NCBI GenBank assembly: GCA_933228675.1
Contig: OW121744.1
Span: 97,729,526 to 97,793,525 of the forward strand
Source: Stomorhina lunata
Taxonomy: Eukaryota; Arthropoda; Insecta; Diptera; Rhiniidae
Length of the DNA stretch: 64,000 nucleotides
Direction of reading: 5' to 3'
A model generated the notes under the pieces. It ran no database searches, had not been told where the DNA came from, and was given only the letters and a program-made list of their open reading frames with translations. A program made the translations under genes and the position numbers. This document shows positions 1 through 64,000 of this stretch, piece by piece; the stretch's first letter is position 1; the number at the start of each line of letters is the position of its first letter.

Positions 1-378
1 CAGGGAGGAGGTCAAACGGATGACAGCAACATCGTTAACCATGGTGCGACCATTGAAACTGGGATGGTTCTGGAAGGCAGCAACAGAAATAACAACACCA
101 CCAGAATTCCAGTAGCTGGAACCAGCACGGATTCTCAAGACGGAGGCAGAGACAGATTGCAAGCAATGTGCAGCTGTTACAATAATGTCTTTGCTGTAGA
201 TGGAACCACCGCAGGAGTGAGAACCACTACGTTGAAGAGAAATTTGCCAGGGGTGAGCGCTAATGGTGGTAGCTTCACCTCCTACAATGCGGCCATCCAA
301 TTGGGGCAACATACCCTCAGGCACGGCAGCACCCAAGGCGCATGCAATGGCCGACAATAAAATCACAAACTTCAACAT
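1..378 (-). CDS. Alpha-like trypsin, N-terminal 126 codons, cut by window edge
   Basis: Secreted serine protease zymogen, open from the ATG at 376-378 to the left edge. The reverse-strand translation starts [18 protein letters not shown] (signal peptide), then a propeptide ending DGR, the activation site R|IVGG, Cys42 and the TAAHC motif with His57. The sequence then runs to just past the Asp102 region. It is nearly identical to the gene at 2505-3275 (offset 2897 bp), and the base changes I compared leave the reading frame and His57 intact. It is the distal copy of a tandem duplication. The C-terminal half with Ser195 is outside the window, so integrity is unknown. Confidence 0.9.
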
Positions 379-422
379 GTTAATGAAAGAATTAACTATA
401 ATGTTAAAACAAAATGCGCTGA

Positions 423-461
423 TTTATATAGTCGGACATAATCATTTTCTGACCTGATAAG
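423..461 (-). promoter_or_regulatory. TATA box and GATA site of the partial trypsin
   Basis: On the minus strand TATATAAA (423-430) lies about 45 bp before the ATG, and a GATAAG (456-461) lies 78 bp before it. The arrangement is repeated at the paralogue at 3275. GATA sites fit known midgut expression control in flies; that role is inferred here. Confidence 0.6.
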
Positions 462-828
462 ATTATGAAAAATTTGATTTTGCTAAAAACATAGATCTCC
501 CGATTATAATGCGTATCGGTTAATAACACTGATTGGTTTTTTTTTCAAGTGAAAGTCATTTGGCATTTATGACAAATTTGGTTTTAGTGCGATTATTTTC
601 GACGAGATCCAAGATTAGTCAGTTAAGATTTCACAAGCGTAAAGGGAAAACTTAGGGAAATAGTATTAAGAGTTTGGATAAGATACATGAATAATATAAG
701 CGATATATAGTCAAAATAAATAAATTTATAAGGTCTTAACGAACAGAAAATATAAACAAACAGATTGTAGACAAAGTAGTTTTTACATTAAAAAGAACAT
801 GCTAAGTTATCTCTTATTTCTCATCTAT

Positions 829-1326
829 GTTCTAGTTCTGTTCTAGTTCTGTTCTAGTTCTGTTCTAGTTCTGTTCTAGTTCTGTTCTAGTTCTGTTCTA
901 GTTCTGTTCTAGTTCTGTTCTAGTTCTGTTCTAGTTCTGTTCTAGTTCTGTTCTAGTTCTGTTCTAGTTCTGTTCTAGTTCTGTTCTAGTTCTGTTCTAG
1001 TTCTGTTCTAGTTCTGTTCTAGTTCTGTTCTAGTTCTGTTCTAGTTCTGTTCTAGTTCTGTTCTAGTTCTGTTCTAGTTCTGTTCTAGTTCTGTTCTAGT
1101 TCTGTTCTAGTTCTGTTCTAGTTCTGTTCTAGTTCTGTTCTAGTTCTGTTCTAGTTCTGTTCTAGTTCTGTTCTAGTTCTGTTCTAGTTCTGTTCTAGTT
1201 CTGTTCTAGTTCTGTTCTAGTTCTGTTCTAGTTATGTTCTAGTTCTGTTCTAGTTCTGTTCTAGTTCTGTTCTAGTTCTGTTCTAGTTCTGTTCTAGTTC
1301 TGTTTTAGTTCTGTTCTAGTTCTGTT
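829..1326. repeat. 11-bp satellite array, short copy (~45 units)
   Basis: Tandem TGTTCTAGTTC units, nearly perfect, with a few single-base variants near the right end (for example at about 1231). The flanks match those of the longer array at 3735-5621, so these are the same locus before and after duplication, with different copy number. Sequence 462-828 is single-copy AT-rich spacer shared with 3359-3734. I see no gene in it. Confidence 0.97.
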
Positions 1327-1396
1327 TCAGATTCTTCCAAATTTTAACACAATTCCATTAACATTTTTAAGTTTTTTATTTAAAATACTTTAAAGT

Positions 1397-1994
1397 TTAA
1401 ATGGAAGCAGCAATACTTTCAATCCAGCTGCAGAGAACGGCAACATCAGCATATACTCCAGGATATTTTGGGTCAGCACAGCCACTGCCCCAAGAAACAA
1501 CTCCAACCAAAAGTCCACCAGATACCAATGGACCACCAGAGTCAAGTTGGCAAGCATCCTTACCAACTGCATAGGCACAGATCATTGTGGGTTGGATTAG
1601 AGATCCATACCCATAGGTAGAGGAGGCGCAGAGAGAGCGAGTGACAATTTTAAAATCAATTGCTCTCAATTGAGAAGGAATTGTGGAAGCACCCGACTTA
1701 ATGGTACCCCAACCCGATATAGTAGCAATATAGTTGACCATAGTGCGTGCACTAAATTCTGGATGATTCAGGAAGGCAGCAACACTTATAATAACACCCC
1801 CGAGTTCCAGTAGCTAGAACCTGCTGGAATTCTTAAGTGCAGACAGTGAGCAGCAGTAACAATAATATTCTCGCTGTAAATGGAACCACCACAACTGTGA
1901 GAACCACTTCGTTGAAAAGAGATTTGCCAGGGATACGAACTAATGGTGGTAGGCGAACCGCCTACAATGCGACCATCCAAATCGGGTAACATGC
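1397..1994 (-). pseudogene. Broken alpha-like trypsin (paralogue of 5689-6459)
   Basis: Clear homology to the intact gene at 5689-6459, with several lesions. The signal peptide and promoter are absent: homology stops just before the activation peptide, near 1994. About 18 bp after the TAAHC motif is missing. One C is lost from a C-run near 1789, which shifts the frame. About 90 bp is deleted near 1720-1740, removing the segment with catalytic Asp102. The C-terminal part (1397-1741) still reads through a Ser195 region and, like its sister, has Leu at position 193 (CQLDSGGP). Without Asp102 and the start it cannot make an active protease. Confidence 0.93.
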
Positions 1995-2470
1995 CAGACA
2001 TTCTTCATCTGTTATTCTAGTGGAGAGGAGCTATTTGGTCTAAGGGTCTTAGATAATTGTACTAGCTAAAGTACGAAACAGCAACGTCTGCTCAACGTAT
2101 TAGTTGCGGCTGAAAGCGCACGTATGTCTCGGATCGAGCGGCTCTCTATACAAACCTGGCTTGTGTCTTTGGACTCATCACTCATTAACTTAGCACTTAC
2201 GATGTTTTAAGCTTGGAAAGAAACAACATTGAAGAATACACTACTACAAGGGATAATCATATGAGAAATCCCCCCTTCTACGGCAAGAATTTTGGAGGCG
2301 CCTAATCTATGCGAGAATATTCTGATGAATGAAACTCAGGCTTCAACTTCATATTTAATAAAGTTTAAGACAATTTACCATTTCCGAGAGTTTAACCCAA
2401 CCCTTCTTAAACAATTATACAATTTTCAATAACATCAAATAAATACGTTTTTCAGTAATTAATTAAATTA
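1995..2470. other. Unassigned spacer replacing the pseudogene 5' end
   Basis: This sequence has noticeably higher GC than the neighbouring spacers and no homologue elsewhere in the window that I can see. It sits where the start and promoter of the trypsin copy should be. No ORF, terminal repeat or RNA gene is recognisable. It could be a fragment of a mobile element or of the original locus. Confidence 0.4.
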
Positions 2471-2504
2471 ATTATTGCATTTTATTAAATTTTAGCTAAA
2501 AAAT

Positions 2505-3275
2505 TTAAATAGAACCAGCAGTTTTTTCGATCCAGCCGCGGAGAACAGCAACATCGGCATAGACACCTGGATAGCTGGGGTGAGCACAGCCATAGCCCCA
2601 AGAAACAACACCAACCAAACGGCCACCAGATACCAATGGGCCACCAGAGTCACCTTGGCAGGAGTCCTTACCGGTAGCGACGGCACAGATCATTGTCTTG
2701 TCGATTTTAGAGCCATAACCGTAGGTGGAGGAAGCGCAGAGATTACGGGCAAGAATCCTAAGATCGATTGTTCTCAATTGGGAAGGAATGCTGGAAGCGC
2801 CAGAAACGGTGGTACCCCAACCAGATACTGAAGCAGCAGCGTTATTAGCAGGAGCTTCAGTAGCCAAAGCAATAGTCTTGATGGTGGAGGACATGCTCAA
2901 GGAGGAGGTCAAACGGATGACAGCAACATCGTTAACCATGGTGCGACCATTAAAACTGGGATGGTTCTGGAAGGCAGCAACAGAAATAACAACACCACCA
3001 GAATTCCAGAAGCTGGAACCAGCACGGATTCTCAAGACGGAGGCAGAGACAGATTGCAAGCAATGGGCAGCTGTTACAATAATGTCTTTGCTATAGATGG
3101 AACCACCGCAGGAGTGAGAACCACTACGTTGAAGAGAAATTTGCCAGGGGTGAGCGCTAATGGTGGTAGCTTCACCTCCTACAATGCGGCCATCCAATTG
3201 GGGCAACATACCCTCAGGCACGGCAGCACCCAAGGCGCAGGCAATGGCCGACAATAAAATCAAAAACTTCAACAT
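2505..3275 (-). CDS. Alpha-like trypsin, intact, 256 aa
   Basis: Secreted trypsin zymogen; cleaves after Lys/Arg and probably acts in the midgut lumen. Signal peptide about residues 1-17, propeptide ending LDGR, activation R|IVGG. His57 in VTAAHC, Asp102 in NDVAVIRL, Ser195 in CQGDSGGP, and Asp189 in GKDSC give trypsin specificity. Gly216 (SWG) and Gly226 (YPGVY) keep the pocket open. Six cysteines give the usual three invertebrate trypsin disulfides. Length is normal. The gene is intronless, as in Drosophila alpha/beta trypsins, which it strongly resembles. TATA box at 3320-3327, GATA site at 3353, polyadenylation signal AATAAA at about 2481-2486. Confidence 0.97.
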
Positions 3276-3319
3276 GTTAATGAAAGAATTAACTATAATG
3301 TTAAAACAAAATGCGCTGA

Positions 3320-3358
3320 TTTATATAGTCGGACATAGTCATTTTCTAACCTGATAAG
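3320..3358 (-). promoter_or_regulatory. TATA box and GATA site of trypsin 2505-3275
   Basis: Minus-strand TATATAAA at 3320-3327, about 45 bp before the ATG, and GATAAG at 3353-3358. Spacing is the same as at the paralogue (423-461). Confidence 0.65.
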
Positions 3359-3734
3359 ATTATGAAAAATTTGATTTTGCTAAAAACATAGATCTCCCGA
3401 TTATAATGCGTATCGGTTAATAACACTGATTGGTTTTTTTTCAAGTGAAAGTCATTTGGCATTTATGACAAATTTGGTTTTAGTGCGATTATTTTCGACG
3501 AGATCCAAGATTAGTCAGTTAAGATTTCACAAGCGTAAAGGGAAAACTTAGGGAAATAGTATTAAGAGTTTGGATAAGATAAGGTTTGATTACATGAATA
3601 ATATAAGCGATATATAGTCAAAATAAATAAATTTATAAGGTCTTAACGAACAGAAAATATAAACAAACAGATTGTAGACAAAGTAGTTTTTACATTAAAA
3701 AGAACATGCTAAGTTATCTCTTATTTCTCATCTA

Positions 3735-5621
3735 TGTTCTAGTTCTGTTCTAGTTCTGTTCTAGTTGTGTTCTAGTTCTGTTCTAGTTCTGTTCTAGTTC
3801 TGTTCTAGTTCTGTTCTAGTTCTGTTCTAGTTCTGTTCTAGTTCTGTTCTAGTTCTGTTCTAGTTCTGTTCTAGTTCTGTTCTAGTTCTGTTCTAGTTCT
3901 GTTCTAGTTCTGTTCTAGTTCTGTTCTAGTTCTGTTCTAGTTCTGTTCTAGTTCTGTTCTAGTTCTGTTCTAGTTCTGTTCTAGTTCTGTTCTAGTTCTA
4001 TTCTAGTTCTGTTCTAGTTCTGTTCTAGTTCTGTTCTAGTTCTGTTCTAGTTCTGTTCTAGTTCTGTTCTAGTTCTGTTCTAGTTCTGTTCTAGTTCTGT
4101 TCTAGTTCTGTTCTAGTTCTGTTCTAGTTCTGTTCTAGTTCTGTTCTAGTTCTGTTCTAGTTCTGTTCTAGTTCTGTTCTAGTTCTGTTCTAGTTCTGTT
4201 CTAGTTCTGTTCTAGTTCTGTTCTAGTTCTGTTCTAGTTCTGTTCTAGTTCTGTTCTAGTTCTGTTCTAGTTCTGTTCTAGTTCTGTTCTAGTTCTGTTC
4301 TAGTTCTGTTCTAGTTCTGTTCTAGTTCTGTTCTAGTTCTGTTCTAGTTCTGTTCTAGTTCTGTTCTAGTTCTGTTCTAGTTCTGTTCTAGTTCTGTTCT
4401 AGTTCTGTTCTAGTTCTGTTCTAGTTCTGTTCTAGTTCTGTTCTAGTTCTGTTCTAGTTCTGTTCTAGTTCTGTTCTAGTTCTGTTCTAGTTCTGTTCTA
4501 GTTCTGTTCTAGTTCTGTTCTAGTTCTGTTCTAGTTCTGTTCTAGTTCTGTTCTAGTTCTGTTCTAGTTCTGTTCTAGTTCTGTTCTAGTTCTGTTCTAG
4601 TTCTGTTCTAGTTCTGTTCTAGTTCTGTTCTAGTTCTGTTCTAGTTCTGTTCTAGTTCTGTTCTAGTTCTGTTCTAGTTCTGTTCTAGTTCTGTTCTAGT
4701 TCTGTTCTAGTTCTGTTCTAGTTCTGTTCTAGTTCTGTTCTAGTTCTGTTCTAGTTCTGTTCTAGTTCTGTTCTAGTTCTGTTCTAGTTCTGTTCTAGTT
4801 CTGTTCTAGTTCTGTTCTAGTTCTGTTCTAGTTCTGTTCTAGTTCTGTTCTAGTTCTGTTCTAGTTCTGTTCTAGTTCTGTTCTAGTTCTGTTCTAGTTC
4901 TGTTCTAGTTCTGTTCTAGTTCTGTTCTAGTTCTGTTCTAGTTCTGTTCTAGTTCTGTTCTAGTTCTGTTCTAGTTCTGTTCTAGTTCTGTTCTAGTTCT
5001 GTTCTAGTTCTGTTCTAGTTCTGTTCTAGTTCTGTTCTAGTTCTGTTCTAGTTCTGTTCTAGTTCTGTTCTAGTTCTGTTCTAGTTCTGTTCTAGTTCTG
5101 TTCTAGTTCTGTTCTAGTTCTGTTCTAGTTCTGTTCTAGTTCTGTTCTAGTTCTGTTCTAGTTCTGTTCTAGTTCTGTTCTAGTTCTGTTCTAGTTCTGT
5201 TCTAGTTCTGTTCTAGTTCTGTTCTAGTTCTGTTCTAGTTCTGTTCTAGTTCTGTTCTAGTTCTGTTCTAGTTCTGTTCTAGTTCTGTTCTAGTTCTGTT
5301 CTAGTTCTGTTCTAGTTCTGTTCTAGTTCTGTTCTAGTTCTGTTCTAGTTCTGTTCTAGTTCTGTTCTAGTTCTGTTCTAGTTCTGTTCTAGTTCTGTTC
5401 TAGTTCTGTTCTAGTTCTGTTCTAGTTCTGTTCTAGTTCTGTTCTAGTTCTGTTCTAGTTCTGTTCTAGTTCTGTTCTAGTTCTGTTCTAGTTCTGTTCT
5501 AGTTCTGTTCTAGTTCTGTTCTAGTTCTGTTCTAGTTCTGTTCTAGTTCTGTTCTAGTTCTGTTCTAGTTCTGTTCAAGTTCTGTTCTAGTTCTGTGCTA
5601 GTTCTGTTCTAGTTCTGTTTC
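3735..5621. repeat. 11-bp satellite array, long copy (~171 units)
   Basis: Tandem TGTTCTAGTTC units, almost perfectly homogeneous. Rare variants cluster at both ends (about 3766, 3998, 5576, 5597), as expected if the core is renewed by unequal exchange or slippage. It lies downstream of the trypsin at 5689-6459 and upstream of the one at 2505-3275. The same array at 829-1326 is about four times shorter. Confidence 0.97.
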
Positions 5622-5688
5622 AGTTACTACCAAATTTTACACGATTCCATTAATATTTTTAAGTTTTTTATTTAAAATACTTTAAAGT

Positions 5689-6459
5689 TTAAATGGAAGC
5701 AGCAGTACTTTCAATCCAGCTGCGGAGAACGGCAACATCAGCATAGACTCCAGGGTATTTTGGGTCAGCACAGCCACTGCCCCAAGAAACAACTCCAACC
5801 AAAATTCCACCAGATACCAATGGACCACCAGAGTCAAGTTGACAAGCATCCTTACCAACAGCATAGGCACAGATCATTGTGGGTTGGACTAAAGATCCAT
5901 ACCCGTAGGTAGAGGAGGCGCAGAGGGAGCGAGTGACAATTTTAAGATCAATTGCTCTCAATTGAGAAGGAATTGTGGAAGCACCCGACTTCATGGTACC
6001 CCAACCCGAAACGGAAGCAGCAGCACCATTAGGAGGAGCTTTAGTAGCTAAAGCAATGGTTTTAATGGAGGAGGACATCTTTAAGGAGGAACTCAAGCGG
6101 ATGACAGCAACATCGTTGATCATAGTGCGTGTATTGAAGTCCGGATGATTCAGGAAGGCAGCAACACTAATAATAACACCCCCCGAGTTCCAGTAGCTAG
6201 AACCTGCTCGAATTCTTAAGTCCGAGACGGTGACGTATTGCAGACAGTGAGCAGCAGTAACAATAATATTCTCGCTGTAAATGGAACCACCACAACTGTG
6301 AGAACCACTTCGTTGAAGAGAGATTTGCCAGGGATACGAACTGATGGTGGTAGGCGAACCGCCTACAATGCGACCATCCAAATCGGGCAACATACCCTCA
6401 GGCAAGGCAGCACCCAAAACGCACGATGCGGCTGATAATAAAATCACAAACTTTAACAT
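5689..6459 (-). CDS. Alpha-like trypsin with Leu193, intact, 256 aa
   Basis: Secreted trypsin-type zymogen. Signal peptide about 1-17, propeptide ending LDGR, activation R|IVGG, His57 in VTAAHC, Asp102 in NDVAVIRL, Ser195 in DSGGP. Asp189 (GKDAC), Gly216 and Gly226 are kept, so cleavage after Lys/Arg is predicted. The unusual point is CQLDSGGP: Gly193, whose backbone NH helps form the oxyanion hole, is Leu (CTT codon). In human mesotrypsin Arg193 lowers sensitivity to protein inhibitors; a similar effect here is inference. The broken copy at 1397-1994 shares Leu193, so the change predates the duplication. Intronless; TATA at 6505-6512. Confidence 0.95.
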
Positions 6460-6504
6460 CTTAGAGATTTTGTCAACTAGTGTGCTAAACTAAAATGGAT
6501 CTGG

Positions 6505-6554
6505 TTTATATATAGGGGACAAAAAAAATATTGAAACTTATGAAATTAGATAAG
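6505..6554 (-). promoter_or_regulatory. TATA box and GATA site of trypsin 5689-6459
   Basis: Minus-strand TATATAAA (6505-6512) about 46 bp before the ATG, and a GATAAG (6549-6554) 90 bp before it. The same pair stands before the related gene at 43863-44633. Confidence 0.6.
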
Positions 6555-6781
6555 ATTTGGGGAATTCAACTATGAAAGATATGGGTTTAGTCAAAGTTTT
6601 AGATGCTTGTGGTTTTTTGCTCATTAAATTTAGATTAGAAGTTGGGGTTTTCACAATGTCTAGAAGGAAAATTATTGATATATATTAATAAACTTTGATA
6701 GAATAGTTTAGTGTAATCTAAAATTGCGTTATCAATTTATATCAGTTTATTTTAATATTTGTATAAATTTTAAAAAAATGT

Positions 6782-7546
6782 TTATTTAGTATTTTCTTCA
6801 ACCCAAGTGAAAAGAGCTGCAACATCGGCATAAACTCCGGGATAATCCTTATGAGCACAGCCATAGCCCCACGAGACAACACCAACCAATTTTCCATCAC
6901 AGACCAAGGGACCACCGGAGTCGCCTTGACACGCATCTTTGCCTACAGTGTAAGCACAGATCATGCTCTCACTAATTTCCGAGCCATAACCAAATTTGTT
7001 TGAAGCGCAATTGGAGGTGCTTACAATTCTAACAGCAGCAGATCTTAATTGAGCGGGTAAAGTAGAAGAACCATAAGAGGTAGTGCCCCAGCCTGAGACG
7101 ACGGCAGCAGCATCATTTGCAGGAGCTTCAGTAGCTAGAGGTATAGGCTTAATGTCCGCACTAAACACCAACGAAGAGTCCAATTTAATGACAGCAATAT
7201 CATTGATCATAGTGCGGGAATTATAACCTTCATGAATTTTAAAAGAAGCCACAGAAATTTCAACACCACCAGTATTTCAGTAGGTGGACCCGGCTCGTAC
7301 TCTCAAAACAGAAACCGAAACGGATTGCAAGCAATGAGCGGCTGTTACAAGATATTTGGAGCTATAAATAGAACCACCACAAGAATGGGAACCGCTGCGC
7401 TGCAGAGATATTTGCCAGGGAAACTCGCTAATAGTAGTAGCCACCCCACCCACAATACGACCATCCAGTTGAGGCAGCATACCATCGGGTAAGGCGGCAG
7501 CCCAGGCGCACGATAAAGCTCCTAAAAGAACCACGAATTTGAACAT
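6782..7546 (-). pseudogene. Alpha-like trypsin interrupted by one in-frame TGA
   Basis: The reading frame is complete over 765 bp (ATG at 7544-7546, stop at 6782-6784) except for one TGA at 7277-7279. It stands where sister genes have Trp in the motif Y-W-N-S/T-G-G. TGG to TGA is a single base change. Everything else is intact: signal peptide, [29 protein letters not shown] with Asp189. There are no frameshifts. It may be a very young pseudogene, a null allele segregating in the population, or an assembly error. Stop-codon readthrough would be unusual for a digestive enzyme. A decayed copy of this gene lies at 44892-44958. Confidence 0.9.
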
Positions 7547-7787
7547 GTTTAGTAAAATAAAAGACTGATATTCAGTTAAAGTTTTTTTCTTGATATTTAT
7601 ATGAAAATTTTAATCTTTTAAAAAGTGCATTTTAGGTATATCCATTGTGACCGATTTAGCTCTTCCGATTATTTATTATCATTATCAGAATTTCAGTGTT
7701 TTAGGCTATTAACCCCTTAGAAAAGAGTTTTTAGACAAAGACAATTTCCGAATCAATTTTTTGGTAAGTATCTTAATATTCGTGACA

Positions 7788-10160
7788 ATTTTTGAAAAAT
7801 TTCCTATAAAAATAAAAAAAAAATTAAAAAATTTCTCATAAAAATAAGAAATTTTTGAAAAATTTCCTATATAAAAAAATACATTTTTGAAAAATTTCCT
7901 ATAAAAATAAGAAACTTTTGAAAAAGTTACTATAAAAATATAAAATTTTTGAAAAATTTCCTATAAAAATAAGAAATTTTTTGAAAATTCCCTATAAAAA
8001 TAAGAAATTTTTGAAAAATTTCCTATTAAAATAGGAAATTTTTGAAAAATTTCCTATAAAAATAGGAAATTTTTTAAAAATTTCCCATAAAAATAGGAAA
8101 TTTTTGAAAAATTTCCTGTAAATATAAGAAATTTTTGAAAAATTTCCTGTAAAAATAAGAAATTTTTAAAAAATTTCCTATAACAATAGGAAATTTTTAA
8201 AAAATTTCCTATAAAAATAGGAAATTTTTAAAAAATTTCCTATAAAAATAGGAAATTTTTAAAAAATTTCCTATAAAACTAAGAAATTTTTGAATAATTT
8301 CCTATAAAAATAAGAAATTTTTGAAAATTTTCCAAGAAAAATAAGAAATTTTTGAAAAATTTCCTATAAAAACAGGAAATTTTTGAAAAATTTCCTATAC
8401 AAATAGGAAATTTTTGAAAAATTTCCTATAAAAATAGGAAATTTTTGAAAAATTTCCTATAAAAATAAGAAATTTGTGAAAAATTTCCTGTAAAAATAAG
8501 AAATTTTTGAAAAATTTCATATAAAAATAAGAAATTTTTGAAAAATTTTCTATAAAAATAGGAAATTTTTGAAAAATTTCCTATAAAAATAGGAAATTTT
8601 TGAAAAATTTCCTATAAAAATAGGAAATTTTTGAAAAATTTCCTATAAAAATAGGAAATTTTTGAAAAATTTCCTATAAAAATAGGACATTTTTGAAAAA
8701 TGTCCTATAAAAATAGGAAATTTTTGAAAAATTTCCTATAAAAATAGGAAATTTTTGAAAAATAAAAATAGGAAAATTTTGAAAAATTTCCTATAAAAAT
8801 AGGAAATTTTTGAAAAATTTCCTATAAAAATAGGAAATTTTTGAAAAATATCCTATAAAAATAAGAAATTTTTGAAAAATTTCCTATAAAAATGAAAATT
8901 TTTGAAAAATTTCCTACAAAAATAGGATATTTTTGAAAAATTCCCTATAAAAATAGGAAATTTTTGAAAAATTTCCTATAAAAATAGGAAATTTTTGAAA
9001 AATTTCCGATAAAAATAGGAAATTTTTTGAAAAATTTCCTATAAAAATAGGAAATTTTTGAAAAATTTCCTATAAAAATAGGAAATTTTTGAAAAATTTC
9101 CTATAAAAATAGGAAATTTTTGAAAAATTTCCTATAAAAATAGGAAATTTTTGAAAAATTTCCTATAAAAATAGGAAATTTTTGAAAAATTTCCTATAAA
9201 AATAGGAAATTTTTGAAAAATTTCCTATAAAAATAGGAAATTTTTGAAAAATTTCCTATAAAAATAGGAAATTTTTGAAAAATTTCCTATAAAAATAGGA
9301 AATTTTTGAAAAATTTCCTATAAAAATAGGAAATTTTTGAAAAATTTCCTATAAAAATAGGAAATTTTTGAAAAATTTCCTATAAAAATAGGAAATTTTT
9401 GAAAAATTTCCTATAAAAATAGGAAATTTTTGAAAAATTTCCTATAAAAATAGGAAATTTTTGAAAAATTTCTTATAAAAATAGGAAATTTTTGAAAAAT
9501 TTCCTATAAAAATAGGAAATTTTTGAAAAATTTCCTATAAAAATAGGAAATTTTTGAAAAATTTCCTATAAAAATAGGAAATTTTTGAAAAATTTCCTAT
9601 AAAAATAGGAATTTTTTAAAAATTTCCTATAAAAATAGGAAATTTTTGAAAAAATTTCCTATAAAAATAGGAAATTTTTGAAAAATTTTCTATAAAAATA
9701 GGAAATTTTTGAAAAATTTTCTATAAAAATAGAAAATTTTTTAAACATTTCCTATAAAAATAAGAAATTTGTGAAAAATTTCTAATAAAAATAAGAAATT
9801 TTTGAAAAAATTACTATAAAGATAAGAAATTTTTGAAAAATTTCCTTTAAAAGTGAGAAATTTTTTAAAGTTTCCTTTTAAAATAAGAATTTTTTGAAAA
9901 ATTTCCTATAGAAATGAGAAATTTTTGGAAAAGTTCCTATAAAAAAAAAGAAACAAATTTCTATAAAAATAAGAAATTTTTGAAAAATTTCCTATAAAAA
10001 TAATAAATTTTTGAAAATTTTTTTATATAGATAAGCAATTTTTGAAAAATTTTCTATAAAATTAAAATTAAATTAATTTTTGAATAATTTCCTCTAAAAT
10101 AAGGAAATTTTTTAAAAAAATTCCTTGTAAAATTAAGAAATTTTTGAAAAACTTTATTTA
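7788..10160. repeat. 31-bp satellite, GGAAATTTTTGAAAAATTTCC type (~76 units)
   Basis: Each unit contains two 10-bp inverted arms (GGAAATTTTT and AAAAATTTCC) around one G, plus a short TATAAAAATA linker. The period is 31 bp in the homogeneous core (about 8930-9600). Both ends are degenerate, with variable A and T runs. Every unit can fold back on itself. No coding content. Confidence 0.95.
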
Positions 10161-10470
10161 AAATTAAGTCAACCTTTGTTATGTTAATAACATAGTACTG
10201 TTAAAATAACAGCGTAAATGAGTTAATCTTAAATATTGTCTGCGATTTCAATTGATTTCAAATTAGCCGTACATTCATTAATAATTTCCGAATTACCTAT
10301 ATTTTATCTTCGCAATTACATTTTCCTTATCTCAAAAAATTTTTTTTAGACAAAAAGTGGGTATTAAGTTTAAAATGCGTCTATTATCAAAATGTAATAC
10401 CGGGATTTAGATAAAGTTTATCAATAATTTTGATTTAATTAACAATAGAACTGCATTTGCAGTGCAAGAC

Positions 10471-10506
10471 TATATAAATTGTTAATATCGAGTCCGCAGT
10501 CATTGT
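10471..10506 (+). promoter_or_regulatory. TATA box and initiator of theta-like trypsin 10523
   Basis: TATATAAA at 10471-10478. A TCATTG initiator-like sequence at 10500-10505 puts the predicted start 31 bp downstream of the TATA box and about 20 bp before the ATG. Confidence 0.7.
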
Positions 10507-10522
10507 AGTCTTCTTCGAAATA

Positions 10523-11287
10523 ATGTTAAGTTTTCTGGTTGTATTCACTTTCGCTAACGTTGCCTTGGCAGGTTTCGTGCCCGATGACTTCTATGGCCGC
10601 ATAGTAAATGGTGTTGATACCACCATTCAGGCCCATCCCTATCAAGTCTCCTTGCAAAGCAATTCGGGCAGTCATTTCTGTGGTGGTTCCATTATCAGTG
10701 AAGACATTATTGTGACAGCAGCCCATTGCATGCAATCCTACAAGGCCTCCGAGTTTAAGGTACGTCTCGGCTCTACGGTATACAACAAGGGTGGCGAATT
10801 GGTGTCGGTTAAGTCCTTTAAATATCATGAAGGCTACAATTCCAAGTTAATGATCAACGATGTGGCTGTTATAAAATTGTCCTCTCCGGTACGTGAATCT
10901 TCTAGCGTACGCTATATAAAATTGGCTGAGAAAACACCCAAAACTGGCACTCCTGCTGTGGTTACCGGCTGGGGTACTAAATGCTATGCCACCTGCCTTA
11001 GTTTGCCCAAAACTTTGCAAGCTGTGGAAGTGGATATTGTGGATGAAAAGGCATGTGCTTCCAGTGAATACAAATATGGTGCGCAAATCAAAGAAACCAT
11101 GGTCTGTGCTTATGCTGTTAAGAAGGATGCCTGTCAGGGAGATTCTGGTGGTCCTTTGGTGGCCCATGACAAGTTGGTGGGTATTGTCTCGTGGGGCTAT
11201 GGTTGTGCTTATACCGGTTATCCGGGTGTTTACTGTGATGTACCCTCGGTGCGTAGCTGGATTCTTAAGACGGCTAAGGAATTGTAA
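10523..11287 (+). CDS. Theta-like trypsin, intact, 254 aa
   Basis: Secreted trypsin zymogen. Signal peptide about 1-16, propeptide ending FYGR, activation R|IVNG. His57 in VTAAHC, Asp102 in NDVAVIKL, Asp189 and Ser195 in [12 protein letters not shown]. The autolysis loop has two extra cysteines (GWGTKCYATC), a feature I recall in Drosophila trypsin theta, and the family motif GVYCDV adds another. The mature chain therefore has nine cysteines. It is the most divergent member of the theta-like group here, lies on the plus strand and is intronless. Polyadenylation signal AATAAA at 11296-11301. Confidence 0.96.
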   Translation: MLSFLVVFTFANVALAGFVPDDFYGRIVNGVDTTIQAHPYQVSLQSNSGSHFCGGSIISEDIIVTAAHCMQSYKASEFKVRLGSTVYNKGGELVSVKSFKYHEGYNSKLMINDVAVIKLSSPVRESSSVRYIKLAEKTPKTGTPAVVTGWGTKCYATCLSLPKTLQAVEVDIVDEKACASSEYKYGAQIKETMVCAYAVKKDACQGDSGGPLVAHDKLVGIVSWGYGCAYTGYPGVYCDVPSVRSWILKTAKEL

Positions 11288-11309
11288 AGTTGTTAAATAA
11301 ATAAATTTT

Positions 11310-11990
11310 AAAATGTGTTTTGCTTATCTAAAAAAACAAGTCAAAAAGTAATATAGTCGGTCAAGTTGATCATGGGTCTTATATTGACCGAATGCCAGCA
11401 ATTAAAAATATTAATCTTAATGCTCAGGGTCACGTTTTTACTAAATTGTGTCATCATAAAAAGTTTTTTTTATTTATACCAATATTTTCGTCATTTCCGG
11501 CATTGTTCCTTAAATGAAGCTGGGCTGGAATTTAGGCCGATTGTCCAGAAATGAAATACATCCTACGAGTATTATATTTAGAAAAAACTTATCTGTTCAG
11601 AAAAATCATAAAAAGTTTATAATCTCGAGATTTCCGATCGTTTTAATGCAATTATTTAAGTCATTTCCGGTATTGGCCCTTATATGAGGCATACAATTAA
11701 TTGTGGACCGATTTCACCAAAATCTAATACAAAAATCATAAAAAATTTAATTTTCTTCAAATTCACGATTGTTTTTTTTTGCAACTATTTATTTCTTTTT
11801 ATACGAGGATTACATTTTATGTTTTGAGACATTACTGTTGCTATATGACATGTTACTTATCTTGAGATTGAGGTAATGTTAACTATTATAGGGCCGATCT
11901 TATACTCAGGCGTAGTCAGTCCGATACCACCAGAAGCCGAACGATTTTTGTAATTTTCGTAAAACTTACGATCATTAATGAAAATCGTAA
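11310..11990. other. Intergenic DNA with old repeat fragments
   Basis: No supportable gene. It contains a TATAGTCGGTCAAG motif near 11353 that also occurs near 39100, 49370 and 50145, and two related copies of a GTCATTTCCGG...CTTATATGA sequence. This suggests remnants of a dispersed mobile element. Confidence 0.5.
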
Positions 11991-13530
11991 AAATTTTTCG
12001 ATATAAATTATTTTTATAGAAAATTTTGCGATAAAATATTTTTCTGTGAAAATATTCTCAAGAAAAAATTTTCTATAGCAAAATTTTTCGATAAAAATTT
12101 TCTAAAGAAAAATTTTTGATAAAAATATTTTTCTATAGAAAAATTGTTGATAGAAATATTTTTGATAAAAAATTTTGAATAGAAAAATTTTTGATAAAAA
12201 AATTTTAATAAAAAATGTTTGATAAAAAAATTTTAATAACAAATTTTTGATAAACAAAATTTTAATACAAAAATTTTTGATAAAAAATTTTCTACAGAAA
12301 AATAAAACTTTTCAATAGAAACATTTTTGATAGAAAAACTTTCAATAGAAAAAACTTTCAATTGAAAAATTTTTGATAAAAAAATTTTTAAACGAAAAAT
12401 TTTTGATAAAAAACATGTTCAATATAAAATTTTTTGAAATTTTCAACAGAAAAATTGTTGATAAACAAATTGTCTTTAGAAAAACTTTTTAATAAAAAAA
12501 AAAAAAACTAAAAAAATTTTCGATTGAAAAGTTTTTGAAATAAACATTTTTATAGAAACATTTTTGATAAAAAAATTCTCTACAGAAAAAAATTTTTGAT
12601 AAGAAAATTTTCTTTAAAAAAATTTTTGATAAATAGTTTTCTAAAGAAAAATTTTTGATAAAAAATTTTTCTATAGAAAAATTTTTGATAAGAAAATTTT
12701 CTATAAAAAATTTTTCTACAGAAAAATTTTTGATAAAAAAATTTTCTATAAAAAAATTTTTGATACAAAAATTTTCTATAGAAAAATTATTGATACAATA
12801 ATTTTCTACAGAAAAATTTTTGATAAAAAAATTTTCTATAGAAAAATTTTGATAGAAAATTTATTATAGAAAAATTTTTGATAAAAAAATTTTCCATAAA
12901 AAAATTTTGATAAAAAATTTTTTATAGAAAAATTTTTGATAAAAAAATTTTTTATAGAAAAATTTTTGATAAAAAAATTTTCTATAGAAAAATTTTTGAT
13001 AAAAAAATTTTCTATAGAAAAATTTTTGATAAAAAAATTTCCTATAAAAAAATTTTCTATAGAACAATTTTTGACAAAAAAATTTTCTATCGAAAAATTT
13101 TTGATAAAAAAATTTTCTATACAAAAATTTTTAATAAAAAAATTTTCTGTAAAACAATTTTCAGTATACAAATTTTCTATAGAAAAAAAAAAATTCTATA
13201 GAAAAATATTTGATAAAAAAATTTTCTATAGAAAAATTTGAGATAAGAAAATTTTTGATAAATAAATTTTCTATAGAAAATGTTTGATCAAAAAATTTTC
13301 TATAGAAAAATTTTTGATAAAAAAACTTCTATAGAAAAATTTTTGATTAAAAAACTTCTATAGAAAAATTTTTGATTAAAAAACTTCTATAGAAAAATTA
13401 TTGATAAAAAAAATTTCTATACAAAAATTTTTGATTTTTTAAAAAAAATTTTCTTGGAGACTTAACGATTTTTCGATTAAAAAATTTTTGTTAAAAGAAA
13501 TTTCTATAGAAAATTTTTGAGAATAATACT
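11990..13530. repeat. Degenerate ~30-bp AT satellite
   Basis: Units of the form GAAAAATTTTTGATAAAA followed by TTTTCTATA, period 30 bp where regular (about 12930-13330). The period is a multiple of three, so long open frames rich in Phe, Tyr, Lys and Asn appear on both strands; they have no protein features. Sequence 13530-13861 is AT-rich spacer without a gene. Confidence 0.9.
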
Positions 13531-14736
13531 ACGAATAATTTTTTAAAAAACTTTTTCGTGAAAAGTAAAAAATTGAATTTAATTTTTTGAGAGAAAAATG
13601 AAAATTTTTCGATAAGCGAAAAATATTTGACTTTGGAAATTTCTCAAAATGAAACGGTTTCGAGAGAATTTAAAAACGTTGTTCACTGTTTTATTTCCTG
13701 AACTATTGGCTATACGTCAGTATTTTTGAGAATATTATGGGTTTTATATTGAATGCACAATGGGTCAAAAACTAATAAAAGTCGAAGGGAATTATGATTT
13801 TTTTTAATGAAATAACATGACAGATTTTAAAGTTTAAAAGGCATATATTTTCTTTGTTTCTTTTAAGCTCATTCTAAATTGGAAAAAATCAACCATATTG
13901 AAAGAACTACACGGTCCGAAAGCTTTTTTACTCCTGAGATGGTCTACTTTGACTCCCAATGCTTCACCCTGTGTAAACACAGGGTAACCATAAATTCACA
14001 ATTCGGAATGCTTGGGTCCCCCTTAACAATTCTCTCATACATACTGATGAAATCAGACTTACAGTTTAGAAGATACAGATTTGTTACCACTTTTTTTTGT
14101 TTCAAACCACTGTGCGGTGGCAAGAAATGATCAAAAACTACGAAAGCGTTATGATATCGAGACATCTGAAGAACTGTGGATCTAGGCCCAAACCTTAGCA
14201 GTAATTTACGGCACATTTCTTTTAAAACAAGTAGAACCCGACTAAAATCATTCTAACAAAAAGCAATTCGAAACAAACAGTACTATAAGTTGATCGTAGA
14301 AGGCTAATTTTTAATGGGATACAAATACTTAGCTTTCCAGAAGTTTTGAAAGAAAAAAGAAACACCAATTATTCTCCATTACGACAATGGGAGCTCTTAC
14401 ACACCGGCTCAGATAAGTAACTTTTTGAGTACTAAAAACGTTGTTTTGTTGTTTATATCTCGTTAATTTAAGTACCGATTTTTAGAAGGTATTAAAAAAA
14501 TAAGCTAAGCTAAATATTCTTTCATTTTGTTTGGGTGAGAAACCTTAATTTTATAAAGCTTTTAAGGTAACAACTTTGATTATTCAATTTAATTTGTATG
14601 TTAACTTTTTGCATCATACTCGTAAACAAATCCCTTTTAAGACCCATCGAAACAAATTATCTTCTAAGCTTCAAATAAAAAAGTTTTATTTAACATAAAC
14701 TTTAATATACAAACTCTCTAAGAATATTGTAATTCT

Positions 14737-15510
14737 CTAAGAATGTTGCAATTCTCTGGCGTTCTTTTCGATCCAGCCGCGTACAGAAGCAACATCACAG
14801 TAGACACCAGGATATCCCTTAATGGCACAACCTTTGCCCCATGAAACAACACCAACCAATTCATTGTCGGCAACCAATGGGCCACCGGAATCACCTTGGC
14901 AGGAATCCTTCTTCTCGGCAAAGGCACACAACATGGTTTGCTTGATTTCTTGACCATATTTGAATCTATCGGAAGCACATTCTTTGCGATCAATAATTTC
15001 AACAATAATTTCTTGCAAGATCTTGGGAGCTTTGGTGCAGAGCAAGAAACATTTAGAGCCCCAACCGGTAACGGCGGCCAAAGTACCAGTAGCCGGAGTC
15101 TTTTTAGCCAATTTCACATAACGGATTTTGCTTGATTCACGAACAGGAGTTTTCAATTTGATAATGGCAACATCGTTGACCATGGTATTGGGATTGTAGT
15201 CTTCGTGGTATCTGAAGGCTTCAACATCAACCAATTCACCGCCCTTATCGTATTCAGTAGAGCCAAGACGTACCTTAAACTGGTTGGCCTTGTAGGATTG
15301 CATGCAGTGGGCAGCAGTTACAACAATATCTTCGCTGATGATGGAACCACCACAGAAATGGAAACCGCTGTTGGATTGCAAAGAAACCTGATAGGGATGA
15401 GCCTGAATGGTGGTATCAACACCATTTACAATACGGCCACCCAAATCGTTGGGAACAGCACCAACGAAGGCACAGCTTACAAGCGCGAAAAAGGCTACGA
15501 AACGCAACAT
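14737..15510 (-). CDS. Theta-like trypsin, intact, 257 aa
   Basis: Secreted trypsin zymogen. Signal peptide about 1-18, propeptide ending LGGR, activation R|IVNG. His57 in VTAAHC, Asp102 in NDVAIIKL, Asp189 and Ser195 in [12 protein letters not shown], Gly216 and Gly226 kept. The autolysis loop reads GWGSKCFLLC. The mature chain has nine cysteines, including one in GVYCDV. It differs from its inverted partner (17565-18338) at roughly ten residues, mostly surface charges, and ends with the same extra tail LQHS. Both copies appear functional. Confidence 0.97.
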   Translation of the reverse strand: MLRFVAFFALVSCAFVGAVPNDLGGRIVNGVDTTIQAHPYQVSLQSNSGFHFCGGSIISEDIVVTAAHCMQSYKANQFKVRLGSTEYDKGGELVDVEAFRYHEDYNPNTMVNDVAIIKLKTPVRESSKIRYVKLAKKTPATGTLAAVTGWGSKCFLLCTKAPKILQEIIVEIIDRKECASDRFKYGQEIKQTMLCAFAEKKDSCQGDSGGPLVADNELVGVVSWGKGCAIKGYPGVYCDVASVRGWIEKNARELQHS

Positions 15511-15550
15511 GTCGATGAAAAGACTATGATGTCTTAAGTTAACAAAAAGC

Positions 15551-15656
15551 TATTTATAGGGTTTTTGGCCCGCAAAAACCCGGAACATTATGTTTTTGTT
15601 TTTTTTTTCTATATCGATGATTTCTGACGAAAATAATCAAAGCTCTTAAAGATAAT
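15551..15656 (-). promoter_or_regulatory. Promoter of trypsin 14737-15510: TATA and GATA block
   Basis: Minus-strand TATAAATA at 15551-15558, 41 bp before the ATG. The plus-strand block AAAGCTCTTAAAGATAAT at 15639-15656 starts 129 bp before it. The block recurs at matching places before six other theta-like genes. Confidence 0.7.
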
Positions 15657-15989
15657 ATAAGTTTAACTGTCCGAAATAATTAATAAAAAGTAATATTATT
15701 GTTTAACACTTAATCTAAGAAAGTTAAGAAAACTATTTTATTTTTTTCTAAATTTTAATTATCTTCTGTCTAGAAATCAATGGGGAAATTTGCTATATTT
15801 CTAATAATTTTTCCATAAGATATGGTTTTGTTATAAAAAAAAACAAGTATTTGCCTCTATTTAATTAAAATATCTCATGCGATGCTTAAAATTTGTAAAC
15901 ATTTATGGAGTATATTTTTTGGCGCTACCAAAAATGGAGACAGCACGATCAATAAAAATCTGTTTACGGTAAGTTTTTATAGTCAGTTT

Positions 15990-16740
15990 CAAATATAGAA
16001 CTTGTCTATGGTCAGTATACTGTAAAAAGACTACGATTAATGTTTTAAACAAGATTTTTTACGATCAGTTTTGTTAAGTAAACTATACCACGATCAGTTC
16101 TCTACACAAAACGAGTATCGGTTTTCTATAGAAAACTAATCCACGGCCAGTTTTCTATTAAAACCTAATCCACGATCACTTTTCTATAGAAAACTGATCC
16201 TCGATCAGTGTTCTAAAAAAAACTAGTCCACGATAAGTTTTCTAAAGAAAAAACACCATCAGTTTTTCTATAGAAAACTAAACCACGATCCGTTTTCTAT
16301 AGAAAACTAAACCACGATCAGTTTTCAATAGAAAACTAAACCACGATCAGTTTTCTAAAGAAAACTAATTCACCATAATTTTTCTATTGGAAACTGAACA
16401 ACGATCAGTTTTATACAGAAAACGAATACACGATCAGTTTTCTAAAGAAAACTAATGCACGATCAGTTTTCTGTAGAAAACTTATCCACGATCGGTTTTC
16501 TATAGAAAACTAATCCACGGTCAGTTTCCTATTAAAACCTAATCCACGATCAGTTTTCTATAGAAAACTGATCCTCGATCAGTTTTCTAAAAAAGCTAGT
16601 CCACGATCAGTTTTTTAAAGAAAAAAAAATACCATCTGGTTTTCCATAGAAAACTAAACCACGATCAGTTTTCTATAAAAAACTAATTCACGATCGGTAT
16701 TGTATAGTTAACTAATCCACGATCTGTTTCTCTAGAAAAA
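15990..16740. repeat. ~29-bp satellite with CACGATCAG and TTTTCTATAGAAAA
   Basis: About 25 degenerate units of CCACGATCAG, TTTTCTATAGAAAA and CTAAT, period 29 bp. They lie in the spacer between the two inverted arms. The palindromic centre is the same as in the 31-bp satellites at 19.2, 24.8 and 30.9 kb. Confidence 0.9.
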
Positions 16741-16903
16741 TATTTCTATCGAAAATATTTCTGTAGAAAAATATTTCTATCGTCAATTTTTTTAAAGAAA
16801 AATATTTCTATCGAAAATTTTTCTATAGAAAAATATAGAAACATTTTTGATAGAAATATTTTTCGAAAGAAATTAATTTTTAGTTGAACCAGAAATTTAT
16901 GTT

Positions 16904-17087
16904 GATGGTCGTGGGTTCGAGTCGGGCTCAGGTTCATGTCATAAATTATTTTTTTTTTAATTTATGATTTTTTAAATTAGATGAATAAATTTTAGAAATA
17001 CTGAAAAAACTATGTGACACTTAGCAGTGTGGAATTTTTATGTCATTTATGACATGAACCTGAGCCCGACTCGAACCCACGACCATC
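16904..17087. mobile_element. Foldback with perfect 43-bp arms and a tRNA B-box-like motif
   Basis: 16904-16946 and 17045-17087 are perfect reverse complements around a 98-bp AT-rich loop. Each arm contains GTGGGTTCGAGTC, which matches the tRNA T-arm / RNA polymerase III B-box consensus GGTTCGANTCC. No complete tRNA fold is present. The flanks are satellite-like. It may be a tRNA-derived fragment duplicated head to head, or a small foldback element. Confidence 0.6.
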
Positions 17088-17418
17088 AGAAATATTTTTC
17101 TATAGAAAAATTTTCGAAAAAAATTGATCATAGACATTTTTGGTAGCGCCAGAAAATATACTCCAAAAATGTTTACAAATTTTAAATATCGCATGAGATA
17201 TTTTAATTAAATAGAGGCAAATTTTTATTTTTTTTTTTATAACAAAACCATATCTTACAGAAAATTATTAGAAATATAGCAAATTTTCCCATTGATTTCT
17301 AGACAGAAGATTATTAGAATTTAGAAAAAAAATAAAAAAGTTTTCTTAACTTTCTTAGATTAAGTTTAAGACAATTTAATTATTATTTTTATTAATTATT
17401 TCGGACAGTAAAACTTAT

Positions 17419-17524
17419 ATTATCTCTAAGAACTTTGATTATTTTCGTCAGAAATCATCGATATAGAAAAAAAAAATAAAAACATAATGTTCCGGGTTTT
17501 TGCGGGCCGAAAACCCTATAAATA
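17419..17524 (+). promoter_or_regulatory. Promoter of trypsin 17565-18338: GATA block and TATA
   Basis: ATTATCTCTAAGAACTTT (17419-17436) is the reverse of the shared GATA block, with two changes; it ends 129 bp before the ATG. TATAAATA is at 17517-17524. Confidence 0.65.
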
Positions 17525-17564
17525 GCTTTTTGTTAACTTTAGGCATCATAGTCTTTTCTTCAAC

Positions 17565-18338
17565 ATGTTAAGTTTTGTAGCCTTCTTCGCGCTTGTAAGC
17601 TGTGCCTTCGTTGGTGCTGTTCCCAACGATTTGGGTGGCCGTATTGTAAATGGCGTTGATACCACCATTCAGGCTCATCCCTATCAGGTTTCTTTGCAAT
17701 CCAACAGCGGTTTCCATTTCTGTGGTGGTTCCATCATCAGCGAAGATATTGTTGTAACCGCTGCTCACTGCATGCAATCCTACAAGGCCGACGAGTTTAA
17801 GGTACGTCTTGGCTCTACTGAATACGATAAGGGCGGTGAATTGGTAGATGTTGAAGCCTTCAGATACCACGAAGACTACAATCCCAAAACCAAGGTCAAC
17901 GATGTTGCCATTATCAAATTGGCCACTCCTGTTCGTGAATCAAGCAAAATCCGTTATGTGAAATTGGCTAAAAAGACTCCGGCTACTGGTACTTTGGGCA
18001 CCGTTACCGGTTGGGGCACTAAATGTTTCTTGCTCTGCACCAAAGCTCCCAAGATCTTGCAAGAAATTATTGTTGAAATTATTGATCGCAAAGATTGTGC
18101 TTCCGATAGATTCAAATATGGTCAAGAAATCAAGCAATCCATGCTGTGTGCCTTTGCCGAGAAGAAGGATTCCTGCCAAGGTGATTCCGGTGGCCCATTG
18201 GTAGCCGACAATGAATTGGTTGGTGTTGTTTCATGGGGCGAAGGTTGTGCCATTAAGGGATATCCTGGTGTCTACTGTGATGTTGCTTCTGTTCGCGGCT
18301 GGATCGAAAAGAACGCCAGAGAATTGCAACATTCTTAA
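17565..18338 (+). CDS. Theta-like trypsin, intact, 257 aa (inverted partner)
   Basis: Secreted trypsin zymogen with signal peptide, propeptide LGGR, R|IVNG, His57 (VTAAHC), Asp102 (NDVAIIKL), and Asp189/Ser195 ([12 protein letters not shown]). It has the theta-like loop GWGTKCFLLC and the GVYCDV cysteine. Compared with 14737-15510 it has Asp-Glu for Asn-Gln after SYKA and Glu for Lys in SWGEGC. These small charge changes near the active-site rim could tune substrate use; that is inference. An AAATAAATA polyadenylation-type signal follows at about 18384. Confidence 0.97.
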   Translation: MLSFVAFFALVSCAFVGAVPNDLGGRIVNGVDTTIQAHPYQVSLQSNSGFHFCGGSIISEDIVVTAAHCMQSYKADEFKVRLGSTEYDKGGELVDVEAFRYHEDYNPKTKVNDVAIIKLATPVRESSKIRYVKLAKKTPATGTLGTVTGWGTKCFLLCTKAPKILQEIIVEIIDRKDCASDRFKYGQEIKQSMLCAFAEKKDSCQGDSGGPLVADNELVGVVSWGEGCAIKGYPGVYCDVASVRGWIEKNARELQHS

Positions 18339-19182
18339 AGAATTGCAATATTCGTAGAGAGTTTGTATATTAAAGATTTTGTTAAATAAATATTTTTCAT
18401 TTAAAGCTTAGAAAATAATTTGTTTCAATGGGTCTTAAAAGGGATTTGTTTATGGCTAAAAAATTTAGCAAACAAATTAAACTGAATAATCAAAGTTGTT
18501 ACCTTAAAAGCTTTATAAGATTTAGGTTTCTAAAACCCAAACAAAATGAAAGAACATTCAGCTTAGCTTATTATTTTAATACCTTCTAAAAATCGGTACT
18601 TAAATTAACGACATATAAGCAATAAAACAACGTTTTTAGTACTCAAAAAGTTACTAATCTGAGCCGATGTGTAATGGAGAATAATTGGTGTTTCTTTTTT
18701 CTATCAAAACTTCTGGAAAGCTAAGTATTTGTATCCCATTAAAAATTAGCTTTCTTCGATCAACTTATAGTACTGTTTGTTTCGATTTGCTTTTGTTGGA
18801 ATGATTTTAGTCGGGTTCTACTTGTTTTAAAAGAAATGTGCCGTAAATTACTGCTAAGGTTTGGGCCTAGATCCACAGTTCTTCAGATGTCTCGATATCA
18901 TAACGCTTTCGTAGTTTTTGATCATTTCTTGCCACCGCACAGTGTTTTGAAACAAAAAAAAAGTGTATCTTCTAAACTGTAGGTCTGATTGCTTCAGTAT
19001 GTATAAGAGAACTATTAAGGAGGACCTAAGCTTTCTTAATTTTGGATTTATGGTAACTCTGTGTTTTATTATTGGGCGTCAAAGTAGACACCTCAGAAAG
19101 AAACAAGCTTTTGGAACATGTAGTTCTTTCAATAAGGTACATTTTTTTTATTTTGGAATGAGCTTGAAGAAACGAAGAATAT

Positions 19183-22100
19183 TTTTCTATAGAAAAATTT
19201 TCGTTAGAAGTATTTTCCTATAGAAAAATTTTCGTTAGAAATATTTTTCTATAGAAAAATTTTCGTTAGAAATATTTTTCTATAGAAAAATTTTCGTTAG
19301 AAATATTTTTCTATAGAAAAATTTTCGTTAGAAATATTTTTCTATAGAAAAATTTTCGTTAGAAATATTTTTCTATAGAAAAATTTTCGTTAGAAATATT
19401 TTTCTATAGAAAAATTTTCGTTAGAAATATTTTTCTATAGAAAAATTTTCGTTAGAAATATTTTTCTATAGAAAAATTTTCGTTAGAAATATTTTTCTAT
19501 AGAAAAATTTTCGTTAGAAATATTTTTCTATAGAAAAATTTTCGTTAGAAATATTTTTCTATAGAAAAATTTTCGTTAGAAATATTTTTCTATAGAAAAA
19601 TTTTCGTTAGAAATATTTTTCTATAGAAAAATTTTCGTTAGAAATATTTTTCTATAGAAAAATTTTCGTTAGAAATATTTTTCTATAGAAAAATTTTCGT
19701 TAGAAATATTTTTCTATAGAAAAATTTTCGTTAGAAATATTTTTCTATAGAAAAATTTTCGTTAGAAATATTTTTCTATAGAAAAATTTTCGTTAGAAAT
19801 ATTTTTCTATAGAAAAATTTTCGTTAGAAATATTTTTCTATAGAAAAATTTTCGTTAGAAATATTTTTCTATAGAAAAATTTTCGTTAGAAATATTTTTC
19901 TATAGAAAAATTTTCGTTAGAAATATTTTTCTATAGAAAAATTTTCGTTAGAAATATTTTTCTATAGAAAAATTTTCGTTAGAAATATTTTTCTATAGAA
20001 AAATTTTCGTTAGAAATATTTTTCTATAGAAAAATTTTCGTTAGAAATATTTTTCTATAGAAAAATTTTCGTTAGAAATATTTTTCTATAGAAAAATTTT
20101 CGTTAGAAATATTTTTCTATAGAAAAATTTTCGTTAGAAATATTTTTCTATAGAAAAATTTTCGTTAGAAATATTTTTCTATAGAAAAATTTTCGTTAGA
20201 AATATTTTTCTATAGAAAAATTTTCGTTAGAAATATTTTTCTATACAAAAATTTTCGTTAGAAATATTTTTCTATACAAAAATTTTCGTTAGAAATATTT
20301 TTCTATACAAAAATTTTCGTTAGAAATATTTTTCTATACAAAAATTTTCGTTAGAAATATTTTTCTATACAAAAATTTTCGTTAGAAATATTTTTCTATA
20401 CAAAAATTTTCGTTAGAAATATTTTTCTATACAAAAATTTTCGTTAGAAATATTTTTCTATAGAAAAATTTTCGTTAGAAATATATTTCTATAGAAAAAT
20501 TTTCGTTAGAAATATTTTTCTATAGAAAAATTTTCGTTAGAAATATTTTTCTATAGAAAAATTTTCGTTAGAAATATTTTTCTATAGAAAAATTTTCGTT
20601 AGAAATATTTTTCTATAGAAAAATTTTCGTTAGAAATATTTTTCTATAGAAAAATTTTCGTTAGAAATATTTTTCTATAGAAAAATTTTCGTTAGAAATA
20701 TTTTTCTATAGAAAAATTTTCGTTAGAAATATTTTTCTATAGAAAAATTTTCGTTAGAAATATTTTTCTATAGAAAAATTTTCGTTAGAAATATTTTTCT
20801 ATAGAAAAATTTTCGTTAGAAATATTTTTCTATAGAAAAATTTTCGTTAGAAATATTTTTCTATAGAAAAATTTTCGTTAGAAATATTTTTCTATAGAAA
20901 AATTTTCGTTAGAAATATTTTTCTATAGAAAAATTTTCGTTAGAAATATTTTTCTATAGAAAAATTTTCGTTAGAAATATTTTTCTATAGAAAAATTTTC
21001 GTTAGAAATATTTTTCTATAGAAAAATTTTCGTTAGAAATATTTTTCTATAGAAAAATTTTCGTTAGAAATATTTTTCTATAGAAAAATTTTCGTTAGAA
21101 ATATTTTTCTATAGAAAAATTTTCGTTAGAAATATTTTTCTATAGAAAAATTTTCGTTAGAAATATTTTTCTATAGAAAAATTTTCGTTAGAAATATTTT
21201 TCTATAGAAAAATTTTCGTTAGAAATATTTTTCTATAGAAAAATTTTCGTTAGAAATATTTTTCTATAGAAAAATTTTCGTTAGAAATATTTTTCTATAG
21301 AAAAATTTTCGTTAGAAATATTTTTCTATAGAAAAATTTTCGTTAGAAATATTTTTCTATAGAAAAATTTTCGTTAGAAATATTTTTCTATAGAAAAATT
21401 TTCGTTAGAAATATTTTTCTATAGAAAAATTTTCGTTAGAAATATTTTTCTATAGAAAAATTTTCGTTAGAAATATTTTTCTATAGAAAAATTTTCGTTA
21501 GAAATATTTTTCTATAGAAAAATTTTCGTTAGAAATATTTTTCTATACAAAAATTTTTGTTAGAAATATTTTTCTATAGAAAAATTTTCGTTAGAAATAT
21601 TTTTCTATAGAAACATTTTCGTTAGAAATATTTTTCTATAGAAAAATTTTCGTTAGAAATATTTTTCTATGGAAAAATTTTCGTTAGAAATATTTTTCTA
21701 TAGAAAAATTTTCGTTAGAAATATTTTTCTATAGAAAAATTTTCGTTAGAAATATTTTTCTATAGAAAAATTTTCGTTAGAAATATTTTTCTATAGAAAA
21801 ATTTTCGTTAGAAATATTTTTCTATAGAAAAATTTTCGTTAGAAATATTTTTCTATAGAAAAATTTTCGTTAGAAATATTTTTCTATAGAAAAATTTTCG
21901 TTAGAAATATTTTTCTATAGAAAAATTTTCGTTAGAAATATTTTTCTATAGAAAAATTTTCGTTAGAAATATTTTTCTATAGAAAAATTTTCGTTAGAAA
22001 TATTTTTCTATAGAAAAATTTTCGTTAGAAATATTTTTCTATAGAAAAATTTTCGTTAGAAATATTTCTAACTGTAGAAAAATTTTCGTTAGAAAGATTT

Positions 22101-22762
22101 TTCTATAGAAAAATTTTCGTTAGAAAGATTTTTCTATAGAAAAATTTTCGTTAGAAAGATTTTTCTATAGAAAAATTTTCGTTAGAAAGATTTTTCTATA
22201 GAAAAATTTTCGTTAGAAAGATTTTTCTATAGAAAAATTTTCGTTAGAAAGATTTTTCTATAAAAAAATTTTCGTTAGAAAGATTTTTCTATAGAAAAAT
22301 TTTCGTTAGAAAGATTTTTCTATAGAAAAATTTTCGTTAGAAATATTTTTTTATAGAAAAATTTTCGTTAGAAATATTTTTCTATTGAAAAATTTTCGTT
22401 AGAAATATTTTTCTATAGAAAAATTTTCGTTAGAAATATTTTTCTATAGAAAAATTTTCGTTAGAAATATTTTTCTATAGAAAAATTTTCGTTAGAAATA
22501 TTTTTCTATAGAAAAATTTTCGTTAGAAATATTTTTCTATAGAAAAATTTTCGTTAGAAATATTTTTCTATAGAAAAATTTTCGTTAGAAATATTTTTTT
22601 ATAGAAAAATTTTCGTTAGAAATATTTTTTTATAGAAAAATTTTCGTTAGAAATATTTTTCTATAGAAAAATTTTCGTTAGAAATATTTTTCTATAGAAA
22701 AATTTTCGTTAGAAATATTTTTCTATAGAAAAATTTTTGTTAGAAATATTTTTCTATATATT
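19183..22762 (+). repeat. 31-bp satellite, TTTTTCTATAGAAAAA / TTTTCGTTAG type (~115 units)
   Basis: Very homogeneous 31-bp units centred on TTTTTCTATAGAAAAA and ending TTTTCGTTAG. Local variant blocks show recent amplification: CTATACAAAA units near 20244-20460 and AGAAAGATT units near 22090-22330. The same unit makes the arrays at 51.6-54.0 kb (opposite strand) and 55.3-64.0 kb (same strand). Confidence 0.97.
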
Positions 22763-22885
22763 TTTCTGCGTTTTACTTTCAATGTCAGCAGAGGCAGTTC
22801 TTAATCAAATGAACAAGAAAATAAATAAATTCTTTAAATTTTTTTCTTTATTTTACGTAACCTTTAAAATTGTCTCTTCAAAAAT

Positions 22886-23650
22886 TTACAAAGATTTGGC
22901 AGTCCTTTCGATCCAGCTGCGTACTGTAGCAACATCACAGTAAACACCAGGATAGCCCTTAAGGGCACAACCCATACCCCATGAGACAACACCAACCAAT
23001 TCATTGCCGGCTACCAATGGGCCACCAGAATCACCTTGACAGGCATCTTTCTTCACGGCATAGGCGCACAACATGGTTTCCTTGATTTGTTCACCATATT
23101 TGAATTTATCGGAAGCACACTCTTTGCGATCAACAATATCAACTATAACTTCTTGCAAAATCTGGGGAGCAGAGTTGCACAACATAAAACATTTAGAGCC
23201 CCAACCGGTAACAGCAGCAGAAGTGCCAGTAGCTGGTGTCTTTTGAGATAATTTCACATAACGGATGGTCGAAGATTCGCGAACAGGAGTGGCCAATTTA
23301 ATAACAGCAACATCATTGATCATGGTCTTGGGATTGTAACCTTCATGGTATTTGAAGGACTTAACAGCAACCAATTCACCGCCCTTGCTGTATTCAGTAG
23401 AGCCGAGACGTACCTTGAATTCAGAGGCCTTATAGGATTGCATGCAGTGAGCAGCGGTTACAACGATGTCTTCACCGATTATGGAACCACCACAGAAATG
23501 GAAGCCGCTGTTGGTTTGCAAAGAAACCTGATAGGGATGAGCCTGAATGGTGGTATCGACACCATTGACAATACGTCCCTCTAAGTTGTTGGGAACGGCG
23601 CCAGCGAAGGAACAGCTAACGAAAGCGAAAAGAACTATAAAGCGAAACAT
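22886..23650 (-). CDS. Theta-like trypsin, intact, 254 aa
   Basis: Secreted trypsin zymogen. I chose the ATG at 23648-23650 (MFRFIVLF...), because the upstream in-frame ATG at 23680 sits almost on the TATA box (23691-23697) and gives no signal peptide. Propeptide ends LEGR, then R|IVNG. Catalytic residues: [26 protein letters not shown] with Asp189. Theta-like loop GWGSKCFMLC and GVYCDV. Intronless. It lies between the 31-bp satellite and unremarkable spacer. Confidence 0.96.
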   Translation of the reverse strand: MFRFIVLFAFVSCSFAGAVPNNLEGRIVNGVDTTIQAHPYQVSLQTNSGFHFCGGSIIGEDIVVTAAHCMQSYKASEFKVRLGSTEYSKGGELVAVKSFKYHEGYNPKTMINDVAVIKLATPVRESSTIRYVKLSQKTPATGTSAAVTGWGSKCFMLCNSAPQILQEVIVDIVDRKECASDKFKYGEQIKETMLCAYAVKKDACQGDSGGPLVAGNELVGVVSWGMGCALKGYPGVYCDVATVRSWIERTAKSL

Positions 23651-23690
23651 TTCAAAGTAATGACTATGTGAAGTATTCAAAATTTTCTGA

Positions 23691-23769
23691 TTTTATAGGT
23701 TTCTGGCTCTTCATTTTGGAGATAGGTAAAAACTGCAGTCACGATTTTTCCAAAGCTCTTAAAGATAAT
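23691..23769 (-). promoter_or_regulatory. Promoter of trypsin 22886-23650: TATA and GATA block
   Basis: Minus-strand TATAAAA at 23691-23697. Perfect AAAGCTCTTAAAGATAAT at 23752-23769, 102 bp before the ATG. Confidence 0.7.
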
Positions 23770-23779
23770 TCATTTTTAA

Positions 23780-24500
23780 AGTTGTATTGCTTATCTTATA
23801 ATGGGTTTTATTATTATTATTAATTCTTATTAATATGATTTAGATAATCTAAACAAGTTATTAAGGCCTCCCCTGGTCTGAGGTACTATTATCATTTATT
23901 TACCTAAAACTTATCGTTGAAATATAAAGAAATATATTGAAAAAATTCCTGGTATAATTTTAATTCATTTTTTTAGTTATCTCTTCAACGGAAATAGATA
24001 CTTTTTTTTAAATAAAAGCTGGAAATTTTAGGCTTTATGCCTCAAGCGATAAATAACTTGCCAAAGTTTGCCTTTCGTGGTTGAGGTCTTGGATAAACAA
24101 GTTATGTACTAAACATTGTCAGCTAATAGAAACACATATAATCAGGGGTGGTCAACTTTAGACCACGCTAGGGCCATCTTTGATAACTAAATATTTGTTA
24201 TTCTTAGCCAAAATTTTAAAAATATGTCACTATTGAAAACACATTAATGTTCATATCTCCTTAATTTTTGATATGATCAGGCTGATTTCTTCAGCAAAGA
24301 TAAACCAGATAAATAGATCTATCCATATAATAAAAAATCAGAAAGAACAACATTATAACTCTTGAGTAAAATGTAAGTAAAACTTGTTTTGAGACTAAGC
24401 TCTGAAGAAATGACAGATCATCTAATTCTCAGGCACAGTGGGTTCGAATGTAAAAAAACCCGAATTCGTTTAAACGCTTATGGTTCGTTTTTCTTAAAAA
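23780..24500. other. Intergenic spacer, nothing recognised
   Basis: AT-rich unique-looking DNA between the trypsin promoter and the 3' end of the receptor gene. No ORF, RNA or repeat that I can support. Confidence 0.5.
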
Positions 24501-27500
24501 TTAATATATTTCTAAATTATTCTTTTTAAAAATTATAAGTATTATTATATGACTTTGAATTAAAACGATTATGCTAGAGACCAGTTGGGTCATCTGCTTA
24601 AACCATTCCAAACGATTTATGCCATTATTGCACAGAATTTCACTCGAAGTGCTCAAACAATAAGAGAAATTTTCCAGCTGAAATAAAAAGAAAAAACAAT
24701 AATAAGTTAAAATGACTTTGAAGTGATCGCCCAAATTTTCTATAAAAAAACTAGACGATCATATAGATTTAAATAAAATGGCAACCGCCATAGTTTTCTA
24801 TGGAAAACTAGACAAACGGCATAGTTTTCTAAAGAAAAGAAGGCGATCACGATAGTTTTCTAAAGAAAAGTAAGCGATCGCCATAGTCTTCCAAAGAAAA
24901 GTAGGTGATCGCCATAGTTTTCTATAGAAAAGTAGGCGATCGCCATAGTTTTCTATAGAAAAGTAGGCGATCGCCATAGTTTTCTATAGAAAAGTAGGCG
25001 ATCGCCATAGTTTTCTATAGAAAAGTAGGCGATCGCCATAGTTTTCTATAGAAAAGTAGGCGATCGCCATAGTTTTCTATAGAAAAGTAGGCGATCGCCA
25101 TAGTTTTCTATAGAAAAGTAGGCGATCGCCATAGTTTTCTATAGAAAAGTAGGCGATCGCCATAGTTTTCTATAGAAAAGTAGGCGATCGCCATAGTTTT
25201 CTATAGAAAAGTAGGCGATCGCCATAGTTTTCTATAGAAAAGAAGACTAAGACATAGACTAAGACATAGACTTAGAAATCGACTAAGAAATAAACTTAGG
25301 CATAGACTAAGACATAGACTAAAATATAGACTAATACAAAGACTAAGACATAAACTAAGACATAGACTAAGACATAGAATAAGACATAGACTAAGACATA
25401 GACTAAGACATAAACTAAGTCATAGAATAAGACATAGACTAAGACATAGAATAAGACATAGACTAAGACATAGACCAAGACATAGACTAAGATATAGACT
25501 AAGACATAAACTAAGACATAGACTAAGACATAGACTAAGACATAGACTAAGACATAGACTAAGACATAGACTAAGACATAGACTAAGACATAGACTAAGA
25601 CATAGACTAAGACATAGACTAAGACATAGACTAAGACATAGACTAAGACATAGACTAAGACATAGACTAAGACATAGACTAAGACATAGACTAAGACATA
25701 GACTAAGACATAGACTAAGACATAGACTAAGACATAGACTAAGACATAGACTAAGACATAGACTAAGACATAGACTAAGACATAGACTAAGACATAGACT
25801 AAGACATAGACTAAGACATAGACTAAGACATAGACTAAGACATAGACTAAGACATAGACTAAGACATAGACTAAGACATAGACTAAGACATAGACTAAGA
25901 CATAGACTAAGACATAGACTAAGACATAGACTAAGACATAGACTAAGACATAGACTAAGACATAGACTAAGACATAGACTAAGACATAGACTAAGACATA
26001 GACTAAGACATAGACTAAGACATAGACTAAGACATAGACTAAGACATAGACTAAGACATAGACTAAGACATAGACTAAGACATAGACTAAGACATAGACT
26101 AAGACATAGACTAAGACATAGACTAAGACATAGACTAAGACATAGACTAAGACATAGACTAAGACATAGACTAAGACATAGACTAAGACATAGACTAAGA
26201 CATAGACTAAGACATAGACTAAGACATAGACTAAGACATAGACTAAGACATAGACTAAGACATAGACTAAGACATAGACTAAGACATAGACTAAGACATA
26301 GACTAAGACATAGACTAAGACATAGACTAAGACATAGACTAAGACATAGACTAAGACATAGACTAAGACATAGACTAAGACATAGACTAAGACATAGACT
26401 AAGACATAGACTAAGACATAGACTAAGACATAGACTAAGACATAGACTAAGACATAGACTAAGACATAGACTAAGACATAGACTAAGACATAGACTAAGA
26501 CATAGACTAAGACATAGACTAAGACATAGACTAAGACATAGACTAAGACATAGACTAAGACATAGACTAAGACATAGACTAAGACATAGACTAAGACATA
26601 GACTAAGACATAGACTAAGACATAGACTAAGACATAGACTAAGACATAGACTAAGACATAGACTAAGACATAGACTAAGACATAGACTAAGACATAGACT
26701 AAGACAAAGACTTAGACATAGACTAAGACATAGACTAATATATAGACTAATACATAGAAGAAGAAATAGACTAAGATATAGGATAAAAAAACTAAGACAT
26801 GGGCTGAGACATAGGCTAAGACATAGATTATCTTCCATATTGACTAAAATACAGACTCAAGGTCAATACAGAAACATAGCTGAGGTATGTTTATATCGTA
26901 GTATCTCTGTTTTTGAATTCATTTAAGTTTTTGCCCTGTATAATTTTTAAGTCAAATAAAGTCTTACTTTACCTCTTTAAATAATTCCTTTTTCTCATTA
27001 AACAGATGCATAATCATCATTAGTTGTTGGCAGCTTTCTCTGATCATATCGCAAACGAAATCCAATAAATAAAAGTCAACTATCAAGCAGAAATAGGTAA
27101 AACAACCGATTACCAAAGACCACGTCTTAGCTCCATAGTAGAAAGTCATCACATACCCGACATAAGCAACAATTACATTTCCAGTTGTAATAAATATACG
27201 AGTAGATATCAGTTGAAATTGATATTGGATCAAAAATTTCCTCAAAATACAACTCAATTCCTGATGAATTTTGAATAGATCTTGTAGTTCATCGGCCAAT
27301 TGATCGGAATTTACACATGGAACTTCAAGTTTGGAATAAACACATTCTAATTGATGATTGAGATAACAGAATAAACGAGAAATAGTCCAAAAAATTTTGA
27401 AGACACCAAACATGACCATATAGACCACATTTAATATGGTTCCAATACTAATGATAAAGATTATATTATACCAACGATAAGGGTCAGAAAACATTTGAGT

Positions 27501-27962
27501 TGCAATGACAGCGGAAATGAAATGCATGTACACCATGACTGCATATTTGATGTAGAAAATTCTTAGAAAAGATTTATCGATTTCTTCAAGGCAACAATGT
27601 TTAGCAAAGTATTGCCTCTCGATATTCTTTGCCTGGACCTTCAATTGAATATCTATTTCTTCTCTCCATTTCCTGTGTAGCACTGTGTAAAATATTGCCA
27701 CAAAACGCACTGTCAAATTTATATTTGTTACGGATTTTAAAAGTGGATGCAATATCGGAGCTGGTTTAAAAAGTTCCTCAATCGTTATCGATGTGTACGT
27801 CAACAGAAATAGGCAATAAATATTTGAGAGTCCACAAAGAACACGAGTCAAAGTCGTTTGTCGATAGGTATTGGCTGATTTATCGCAGAGGTATGATGAA
27901 GCTCCAATTATGACTAAATAATATTGGCAAAATTTTTTGTAGATAAAATGAATTGTAGACAT
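24501..27962 (-). CDS. Gustatory receptor (7tm_7), two exons, 388 aa
   Basis: Predicted join of exon 1 (27962 down to 26973, 330 codons) and exon 2 (24677 down to 24501, 58 codons plus stop). Exon 1 ends ...ELFKE before a GAG|GTAAAG donor. Exon 2 follows a pyrimidine tract and TTTCAG acceptor, in the same phase, and reads LENFSYCL...; it ends with a hydrophobic segment SSIIVLIQS, a degenerate form of the insect Gr C-terminal signature (TY-x5-QF). Exon 1 contains several hydrophobic membrane segments and the joined length is normal for Grs. The 2.3-kb intron is mostly satellite. The product is a ligand-gated channel or chemoreceptor subunit in sensory neurons by family; ligand unknown. Confidence 0.8.
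24765..25245. repeat. 31-bp satellite with GCGATCGC palindrome (~15 units)
   Basis: Units of GCGATCGCCATAG, TTTTCTATAGAAAA and GTAG, 31-bp period, homogeneous from about 24905. Each unit has two palindromes, GCGATCGC and TTTTCTATAGAAAA. Two CpGs per unit are striking in this AT-rich window. It lies inside the receptor intron. Confidence 0.95.
25246..26850. repeat. 12-bp satellite AGACATAGACTA (~130 units)
   Basis: Nearly perfect AGACATAGACTA repeats from about 25450 to 26700, with degenerate ends. It lies inside the receptor intron. The 12-bp period gives a 472-codon open frame of Leu-Cys-Leu-Ser repeats on the minus strand, which is an artefact of the repeat. Confidence 0.97.
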
Positions 27963-28194
27963 TTTTTTCTTAGGAATTTTACATTTTCCGTTTAATTTTT
28001 GTTCGAGAAGTTTTAAATGCTTACAAAGTACTGAGGTGAAAGGTGAATAAGTGGTAGCATTTATAAGTATTTGTGAAGATTAGGGATAATGTCAACAATT
28101 AAATTATTGAAATATTGATAATAATCAATCCATAGTAAAGGTATTACATTACAAACAAGAATCTACGAATAATTTTATAACGACAATGTGTGTG

Positions 28195-28412
28195 TTCCTT
28201 CACTTTAACACAACAACCTAAACTTACACAAAAGCGTTCAATACAAATTATTATTATTTTTTTTTTTAGTAATTTCTGACAACTTCGGACTGTTTGGGGT
28301 AGTTTCCTTCACTTTAACACAACAACCTAAACTTACACAAAAGCGTTCAATACAAATTATTATTATTTTTTTTTTTGGTAATTTCTGACAACTTCGGACT
28401 GTTTGGGGTAGT
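28195..28412. repeat. Tandem duplication, two 109-bp units
   Basis: 28195-28303 and 28304-28412 are almost identical direct repeats, each with a long T run and GACAACTTCGGACTG. They lie between the first-exon promoter at 28 kb and the second 12-bp satellite. No coding sequence. Confidence 0.85.
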
Positions 28413-28487
28413 TTTTTTGAGTACAAAAATACCCAAAATAGTCCAAAGTTGAAAAAAATTACTTAAGAAAGAACAATTTGTACTGAA

Positions 28488-29422
28488 AATAGACATAGAC
28501 ATAGGCTAATATATAGACTAAGATATAGACTAAGACATAGACTAAGAGATAGACTAAGACATAGACTAAGACATAGACAAAGACATAGACTAAGACATAG
28601 ACTAAGACATAGACTAAGACATAGACTAAGACATAGTCTAAGATATAGACTAAGACATAGACTAAGACATAGACTAAGACATAGACTAAGACATAGACTA
28701 AGACATAGACTAAGACATAGACTAAGACATAGACTAAGACATAGACTAAGACATAGACTAAGACATAGACTAAGACATAGACTAAGACATAGACTAAGAC
28801 ATAGACTAAGACATAGACTAAGACATAGACTAAGACATAGACTAAGACTTAGACTAAGACATAGACTAAGATATAGACTAAGACATAGACTAAGACATAG
28901 ACTAAGACATAGACTAAGCCATAGACTAAGACATAGACTAAGACAGAGACAAAGAGATAGACTAAGACATAGACTAAGACATAGACATAGACTAAGACAT
29001 AGACTAAGACATAGACTAAGACATAGACTAAGACATAGACTAAGACATAGACTAAGACATAGACTAAGACATTTACTAAGACATAGACTAAGACATAGAC
29101 TTAGACTAAGACATAGACTAAGATATAGACTAAGACATAGACTAAGACATAGACTAAGACATAGACTAAGACATAGACTAAGCCATAGACTAAGACATAG
29201 ACTAAGACAGAGACTAAGAGATAGACTAAGACATAGACTAAGACATAGACATAGACTAAGACACAGACTAAGACATAGACTAAGACATAGACTAAGACAT
29301 AGACTAAAACATAGACTAAGACATTGACTTAGACATAGACTAAGACATAGACTAAGAAATAGACTAAGACATAGACTAAGACACAGATTAACATACGAGT
29401 ATAGACTAGGTGCAGACTTACT
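28488..29422. repeat. Second 12-bp AGACATAGACTA satellite (~78 units)
   Basis: Same unit as 25246-26850 but less homogeneous, with 6-bp phase slips (ACATAGACATAGAC) and many point variants. A block of variants appears twice (about 28840-28990 and 29100-29250), an internal duplication of roughly 260 bp. It stands in the same place relative to its receptor exon as the first array. Confidence 0.95.
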
Positions 29423-29517
29423 TAAATACTGGAACATATTTATTAGTATCAGTTTTTTTTACTTCATGTCAGTTGAGGACCTGCTTAAGTTTTTATAGAA
29501 ACGAAGTATTACTTTAC

Positions 29518-30507
29518 CTCCTTGAATAGTTCCTTTTTTTCATTAAACAGTTGCATAATCATCACTAGTTTTTTGCAGCTTTCTCTGATCATATCGCAAA
29601 CGAAATCCATTAGATAAAAATCAACTATCAAGCAGAAATAGGAAAAACAACCGATTACCAAGGACGACTTCTTAGCCCCATAGTAAAAAGTCATCACATA
29701 CCCGAGATAAGCAACAATTACATTTCCAGTTGTGATAAATATACGAGTAGTTATCAGTTGAAATTGATATTGGATCAAAAATTTTCTTAATATATAACTC
29801 AGTTCCTGATGAGTTTTGAATATGTCTTGTAGTTCATCGGCCAATTGATCGGTATTTATATCTGGGGTTTCAAGTTTGTAATAAACGCATTCTAATTGAT
29901 GATTGAGATAATAGAATAAACGACAAATGGTCCAAATAATTTTGAAGACACCAAACATGACCATATAGATTACATTTAGAATGGTTGCACTACTGAGGGT
30001 AAAAATTATGTCATCCCAACGAAAGGGTTCTGAAAACATTCCACTTGACGCTAAAATGGTTATTAAGTGCATGTACGCCAGTGATGCACGTTTGATATAG
30101 AAAATTCGTAGAAAACATTTATCGATTTCTTCAAGGCAACAATGCTTAGCAAAATATCGCCTCTCGATATTCTTTGCTTGGACCTTCAATTGGATATCTA
30201 TTTCTTCTCTCCATTTTCTGTGTAGCACTGTGTAAAATACTGCCACGAATCGCACTGCCAAATTTATGTTTGTCACGGATTTTAAAAGTGGATGCAAATG
30301 TTGTGCTGCAGTGAAAGTTTCCTTAATTCTATAGGATGTGTAGAAGACGAGAAATAGGCAATAAATATTTGAAAGTCCACAAATGACTCTTGTCACAGTC
30401 GTTTGTCGATATGTATTGGTTGATTTGTCACAAAGGTATGACGAAGCTCCAACGAAAATTAAATAATATTGACAAAGTTTTTGGTAAATAAAATTAATTG
30501 CAGACAT
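29518..30507 (-). CDS. Gustatory receptor first exon, 330 codons, paralogue of 27 kb exon
   Basis: Homologous over its whole length to exon 1 of the receptor at 26973-27962: same 330 codons, same GAG|GTAAAG donor after ELFKE, and high identity in the C-terminal half. The ATG at 30505-30507 (MSAINFIYQK) is chosen because the in-frame extension upstream starts with GTG. I find no C-terminal exon between here and the next first exon. Either it splices to the shared exon at 24501-24677, or its own last exon is lost. Shared-3'-exon Gr genes with alternative first exons are known in Drosophila (Gr39a, Gr28b, Gr23a). Confidence 0.8.
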
Positions 30508-30724
30508 TTCTTTTCTTTGGAATTTCACATTTTCTGTTTAACTTAGTTTGGACTAAAGTTAAATGTTTTATCGAAATACTGAGGTGAAAGGTGAATAAGT
30601 TATTGCATTTATATCAAATAGTTTAATAGGTAAAGATTAGTGATAATGCTAACAAAATAATTACTAAAATGTAATATTAATCATTTACTAGTAAAGATAT
30701 AGGGTAAGGCACGATTCGTAACAA

Positions 30725-33430
30725 AACAATTTTATTGTATTAACAACAAAAAATTTTCCATAACAAAATTTCTATAACAAAAAATTTTCCATAGGAAAAT
30801 TTTTATAACGAAAAATTTTATATAATAAAAAATTTTGCATAGAAAAATTGCAACGAAAAACATTTATCGAAAATTTTTTCTAATGAAAAATTTTCTATAG
30901 AAAATTTTTTCTAATGAAAAATTCTATTTTCTATAGAAAATTTTTTCTAATGAAAAATTCTATTTTCTATAGAAAATTTTTTCTAATGAAAAATTTTCTA
31001 TAGAAAATTTTTTCTAATGAAAAATTTTCTATAGAAAATTTTTTCTAATGAAAAATTTTCTATAGAAAATTTTTTCTAATGAAAAATTTTCTATAGAAAA
31101 TTTTTTCTAATGAAAAATTTTCTATAGAAAATTTTTTCTAATGAAAAATTTTCTATAGAAAATTTTTTCTAATGAAAAATTTTCTATAGAAAATTTTTTC
31201 TAATGAAAAATTTTCTATAGAAAATTTTTTCTAATGAAAAATTTTCTATAGAAAATTTTTTCTAATGAAAAATTTTCTATAGAAAATTTTTTCTAATGAA
31301 AAATTTTCTATAGAAAATTTTTTCTAATGAAAAATTTTCTATAGAAAATTTTTTCTAATGAAAAATTTTCTATAGAAAATTTTTTCTAATGAAAAATTTT
31401 CTATAGAAAATTTTTTCTAATGAAAAATTTTCTATAGAAAATTTTTTCTAATGAAAAATTTTCTATAGAAAATTTTTTCTAATGAAAAATTTTCTATAGA
31501 AAATTTTTTCTAATGAAAAATTTTCTATAGAAAATTTTTTCTAATGAAAAATTTTCTATAGAAAATTTTTTCTAATGAAAAATTTTCTATAGAAAATTTT
31601 TTCTAATGAAAAATTTTCTATAGAAAATTTTTTCTAATGAAAAATTTTCTATAGAAAATTTTTTCTAATGAAAAATTTTCTATAGAAAATTTTTTCTAAT
31701 GAAAAATTTTCTATAGAAAATTTTTTCTAATGAAAAATTTTCTATAGAAAGTTTTTTCTAATGAAAAATTTTCTATAGAAAATTTTTTCTAATGAAAAAT
31801 TTTCTATAGAAAGTTTTTTCTAATGAAAAATTTTCTATAGAAAGTTTTTTCTAATGAAAAATTTTCTATAGAAAATTTTTTCTAATGAAAAATTTTCTAT
31901 AGAAAATTTTTTCTAATGAAAAATTTTCTATAGAAAATTTTTTCTAATGAAAAATTTTCTATAGAAAATTTTTTCTAATGAAAAATTTTCTATAGAAAAT
32001 TTTTTCTAATGAAAAATTTTCTATAGAAAATTTTTTCTAATGAAAAATTTTCTATAGAAAATTTTTTCTAATGAAAAATTTTCTATAGAAAATTTTTTCT
32101 AATGAAAAAATTTTCTATAGAAAATTTTTTCTAATGAAAAATTTTCTATAGAAAATTTTTTCTAATGAAAAATTTTCTATAGAAAATTTTTTCTAATGAA
32201 AAATTTTCTATAGAAAATTTTTTCTAATGAAAAATTTTCTATAGAAAATTTTTTCTAATGAAAAATTTTCTATAGAAAATTTTTTCTAATGAAAAATTTT
32301 CTATAGAAAATTTTTTCTAATGAAAAATTTTCTATAGAAAATTTTTTCTAATGAAAAATTTTCTATAGAAAATTTTTTCTAATGAAAAATTTTCTATAGA
32401 AAATTTTTTCTAATGAAAAATTTTCTATAGAAAATTTTTTCTAATGAAAAATTTTCTATAGAAAATTTTTTCTAATGAAAAATTTTCTATAGAAAGTTTT
32501 TTCTAATGAAAAATTTTCTATAGAAAATTTTTTCTAATGAAAAATTTTCTATAGAAAGTTTTTTCTAATGAAAAATTTTCTATAGAAAGTTTTTTCTAAT
32601 GAAAAATTTTCTATAGAAAATTTTTTCTAATGAAAAATTTTCTATAGAAAATTTTTTCTAATGAAAAATTTTCTATAGAAAATTTTTTCTAATGAAAAAT
32701 TTTCTATAGAAAATTTTTTCTAATGAAAAATTTTCTATAGAAAATTTTTTCTAATGAAAAATTTTCTATAGAAAATTTTTTCTAATGAAAAATTTTCTAT
32801 AGAAAATTTTTTCTAATGAAAAATTTTCTATAGAAAATTTTTTCTAATGAAAAATTTTCTATAGAAAATTTTTTCTAATGAAAAATTTTCTATAGAAAAT
32901 TTTTTCTAATGAAAAATTTTCTATAGAAAATTTTTTCTAATGAAAAATTTTCTATAGAAAATTTTTTCTAATGAAAAATTTTCTATAGAAAATTTTTTCT
33001 AATGAAAAATTTTCTATAGAAAATTTTTTCTAATGAAAAATTTTCTATAGAAAATTTTTTCTAATGAAAAATTTTCTATAGAAAATTTTTTCTAATGAAA
33101 AATTTTCTATAGAAAATTTTTTCTAATGAAAAATTTTCTATAGAAATTTTTTCTAATGAAAAATTTTCTATAGAAAATTTTTTCTAATGAAAAATTTTCT
33201 ATAGAAAATTTTTTCTAATGAAAAATTTTCTATAGAAAATTTTTTCTAATGAAAAATTTTCTATAGAAAATTTTTTCTAATGAAAAATTTTCTATAGAAA
33301 ATTTTTTCTAATGAAAAATTTTCTATAGAAAATTTTTTCTAATGAAAAATTTTCTATAGAAAATTTTTTGTATCAAAATTTTTTTATAGAAAATTAAAAA
33401 TTAAAAAAATTAAAAAATTTTCTATAGCTT
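30725..33430. repeat. 31-bp satellite, TTTTCTATAGAAAA / TTCTAATGAAAA type (~80 units)
   Basis: Highly homogeneous from about 30965 to 33365. Units combine TTTTCTATAGAAAA with TTTTTTCTAATGAAAAA; period 31 bp. GAAAGTTTT variants recur in groups near 31750-31850 and 32490-32590, showing a ~740-bp higher-order duplication. Edges are degenerate. Confidence 0.97.
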
Positions 33431-33810
33431 TTTTTATTTGTTTCCCCTGTTCGACCCATTATAAATAAAGTAAAGTACATAATTTAACATAACCCAAAAT
33501 TACTATCTTAGTTATAGTGAATAATTTTAAAATCTCTTGAATAGTTTTAACTTTTCCAGAGATATACTTAATCTAAAGCGGAATTTTTTACTAGAGTTTT
33601 TTTTTTGATTAGGTTTATAGAGCAAAACTAACAAGTTTTGATGTGCTTATCGGTCTGAAAATTTTGAATAACATTAAATCGTTGTTTCTCAAAAATTATC
33701 TTTGATCAAGATTCGAACTGTATGGGGAAAGTTTGTTAAACACAAATTTTACCTACAGATGTCGATAAGAATTCCGATTAATCTCTTTAAAACTCATAGT
33801 GCGAAATTCC

Positions 33811-33848
33811 TATAAAAACCTTAATATCAAACCAAATTATGACAGTCA
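33811..33848 (+). promoter_or_regulatory. TATA box and initiator of trypsin 33859
   Basis: TATAAAAA at 33811-33818, and a CAGTCATT initiator-like sequence about 32 bp downstream, 10-20 bp before the ATG. An ATTATCTTTGATC near 33695 may be a diverged GATA block. Confidence 0.65.
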
Positions 33849-33858
33849 TTCCTTCAAC

Positions 33859-34623
33859 ATGTTCCGTTTCGTAGCTCTATTCGCTCTCGTTAGCTGTGCC
33901 TTTGCCGCTACCATCGATACAGGTTTGGATGGTCGTATTGTTAATGGAGTTGATACCACCATTCAGGCTCACCCCTATCAGGTTTCCTTGCAAACCAATA
34001 GTGGCTTCCATTTCTGTGGTGGTTCCATTATCAGTGAAGACATTATTATTACCGCTGCTCATTGCATGCAAAAATATACAGCCTCTCAATTTAAAGTACG
34101 TCTTGGATCTACTGAATACAATAATGGCGGTGAATTGGTTGCTGTTAAGTCCTTCAAATTCCATGAGGGTTATAACAAGGAAACCAAGATCTATGATGTA
34201 GCTGTTATCAAATTGGCTAGCCCTGTACGTGAATCTGGTAAAATTCGTTATGTGAAATTGGCAAAAAAGACTCCAGCTACTGGAACTCTTGCTGTTGTTA
34301 CCGGTTGGGGTTCCAAATGTTTCTTAATCTGCACTAAGACTCCCCAGATTTTGCAAAAAGTTGAAGTTGATATTGTTGATCGCTCTGAATGTGCTTCAAA
34401 AGAATACAAATATGGTGATGAAATCAAGGATACTATGATATGTGCTTTTGGCGTAAAGAAGGATTCTTGTCAAGGTGATTCTGGTGGTCCTTTGGTGGCT
34501 AACGGGGAATTGGTTGGTGTTGTCTCATGGGGTAAAGGTTGTGCTATTAAGGGTTATCCCGGAGTTTACTGTGATGTGGCTTCGGTTCGCAGCTGGATCG
34601 AAAAAACTGCTAATGAATTGTAA
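33859..34623 (+). CDS. Theta-like trypsin, intact, 254 aa
   Basis: Secreted trypsin zymogen. The ATG at 33859 (MFRFVALF...) is used; the longer frame upstream begins with GTG and runs over the TATA box. Signal peptide about 1-17, propeptide IDTGLDGR, R|IVNG. His57 in TAAHC and Ser195 in [12 protein letters not shown] with Asp189. The Asp102 motif reads YDVAVIKL, Tyr replacing the usual Asn101. Theta-like loop GWGSKCFLIC and GVYCDV. It is a diverged relative of the IDTGLDGR subgroup in the 37-51 kb palindrome. Confidence 0.96.
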   Translation: MFRFVALFALVSCAFAATIDTGLDGRIVNGVDTTIQAHPYQVSLQTNSGFHFCGGSIISEDIIITAAHCMQKYTASQFKVRLGSTEYNNGGELVAVKSFKFHEGYNKETKIYDVAVIKLASPVRESGKIRYVKLAKKTPATGTLAVVTGWGSKCFLICTKTPQILQKVEVDIVDRSECASKEYKYGDEIKDTMICAFGVKKDSCQGDSGGPLVANGELVGVVSWGKGCAIKGYPGVYCDVASVRSWIEKTANEL

Positions 34624-34689
34624 ATTTAATTAACAAAATAAAAAAACAGTTAAAAATAAAAATCTGTTTTCTGGGAAAAGGGAATACAA

Positions 34690-36610
34690 ATTTTGATAAA
34701 AAAAATTATTCACATTTGCTTGGTAGAAAATTTATTATTATAAGTTTTCTATAAAAATTTTTTTAGAGACAAATTTTTCATTATAAATATTTGTCTATAG
34801 ACAATTTTTCATTATACAAATAATATTTCTATGGAAATTTTTTTATCATACAAATTTTCTTTACAAAATTTTTCTATAAAAAATTTTGATTAATGATTTT
34901 TTATTATAGAAAATTTTACGTTATAAAAATTTCTGTGAAGATAACTTTTAATTATAAAATTTTTTATAGAAAATTTTTCATTATAAATTTTTATTAGAAA
35001 ATTTTTATTATAAAAATTTTTGTATAGAAAATTCTCATTATAAGTTTTTATTAGAAAATTCTTTATTATAAAAATTTGTCTATAAAAAATTTTTCATTAT
35101 AAGAATTTTTTAATTAAGAATTCTTCTATCGAAAATTTTTTATAATGATTTTTATTATAGAAAATTTTCCGTTATAAAAATTTTTGTATAGAAAATTTTT
35201 CATTATAAAAAATTTTTTATAGAAGATTTTTCTTTATAAAAACGTTTTCATTATAAAAAATTTTCATTTTTTAATTTTTGTAAAGACAACTTTTTATTAT
35301 AAAATTTTTTATAGAAAATTTTTCACTATGATTTTTTATTAGAAAATTTTTTATTATAAAAATTTTTGTATAGAAAATTTTTCATTATAAAAATGATTCT
35401 ACAGAAAATTTTTTATTATAAACATTTTTCTATAAAAAAATTGTTCATTATAAGAATTTTTCTGTAGAAAATTTTTTATAATGATTTTTTATTATAGAAA
35501 ATTTTTCGTTATAAAAATTTTGGTATAGAACATTTTTCATTATAAATATCCTTTTATAGAAAATTTTTCGTTATAAAAATTTTTGTAAAGACATTTCATT
35601 ATAAAATTTTTAATAGAAAATTTTCATTTTGATTTTTTATTAGAAAATTTTTTATTATAAAAATTTTTGTATAGAAAATTTTTCATTATAAAAGTAAATG
35701 TATAGAAAATTTTTTATTTAATAAATTTTTCATTATAAGAAAATTTCTATAGAAAATTTTTTATAATGATTTTTTATTATAGAAAATTTTTCGTTGTAAA
35801 CATTTTTTATAGAAAATTTTTCATTAAAAAAATTTTTCATAATAAAAATTTTTTATAATGAACATTTTTGTAAAGACAACTTTTTATTATAAAATTTTTC
35901 TATACAAAATTTTTCATTACAAGAATTTTTTTATAGAAAATTTTTTATAATGATTTTTTATTATAGAAAATTTTTTGTTATAAAACTTTTTGTGCAGAAA
36001 ATTTTTCATTTTAAAACTTTTGTGCAGAAAATTTTTCATTTTAAAAATTTTTTATAGAAAATTTTTCATTATATAAATTTTTTCTGTAGAAAAATTTTTC
36101 GAAAAAAAAAAATTCCTAAGAAAAATTTTCTATAGAAAAATTTTTATTATGAATAATTTTCTATAGAATTTTTTTTTTGTGTTTGTGGAAAGAAATTAGT
36201 TTTCTATGGAAAATTTTTCATTATAATTAGATTTCGATAGAAAATTTTTTATAACTCTTATTCTGTAGCAAATTTTTCCTTATTGAAATTTTTCCTTATA
36301 GAAATTTTTCATTATAGAAATTTTTGTATTATTTTTTTCTATAGAAAATTTTTCTGTTTTAAATTTTAATTATAAAAATTTTTCATTATAAAAAATTTTC
36401 TATAGAACATTTTTCATTATAAAAATTATCTATAAAAATTTTTCATTATAAAAATTTTTTAAGAAATTTTTTTTCTTCAATTTTTTATAGACAAATTTTT
36501 ATAAACAATTTTCTATAGAAAAACTTTTAGAATAAAAAATTTTGTATGGAAAAATATTTTTAATGAAAATTTTTTATAGAAAATTTGTTGAAACCAAAAA
36601 TTTTCTACGT
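34690..36610. repeat. Degenerate AT satellite, TTTTTCATTATAAAAA type
   Basis: Irregular ~30-bp units of GAAAATTTTTCATTATAAAA with many indels. It appears to be an old, unhomogenised relative of the 31-bp satellites. No gene. Confidence 0.85.
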
Positions 36611-36691
36611 CAAAAATGTGAATCATTTTTTATTCCCTGTTCCCAGAAAACACATTTTCAGTTTTAACTTCTTTTATTTATTAAATCAAAT

Positions 36692-37456
36692 TTACAATTC
36701 ATTAGCAGTTTTTTCGATCCAGCTGCGAACCGAAGCCACATCACAGTATACACCAGGATAGCCCTTAATAGCACAACCTTTACCCCATGAGACAACACCA
36801 ACCAATTCACCCTGAGCCACCAAAGGACCACCAGAATCACCTTGACACGAATCCTTCTTCACAGCAAAAGCACACATCATAGTATCCTTGATTTGGTCAC
36901 CATATTTGTATTCCTTGGAAGCACAAACCGACCGATCAACAATATCAACTTCAACTTCTTGCAAAATCTGAGGAGCTTTGGTGCAGACCAAGAAACATTT
37001 AGAGCCCCAACCGGTAACAACAGCAGGAGTTCCAGTAGCAGGAGTCTTTTTAGCCAATTTCACATAACGAATTTTGTTAGATTCACGTACGGGACTAGCC
37101 AATTTGATAACTGCAACATCATTGATCATGGTTTCCTTATTGTAACCCTCATGGAATTTGAAGGACTTAACAGCAACCAATTCACCGCCATTATTGTATT
37201 CAGTAGATCCGAGACGTACTTTAAATTGAGAGGCTGTATACTTTTGCATGCAGTGAGCAGCGGTAACAATGATATCTTTGCTGATAATGGAACCACCACA
37301 GAAATGGAAGCCACTATTGGTTTGCAAGGAAACCTGATAGGGATGAGCCTGAATGGTGGTATCAACTCCATTAACAATACGACCATCCAAACCTGTATCG
37401 ATGCTGGCGGCTAAGGCACAGCTAATAAGAGCCAATAGAGTTACGAAACAGAACAT
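36692..37456 (-). CDS. Theta-like trypsin, intact, 254 aa
   Basis: Secreted trypsin zymogen. The ATG at 37454-37456 (MFCFVTLLALISCALA) is used, since the four-residue extension begins with TTG. Propeptide [40 protein letters not shown] with Asp189; loop GWGSKCFLVC; GVYCDV. Nearly identical to 40578-41342 and 47165-47929. Its mirror-image copy at 51029-51541 is broken, so this is the surviving member of that pair. Confidence 0.97.
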   Translation of the reverse strand: MFCFVTLLALISCALAASIDTGLDGRIVNGVDTTIQAHPYQVSLQTNSGFHFCGGSIISKDIIVTAAHCMQKYTASQFKVRLGSTEYNNGGELVAVKSFKFHEGYNKETMINDVAVIKLASPVRESNKIRYVKLAKKTPATGTPAVVTGWGSKCFLVCTKAPQILQEVEVDIVDRSVCASKEYKYGDQIKDTMMCAFAVKKDSCQGDSGGPLVAQGELVGVVSWGKGCAIKGYPGVYCDVASVRSWIEKTANEL

Positions 37457-37496
37457 ATTGAAAAGCAAACTATATTGACTCTAGGCATAATCAAAG

Positions 37497-37579
37497 TTTA
37501 TATAGGAAAAATAAAGTTCTTATCAAAATAAACTACTTTTATTTTCTCCATATAATTTGTTAAAGCTCTTAAAGATAAT
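37497..37579 (-). promoter_or_regulatory. Promoter of trypsin 36692-37456: TATA and GATA block
   Basis: Minus-strand TATATAAA at 37497-37504, and perfect AAAGCTCTTAAAGATAAT at 37562-37579, 106 bp before the ATG. Confidence 0.7.
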
Positions 37580-38382
37580 ATGTGATTTTATAGCTAATGC
37601 ATTGCTAATTGGAGGTATTCCCTGTTTGTGATAATATTATCATAAGTATAATCTGGCAAATTTTGCAATCCAGTTATTTGACTACTTTATCGCTTCAAAA
37701 AATACTTATCTTCTTATTATGACTAAAATGAAGACCTCTTGTATATAGTTCCATTTTTCTCATAAGGTCTAGTTATCAATATTTATAAATTTTTTGGGTT
37801 TTTTCACCTTTGATTTAAATGCACATTGAACGACATTTGTTAACACTTTAGAGGATTGTATTCTCAATTTAGCTCGAAAAAACCCACTTATGGAACTGGT
37901 TTCTTTGAATATCATTAGAATGTTGAGGTTAATAATAACACTTATCTACAAAATTGAATATATTGCATTTATGTTTGACTTAATTTAGTAATTTTTTAAT
38001 TAAATTTTTCAAATATTTATACCCTAGACCACTACGCTTAGAAAGGGTATATCGGCTTTATACTATTGTTCTTTGATCATAAAATATTAGTCTGACACCG
38101 ATCGACTCATATATCCTCCCTAGTCGATTTAACCCTTGATGCCACATCAGAAGCTCTGCTCGAAATGGCATAAATTAATATAAAAATCCCTCAAAAATGT
38201 TGCTTGTATAAGAAAACTAAGCTCAGATATGACTTGTAGTATAGGAAAAACATATAAATTTGTTGGATAATTGTTACACATTTGTCCTCAGTGGTAAAGT
38301 GTATCAAATAGTCAGACTTGACCGACTATAACAATTTCCTAAAATTTCTTTAAATCATTTCAAGTTTTTAATATATTCATAT

Positions 38383-38516
38383 GTGACCCGGTCTAAAAAA
38401 AAGGTAGCTTATGACTCAAAAACAAAATTTATAAAAATTACTTAATTTTTCGAAATTTTGCGAAATTTTGTTTTTGAGTCATAAGCCACCTTTTCCCTTT
38501 TCATAGACCGGGTCAC
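38383..38516. mobile_element. 134-bp foldback MITE with GTGACCCGGTCTA ends
   Basis: Terminal inverted repeats of about 48 bp starting GTGACCCGGTCTA and continuing into CTTATGACTCAAAAACAAA. The whole element is nearly a hairpin. ATAT flanks both sides, which may be a target-site duplication. No coding capacity. The same insertion occurs at 49957-50090 in the other arm, so it predates the large inverted duplication. Confidence 0.75.
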
Positions 38517-40430
38517 ATATATTGATTTAAATAGTTTCTTCTCCAAATGAAAACCATTTTATCTTGTTACTGTGGAAAATATCCTTTAAATCGTAACTCC
38601 TAAACCAATCAAGATTTAACCAAAAGAATTGATGGACTCATGCATGATCTCTAATATTTGAAATACTGTAAAATTACTAACGATTTCAATTTTAGTATCA
38701 AAAACAATTACACGAAATTGACCTAATAGTCTCCTAGTGCAACAGTCGTAGGTCTATTTCTACCCGGGGACTCTGGTCTGTTATACTACACCGAGCATAT
38801 GGTATTTGTTACCGTGATAGGAATAATTAGAATAGAATTTAATTTATATTGTAATTTGGGTAAAGATATATGTAAATATAGTAAATATAGAAGTCTAATT
38901 TATACTTTGAATTAACTATTACCTTAGAGGCCTATTTTGAATAGACCTTAAGTGACCATTAAGTAGATCACATAAAAATTTCTTGGTAAATATTACACTA
39001 AGATCAATTTCTATGTGGATTAGAGTAATTATTTGATAATAAAAGAAATTGAACTGGAAAATCCTACTATGATTAATATAAAATAAGCAAGGAAGTGCTA
39101 TAGTCAGTCAAGCCCGACCAAATAAACCCCTTCACCACTGAGATCAAATGTCTTTTCTTTTTCGTGTATATTTGCTTAATTTTGTCATAACACAAACATT
39201 TTCTTAAGACTTATATATTTAAGCTATTTCCGCTATTAAGTCTTATATGAGTGTCAGGGACAAAAGTGGATCGATTATCTCGAAGTTTGGTTACTTGATT
39301 ACAACTTTTACAAAAATTATGAGTCCAAAAAATAAACATAAAATTGTCATTATCTTCAGATTTTCGATAATTTTAGTGATTTTTACAAGCATTTTAGTAT
39401 ATATTGACAGACAGAGTTTGTATGGGAGCTATAGTCAAATATTGGCCGATTTAAACGAAATTCGATATAGTGAATTTTCATGTGGATTAAATAAGTAGCA
39501 TTAGTTTTCATTTTCATGAAAATATATTGAAATTTGAGACTAAAAACTTAATTCCGGGAAACCAGACCTTTAGGAGGTACCAAAAATAATACACCGATTT
39601 CAGCCATTTTTAAATGCCAAGGGCCCAATATAAAAATAAATGTCTGTGTAAAATTTTATCAAATTATCTTTAGAATTACAACCGATATTTGCATGGAAGT
39701 CAAGCCATTGAGCCAGATGTCCAGTAAAACGAAAGTACTGTCGGGCTGACATTGTTAAATCGACTCAGGAAGTGATTCTAAGTCTATTGGTATACTAAAC
39801 TCTGGGTCTAAGACCAATATTTATTTGCTTTATATACATCAGCACAAACTTATAAAACCCTTTCCACGACCGATATTAGCACGGGGCCCCAGCCATTCAG
39901 ATGACCAGTCGAACGGACGTACTAATGGGCTGATATCGTTAAGTCGACTCAAAAAGTGATTCTAGGTCCATTGATATACTAAAATCAGGGTCTAAGACCA
40001 ATTTTTCAATGCTTTACATTCATCAGCAGAAACTTATAATACCCTTTCCACCTATGGTGGTGAAGGCTATAAAAAACTTCAGAAAGCTATTAGTGATATC
40101 CTCAGACAGAAGTTTGATAAGTAAAAAGAAGTTTTCGGATTTTCCCTATAAATTTAATCTAAGAAAGTTCCAAAAAATCTATAACAACCTCAAGCCTTTT
40201 CAAATAATTGGAAAAACAGTTATAATGTTTTGAATACACGCGACTAGAGATCTATGAGAAAATTGGTATTACCCGAGGGCTTTCCAATTTAGTTATAATC
40301 GAAAGATAAGTAATGGCTCAATGATAACATTCGTAAATAGGTCTCTAAACATTTTAATATCAAATTTTGATGATAATATTTTAAACAGGGAAAAAACTGC
40401 AATTAGAAATGAATTAGCCCAAATCAACAA

Positions 40431-40537
40431 ATTATCTTTAAGAGCTTTAAATAATGATATGGTAAAAAGTTATAGCAAATTGATAAGAACTAAAACAGAT
40501 ATTTTCTTCGGGTTTTACTACAGTTTTCCTATATAAA
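40431..40537 (+). promoter_or_regulatory. Promoter of trypsin 40578: GATA block and TATA
   Basis: ATTATCTTTAAGAGCTTT at 40431-40448 (perfect reverse of the shared block), ending 130 bp before the ATG, and TATATAAA at 40530-40537. Confidence 0.7.
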
Positions 40538-40577
40538 CTTTGATTGTGCCTAGAGTCAATATAGTCTTCTTTTCAAC

Positions 40578-41342
40578 ATGCTCCGTTTCGTAACTCTATT
40601 GGCTCTCGTTAGCTGTGCCTTAGCCGCTACCATCGATACAGGTTTGGATGGTCGTATTGTTAATGGTGTTGATACCACCATTCAGGCCCATCCCTATCAG
40701 GTTTCTTTGCAAACCAATAGCGGCTTCCATTTCTGTGGTGGTTCCATTATCAGTGAAGACATCATTGTAACCGCTGCTCACTGCATGCAAAAGTATACAG
40801 CCTCTCAATTCAAAGTACGTCTCGGATCTACTGAATACAATAATGGTGGTGAACTGGTTGCTGTTAAGTCCTTCAAATTCCATGAGGGTTACAATAAGGA
40901 AACCATGATCAATGATGTTGCTGTTATCAAATTGGCTCGACCCGTACGTGAATCTGGCAAAATTCGTTATGTCAAATTGGCTAAAAAGACTCCTGCTACT
41001 GGAACTCCTGCTGTTGTTACCGGCTGGGGCTCTAAATGTTTCTTGGTCTGCACCAAAGCTCCTCAGATTTTGCAAGAAGTTGAAGTTGATATCGTTGATC
41101 GCTCGGTTTGTGCTTCCAAGGAATACAAATATGGTGACCAAATCAAGGATACTATGATGTGTGCTTTTGCTGTGAAGAAGGATTCGTGTCAAGGTGATTC
41201 TGGTGGTCCTTTGGTGGCTCAGGGTGAATTGGTTGGTGTTGTCTCATGGGGTAAGGGATGTGCTATTAAAGGTTATCCCGGTGTATACTGTGATGTGGCT
41301 TCTGTACGCAGCTGGATCGAGAAAACTGCCGAGGAATTGTAA
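40578..41342 (+). CDS. Theta-like trypsin, intact, 254 aa
   Basis: Secreted trypsin zymogen: [16 protein letters not shown] signal, propeptide TIDTGLDGR, R|IVNG, VTAAHC (His57), NDVAVIKL (Asp102), [12 protein letters not shown] (Asp189, Ser195), loop GWGSKCFLVC, GVYCDV. It is the mirror partner of 47165-47929 and differs from it at a few residues (ARPVRESGK against ASPVRESNK). Intronless. The two copies stand on the inner parts of the arms facing the spacer. Confidence 0.97.
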   Translation: MLRFVTLLALVSCALAATIDTGLDGRIVNGVDTTIQAHPYQVSLQTNSGFHFCGGSIISEDIIVTAAHCMQKYTASQFKVRLGSTEYNNGGELVAVKSFKFHEGYNKETMINDVAVIKLARPVRESGKIRYVKLAKKTPATGTPAVVTGWGSKCFLVCTKAPQILQEVEVDIVDRSVCASKEYKYGDQIKDTMMCAFAVKKDSCQGDSGGPLVAQGELVGVVSWGKGCAIKGYPGVYCDVASVRSWIEKTAEEL

Positions 41343-41689
41343 ATTTGTTGAAATAAATTGATTGAAAATTATAGAAATAAATTAAATTTGTGTGTATTTT
41401 AATTAGAAATAGGATTTTTTTGTTCCTGAGGCTATGTAAATTTTTGAGAAACATCTATTGAATATTTGTCTTGGAATATTTTGAATTATATTCTGAAGTA
41501 TTCTTTGAATATCTTTAATTCTTCCAGTTCTAATATCTTTAATAACTTCAGTTTACGAAACTAAACTTTTGATCTTAACTATAATTTTTGCCTTTATAAT
41601 CATCTTCTGATTATGAAAACGGTCAAAGATGACTTAAGGGAGAGTTTATTTTCGAACCATTGTTCCATTGCCTTCATAGTACACACATA

Positions 41690-41985
41690 CATAATTCCCA
41701 GGACATTCCAATTGTAACAAGGGGTACTTCTCTCGGACAATGAGCTGGATCCGATTCTATTTTTTAGAATCATTAAAAGGGACCTATGTTTTAACTCCGG
41801 CTCCGAACGGTAAATGCTTTAATTATAGAAGTTTTACATAGCCTAATATTCAATAACCAGTGGCTACATGAGTTATGAGATGAATTGCTTTTATTTGGAA
41901 ATTTATTTTTTCAAGTGGGTTTGGCCAGGAATCGAACTTGGGACCTTTGGTATGCTAGGCGGATGACAGATGATGGCGGTTCACA
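41690..41985 (-). mobile_element. tRNA-derived SINE-like element, copy 1
   Basis: Minus-strand sequence begins ACCGCC, contains AAGTTCGATTCCTGGCC (B-box-like, tRNA T-arm type), then CCCACTTGAAAAAATAAA, and ends near AGAAGTACCCCTTG. Copies occur at 46525-46815 (mirror arm) and, partly, at 45218-45400. Shared order in a copy outside the arm duplication supports a dispersed family. Confidence 0.5.
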
Positions 41986-42489
41986 GTAAAATAGAAAATA
42001 AATCAGAATGGGGATATTTTAGTAATCCGAGGAAAACAAATTAAGAAACCTCTAGGGAACTGAAGAACTGAGAGTCCCCTTAGTAATATACGAAGAAGGG
42101 GAATTTGATAGAGCCTTGTCGAAGTTAATAAAGAAACTATATGGATAGCTCTACTTGCAGATTTCCATGAAGTTTTTTTTTATTTTAAAAGAAATAACTC
42201 TCAAGTAATTCTGAAAAATAAAATTGAATTGGGTTATATTCTTTGGAAAGGGGATAGTAGAGACGTGGAGATATAAAGCTTTATCTTTTCCAACACTGTA
42301 ATTCCACGTCATATATCTTTTAAGAACAGTAAAGTTGTGCCATCTGTTTCAAGCGTGACTCATTTCTTTATTTTTTTTCGTTCTACAGCCAATTTTATCT
42401 CTTTTACATCGGCAGCGTGTAAATGCTATAGAGCTTACCGCCGATGGAAGATGCTGTTATAATTAATAATTTTAATAGTAATGAATAAT

Positions 42490-42600
42490 TACAGCAATTG
42501 TAGTTGCAATGACTGGGGCTCAAACCCAGGCAGAATTTGATATGTTATTCTTAGAAAACTACGTGCCAAACAACTAAGCCGAAATATTCTCAAAGTGGTA
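42490..42600 (-). mobile_element. Second tRNA-like (SINE-type) segment
   Basis: The minus strand reads GGCTTAGTTGTTTGGCACG (A-box-like) followed about 45 bp later by CTGGGTTTGAGCCCCAGTC (T-arm-like). The mirror copy is at 45920-46005. It is not a clean tRNA cloverleaf; it may be a SINE head or a tRNA pseudogene. Confidence 0.4.
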
Positions 42601-43269
42601 TCAAAAAATCGTAGGCTGTTAAATAAAATGAAACTCACATGAAAAGACGAGAATTTGAGTAAACTATAGACTGAGGTTCAATGAGTGTAAAAGTGGTTTC
42701 AAGAAAGCTAAAATGCCTAAATCGCAATCGTTTTAGGAAATGATTGATTCAATAAAAATATTGTCCAGATTTAGAAGGCTTTTATCCAAAGATCATTTGG
42801 TCTTGGGTTTTGTATAAAAATAATTACAGAAAACTCTTCACAGCAAAGGCCGCAAAGAACTTAAATTATCTTTAGATTTGCAAGCGTTTTTGTGATTTTC
42901 CGGGTATGGAACTGACTTTTGAGTAATGTTCTTTTAAGTAAGGTATTATCAAATATTGTCCGATTCCAATGATATTTTTGACACTGATTTCGACCACTAT
43001 AGGCAATATCTAGGCTGAATTTTATTTGAATACATTAAAAATTGTGACAAGAAAGAGCTAAAACCTTTATTCCTCTATGGGAGGTATCCGAATACTGATT
43101 CGATTTGATTTCAAATCAATAGGTATCATCCTTGTAATAACAAAAAGGAAAATCTGTGTAAGCTTGGATCACAACCAACCAACCAGACGGACGGGCATCA
43201 AAATTTTTTTTAAAGTTATCCGCCCCATTGTGCAAAGTTCACTTCTTTTAATTCTTCCCCTAGTTTTTT

Positions 43270-43807
43270 AGAATGTTTCTGTTGATGTTGGTGTTATTCT
43301 GTTTATGGCTATAAGCAGAGCAACAGAGTAAATAGTATAGCAATATTTTTCTCTTTTATCTACATTCTCTCTCTCTGTTACTGTTACTGTACAACGTATG
43401 TGTGGGCGTATTCTTGATCATGTGAGAATGTATTGGAACATGCCTGAACTTTCGTAAGCATGTCTGAACTTTCGTAAGCCACATTGTTAGTGTAATCAAC
43501 GACAGCAGCTTTTTGTTTACGTCTGCAGAAAGTGCTAGAAACTTTCTTTATTACTATATAAGGCCGATGGACGAGTATTGTGGGAACAGTTTTAATTAAG
43601 ACGCGTATAAGAGAACAGTAAGACTAAGAATATTTGTAAAGCCGTTTTGTTAAGTCTGTTTCTAGTTTTTGTGAAAGTGTGCTTTAAGTGATTAACTCTA
43701 AAGTTAATAAAAGTATTACTTTGTAAAACTACATAAAGTGTTTTAATTTTGTTTATTGTTGTTTGCAAAACGAATTCCTTGCATGTTTTTAAAGGAAGAA
43801 CGTAACA
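43270..43807 (+). mobile_element. Possible solo LTR in the palindrome spacer
   Basis: The sequence starts near TGTTGATGTTGG and ends GAACGTAACA. It has a TATA box (TATATAAGG, about 43555), downstream start-like sequence, and an AATAAA signal (43706-43711) in the order expected of an LTR. It is GC-richer than its surroundings and is not present in the arms. I find no clear target-site duplication, so boundaries and the call are tentative. Confidence 0.4.
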
Positions 43808-43862
43808 ATATTAACAGATTGCTTAACGTTTTTATAGCTTTTTATTAAGATTTCTTAAAAAA

Positions 43863-44633
43863 TTATATCGAAGCAGCAGTACTTTCAATCCAGCTACGAA
43901 GAACGGCAACATCAGCGTAAACTGAAGGGTATTTGGGATCAGCACAGCCTTGGCCCCAAGAAACAACACCAACCAGAAGACCACCGGACACCAATGGGCC
44001 ACCAGAGTCGCAATTGCAAGGAGCCTTGCCAACAGCATAAGCACAGATCATAGTGGGCTGGACCATTGGTCCATAACCGTAAGTGGATGAGGCGCAAAGG
44101 GAGCGGCTAAGAATTTTAAGATCAATTGCTCTTAACTGAGAAGGAAGTTCCCAGGAACCGGAGACCATGACACCCCAACCAGAAACAGTGGCAGCAGCAC
44201 CATTAGGGGGAGCTTTAGAAGCCAAAGCGATAGGCTTAATGGAGGAGGACATCTTCAAGGAGGAACTCAAGCGGATGACAGCAATATCGTTGACGATAGT
44301 GTTTGGACTAAAATCTGGATGATTTAGAAAGGCAGCAACACCAATGATAACACCTCCTGAATTCCAGTAGCTGGAACCAGCACGAATTCTTAAGTTCGAG
44401 GCAGAGATATATTGCAGGCAGTGAGCAGCTGTAATAATAATATTCTCGCTATAAATGGATCCACCACACTGATGAGAACCATCTCGTTGAACTGAAACTT
44501 GCCAGGGATACGAGCTAATGGTGGTAGGAGCACCGCCTACAATGCGACCCTCCAACTGGGGCAACATACCCTCAGGCAAGGCAGCTGCCAAAGCACACGA
44601 TACGGCTGATAATAAAGTCACAAATCTCAACAT
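43863..44633 (-). CDS. Alpha-like trypsin relative with altered S1 pocket, 256 aa
   Basis: Secreted serine protease zymogen closest to 5689-6459. Signal peptide about 1-17, propeptide LEGR, R|IVGG. The catalytic triad is complete: [18 protein letters not shown]. The substrate pocket is rebuilt. The sequence around Ser195 reads [12 protein letters not shown], so Asp189 is Ala, residue 190 is Pro, 192 is Asn and 193 is Cys. YPSVY puts Ser at 226 instead of Gly. Without Asp189 it should not prefer Lys/Arg; a neutral or hydrophobic preference is inferred. Cys193 is an extra cysteine at the oxyanion hole. Promoter and length are normal, so it looks like a live, changed gene rather than a relic. 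Confidence 0.93.
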
Positions 44634-44678
44634 CTCAGTAAATATGTTAACTAAAGTAATAAACTAAAATGGACTGGG

Positions 44679-44725
44679 TTTATATACTATGGGGTAAAAA
44701 ATTGAAACTCAATAAATTAGATAAG
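44679..44725 (-). promoter_or_regulatory. TATA box and GATA site of protease 43863-44633
   Basis: Minus-strand TATATAAA at 44679-44686, and GATAAG at 44720-44725, 87 bp before the ATG. Homologous to the promoter at 6505-6554. Confidence 0.6.
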
Positions 44726-44891
44726 ATTTGGAAATTTAATTTAAAAGTGATATGGGTGGTCAATTCAGATTAGGGGTTGGCGTTTTCACTATATCTAGGA
44801 AATAAAATGTTTGATACCTTAGTAGAATTGTTTAATCTTAACATAATTTATCATTTAATTATTTATATCAATTAATTAAACTTTTTAAAAC

Positions 44892-44958
44892 GTATTTTCT
44901 TCAACTCAAGAGGAAAGAGCCTTAATATCAGCATAAACACTGCGATAATACTTTTGAG
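44892..44958 (-). pseudogene. Relic of a trypsin C-terminus
   Basis: About 67 bp match the last 20-odd codons of the gene at 6782-7546 (TATTTTCTTCAA then GCATAAAC), with a stop and missing upstream sequence. It lies upstream of the protease at 43863-44633, exactly as 6782-7546 lies upstream of 5689-6459. The two-gene block was therefore copied and the second gene decayed. Confidence 0.7.
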
Positions 44959-45153
44959 CGCTTTTAGCTATAAAATTAGTATGACTTCATTAGGACCAAC
45001 TATAGAGAATTGGGACCATAAGGCCCCACATTACAATTGTTAAAATAAGCAATAACATGACTTTTTAGATATTCTATAGCTGTTAAAGCAGATCCGACGG
45101 GTAGTGTTGAAAGTCTATGAGATCTTGTAAGATACCACAGATCCTAGGCTCCC

Positions 45154-45227
45154 GATTATATGGCTAACGAAATCCATTAGGTAAAAGTCAACTACACAGC
45201 AGAAGTATTGTTGACTTTTATCTAATG
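45154..45227 (-). pseudogene. Gustatory receptor fragment with a hairpin
   Basis: The minus strand reads YFCCVVDFYLMDFVSHII, clearly related to YFCLIVDFYLMDFVCDMI of the receptors at 27 and 29.6 kb. Its edge is inverted: 45175-45192 and 45210-45227 are 18-bp reverse complements with one mismatch, around a 17-base loop. This is a small foldback of receptor sequence. It is followed directly by a SINE-like segment. Confidence 0.7.
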
Positions 45228-45400
45228 AACCGCCGAGGTATTACAGGTTAGTAATCTGCCTAACATATCACAAGTCCCAAGTTCGATCCCCGGCCTCACC
45301 CACTTGAAGCAATAAATTTTCAAAATTAATTCGTCTAAAAATAGAATCGGATGCAGCTCATTTTCTGAGAGAAGTACCCCTTGTTCCAATTGGAATGTCG
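45218..45400 (+). mobile_element. SINE-like element, partial copy
   Basis: Contains GAACCGCC, CCCAAGTTCGATCCCCGGC (B-box-like), CCACTTGAA, AAAATAGAATCGGATGCAG and GAGAGAAGTACCCCTTG in the same order as 46525-46815, but shorter. Confidence 0.5.
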
Positions 45401-45919
45401 TGGGAGTAATAATAATAAACTTTCCAAAGAAGAATAGAGGTTTTAGCTTTTCTTGTCACAAATTTAATTCTATTCGAAAAAGATTCACCCTGAATATTGG
45501 TTATAGTGGTTGAAATCAGTGTCATAAATATCGTTGGAATCGTACAATATTTAATAAAACCTTCCATAAAAGACTACCACCCAAAAGTCAGTTCGATACC
45601 CGGAAAATCACAAAAACACTTGGAAATCTAAAGATAATTTAAGTTCTTTACGAACTTTGCACTGAAGAGTCATCTTTTATCATCTTTATACAAAACTCAA
45701 GAATAAATGATCTTTGGATAATAGCCTTCTAAATCTGGACAATTTTTTGATTGAATCAATGATTTCATAAAACGATTGCCATTTAAGCATTTTAGCTTTC
45801 TTGAAATCACTTTTATACTCATTGAGCCTCAGTCTACAGTTTTCTCAAATTCTCATCTACACGTGAGTTTCGTTTTATTTAATATCCTAAGATTTTTTGA
45901 CAACCACTTTGCCTTAGAG

Positions 45920-46005
45920 AATGCTTCGGCTTAGTTGTTTGGCACGTAGATTTCTAAGAATAACATATCAAATTCTGCCTGGGTTTCAGCCCCAGTCACT
46001 GCAAC
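45920..46005 (+). mobile_element. tRNA-like (SINE-type) segment, mirror copy
   Basis: Mirror of 42490-42600: GGCTTAGTTGTTTGGCACG followed by CTGGGTTTCAGCCCCAGTC. The T-arm-like stem is kept. Confidence 0.4.
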
Positions 46006-46524
46006 TAAAATTGCTGTAATTATTCATTACTATTAAAGTTATTAATTATAACAGCATCCTCCATCGGCGGTAAGCTCTATAGCATTTACACGCTGCCGAT
46101 GTAAAAGACATAAAATTGGCTGTAGAACGAAAAAAAAATAAAGTAATGTGTCACGCTTGAAACAGATGGCACCACTTTACTGTTCTTAAAAGATATATGA
46201 CGTGGAATTACAGTGTTGGATAAGATAAAGATTTATATCTCCATGTCTCTACTATCCCGTTTCCAAAGAATATAACCCAATTCAATTTTATTTTTCAGAA
46301 TTACTTGAGAGTTATTTCTGTTAAAATAAAAACACTTCATGGAAATCTGCAAGTAGAGCTATCCATATAGTTTCTTTATTAACTTTGACAAGGCTCTAAC
46401 AAATTCCCCTTCTTCGTATATTACTAAGGGGACACTCAGTTCTTCAGTTCCCTAGAGGTTTCTTAATTTGTTTTCCTCGGATTACTAAAATATCCCCGTT
46501 CTGATTTATTTTCTATTTTACTGT

Positions 46525-46815
46525 GAACCGCCGTCATCTGTCATCCGCCTAGCATACCAAAGGTCCCAAGTTCGATTCCTGGCCGAACCCACTTGAAAAA
46601 ATAAATTTCCAAATAAATGCAATTCATCTCATAACTCATCTAGCCACTGGTTATTGAATATTAGGCTATGTAAAACTTCTATAATTAAAGCATTTACCGT
46701 TCGGAGCCGGAGTTAAAACATAGGTCCCTTTTAATGATTCTAAAAAATAGAATCGGATCCAGCTCATTGTCCGAGAGAAGTACCCCTTGTTACAATTGGA
46801 ATGTCCTGGGAATTA
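46525..46815 (+). mobile_element. tRNA-derived SINE-like element, mirror copy
   Basis: Mirror of 41690-41985, with AAGTTCGATTCCTGGCC as the B-box-like core and the GAGAGAAGTACCCCTTG tail. Confidence 0.5.
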
Positions 46816-47164
46816 TGTATGTGTGTACTATGAAGGCAATGGAACAATGGTTCGAAAATAAACTCTCCCTTAAGTCATCTTTGACCGTTTTCATAATCAG
46901 AAGATGATTATAAAGGCAAAAATTATAGTTAAGATCAAAAGTTTAGTTTCGTAAACTGAAGTTATTAAAGATATTAGAACTGGAAGAATTAAAGATATTC
47001 AAAGAATACTTCAGAATATAATTCAAAATATTCCAAGACAAATATTCAATAGATGTTTCTCAAAAATTTACATAGCCTCAGGAACAAAAAACTCCTATTT
47101 CTAATTAAAATACACACAAATTTAATTTATTTCTATAATTTTCAATCAATTTATTTCAACAAAT

Positions 47165-47929
47165 TTACAATTCCTCGGCAGTTTTCTCGATCCAGCTGCG
47201 TACAGAAGCCACATCACAGTAAACACCGGGATAACCTTTAATAGCACATCCCTTACCCCATGAGACAACACCAACCAATTCACCCTGAGCCACCAAAGGA
47301 CCACCAGAATCACCTTGACACGAATCCTTCTTCACAGCAAAAGCACACATCATAGTATCCTTGATTTGGTCACCATATTTGTATTCCTTGGAAGCACAAA
47401 CCGAGCGATCAACGATATCAACTTCAACTTCTTGCAAAATCTGAGGAGCCTTGGTGCAGACCAAGAAACATTTAGAGCCCCAACCGGTAACAACAGCAGG
47501 AGTTCCAGTAGCTGGAGTCTTTTTAGCCAATTTCACATAACGAATTTTGTTAGATTCACGTACGGGACTAGCCAATTTGATAACAGCCACATCATTGATC
47601 ATGGTTTCCTTGTTGTAACCCTCATGGAATTTGAAGGACTTGACAGCAACCAATTCACCACCATTATTGTATTCAGTAGATCCGAGGCGTACTTTAAATT
47701 GAGAGGCTGTATACTTTTGCATGCAGTGAGCAGCGGTAACAATGATATCTTTGCTGATAATGGAACCACCACAGAAATGGAAGCCACTATTGGTTTGCAA
47801 GGAAACCTGATAGGGGTGAGCCTGAATGGTGGTATCAACTCCATTAACAATACGACCATCCAAACCTGTATCGATGGTAGCGGCTAAGGCACAGCTAACG
47901 AGAGCCAATAGAGTTACGAAACGGAACAT
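47165..47929 (-). CDS. Theta-like trypsin, intact, 254 aa
   Basis: Secreted trypsin zymogen. MFRFVTLLALVSCALA signal, propeptide [40 protein letters not shown] with Asp189, loop GWGSKCFLVC, GVYCDV. By position it is the mirror copy of 40578-41342. In the middle of the protein (SEDII/SKDII, ASPVRESNK) it is closer to 36692-37456, which suggests gene conversion among copies. Confidence 0.97.
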   Translation of the reverse strand: MFRFVTLLALVSCALAATIDTGLDGRIVNGVDTTIQAHPYQVSLQTNSGFHFCGGSIISKDIIVTAAHCMQKYTASQFKVRLGSTEYNNGGELVAVKSFKFHEGYNKETMINDVAVIKLASPVRESNKIRYVKLAKKTPATGTPAVVTGWGSKCFLVCTKAPQILQEVEVDIVDRSVCASKEYKYGDQIKDTMMCAFAVKKDSCQGDSGGPLVAQGELVGVVSWGKGCAIKGYPGVYCDVASVRSWIEKTAEEL

Positions 47930-47969
47930 GTTGAAGAGAAGACTATACTGACTCTAGGCGTAATCAAAG

Positions 47970-48076
47970 TTTATATAGGAAAACTGTAGTAAAACCCGAA
48001 GAAAATATCTGTTTTAGTTCTTATCAATTTGCTATAACTTTTTACCATATCAATATTTAAAGCTCTTAAAGATAAT
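47970..48076 (-). promoter_or_regulatory. Promoter of trypsin 47165-47929: TATA and GATA block
   Basis: Minus-strand TATATAAA at 47970-47977, and perfect AAAGCTCTTAAAGATAAT at 48059-48076, 130 bp before the ATG. Confidence 0.7.
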
Positions 48077-49956
48077 TTGTTGATTTGAGGCTAATTCATT
48101 ACTAATTGGAGTTTTTTCCCTGTTTAAAATATTATCATCAAAATTTGATATTAAAATGTTTAGAGACCTATATACGAATGTTATCATTGAGCCATTACTT
48201 ATCTTTCGTTAATGACTAAATTGGAAAGCCCTCGGGTATTACCAATTTTCTCATAGATCTCTAGTCGCGTGTATTCAAAACATTATCACTGTTTTTCCAA
48301 TTATTTGAAAAGGCTTGAGTTTGTTATAGATTTTTTGGAACTTTCTTAGATTAAATTTATAGGGAAATTGCGAAAACTTTCTTTTCACTTATCGAACTTC
48401 TGTCTGAGGATATCACTAATAGCTTTCTGAAGTTTTTTATAGCCTTCACCACCATAGGTGAAAAGGGTATTATAAGTTTGTGCTGATGAATGTAAAGCAT
48501 TGAAAAATTGGTCTTAGACCCTGATTTTAGTATATCAATGGACCTAGAATCACTTTTTGAGTCGACTTAACGATATCAGCCCATTAGTACGTCCGTTCGA
48601 CTGGTCATCTGAATGGCTGGGCCCCCATGCTAATATCGGTCGTGGAAAGGGTTTTATAAGTTTAAGCTGATGTATGTAAAGCAAATAAATATTGGTCTTA
48701 GACTCTGCTTTTAGTATATCAATAGACTTAGAATCACTGCCTGAGTCGATTTAACGATGTCAGCCCGTCAGTACTTCCGTTTGACTGGACATCTGGCTGG
48801 ACGGCTGGACCCGCATGCAAATATCGGTTGTAATTCTAAAGATAATTTGATAAAATTTTACACAGACTTTTATTTTCTTATTGGGCCCTTTGCTATTAAA
48901 AATGGCTAAAATAGGTGTATTATTTTTGGTACCTCCTAAAAGTCTGGTTTCCCGGAATTCAGTTTTTAGTCTCAAATTTCAATATATTTTCATGAAAATG
49001 AAAACTAATGCTACTTATTAAATTCACATGAAAATTTATTGTATCACATTTCATTGAAATCAGCCAATATTTGACTATAGCTAACATGCAAACTCTGTCT
49101 GTCAAAATATTCTAAAATGCTCGTAAAAATCACTAAAATTTTCGTAAATCTGAAGATAATAACAATTTTATGTTTATTTTTTGGACTCATAATTTTTGTA
49201 AAAGTTGTAATCAAGCAACCAAACTTCGAGATAATCGATCCATTTTTGTCCCTGACACTCATATAAGGCCTAACGACGGAAATAGCTTAGACAAAATTAA
49301 GCAAATGTACAAGAAAAAGAAAAGTCATTCGAGCTCAGTGGTGAGGGGTTTTACATGGTCGATCTTGACCGACTATAGCACTTTCTTACTTGTTTTATAT
49401 TAATCATAGTAGGATTTTCCAGTTCATTATCTTTTCTCATCAAATAATTACACTAATCCACATATAAATTGATCTAAGTGTAACATATACCAACAAATTG
49501 TTTATGTGATCTATTTAATGGTCACTTAAGGTCTATTCAAAATAGGCCTCTAAGGTAATAGTTAATTCAAAGTATAAATTAGACTTCTATATTTACTATA
49601 TTTATATCTTTACCCAAATTACAATATAAATTAAATTCTATTCTAATTATTCCTATCACGGTAACAAATACCATATGCTCGGTGTAGTATAACAGACCAG
49701 AGTCCCCGGGTAGAAATAGACCTACGACTGTTGCACTAGGAGACTATTAGGTCAATTTCGTGTAATTGTTTTTGATACTAAAATTGAAATCGTTAGTAAT
49801 TTTACAGTATTTCAAATATTAGAGATCATGCATGAGTCCATCAATTCTTTTGGTTAAATCTTGATTGGTTTAGGAGTTACGATTTTGAAGATATTTTCCA
49901 CAGTAACAAGATAAAATGGTTTTCATTTGGAGAAGAAACTATTTAAATCAATATAT

Positions 49957-50090
49957 GTGACCCGGTCTATGAAAAGGTAAAAGGTGGCTTATGACTCAAA
50001 AACAAAATTTCGCAAAATTTCGAAAAATTAAGTAATTTTTGGAAATTTTGTTTTTGAGTCATAAGCTACCTTTTTTTTAGACCGGGTCAC
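49957..50090. mobile_element. 134-bp foldback MITE, mirror copy
   Basis: Same element as 38383-38516 with the same GTGACCCGGTCTA ends and the same length. It differs at a few bases in the stem. Confidence 0.75.
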
Positions 50091-51028
50091 ATATGAATAT
50101 ATTAAAAACTTGAAATGATTTAAAGAAATTGTAGAAAATTCTTATAGTCGGTCAAGTCTGACTATTTGATACCATTTACCACAGAGGACAAATGTGTAAC
50201 AATTATCCAACAAATTTATACGTTTTCCTATTCTACAAGTCAGATATGACTTAGTTTTCTTATCCAAGCAACATTTTTGAGGGATTTTTATATTAATTTA
50301 TGCCATTTCGAGCAGAGCTTCTGATGTGGGATCAAGGGTAAAATCGACTAGGGAGGATATATGAGTCGATCGGTGTACTTAAAGCTAAGTGTCAGACTAA
50401 TATTTTATGATCAAAGAACAATAGTATAAAGCCGATATACCCTTTCTAAGCGTAGTGGCCTAGGGTATAAATATTTGAAAAATTTAATTAAAAAATTACT
50501 AAATTAAGTCAAACATAAATGCAATATATTCAATTTTGTAGATAAGTGTTATTATTAACCTCAACATTCTAATGATATTCAAAGAAACCAGTTCCATAAG
50601 TGGGTTTTTTCGAGCTAAATTGAGAATACAATCCTCTAAAGTGTTAACAAATGTCGTTCAATGTGCATTTAAATCAAAGGCGAAAAAACCCAAAAAATTT
50701 ATAAATATTGATAACTAGACCTTATGGGAAAAATGGAACTATATACAAGAGGTCTTCATTTTAGTCATAATAAGAATAAGTATTTTTTGAAGCGATAAAG
50801 TTGTCAAATAACTCGATTGCAAAATTTGCCAGATTATACTTATGATAATATTATCACAAACAGGGAATACCTGCAATTAGTAATGCATTACCTTTAAAAT
50901 TATAAATTATCTTTAAGACCTTTAAGAAATTATATGGAGAAAATAAAAGTAGTTAATTTTGATAAGAACTTTATTTTTCCTATATAAACTTTGATTATGC
51001 CTAGAGTCAATATAGTTTGCTTTTCAAT

Positions 51029-51541
51029 ATGTTCCGTTTCGTAACTCTATTGGCTCTTATTAGCTGTGCCTTAGCCGCCACCATCATGGTGTTGATACCA
51101 CCATTCAGGCTCATCCCTATCAGGTTTCATTGCAAACCAATAGTGGCTTCCATTTCTGTGGTGGTTCCATTATCAGCAAAGATATCATTGTTACCGCTGC
51201 TCACTGCATGCAAAAGTATACAGCCTCTCAATTTAAAGTACGTCTCGGATCTACTGAATACAATAATGGCGGTGAATTGGTTGCTGTTAAGTCCTTCAAA
51301 TTCCATGAGGGCTACAACAAGGAGACCATGATCAATGATGTTGCAGTTATCAAATTGGCTATTCCCGTACATGAATCTAACAAAATTCGTTATGTGAAAT
51401 TGGCTAAAAAGACTCCTGCTACTGGAACTCCTGCTGTTGTTACCGGCTGGGGCTCTAAATGTTTCTTGGTCTGCACCAAAGCTCCTCAGATTTTGCAAGA
51501 AGTTGAAGTTGATATTGTTGATCGGTCGGTTTGTGCTTCAT
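51029..51541 (+). pseudogene. Theta-like trypsin broken by deletion and by satellite
   Basis: Mirror copy of 36692-37456. It has a promoter (ATTATCTTTAAG at 50906, TATATAAA at 50981-50988) and a signal peptide start (MFRFVTLLALISCALAA). A 28-bp deletion near 51086 removes the activation site and shifts the frame. His57 and Asp102 regions follow in the shifted frame. At VCAS (51541) the homology ends and 31-bp-type satellite begins, so Asp189, Ser195 and the whole C-terminus are gone. Confidence 0.93.
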
Positions 51542-51589
51542 TTAGAAATAGAACCCAAAATTTGTCTATAGAAAAATATTTCTTTTCAA

Positions 51590-53970
51590 AATTTTTCTAA
51601 AGAAAAATGTTTCTTTTAAAAATTTTTCGATAGAAAAATATTTCTTTTGAAAATTTTTCTGTAGAAAAATATTTCTTTTGAAAATTTTTCTTTAGAAAAA
51701 TATTCTTTTGAAAATTTTTCCATAGAAAAATATTTCTTTTCTTTTCTATAGAAAAATATTTCTAACGAAAATTTTTCTATAGAAAAATATTTCTAACGAA
51801 AATTTTTCTATAGAAAAATATTTCTAACGAAAATTTTTCTATAGAAAAATATTTCTAACGAAAATTTTTCTATAGAAAAATATTTCTAACGAAAATTTTT
51901 CTATAGAAAAATATTTCTAACGAAAATTTTTCTATAGAAAAATATTTCTAACGAAAATTTTTCTATAGAAAAATATTTCTAACGAAAATTTTTCTATAGA
52001 AAAATATTTCTAACGAAAATTTTTCTATAGAAAAATATTTCTAACGAAAATTTTTCTATAGAAAAATATTTCTAACGAAAATTTTTCTATAGAAAAATAT
52101 TTCTAACGAAAATTTTTCTATAGAAAAATATTTCTAACGAAAATTTTTCTATAGAAAAATATTTCTAACGAAAATTTTTCTATAGAAAAATATTTCTAAC
52201 GAAAATTTTTCTATAGAAAAATATTTCTAACGAAAATTTTTCTATAGAAAAATATTTCTAACGAAAATTTTTCTATAGAAAAATATTTCTAACGAAAATT
52301 TTTCTATAGAAAAATATTTCTAACGAAAATTTTTCTATAGAAAAATATTTCTAACGAAAATTTTTCTATAGAAAAATATTTCTAACGAAAATTTTTCTAT
52401 AGAAAAATATTTCTAACGAAAATTTTTCTATAGAAAAATATTTCTAACGAAAATTTTTCTATAGAAAAATATTTCTAACGAAAATTTTTCTATAGAAAAA
52501 TATTTCTAACGAAAATTTTTCTATAGAAAAATATTTCTAACGAAAATTTTTCTATAGAAAAATATTTCTAACGAAAATTTTTCTATAGAAAAATATTTCT
52601 AACGAAAATTTTTCTATAGAAAAATATTTCTAACGAAAATTTTTCTATAGAAAAATATTTCTAACGAAAATTTTTCTATAGAAAAATATTTCTAACGAAA
52701 ATTTTTCTATAGAAAAATATTTCTAACGAAAATTTTTCTATAGAAAAATATTTCTAACGAAAATTTTTCTATAGAAAAATATTTCTAACGAAAATTTTTC
52801 TATAGAAAAATATTTCTAACGAAAATTTTTCTATAGAAAAATATTTCTAACGAAAATTTTTCTATAGAAAAATATTTCTAACGAAAATTTTTCTATAGAA
52901 AAATATTTCTAACGAAAATTTTTCTATAGAAAAATATTTCTAACGAAAATTTTTCTATAGAAAAATATTTCTAACGAAAATTTTTCTATAGAAAAATATT
53001 TCTAACGAAAATTTTTCTACAGAAAAATATTTCTAACGAAAATTTTTCTACAGAAAAATATTTCTAACGAATATTTTTCTATAGAAAAATATTTCCAACG
53101 AAAATTTTTCTATAGAAAAATATTTCTAACGAAAATTTTTCTATAGAAAAATATTTCTAACGAAAATTTTTCTATAGAAAAATATTTCTAACGAAAGTTT
53201 TTCTATAGAAAAATATTTCTAACGAAAATTTTTCTATAGAAAAATATTTCTAACGAAAATTTTTCCTTTGAAAAATATTTCTTTGGAACATTTTTCTATA
53301 GAAAAATATTTATTTTGAACATTTTTCTATAGAAAAATATTTCTTTTGAAAATTTTTCTATAGGAAAATATTTCTTTCGAAAATTTTTCTATAGAAATAT
53401 TTTTCTTTTGAAAATTTTTCTAAAGAAAAATATTTCTTTTGAAAATTTTTCTATAGAAAAATATTTCTTTTGAAAATTTTTCTATAGAAAAATATTTCTT
53501 TTGTAGATTTTTCTATAGAAAAATATTTCTTTTGTAGATTTTTCTATAGAAAAATATTTCTTTTGTAGATTTTTCTATAGAAAAATATTTCTTTTGTAGA
53601 TTTTTCTATAGAAAAATATTTCTTTTGTAGATTTTTCTATAGAAAAATATTTCTTTTGAAAATTATGCTATAGAATAATATTTCTTTTGAAAATTGTTCT
53701 ACAGAAAAATATTTCTTTTGAAAATTTTTCTACCGAAAAATATTTCTTTTAAAAATTTTCTATAGAAAAATATTTCTTTTAAAAATTTTTCTATAGAAAA
53801 ATATTTCTTTTGAAAACTTGTCTATAGCAAAGTATTTTTTTGAAAATCTTTCTATAGAAGAATATTTTTTTTTGAAAATTTTTTTATAGAAAAATATTGT
53901 TTTTGAAAATTTTCTGTAGAAAAATATTTCTTTTGAAAATTTTTCTATAGAAAAATATTCAAAAAATAAT
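51590..53970 (-). repeat. 31-bp satellite, reverse orientation (~77 units)
   Basis: Reverse complement of the unit at 19183-22762 (CTAACGAAAA then TTTTTCTATAGAAAAA). Homogeneous from about 51745 to 53265. Edges carry TTCTTTTGAAAA variants, and five units have TTTTGTAGA (about 53500-53640). Confidence 0.96.
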
Positions 53971-54029
53971 TTTTAAAAGCAACAAGTTTTTTTAATATTT
54001 AAATAATTTATATAAAGAAGTTTAATATT

Positions 54030-55221
54030 TTATTTTTTATTCTGCACTAGAACAATTGTTAGTAATAAAGTCTGCGAAATTATTGAAAACAAACTTTTAA
54101 GATCAATCTTAAACAATCCTCCGACACTGGCGCTGGCTTTTGTAAGCGAGAGATTTAAGGCAATTAATTCGATCTAGAAAAATTATAATAATTTTAATAG
54201 TTACATTATCATATATTTTCAAACAATAACTTACCCCGGATTCCTGGTCCCTAACATTAAAGCTTTTCAAAATTAATGAAGTCTTTGCGGTTAATTTTGT
54301 AACACGATCGCATAGCAGAAAATAAAAAAACATATGAACACATAACATTATATAGTATGGACCACCCATGATATAGACATACGTTATCAGTTCCACACGG
54401 GCGACTTTTTGGTAAATCACTACCATCGCATAACCCATCACAGCATTTGTTACAATCAGAGCAAATTGAACCCACAAGACAACTGAACTGTAAATATTAT
54501 TCAAGTGAAACATTAACTGGGACAACTGGAAGTAAATAGGAGCCAAATTTTGATCTTTATTATTTCGTTCCAACCGATCGTTTATCTGGGAGAAACTTTC
54601 ATAGAGTTGACACAGTAAAACCTCATGATACCACATGCCAACATGTTGTAAGTTTATAATTCCACAAACAAGATAGATGTCGTAATAACTCCAGGAATTC
54701 GATACCTGTAACTTCCAATTATTTACACACAATGACAAACCATGAACATACATTAAAAAAGCATTAAATATCAGCCACTTTCTTAGGGATTTATCTGAGG
54801 GCTTCAGTTGTATGCCATCAAAATATAAGTTTTGCATACATGAGAATTTTTCCAACCATTTCTCTAGAAGTCGGTCCCGTTTTTGCCTCATTAGCGTTAT
54901 TACTATCAAAAATATTACTCGTATAAAAATAGTGATCATGCATATGTAGGTTAAAAATGGATTTCTTAAATTCATTTTTATACTTTTTACACTTAAGGGG
55001 ATTCCATGCATTAGACCATAAAGAAATATTAGGCCAGAACTTATATTTATTAAAATGTTTAAGATTTTTAAAAATTTTCCACTTCGATTTTTGAAATTCA
55101 ATTTAATCGCAGTAAAACCCACAATATTGCAATAGACCAAGGTCATGGCAATAAGTTTAGACTGCCAGTCCTGCATGTTAGGGGTGTTAAATAAAACTAA
55201 AGGAAAGAAAAATGTTTCCAT
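54030..55221 (-). CDS. Gustatory receptor (7tm_7), two exons, ~376 aa
   Basis: Predicted join of exon 1 (55221 down to 54235) and exon 2 (54173 down to 54030). The donor is GGG|GTAAGT, the acceptor TTTTTCTAG, the intron 61 bp, and phase is kept. Exon 2 reads IELIALNLSLTKASASVGG..., then SLFSIIS and TLLLTIVLVQNKK at the end, the usual shape of an insect Gr C-terminus. Exon 1 has about six hydrophobic segments. The ATG at 55219-55221 (METFFF) is outermost; a second at 55176 (MQDWQSK, 361 aa) resembles Gr starts more closely. It is only distantly related to the receptors at 24.5-30.5 kb. It sits between satellite arrays of opposite orientation. Confidence 0.85.
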
Positions 55222-55344
55222 AGAAGGGAAGAACAATTGTTTTTAAAATAAATATCAAATAATTAAATGATGATAATCTTAAATTAAATTAATTTGCAAA
55301 TTACACAACCAACTGTGGTTTGAAATAAAAAGAAAAAATTATTG

Positions 55345-56210
55345 ATACAAAATATTTTTCTATAGAAAAATTTTCGATAGAAATATTTTTCTATAGGAAA
55401 AATTTCTATAGAAAAATTTTCTATAAAATTATTTTTTCAATAGAAAAATTTTATAAAAACAATATTTCTCTATAGAAAAATTTTCGATAGAAATATTCTT
55501 CTATAGAACATTTTTCGACAGAAATATTTTTCTATAGAAAATTTTTCGACAGAAATATTTTTCTATAGAAATATTTTAATATAGGTGCCACAAAGGCCAA
55601 ATTTTCGATAAAAATATTTTTCAATGGAAAAATTTTCAAAAGAAATATTTTTCTTTAGAAAAATTTTCAAAAGAAATATTTTTCTAAAGAAAAATTTTCA
55701 AAAGAAATATTTTTTTAAGGAAAAATTTTTAAAAGAACTATTTTTTTAAGGAAAAATTTTCAAAAGAAATATTTTTCTATAGAGAAATTTTTGTTAGAAA
55801 TATTTTTACATAGAAACATTTTAAAACGAAATATTTTTCTATAGAAAAATGTTCAAAAGGAATATTTTTTTATAGAAAAATTTTCAAAAGAAATATTTTT
55901 TTATAGAAAAATTTTCAAAAGAAATATTTTTCTACAGAAAAGTTGTCAAAAGAAATTTTTTTCTATAGAAAAGTTTTCGATAGAAATATTTTTCTATAGA
56001 AAAGTTTTCGATAGAAATATTTTTCTACAGAAAAATTTTCAATAGATATATTTTTCTATAGAAAAATTTTCGATAGCAGTAATTTTCTATAGAAAAATTT
56101 TCATCAGAAATAATTTTCTATAGAAAAATTTTCGATAGAAAAAATTTTCTATAGAAAAATTTTCGATAGAAAAAATTTTCTATAGAAAAATTTTCGATAG
56201 AAATAATTTT
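55345..56210 (+). repeat. Degenerate 31-bp satellite, left edge of the terminal array
   Basis: Units of the TTTTTCTATAGAAAAA type with many variants (TTTTCAAAAGAAATA, TTTTCGATAG). A short non-satellite stretch follows before the foldback at 56253. Confidence 0.9.
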
Positions 56211-56354
56211 ATTAAAAAGGTTTATCAAACTTTGGGACATCAAACATTTAATTAAAAAGTTTTACTGTAGTGTATTGCACTAAGAATCCCAATTTATTAC
56301 AATTATTTATTATTGTAATAAATAGTTTTTTGATAAAACCAAAAAATGTTGGTG

Positions 56355-56417
56355 GGGAAACCTTTCCTCGACGCGTTTCGATGGTTGGTTAGACCATCTC
56401 ATCAGGAGGATTATCCC
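56355..56417 (-). ncRNA. Hammerhead ribozyme motif, left arm
   Basis: Minus strand in order: stem I strand GGGA...TCCTC, core CTGATGA (56405-56399), stem II GATGG (56398-56394), 9-nt loop, CCATC (56384-56380), core GAAA (56379-56376), very short stem III within ACGCGT, cleavage triplet GTC (56372-56370), returning strand GAGGA...TCCC. Predicted cleavage is between 56370 and 56369. The only difference from the right-arm copy within the motif is in loop II. The short stem III is typical of retroelement hammerheads that work as dimers. Confidence 0.8.
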
Positions 56418-56628
56418 TAATTCTAGACAGAGCGAAAACCTCACATTATGTATAATTTGTGAGTGTGGGAAATAAAGAAATGATAAAACTGAAAAATGTT
56501 TGTGTGTTTCTGTTCGGATGATAATCTGCGCTTTATGTTGATATTTGTTGGACACAATAATAATAATTCCTATTTATTCAGTCCCTCAAATTATACATAA
56601 TGTGAGGTTTTCGCTCTGTCTAGAATTA

Positions 56629-56691
56629 GGGATAATCCTCCTGATGAGATGGTCTCACCAACCATCGAAACGCGTCGAGGAAAGGTTTCCC
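56629..56691 (+). ncRNA. Hammerhead ribozyme motif, right arm
   Basis: Stem I GGGA (56629-56632) and TCCTC (56636-56640); core CTGATGA (56641-56647); stem II GATGG (56648-56652), loop TCTCACCAA, CCATC (56662-56666); core GAAA (56667-56670); stem III CG/CG pairs in ACGCGT; GTC (56674-56676); GAGGA (56677-56681) and TCCC (56688-56691) close stem I. All conserved core positions are present. Predicted cleavage is after C56676. ACGCGT is self-complementary, so two copies in one RNA could form a stable shared stem III. Confidence 0.82.
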
Positions 56692-56796
56692 CACCAACAT
56701 TTTTTGGTTTTATCAAAAAACTATTTATTACAATAATAAATAATTGTAATAAATTGGGATTCTTAGTGCAATACACTACAGTAAAACTTTTTAGAA

Positions 56797-59700
56797 ATAA
56801 TTTTATATAGAAAAATTTTCGATAGAGATAATTTTCTATAGAAAAATTTTCGTTAGAAATATTTTTCTATAGAAAAATTTTCTACAGAAAAATTTTCGAT
56901 AGAAATAATTTTATATAGAAAAATTTTCGATAGAGATAATTTTCTATAGAAAAATTTTCGATAGAAATAATTTTCTATAGAAAAATTTTCAACAGAAATA
57001 ATTTTCTATAAAAAAAATTTCGATAGAAGCAATTTTCTATAGAAAAATTTTCGATAGAAATAATTTTCTATAGAAAAATTTTAGATAGAAATAATTTTCT
57101 ATAAAAAAATTTTCGATAGAAATAATTTTCTATACAAAATTTTCGTTAGAAATATTTTTCAATAGAAAAAGTTTCGTTAGAAATATTTTTCTATGGAAAA
57201 ATTTTCTTAAGAAATATTTTTCTATAGAAAAATTTTCGTTAGAAATATTTTTCTATAGAAAAATTTTCGTTAGAAATATTTTTCTATAGAAAAATTTTCG
57301 TTAGAAATATTTTTCTATAGAAAAATTTTCGTTAGAAATATTTTTCTATAGAAAAATTTTCGTTAGAAATATTTTTCTATAGAAAAATTTTCGTTAGAAA
57401 TATTTTTCTATAGAAAAATTTTCGTTAGAAATATTTTTCTATAGAAAAATTTTCGTTAGAAATATTTTTCTATAGAAAAATTTTCGTTAGAAATATTTTT
57501 CTATAGAAAAATTTTCGTTAGAAATATTTTTCTATAGAAAAATTTTCGTTAGAAATATTTTTCTATAGAAAAATTTTCGTTAGAAATATTTTTCTATAGA
57601 AAAATTTTCGTTAGAAATATTTTTCTATAGAAAAATTTTCGTTAGAAATATTTTTCTATTGAAAAATTTTCGTTAGAAATATTTTTCTATAGAAAAATTT
57701 TCGTTAGAAATATTTTTCTATAGAAAAATTTTCGTTAGAAATATTTTTCTATAGAAAAATTTTCGTTAGAAATATTTTTCTATAGAAAAATTTTCGTTAG
57801 AAATATTTTTCTATAGAAAAATTTTCGTTAGAAATATTTTTCTATAGAAAAATTTTCGTTAGAAATATTTTTCTATAGAAAAATTTTCGTTAAAAATATT
57901 TTTCTATAGAAAAATTTTCGTTAATAATATTTTTCTATAGAAAAATTTTCGTTAGAAATATTTTTCTATAGAAAAATTTTCGTTAGAAATATTTTTCTAT
58001 AGAAAAATTTTCGTTAGAAATATTTTTCTATAGAAAAATTTTCGTTAGAAATATTTTTCTTTAGAAAAATTTTCGTTAGAAATATTTTTCTTTAGAAAAA
58101 TTTTCGTTAGAAATATTTTTCTATAGAAAAATTTTCGTTAGAAATATTTTTCTATAGAAAAATTTTCGTTAGAAATATTTTTCTATAGAAAAATTTTCGT
58201 TAGAAATATTTTTCTATAGAAAAATTTTCGTTAGAAATATTTTTCTATAGAAAAATTTTCGTTAGAAATATTTTTCTATAGAAAAATTTTCGTTAGAAAT
58301 ATTTTTCTATAGAAAAATTTTCGTTAGAAATATTTTTCTATAGAAAAATTTTCGTTAGAAATATTTTTCTATAGAAAAATTTTCGTTAGAAATATTTTTC
58401 TATAGAAAAATTTTCGTTAGAAATATTTTTCTATAGAAAAATTTTCGTTAGAAATATTTTTCTATAGACAAATTTTCGTTAGAAATATTTTTCTATAGAA
58501 AAATTTTCGTTAGAAATATTTTTCTATAGAAAAATTTTCGTTAGAAATATTTTTCTATAGAAAAATTTTCGTTAGAAATATTTTTCTATAGAAAAATTTT
58601 CGTTAGAAATATTTTTCTATAGAAAAATTTTCGTTAGAAATATTTTTCTATAGAAAAATTTTCGATAGAAATATTTTTCTATAGAAAAATTTTCGTTAGA
58701 AATATTTTTCTATAGAAAAATTTTCGTTAGAAATATTTTTCTATAGAAAAATTTTCGTTAGAAATATTTTTCTATAGAAAAATTTTCGTTAGAAATATTT
58801 TTCTATAGAAAAATTTTCGTTAGAAATATTTTTCTATAGAAAAATTTTCGTTAGAAATATTTTTCTATAGAAAAATTTTAGTTAGAAATATTTTTCTATA
58901 GAAAAATTTTCGTTAGAAATATTTTTCTATAGAAAAATTTTCGTTAGAAATATTTTTCTATAGAAAAACTTTCGTTAGAAATATTTTTCTATAGAAAAAT
59001 TTCCGTTAGAAATATTTTTCTATAAAAAAATTTTCGTTAGAAATATTTTTCTATAAAAAAATTTTCGTTAGAAATATTTTTCTATAGAAAAATTTTCGTT
59101 AGAAATATTTTTCTATAGAAAAATTTTCGTTAGAAATATTTTTCTATAGAAAAATTTTCGTTAGAAATATTTTTCTATAGAAAAATTTTCGTTAGAAATA
59201 TTTTTCTATAGAAAAATTTTCTTTAGAAATATTTTTCTATAGAAAAATTTTCGTTGGAAATATTTTGCTATAGAAAAATTTTCGTTGGAAATATTTTGCT
59301 ATAGAAAAATTTTCGTTAGAAATATTTTGGTATAGAAAAATTTTCGTTAGAAATATTTTTCTATAGAAAAATTTTCGTTAGAAATATTTTTCTATAGAAA
59401 AATTTTCGATAGAAATAATTTTTTATAGAAAAATTTTCGATAGAAATAATTTTCTATAGAAAAATTTTCAACAGAAATAATTTTCTATATAAAAATTTTC
59501 GTTAGAAATATTTTTCTAAAGAAAAATTTTCGTTAGAAATATTTTTCTAAAGAAAAATTTTCGTTAGAAATATTTTTCTAAAGAAAAATTTTCGTTAGAA
59601 ATATTTTTCTAAAGAAAAATTTTCGTTAGAAATATTTTTCTAAAGAAAAATTTTCGTTAGAAATATTTTTCTAAAGAAAAATTTTCGTTAGAAATATTTT

Positions 59701-62700
59701 TCTAAAGAAAAATTTTCGTTAGAAATATTTTCGTTAGAAATATTTTTCTATAGAAAAATTTTCAGCAGAAATAATTTTCTATAGAAAAATTTTCGTTAGA
59801 AATATTTTTCTAAAGAAAAATTTTCAACAGAAATTATTTTCTATAGAAAAATTTTCGTTAGAAATATTTTTTTAAAGAAAAATTTTCGTTAGAAATATTT
59901 TTGTAAAGAAAAATTTTCGTTAGAAATATTTTTGTAAAGAAAAATTTTCGTTAGAAATATTTTTCTAAAGAAAAATTTTCGTTAGAAATATTTTTCTAAA
60001 GAAAAATTTTCATTAGAAATATTTTTCTAAAGAAAAATTTTTGTTAGAAATATTTTTCTAAAGAAAAATTTTCGTTAGAAATATTTTTCTAAGGAAAAAT
60101 TTTCGTTAGAAATATTTTTCTAAAGAAAAATTTTCGTTAGAAATATTTTTCTAAAGAAAAATTTTCGTTAGAAATATTTTTCTAAAGAAAAATTTTCGTT
60201 AGAAATATTTTTCTAAAGAACAATTTTCGTTTGAAATATTTTTCTATAGAAAAATTTTCGTTAGAAATATTTTTCTAAAGAAAAATTTTCGTTAGAAATA
60301 TTTTTCTAAAGAAAAATTTTCGTTAGAAATATTTTTCTAAAGAAAAATTTTCGTTAGAAATATTTTTCTATAGAAAAATTTTCGTTAGAAATATTTTTCT
60401 ATAGAAAAATTTTCGTTTGAAATATTTTTCTATAGAAAAATTTTCGTTAGAAATATTTTTTTATAGAAAAATTTTCGTTAGAAATAATTTTCTATAGAAA
60501 TATTTTCGTTGGAAATATTTTTCTATAGAAAAATTTTCGTTAGAAATATTTTTCTATAGAAAAATTTTCGTAAGAAATATTTTTCTATAGAAAAATTTTC
60601 GTTAGAAATATTTTTCTATAGAAAAATTTTCGTTAGAAATATTTTTCTATAGAAAAATTTTCGTTAGAAATATTTTTCTATAGAAAAATTTTCGTTAGAA
60701 ATATTTTTCTATAGAAAAATTTTCGTTAGAAATATTTTTCTATAGAAAAATTTTCGTTGGAAATATTTTTCTATAGAAAAATTTTCGTTAGAAATATTTT
60801 TCTATAGAAAAATTTTCGTTAGAAATATTTTTCTATAGAAAAATTTTCGTTAGAAATATTTTTCTTTAGAAAAATTTTCGTTAGAAATATTTTTCTATAG
60901 AAAAATTTTCGTTAGAAATATTTTTCTATAGAAAAATTTTCGTTAGAAATATTTTTCTATAGAAAAATTTTCGTTAGAAATATTTTTCTATAGAAAAATT
61001 TTCGTTAGAAATATTTTTCTATAGAAAAATTTTCGTTAGAAATATTTTTCTATAGAAAAATTTTCGTAAGAAATATTTTTCTATAGAAAAATTTTCGTTA
61101 GAAATATTTTTCTATAGAAAAATTTTCGTTAGAAATATTTTTCTATAGAAAAATTTTCGTTAGAAATATTTTTCTATAGAAAAATTTTCGTTAGAAATAT
61201 TTTTCTATAGAAAAATTTTCGTTAGAAATATTTTTCTATAGAAAAATTTTCGTTAGAAATATTTTTCTATAGAAAAATTTTCGTTAGAAATATTTTGCTA
61301 TGGAAAAATTTTCGTTAGAAATATTTTTCTATAGAAAAATTTTCGATAGAAATAATTTTTTATAGAAAAATTTTCGATAGAAATAATTTTCTATAGAAAA
61401 ATTTTCAACAGAAATAATTTTCTATAGAAAAATTTTCGTTAGAAATATTTTTCTAAAGAAAAATTTTCGTTAGAAATATTTTTGTAAAGAAAAATTTTCG
61501 TTAGAAATATTTTTCTAAAGAAAAATTTTCGTTAGAAATATTTTTCTAAAGAAAAATTTTCGTTAGAAATATTTTTCTAAAGAAAAATTTTCGTTAGAAA
61601 TATTTTTCTAAAGAAAAATTTTCGTTAGAAATATTTTTCTAAGGAAAAATTTTCGTTAGAAATATTTTTCAAAAGAAAAATTTTCGTTAGAAATATTTTG
61701 CTAAAGAAAAATTTTCGTTAGAAATATTTTTCTAAAGAAAAATTTTCGTTAGAAATATTTTTCTAAAGAAAAATTTTCGTTTGAAATATTTTTCTAAAGA
61801 AAAATTTTCGTTAGAAATATTTTTCTAAAGAAAAATTTTCGTTAGAAATATTTTTCTAAAGAAAAATTTTCGTTAGAAATATTTTTCTAAAGAAAAATTT
61901 TCGTTAGAAATATTTTTCTATAGAAAAATTTTCGTTAGAAATATTTTTCTATAGAAAAATTTTCGTTAGAAATATTTTTCTATAGAAAAATTTTCGTTAG
62001 AAATATTTTTCTATAGAAAAATTTTCGTTAGAAATATTTTTCTATAGAAAAATTTTCGTTAGAAATATTTTTCTATAGAAAAATTTTCGTTAGAAATATT
62101 TTTCTATAGAAAAATTTTCGTTAGAAATATTTTTCTATAGAAAAATTTTCGTTAGAAATATTTTTCTATAGAAAAATTTTCGTTAGAAATATTTTTCTAA
62201 GGAAAAATTTTCGTTAGAAATATTTTTCTAAAGAAAAATTTTTGTTAGAAATATTTTGCTAAAGAAAAATTTTCGTTAGAAATATTTTTCTAAAGAAAAA
62301 TTTTCGTTAGAAATATTTTTCTAAAGAAAAATTTTCGTTTGAAATATTTTTCTAAAGAAAAATTTTCGTTAGAAATATTTTTCTAAAGAAAAATTTTCGT
62401 TAGAAATATTTTTCTAAAGAAAAATTTTCGTTAGAAATATTTTTCTAAAGAAAAATTTTCGTTAGAAATATTTTTCTATAGAAAAATTTTCGTTAGAAAT
62501 ATTTTTCTATAGAAAAATTTTCGTTAGAAATATTTTTCTATAGAAAAATTTTCGTTAGAAATATTTTTCTATAGAAAAATTTTCGTTAGAAATATTTTTC
62601 TATAGAAAAATTTTCGTTAGAAATATTTTTCTATAGAAAAATTTTCGTTAGAAATATTTTTCTATAGAAAAATTTTCGTTAGAAATATTTTTCTATAGAA

Positions 62701-64000
62701 AAATTTTCGTTAGAAATATTTTTCTATAGAAAAATTTTCGTTAGAAATATTTTTCTATAGAAAAATTTTCGTTAGAAATATTTTTCTAAGGAAAAATTTT
62801 CGTTAGAAATATTTTTCTAAAGAAAAATTTTCGTTAGAAATATTTTTCTATAGAAAAATTTTCGTTAGAAATATTTTTCTATAGAAAAATTTTCGTTAGA
62901 AATATTTTTCTATAGAAAAATTTTCGTTAGAAATATTTTTCTATAGAAAAATTTTCGTTAGAAATATTTTTCTATAGAAAAATTTTCGTTAGAAATATTT
63001 TTCTATAGAAAAATTTTCATTAGAAATATTTTTCTATAGAAAAATTTTCGTTAGAAATATTTTTCTATAGAAAAATTTTCGTTAGAAATATTTTTCTATA
63101 GAAAAATTTTCGTTAAAAATATTTTTCTATAGAAAAATTTTCGTTAATAATATTTTTCTATAGAAAAATTTTCGTTAGAAATATTTTTCTATAGAAACAT
63201 TTTCGTTAGAAATATTTTTCTATAGAAAAATTTTCGTTAGAAATATTTTTCTATAGAAAAATTTTCGTTAGAAATATTTTTCTATAGAAAAATTTTCGTT
63301 AGAAATATTTTTCTATAGAAAAATTTTCGTTAGAAATATTTTTCTATAGAAAAATTTTCGTTAGAAATATTTTTCTATAGAAAAATTTTCGTTAGAAATA
63401 TTTTTCTATAGAAAAATTTTCGTTAGAAATATTTTTCTATAGAAAAATTTTCGTTAGAAATATTTTTCTATAGAAAAATTTTCGTTAGAAATATTTTTCT
63501 ATAGAAAAATTTTCGTTAGAAATATTTTTCTATAGAAAAATTTTCGTTAGAAATATTTTTCTATAGAAAAATTTTCGTTAGAAATATTTTTCTATAGAAA
63601 AATTTTCGTTAGAAATATTTTTCTATAGAAAAATTTTCGTTAGAAATATTTTTCTATAGAAAAATTTTCGTTAGAAATATTTTTCTATAGAAAAATTTTC
63701 GTTAGAAATATTTTTCTATAGAAAAATTTTCGTTAGAAATATTTTTCTATAGAAAAATTTTCGTTAGAAATATTTTTCTATAGAAAAATTTTCGTTAGAA
63801 ATATTTTTCTATAGAAAAATTTTCGTTAGAAATATTTTTCTATAGAAAAATTTTCGTTAGAAATATTTTTCTATAGAAAAATTTTCATTAGAAATATTTT
63901 TCTATAGAAAAATTTTCGTTAGAAATATTTTTCTATAGAAAAATTTTCGTTAGAAATATTTTTCTATAGAAAAATTTTCGTTAGAAATATTTTTCTATAG
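56797..64000 (+). repeat. 31-bp satellite, main array to window end (~232 units)
   Basis: Same unit and strand as 19183-22762. It has long runs of identical units and variant blocks (CTAAAG for CTATAG near 59510-59710, 59860-60360, 61440-61920, 62200-62460). Variant patterns recur at long distance: the TTTTCGATAGAAATAATT block at 59401 and 61338, and the TTAAAAATA/TTAATAATA pair at 57888 and 63111. One 15-bp partial unit near 59716-59735 breaks the register. The array continues past the window. Confidence 0.97.

Follow-up and report, generated by a model that had tools for sequence, protein, structure and literature searches.

A hammerhead-bearing foldback in Stomorhina lunata satellite DNA as a probable single retrotransposition of a short non-coding Penelope-type element

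Introduction

A 64,000-nucleotide stretch of the genome of the fly Stomorhina lunata, analysed here as a whole and referred to as the window, contains a long inverted repeat whose arms carry hammerhead ribozyme motifs in opposite orientation. What kind of element has this architecture, and by what event did it arrive? The hammerheads of Penelope-like elements (PLEs) were reportedly surveyed in 2014.

With regard to the PLEs themselves, their inverted pseudo-LTRs are arranged mostly head to head, one of them bearing a tail of 30-40 bp, and are accompanied by target duplications of 8-10 bp, according to excerpts of PMC3846280. It was also reported that purified PLE protein cuts both strands and extends them, and that reverse transcription begins internally, at sites bounding the tail, with no difference between the strands (PMC11167929).

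Hammerhead motifs in the window

Two complete type I hammerheads with a minimal stem III are present, in opposite orientation and one per 207-nt arm (Table 1). A preliminary description of the locus had proposed two full inverted hammerheads with a minimal stem III like that of Penelope elements; the letters were rechecked and bear this out, and a strict hammerhead scanner agrees, matching the window in these two places only. When applied to first-order Markov resamplings of the window, the same scanner gave 1 match in 300. The two motifs represent one independent occurrence, because both arms are copies of the same element.

Both motifs comprise the type I core CUGANGA...GAAA...UH together with stems I and II. 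In the right arm, read on the plus strand, CTGATGA (56641-56647) is followed by stem II (GATGG...CCATC) and then by GAA. The minimal stem III is the palindrome ACGCGT (56670-56675), directly before the cleavage-site C (C56676), and stem I is composed of a proximal helix, UCCUC/GAGGA, and a distal one, GGGA/UCCC. The left arm is the mirror image of this motif on the minus strand. The variation between the arms that had been claimed for loop II is indeed located there and amounts to a single base (56390).

At gathering scores, no Rfam family was above threshold in the window. At a relaxed E-value, Hammerhead_3 was the sole hammerhead family to appear, with scores of 15.6 and 15.5 bits where the cut-off is 48.5. 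The preliminary description had named the lack of a covariance-model match above threshold as a result that would speak against its hammerheads; such a match is lacking, but the curated Rfam library seems to contain no good model for this minimal-stem-III variant. RF00163 had no match across the genome, and the search's control matched nowhere either, so that this silence is uninformative. The best relaxed match of all, bicoid_3 over 56355-56691 (38.7 bits against a cut-off of 91), was attributed to the long hairpin and set aside as spurious.

In a folding model without tertiary contacts, the 64-nt motif takes a non-hammerhead structure at its energy minimum (-18.6 kcal/mol), and the hammerhead fold (-15.8 kcal/mol) lies 2.8 kcal/mol above it. 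The z-scores of the two motifs folded in isolation, -1.19 and -1.62, are unremarkable. In addition, AACC in loop II is complementary to GGTT of the internal loop of stem I, with which it may be in contact; the right arm of the window deviates from AACC by one base.

Anatomy of the insertion

The inverted-repeat arms (56253-56459 and 56587-56793) are 207 nt long, lie 127 nt apart and have a total span of 541 bp. When the flanks are rejoined with a single copy of TAGAAATAATTTTAT, the phase of the 31-bp satellite is restored, and the foldback is a single insertion into this satellite with a 15-bp target-site duplication. The last bases of the left duplication also match the element end, which leaves the boundary uncertain by a few bases. 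The locus had been described as a foldback element beside a satellite; that description has to be replaced by one insertion into the satellite, consisting of two head-to-head retroelement copies and bounded by a target-site duplication.

Table 1. Features of the insertion, with positions in the window; unit positions refer to the 488-bp repeat unit
Feature	Position	Strand	Remark
Left target-site duplication TAGAAATAATTTTAT, 31-bp satellite sequence	56198..56212	.	shared by flanks
Left copy of the element (unit 1-252); outward-facing 3' end at site B, tailed	56208..56459	-	
Tail, ~40 nt, unit about 208-247	56213..56252	-	left arm only
Left hammerhead (stem I, core, stem II, minimal stem III)	56355..56417	-	predicted cleavage after 56370
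Sole difference between the arms	56390	.	loop II
Spacer: unit 364-488 preceded by 2 junction bases	56460..56586	+	right copy's sequence, missing from left copy
Right copy of the element (unit 364-488 followed by 1-207); outward-facing 3' end at site A, tailless	56462..56793	+	
Right hammerhead	56629..56691	+	predicted cleavage after C56676
Right target-site duplication TAGAAATAATTTTAT	56792..56806	.	overlaps element end by two bases

Each arm at the window holds sequence missing from the other, and therefore neither was copied from the other; a simple snap-back, tried as an explanation of this locus, is ruled out by these mutually unique arms. Because the inserted copies read through the predicted cleavage site, their templates would have been uncut or circular RNA.

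Chemosensory receptor and trypsin genes are also present in the window. Like these genes, the named protein relatives, from Cochliomyia, Haematobia and Eurosta, point to a fly. A trypsin frame at 51064-51600 is without its C-terminal part and continues into the satellite; it is probably a pseudogene.

The 488-bp unit and its copies

With loop II and position 7 left free, the 728-Mb genome contains 3,523 exact occurrences of the motif, and 6,159 when up to two mismatches are permitted; the reversed-pattern controls gave 0 in both searches. A search for dispersed copies of the arm had been suggested at the outset, and such copies are found across the genome. On the other hand, no exact motif was found in viral and prokaryote contig collections.

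In the arm search, the best 40 of 1,042 candidates were scored, 39 of them on contig C1, and these are young copies and a non-random sample of the family. The 33 loci fetched correspond to the 39 scored matches besides the window's own, all near-identical and on contig C1. Ends were counted in 35 insertions, from these 33 loci and the window, with diverged copies left out. At L025, two matching head-to-head insertions (3833-4271 and 4827-5265) lie 994 bp apart in the same satellite flanks; they are probably the product of a duplication through satellite expansion, and the second was not counted separately.

Tandem loci define a unit of 488 bp. Among neighbours closer than 700 bp, 14 of 17 are spaced by 488-489 bp, and one arm at L009 passes through three hammerhead sites. 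The unit contains short reading frames only, and an open reading frame for reverse transcriptase and GIY-YIG endonuclease is not among them; the element is therefore non-autonomous at most.

Conservation of the hammerhead

Eight diverged copies were aligned, four of which form a clear sister subfamily, three were scored apart, and a second copy at L012 was left unscored. Compared with the left arm of the window, the four sister copies have no change in the 44 cells of the core (11 positions), 2 changes in 80 cells of the stems and 9 in 36 of loop II, against 179 in 606 (~30%) in the rest of the arm. By this alignment, the core and stems of the hammerhead are kept under divergence in the sister subfamily. 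As for the three copies scored apart, one of 11 core positions is changed in each of L012:2799-2913 and L019:7251-7518, and L018:5447-5772 has two of six core positions changed and five lost. Freely mutated core positions in genomic copies had been put forward as evidence that would count against the hammerheads; they are not seen in the sister subfamily, whereas the three other diverged copies are altered.

Across the 73 copies listed with their letters, loop II varies at its positions 1-2 and is almost invariant at its positions 4-9. Position 7 of the motif, outside loop II, is A in 54 of these copies and T in 19.

Two 3' ends, head-to-head pairs and target-site duplications

In the 35 insertions, nearly all copies terminate at either of two sites or no more than about 11 nt away, and their 5' ends are variable. 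Site A (...AGTAAAACTTTTTA) is at unit position 207 and site B (...AAACCTTTTTA) at 247, a distance of 40 nt. The 25 single insertions comprise 10 that end at A, 14 at B (including L014, scored as B though three bases short of it) and one, L026, that ends elsewhere. In the ten head-to-head pairs, the 3' ends always point outward, and every pair combines one A end with one B end, those of the L035 pair being both a few bases short of their sites. A tail is accordingly carried by exactly one arm in 10/10 pairs. If the two ends were chosen independently at single-copy frequencies, ten mixed pairs in ten would have a probability of 0.0007.

The arms are mutually unique in three of the ten pairs (the window, L011 and L025), and in the remaining seven the A arm is nested within the B arm. 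Inner junctions have 0-6 bases of overlap or filler. Among the first 100 of the 3,523 places, hammerhead neighbours within 1.2 kb are oriented outward in 11 cases, inward in 1 and on the same strand in 5. No cDNA 5' end falls exactly at the predicted cleavage site (unit 90/91), a result of little weight in a sample preselected for full-length arms; two partner arms begin near it, at unit 95 and 98.

End words of at least 12 bp are shared in 13 of the 35 insertions, versus 2.7% of mismatched flank pairings. Words of at least 7 bases are shared in 43% of mismatched pairings, a satellite background too high for short duplications to be read. Duplication lengths differ between insertions, and in these satellite targets a duplication is resolvable at some of them, including the window, and not at every one.

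Penelope-like elements in the same genome

A family search detected a PLE-like GIY-YIG domain in this genome, with 150 matches scored of 206 candidates, several of which lie within open frames of 830-864 aa. Among 141 merged places, PLE endonuclease neighbours within 6 kb are oriented outward in 25 cases, inward in none and on the same strand in 11, and this orientation is a genome-wide sign of head-to-head insertion. The corresponding counts for LINEs (69 scored of 23,395 candidates; one same-strand pair and no inverted pair within 6 kb, as judged by eye) are too sparse to serve as a control.

In one PLE family, which has a tandem spacing of 2,977 bp, a hammerhead-like motif is located 290-291 bp past the endonuclease match in 7/7 places. 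In the copy of this motif at L044 (G000:C11:74122430-74123030), stem III is formed by ACGT; the motif is rejected by the strict scanner and has an extra A before stem II. The start region of another PLE, L045, contains no CTGANGA at all.

The 488-bp unit has no similarity at E 0.01 to the two 601-bp PLE start regions (L044 and L045), and in L043 its best match, 19 bases long, reached E 0.048, the others being weaker. No PLE endonuclease was found within 6 kb of copies reading past the tail among the 100 places listed of 278, and no match to a PLE endonuclease query in L009-L041 or the window was below E 1.7. An autonomous PLE partner of the element was thus found neither at these 100 read-through places nor in the two start regions.

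Discussion

The foldback is most likely the result of one retrotransposition of a short non-coding element of Penelope type, in which a PLE enzyme acted in trans, both strands were primed and the cDNAs were joined head to head. Briefly, a PLE-encoded GIY-YIG endonuclease/reverse transcriptase would make a staggered cut in the AT-rich satellite DNA, and on each target strand the exposed 3' end would prime reverse transcription inside the element RNA, one strand at B (with the tail) and the other at A, 40 nt upstream. Head-to-head joining of the two 5'-truncated cDNAs would follow, with an overlap or filler of 0-6 bases at the junction, and the 15-bp duplication would arise when the staggered cut was filled in. 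The conservation of the hammerhead suggests that it probably processes multimeric element RNA. More tentatively, and with slightly less than even confidence, the two priming events may be coupled, with one Penelope complex priming two strands at two fixed RNA sites, so that there is always one tail. The nesting of the A arm within the B arm in most pairs, the single inward hammerhead pair and the lack of an autonomous PLE at the places searched are points against the retrotransposition account. Strict pairing of A with B is also not predicted from the published biochemistry, since no difference in start site between the strands is seen in PMC11167929.

Several features agree with what is known of endonuclease-bearing PLEs. 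Adineta vaga Pen2a and Anolis Poseidon PAc are alike in their head-to-head inverted copies, optional tail and duplications (excerpts of PMC3846280), and endonuclease PLEs share AT-rich targets and a hammerhead near the element start (PMC11167929). The A-B distance of the fly element matches the tail length given in the same excerpts of PMC3846280. The fly element differs from these PLEs in its 488-bp unit without a reverse transcriptase or endonuclease frame and in its thousands of copies; its strict rule of one A and one B end is not stated for PLEs in PMC11167929 or in the excerpts of PMC3846280. With regard to the minimal hammerheads of PLEs and terminons, stem III as a short palindrome is a common trait (excerpts of PMC7229834), ACGCGT in the fly element and ACGT at L044, and the complementarity of loop II to the stem I loop, with its possible contact, sets the fly element apart.

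Animal retrozymes provide the strongest competing account, although we regard it as rather unlikely. Here the hammerhead would cut multimers to give circles of ~488 nt, which would be copied around and inserted by the reverse transcriptase of a LINE or PLE. Short non-coding tandem repeats, type I hammerheads and target-site duplications (of more than 4 bp) are marks of the non-LTR retrozymes described in excerpts of PMC7229834, and they are shared by the fly element, whose regular unit spacing and L009 arm with three hammerhead sites fit such a cycle. The fly element departs from them in several respects: its hammerhead is of the minimal PLE kind, not the canonical retrozyme kind; its 488-bp unit exceeds the stated 170-400 nt; and both its tail and its head-to-head pairing are characteristic of PLEs. 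The two accounts also overlap, as the same excerpts name PLEs as a strong candidate mobiliser of retrozymes.

A second possibility, considerably less probable, is that the hammerhead is a decayed passenger that has no role and may not cut. The more stable non-hammerhead fold of the model would agree with this, as would the altered cores of three diverged copies; in addition, hammerhead mutants left insertion unaffected in vitro, where cutting needed protein (PMC11167929). A passenger would nevertheless be difficult to reconcile with a core that is unchanged in the four copies of the sister subfamily, where about 30% of the remaining arm sequence differs, and with the near fixation of loop II positions 4-9 next to variable positions 1-2.

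A slightly poorer prospect is self-priming on an antisense template, a published proposal for head-to-head Penelope copies (excerpt from the Discussion of PMC3846280), in which the end of the first arm folds back and primes the second. The seven nested pairs are what it would lead one to expect. It is contradicted at the window, one of the three pairs with mutually unique arms, and the outer ends differ in all ten pairs, lying at or near two standard sites, which arm copying alone does not yield. An ordinary foldback or MITE DNA transposon with a hammerhead by chance in its inverted repeats, for all its long terminal inverted repeats and spacer, is to be dismissed almost entirely, given duplications of variable length, arm ends that differ within a pair, some direct tandems and 25 one-directional insertions in 35 that stop at A or B on the 3' side and vary on the 5' side; these single 5'-truncated copies refute a DNA-transposon foldback.

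Significance

Among titles and abstract openings, mostly outside the subscription journals, neither the 488-bp family nor the rule of one A and one B end was found described, which is not proof of novelty. A very abundant class of hammerheads can be missed at Rfam thresholds. How PLEs integrate, and how their head-to-head copies originate, is an open question, and the thousands of short copies in this fly offer ends by which the proposals can be separated. The Penelope-type retrotransposition proposed here is relevant, too, to the suggestion, as yet unproven, that animal retrozymes are mobilised by PLEs. If coupled two-site priming were true, it would account for the tail on one of the inverted pseudo-LTRs reported in the excerpts of PMC3846280, and retrozyme-like RNAs would be shown to be inserted by Penelope machinery.
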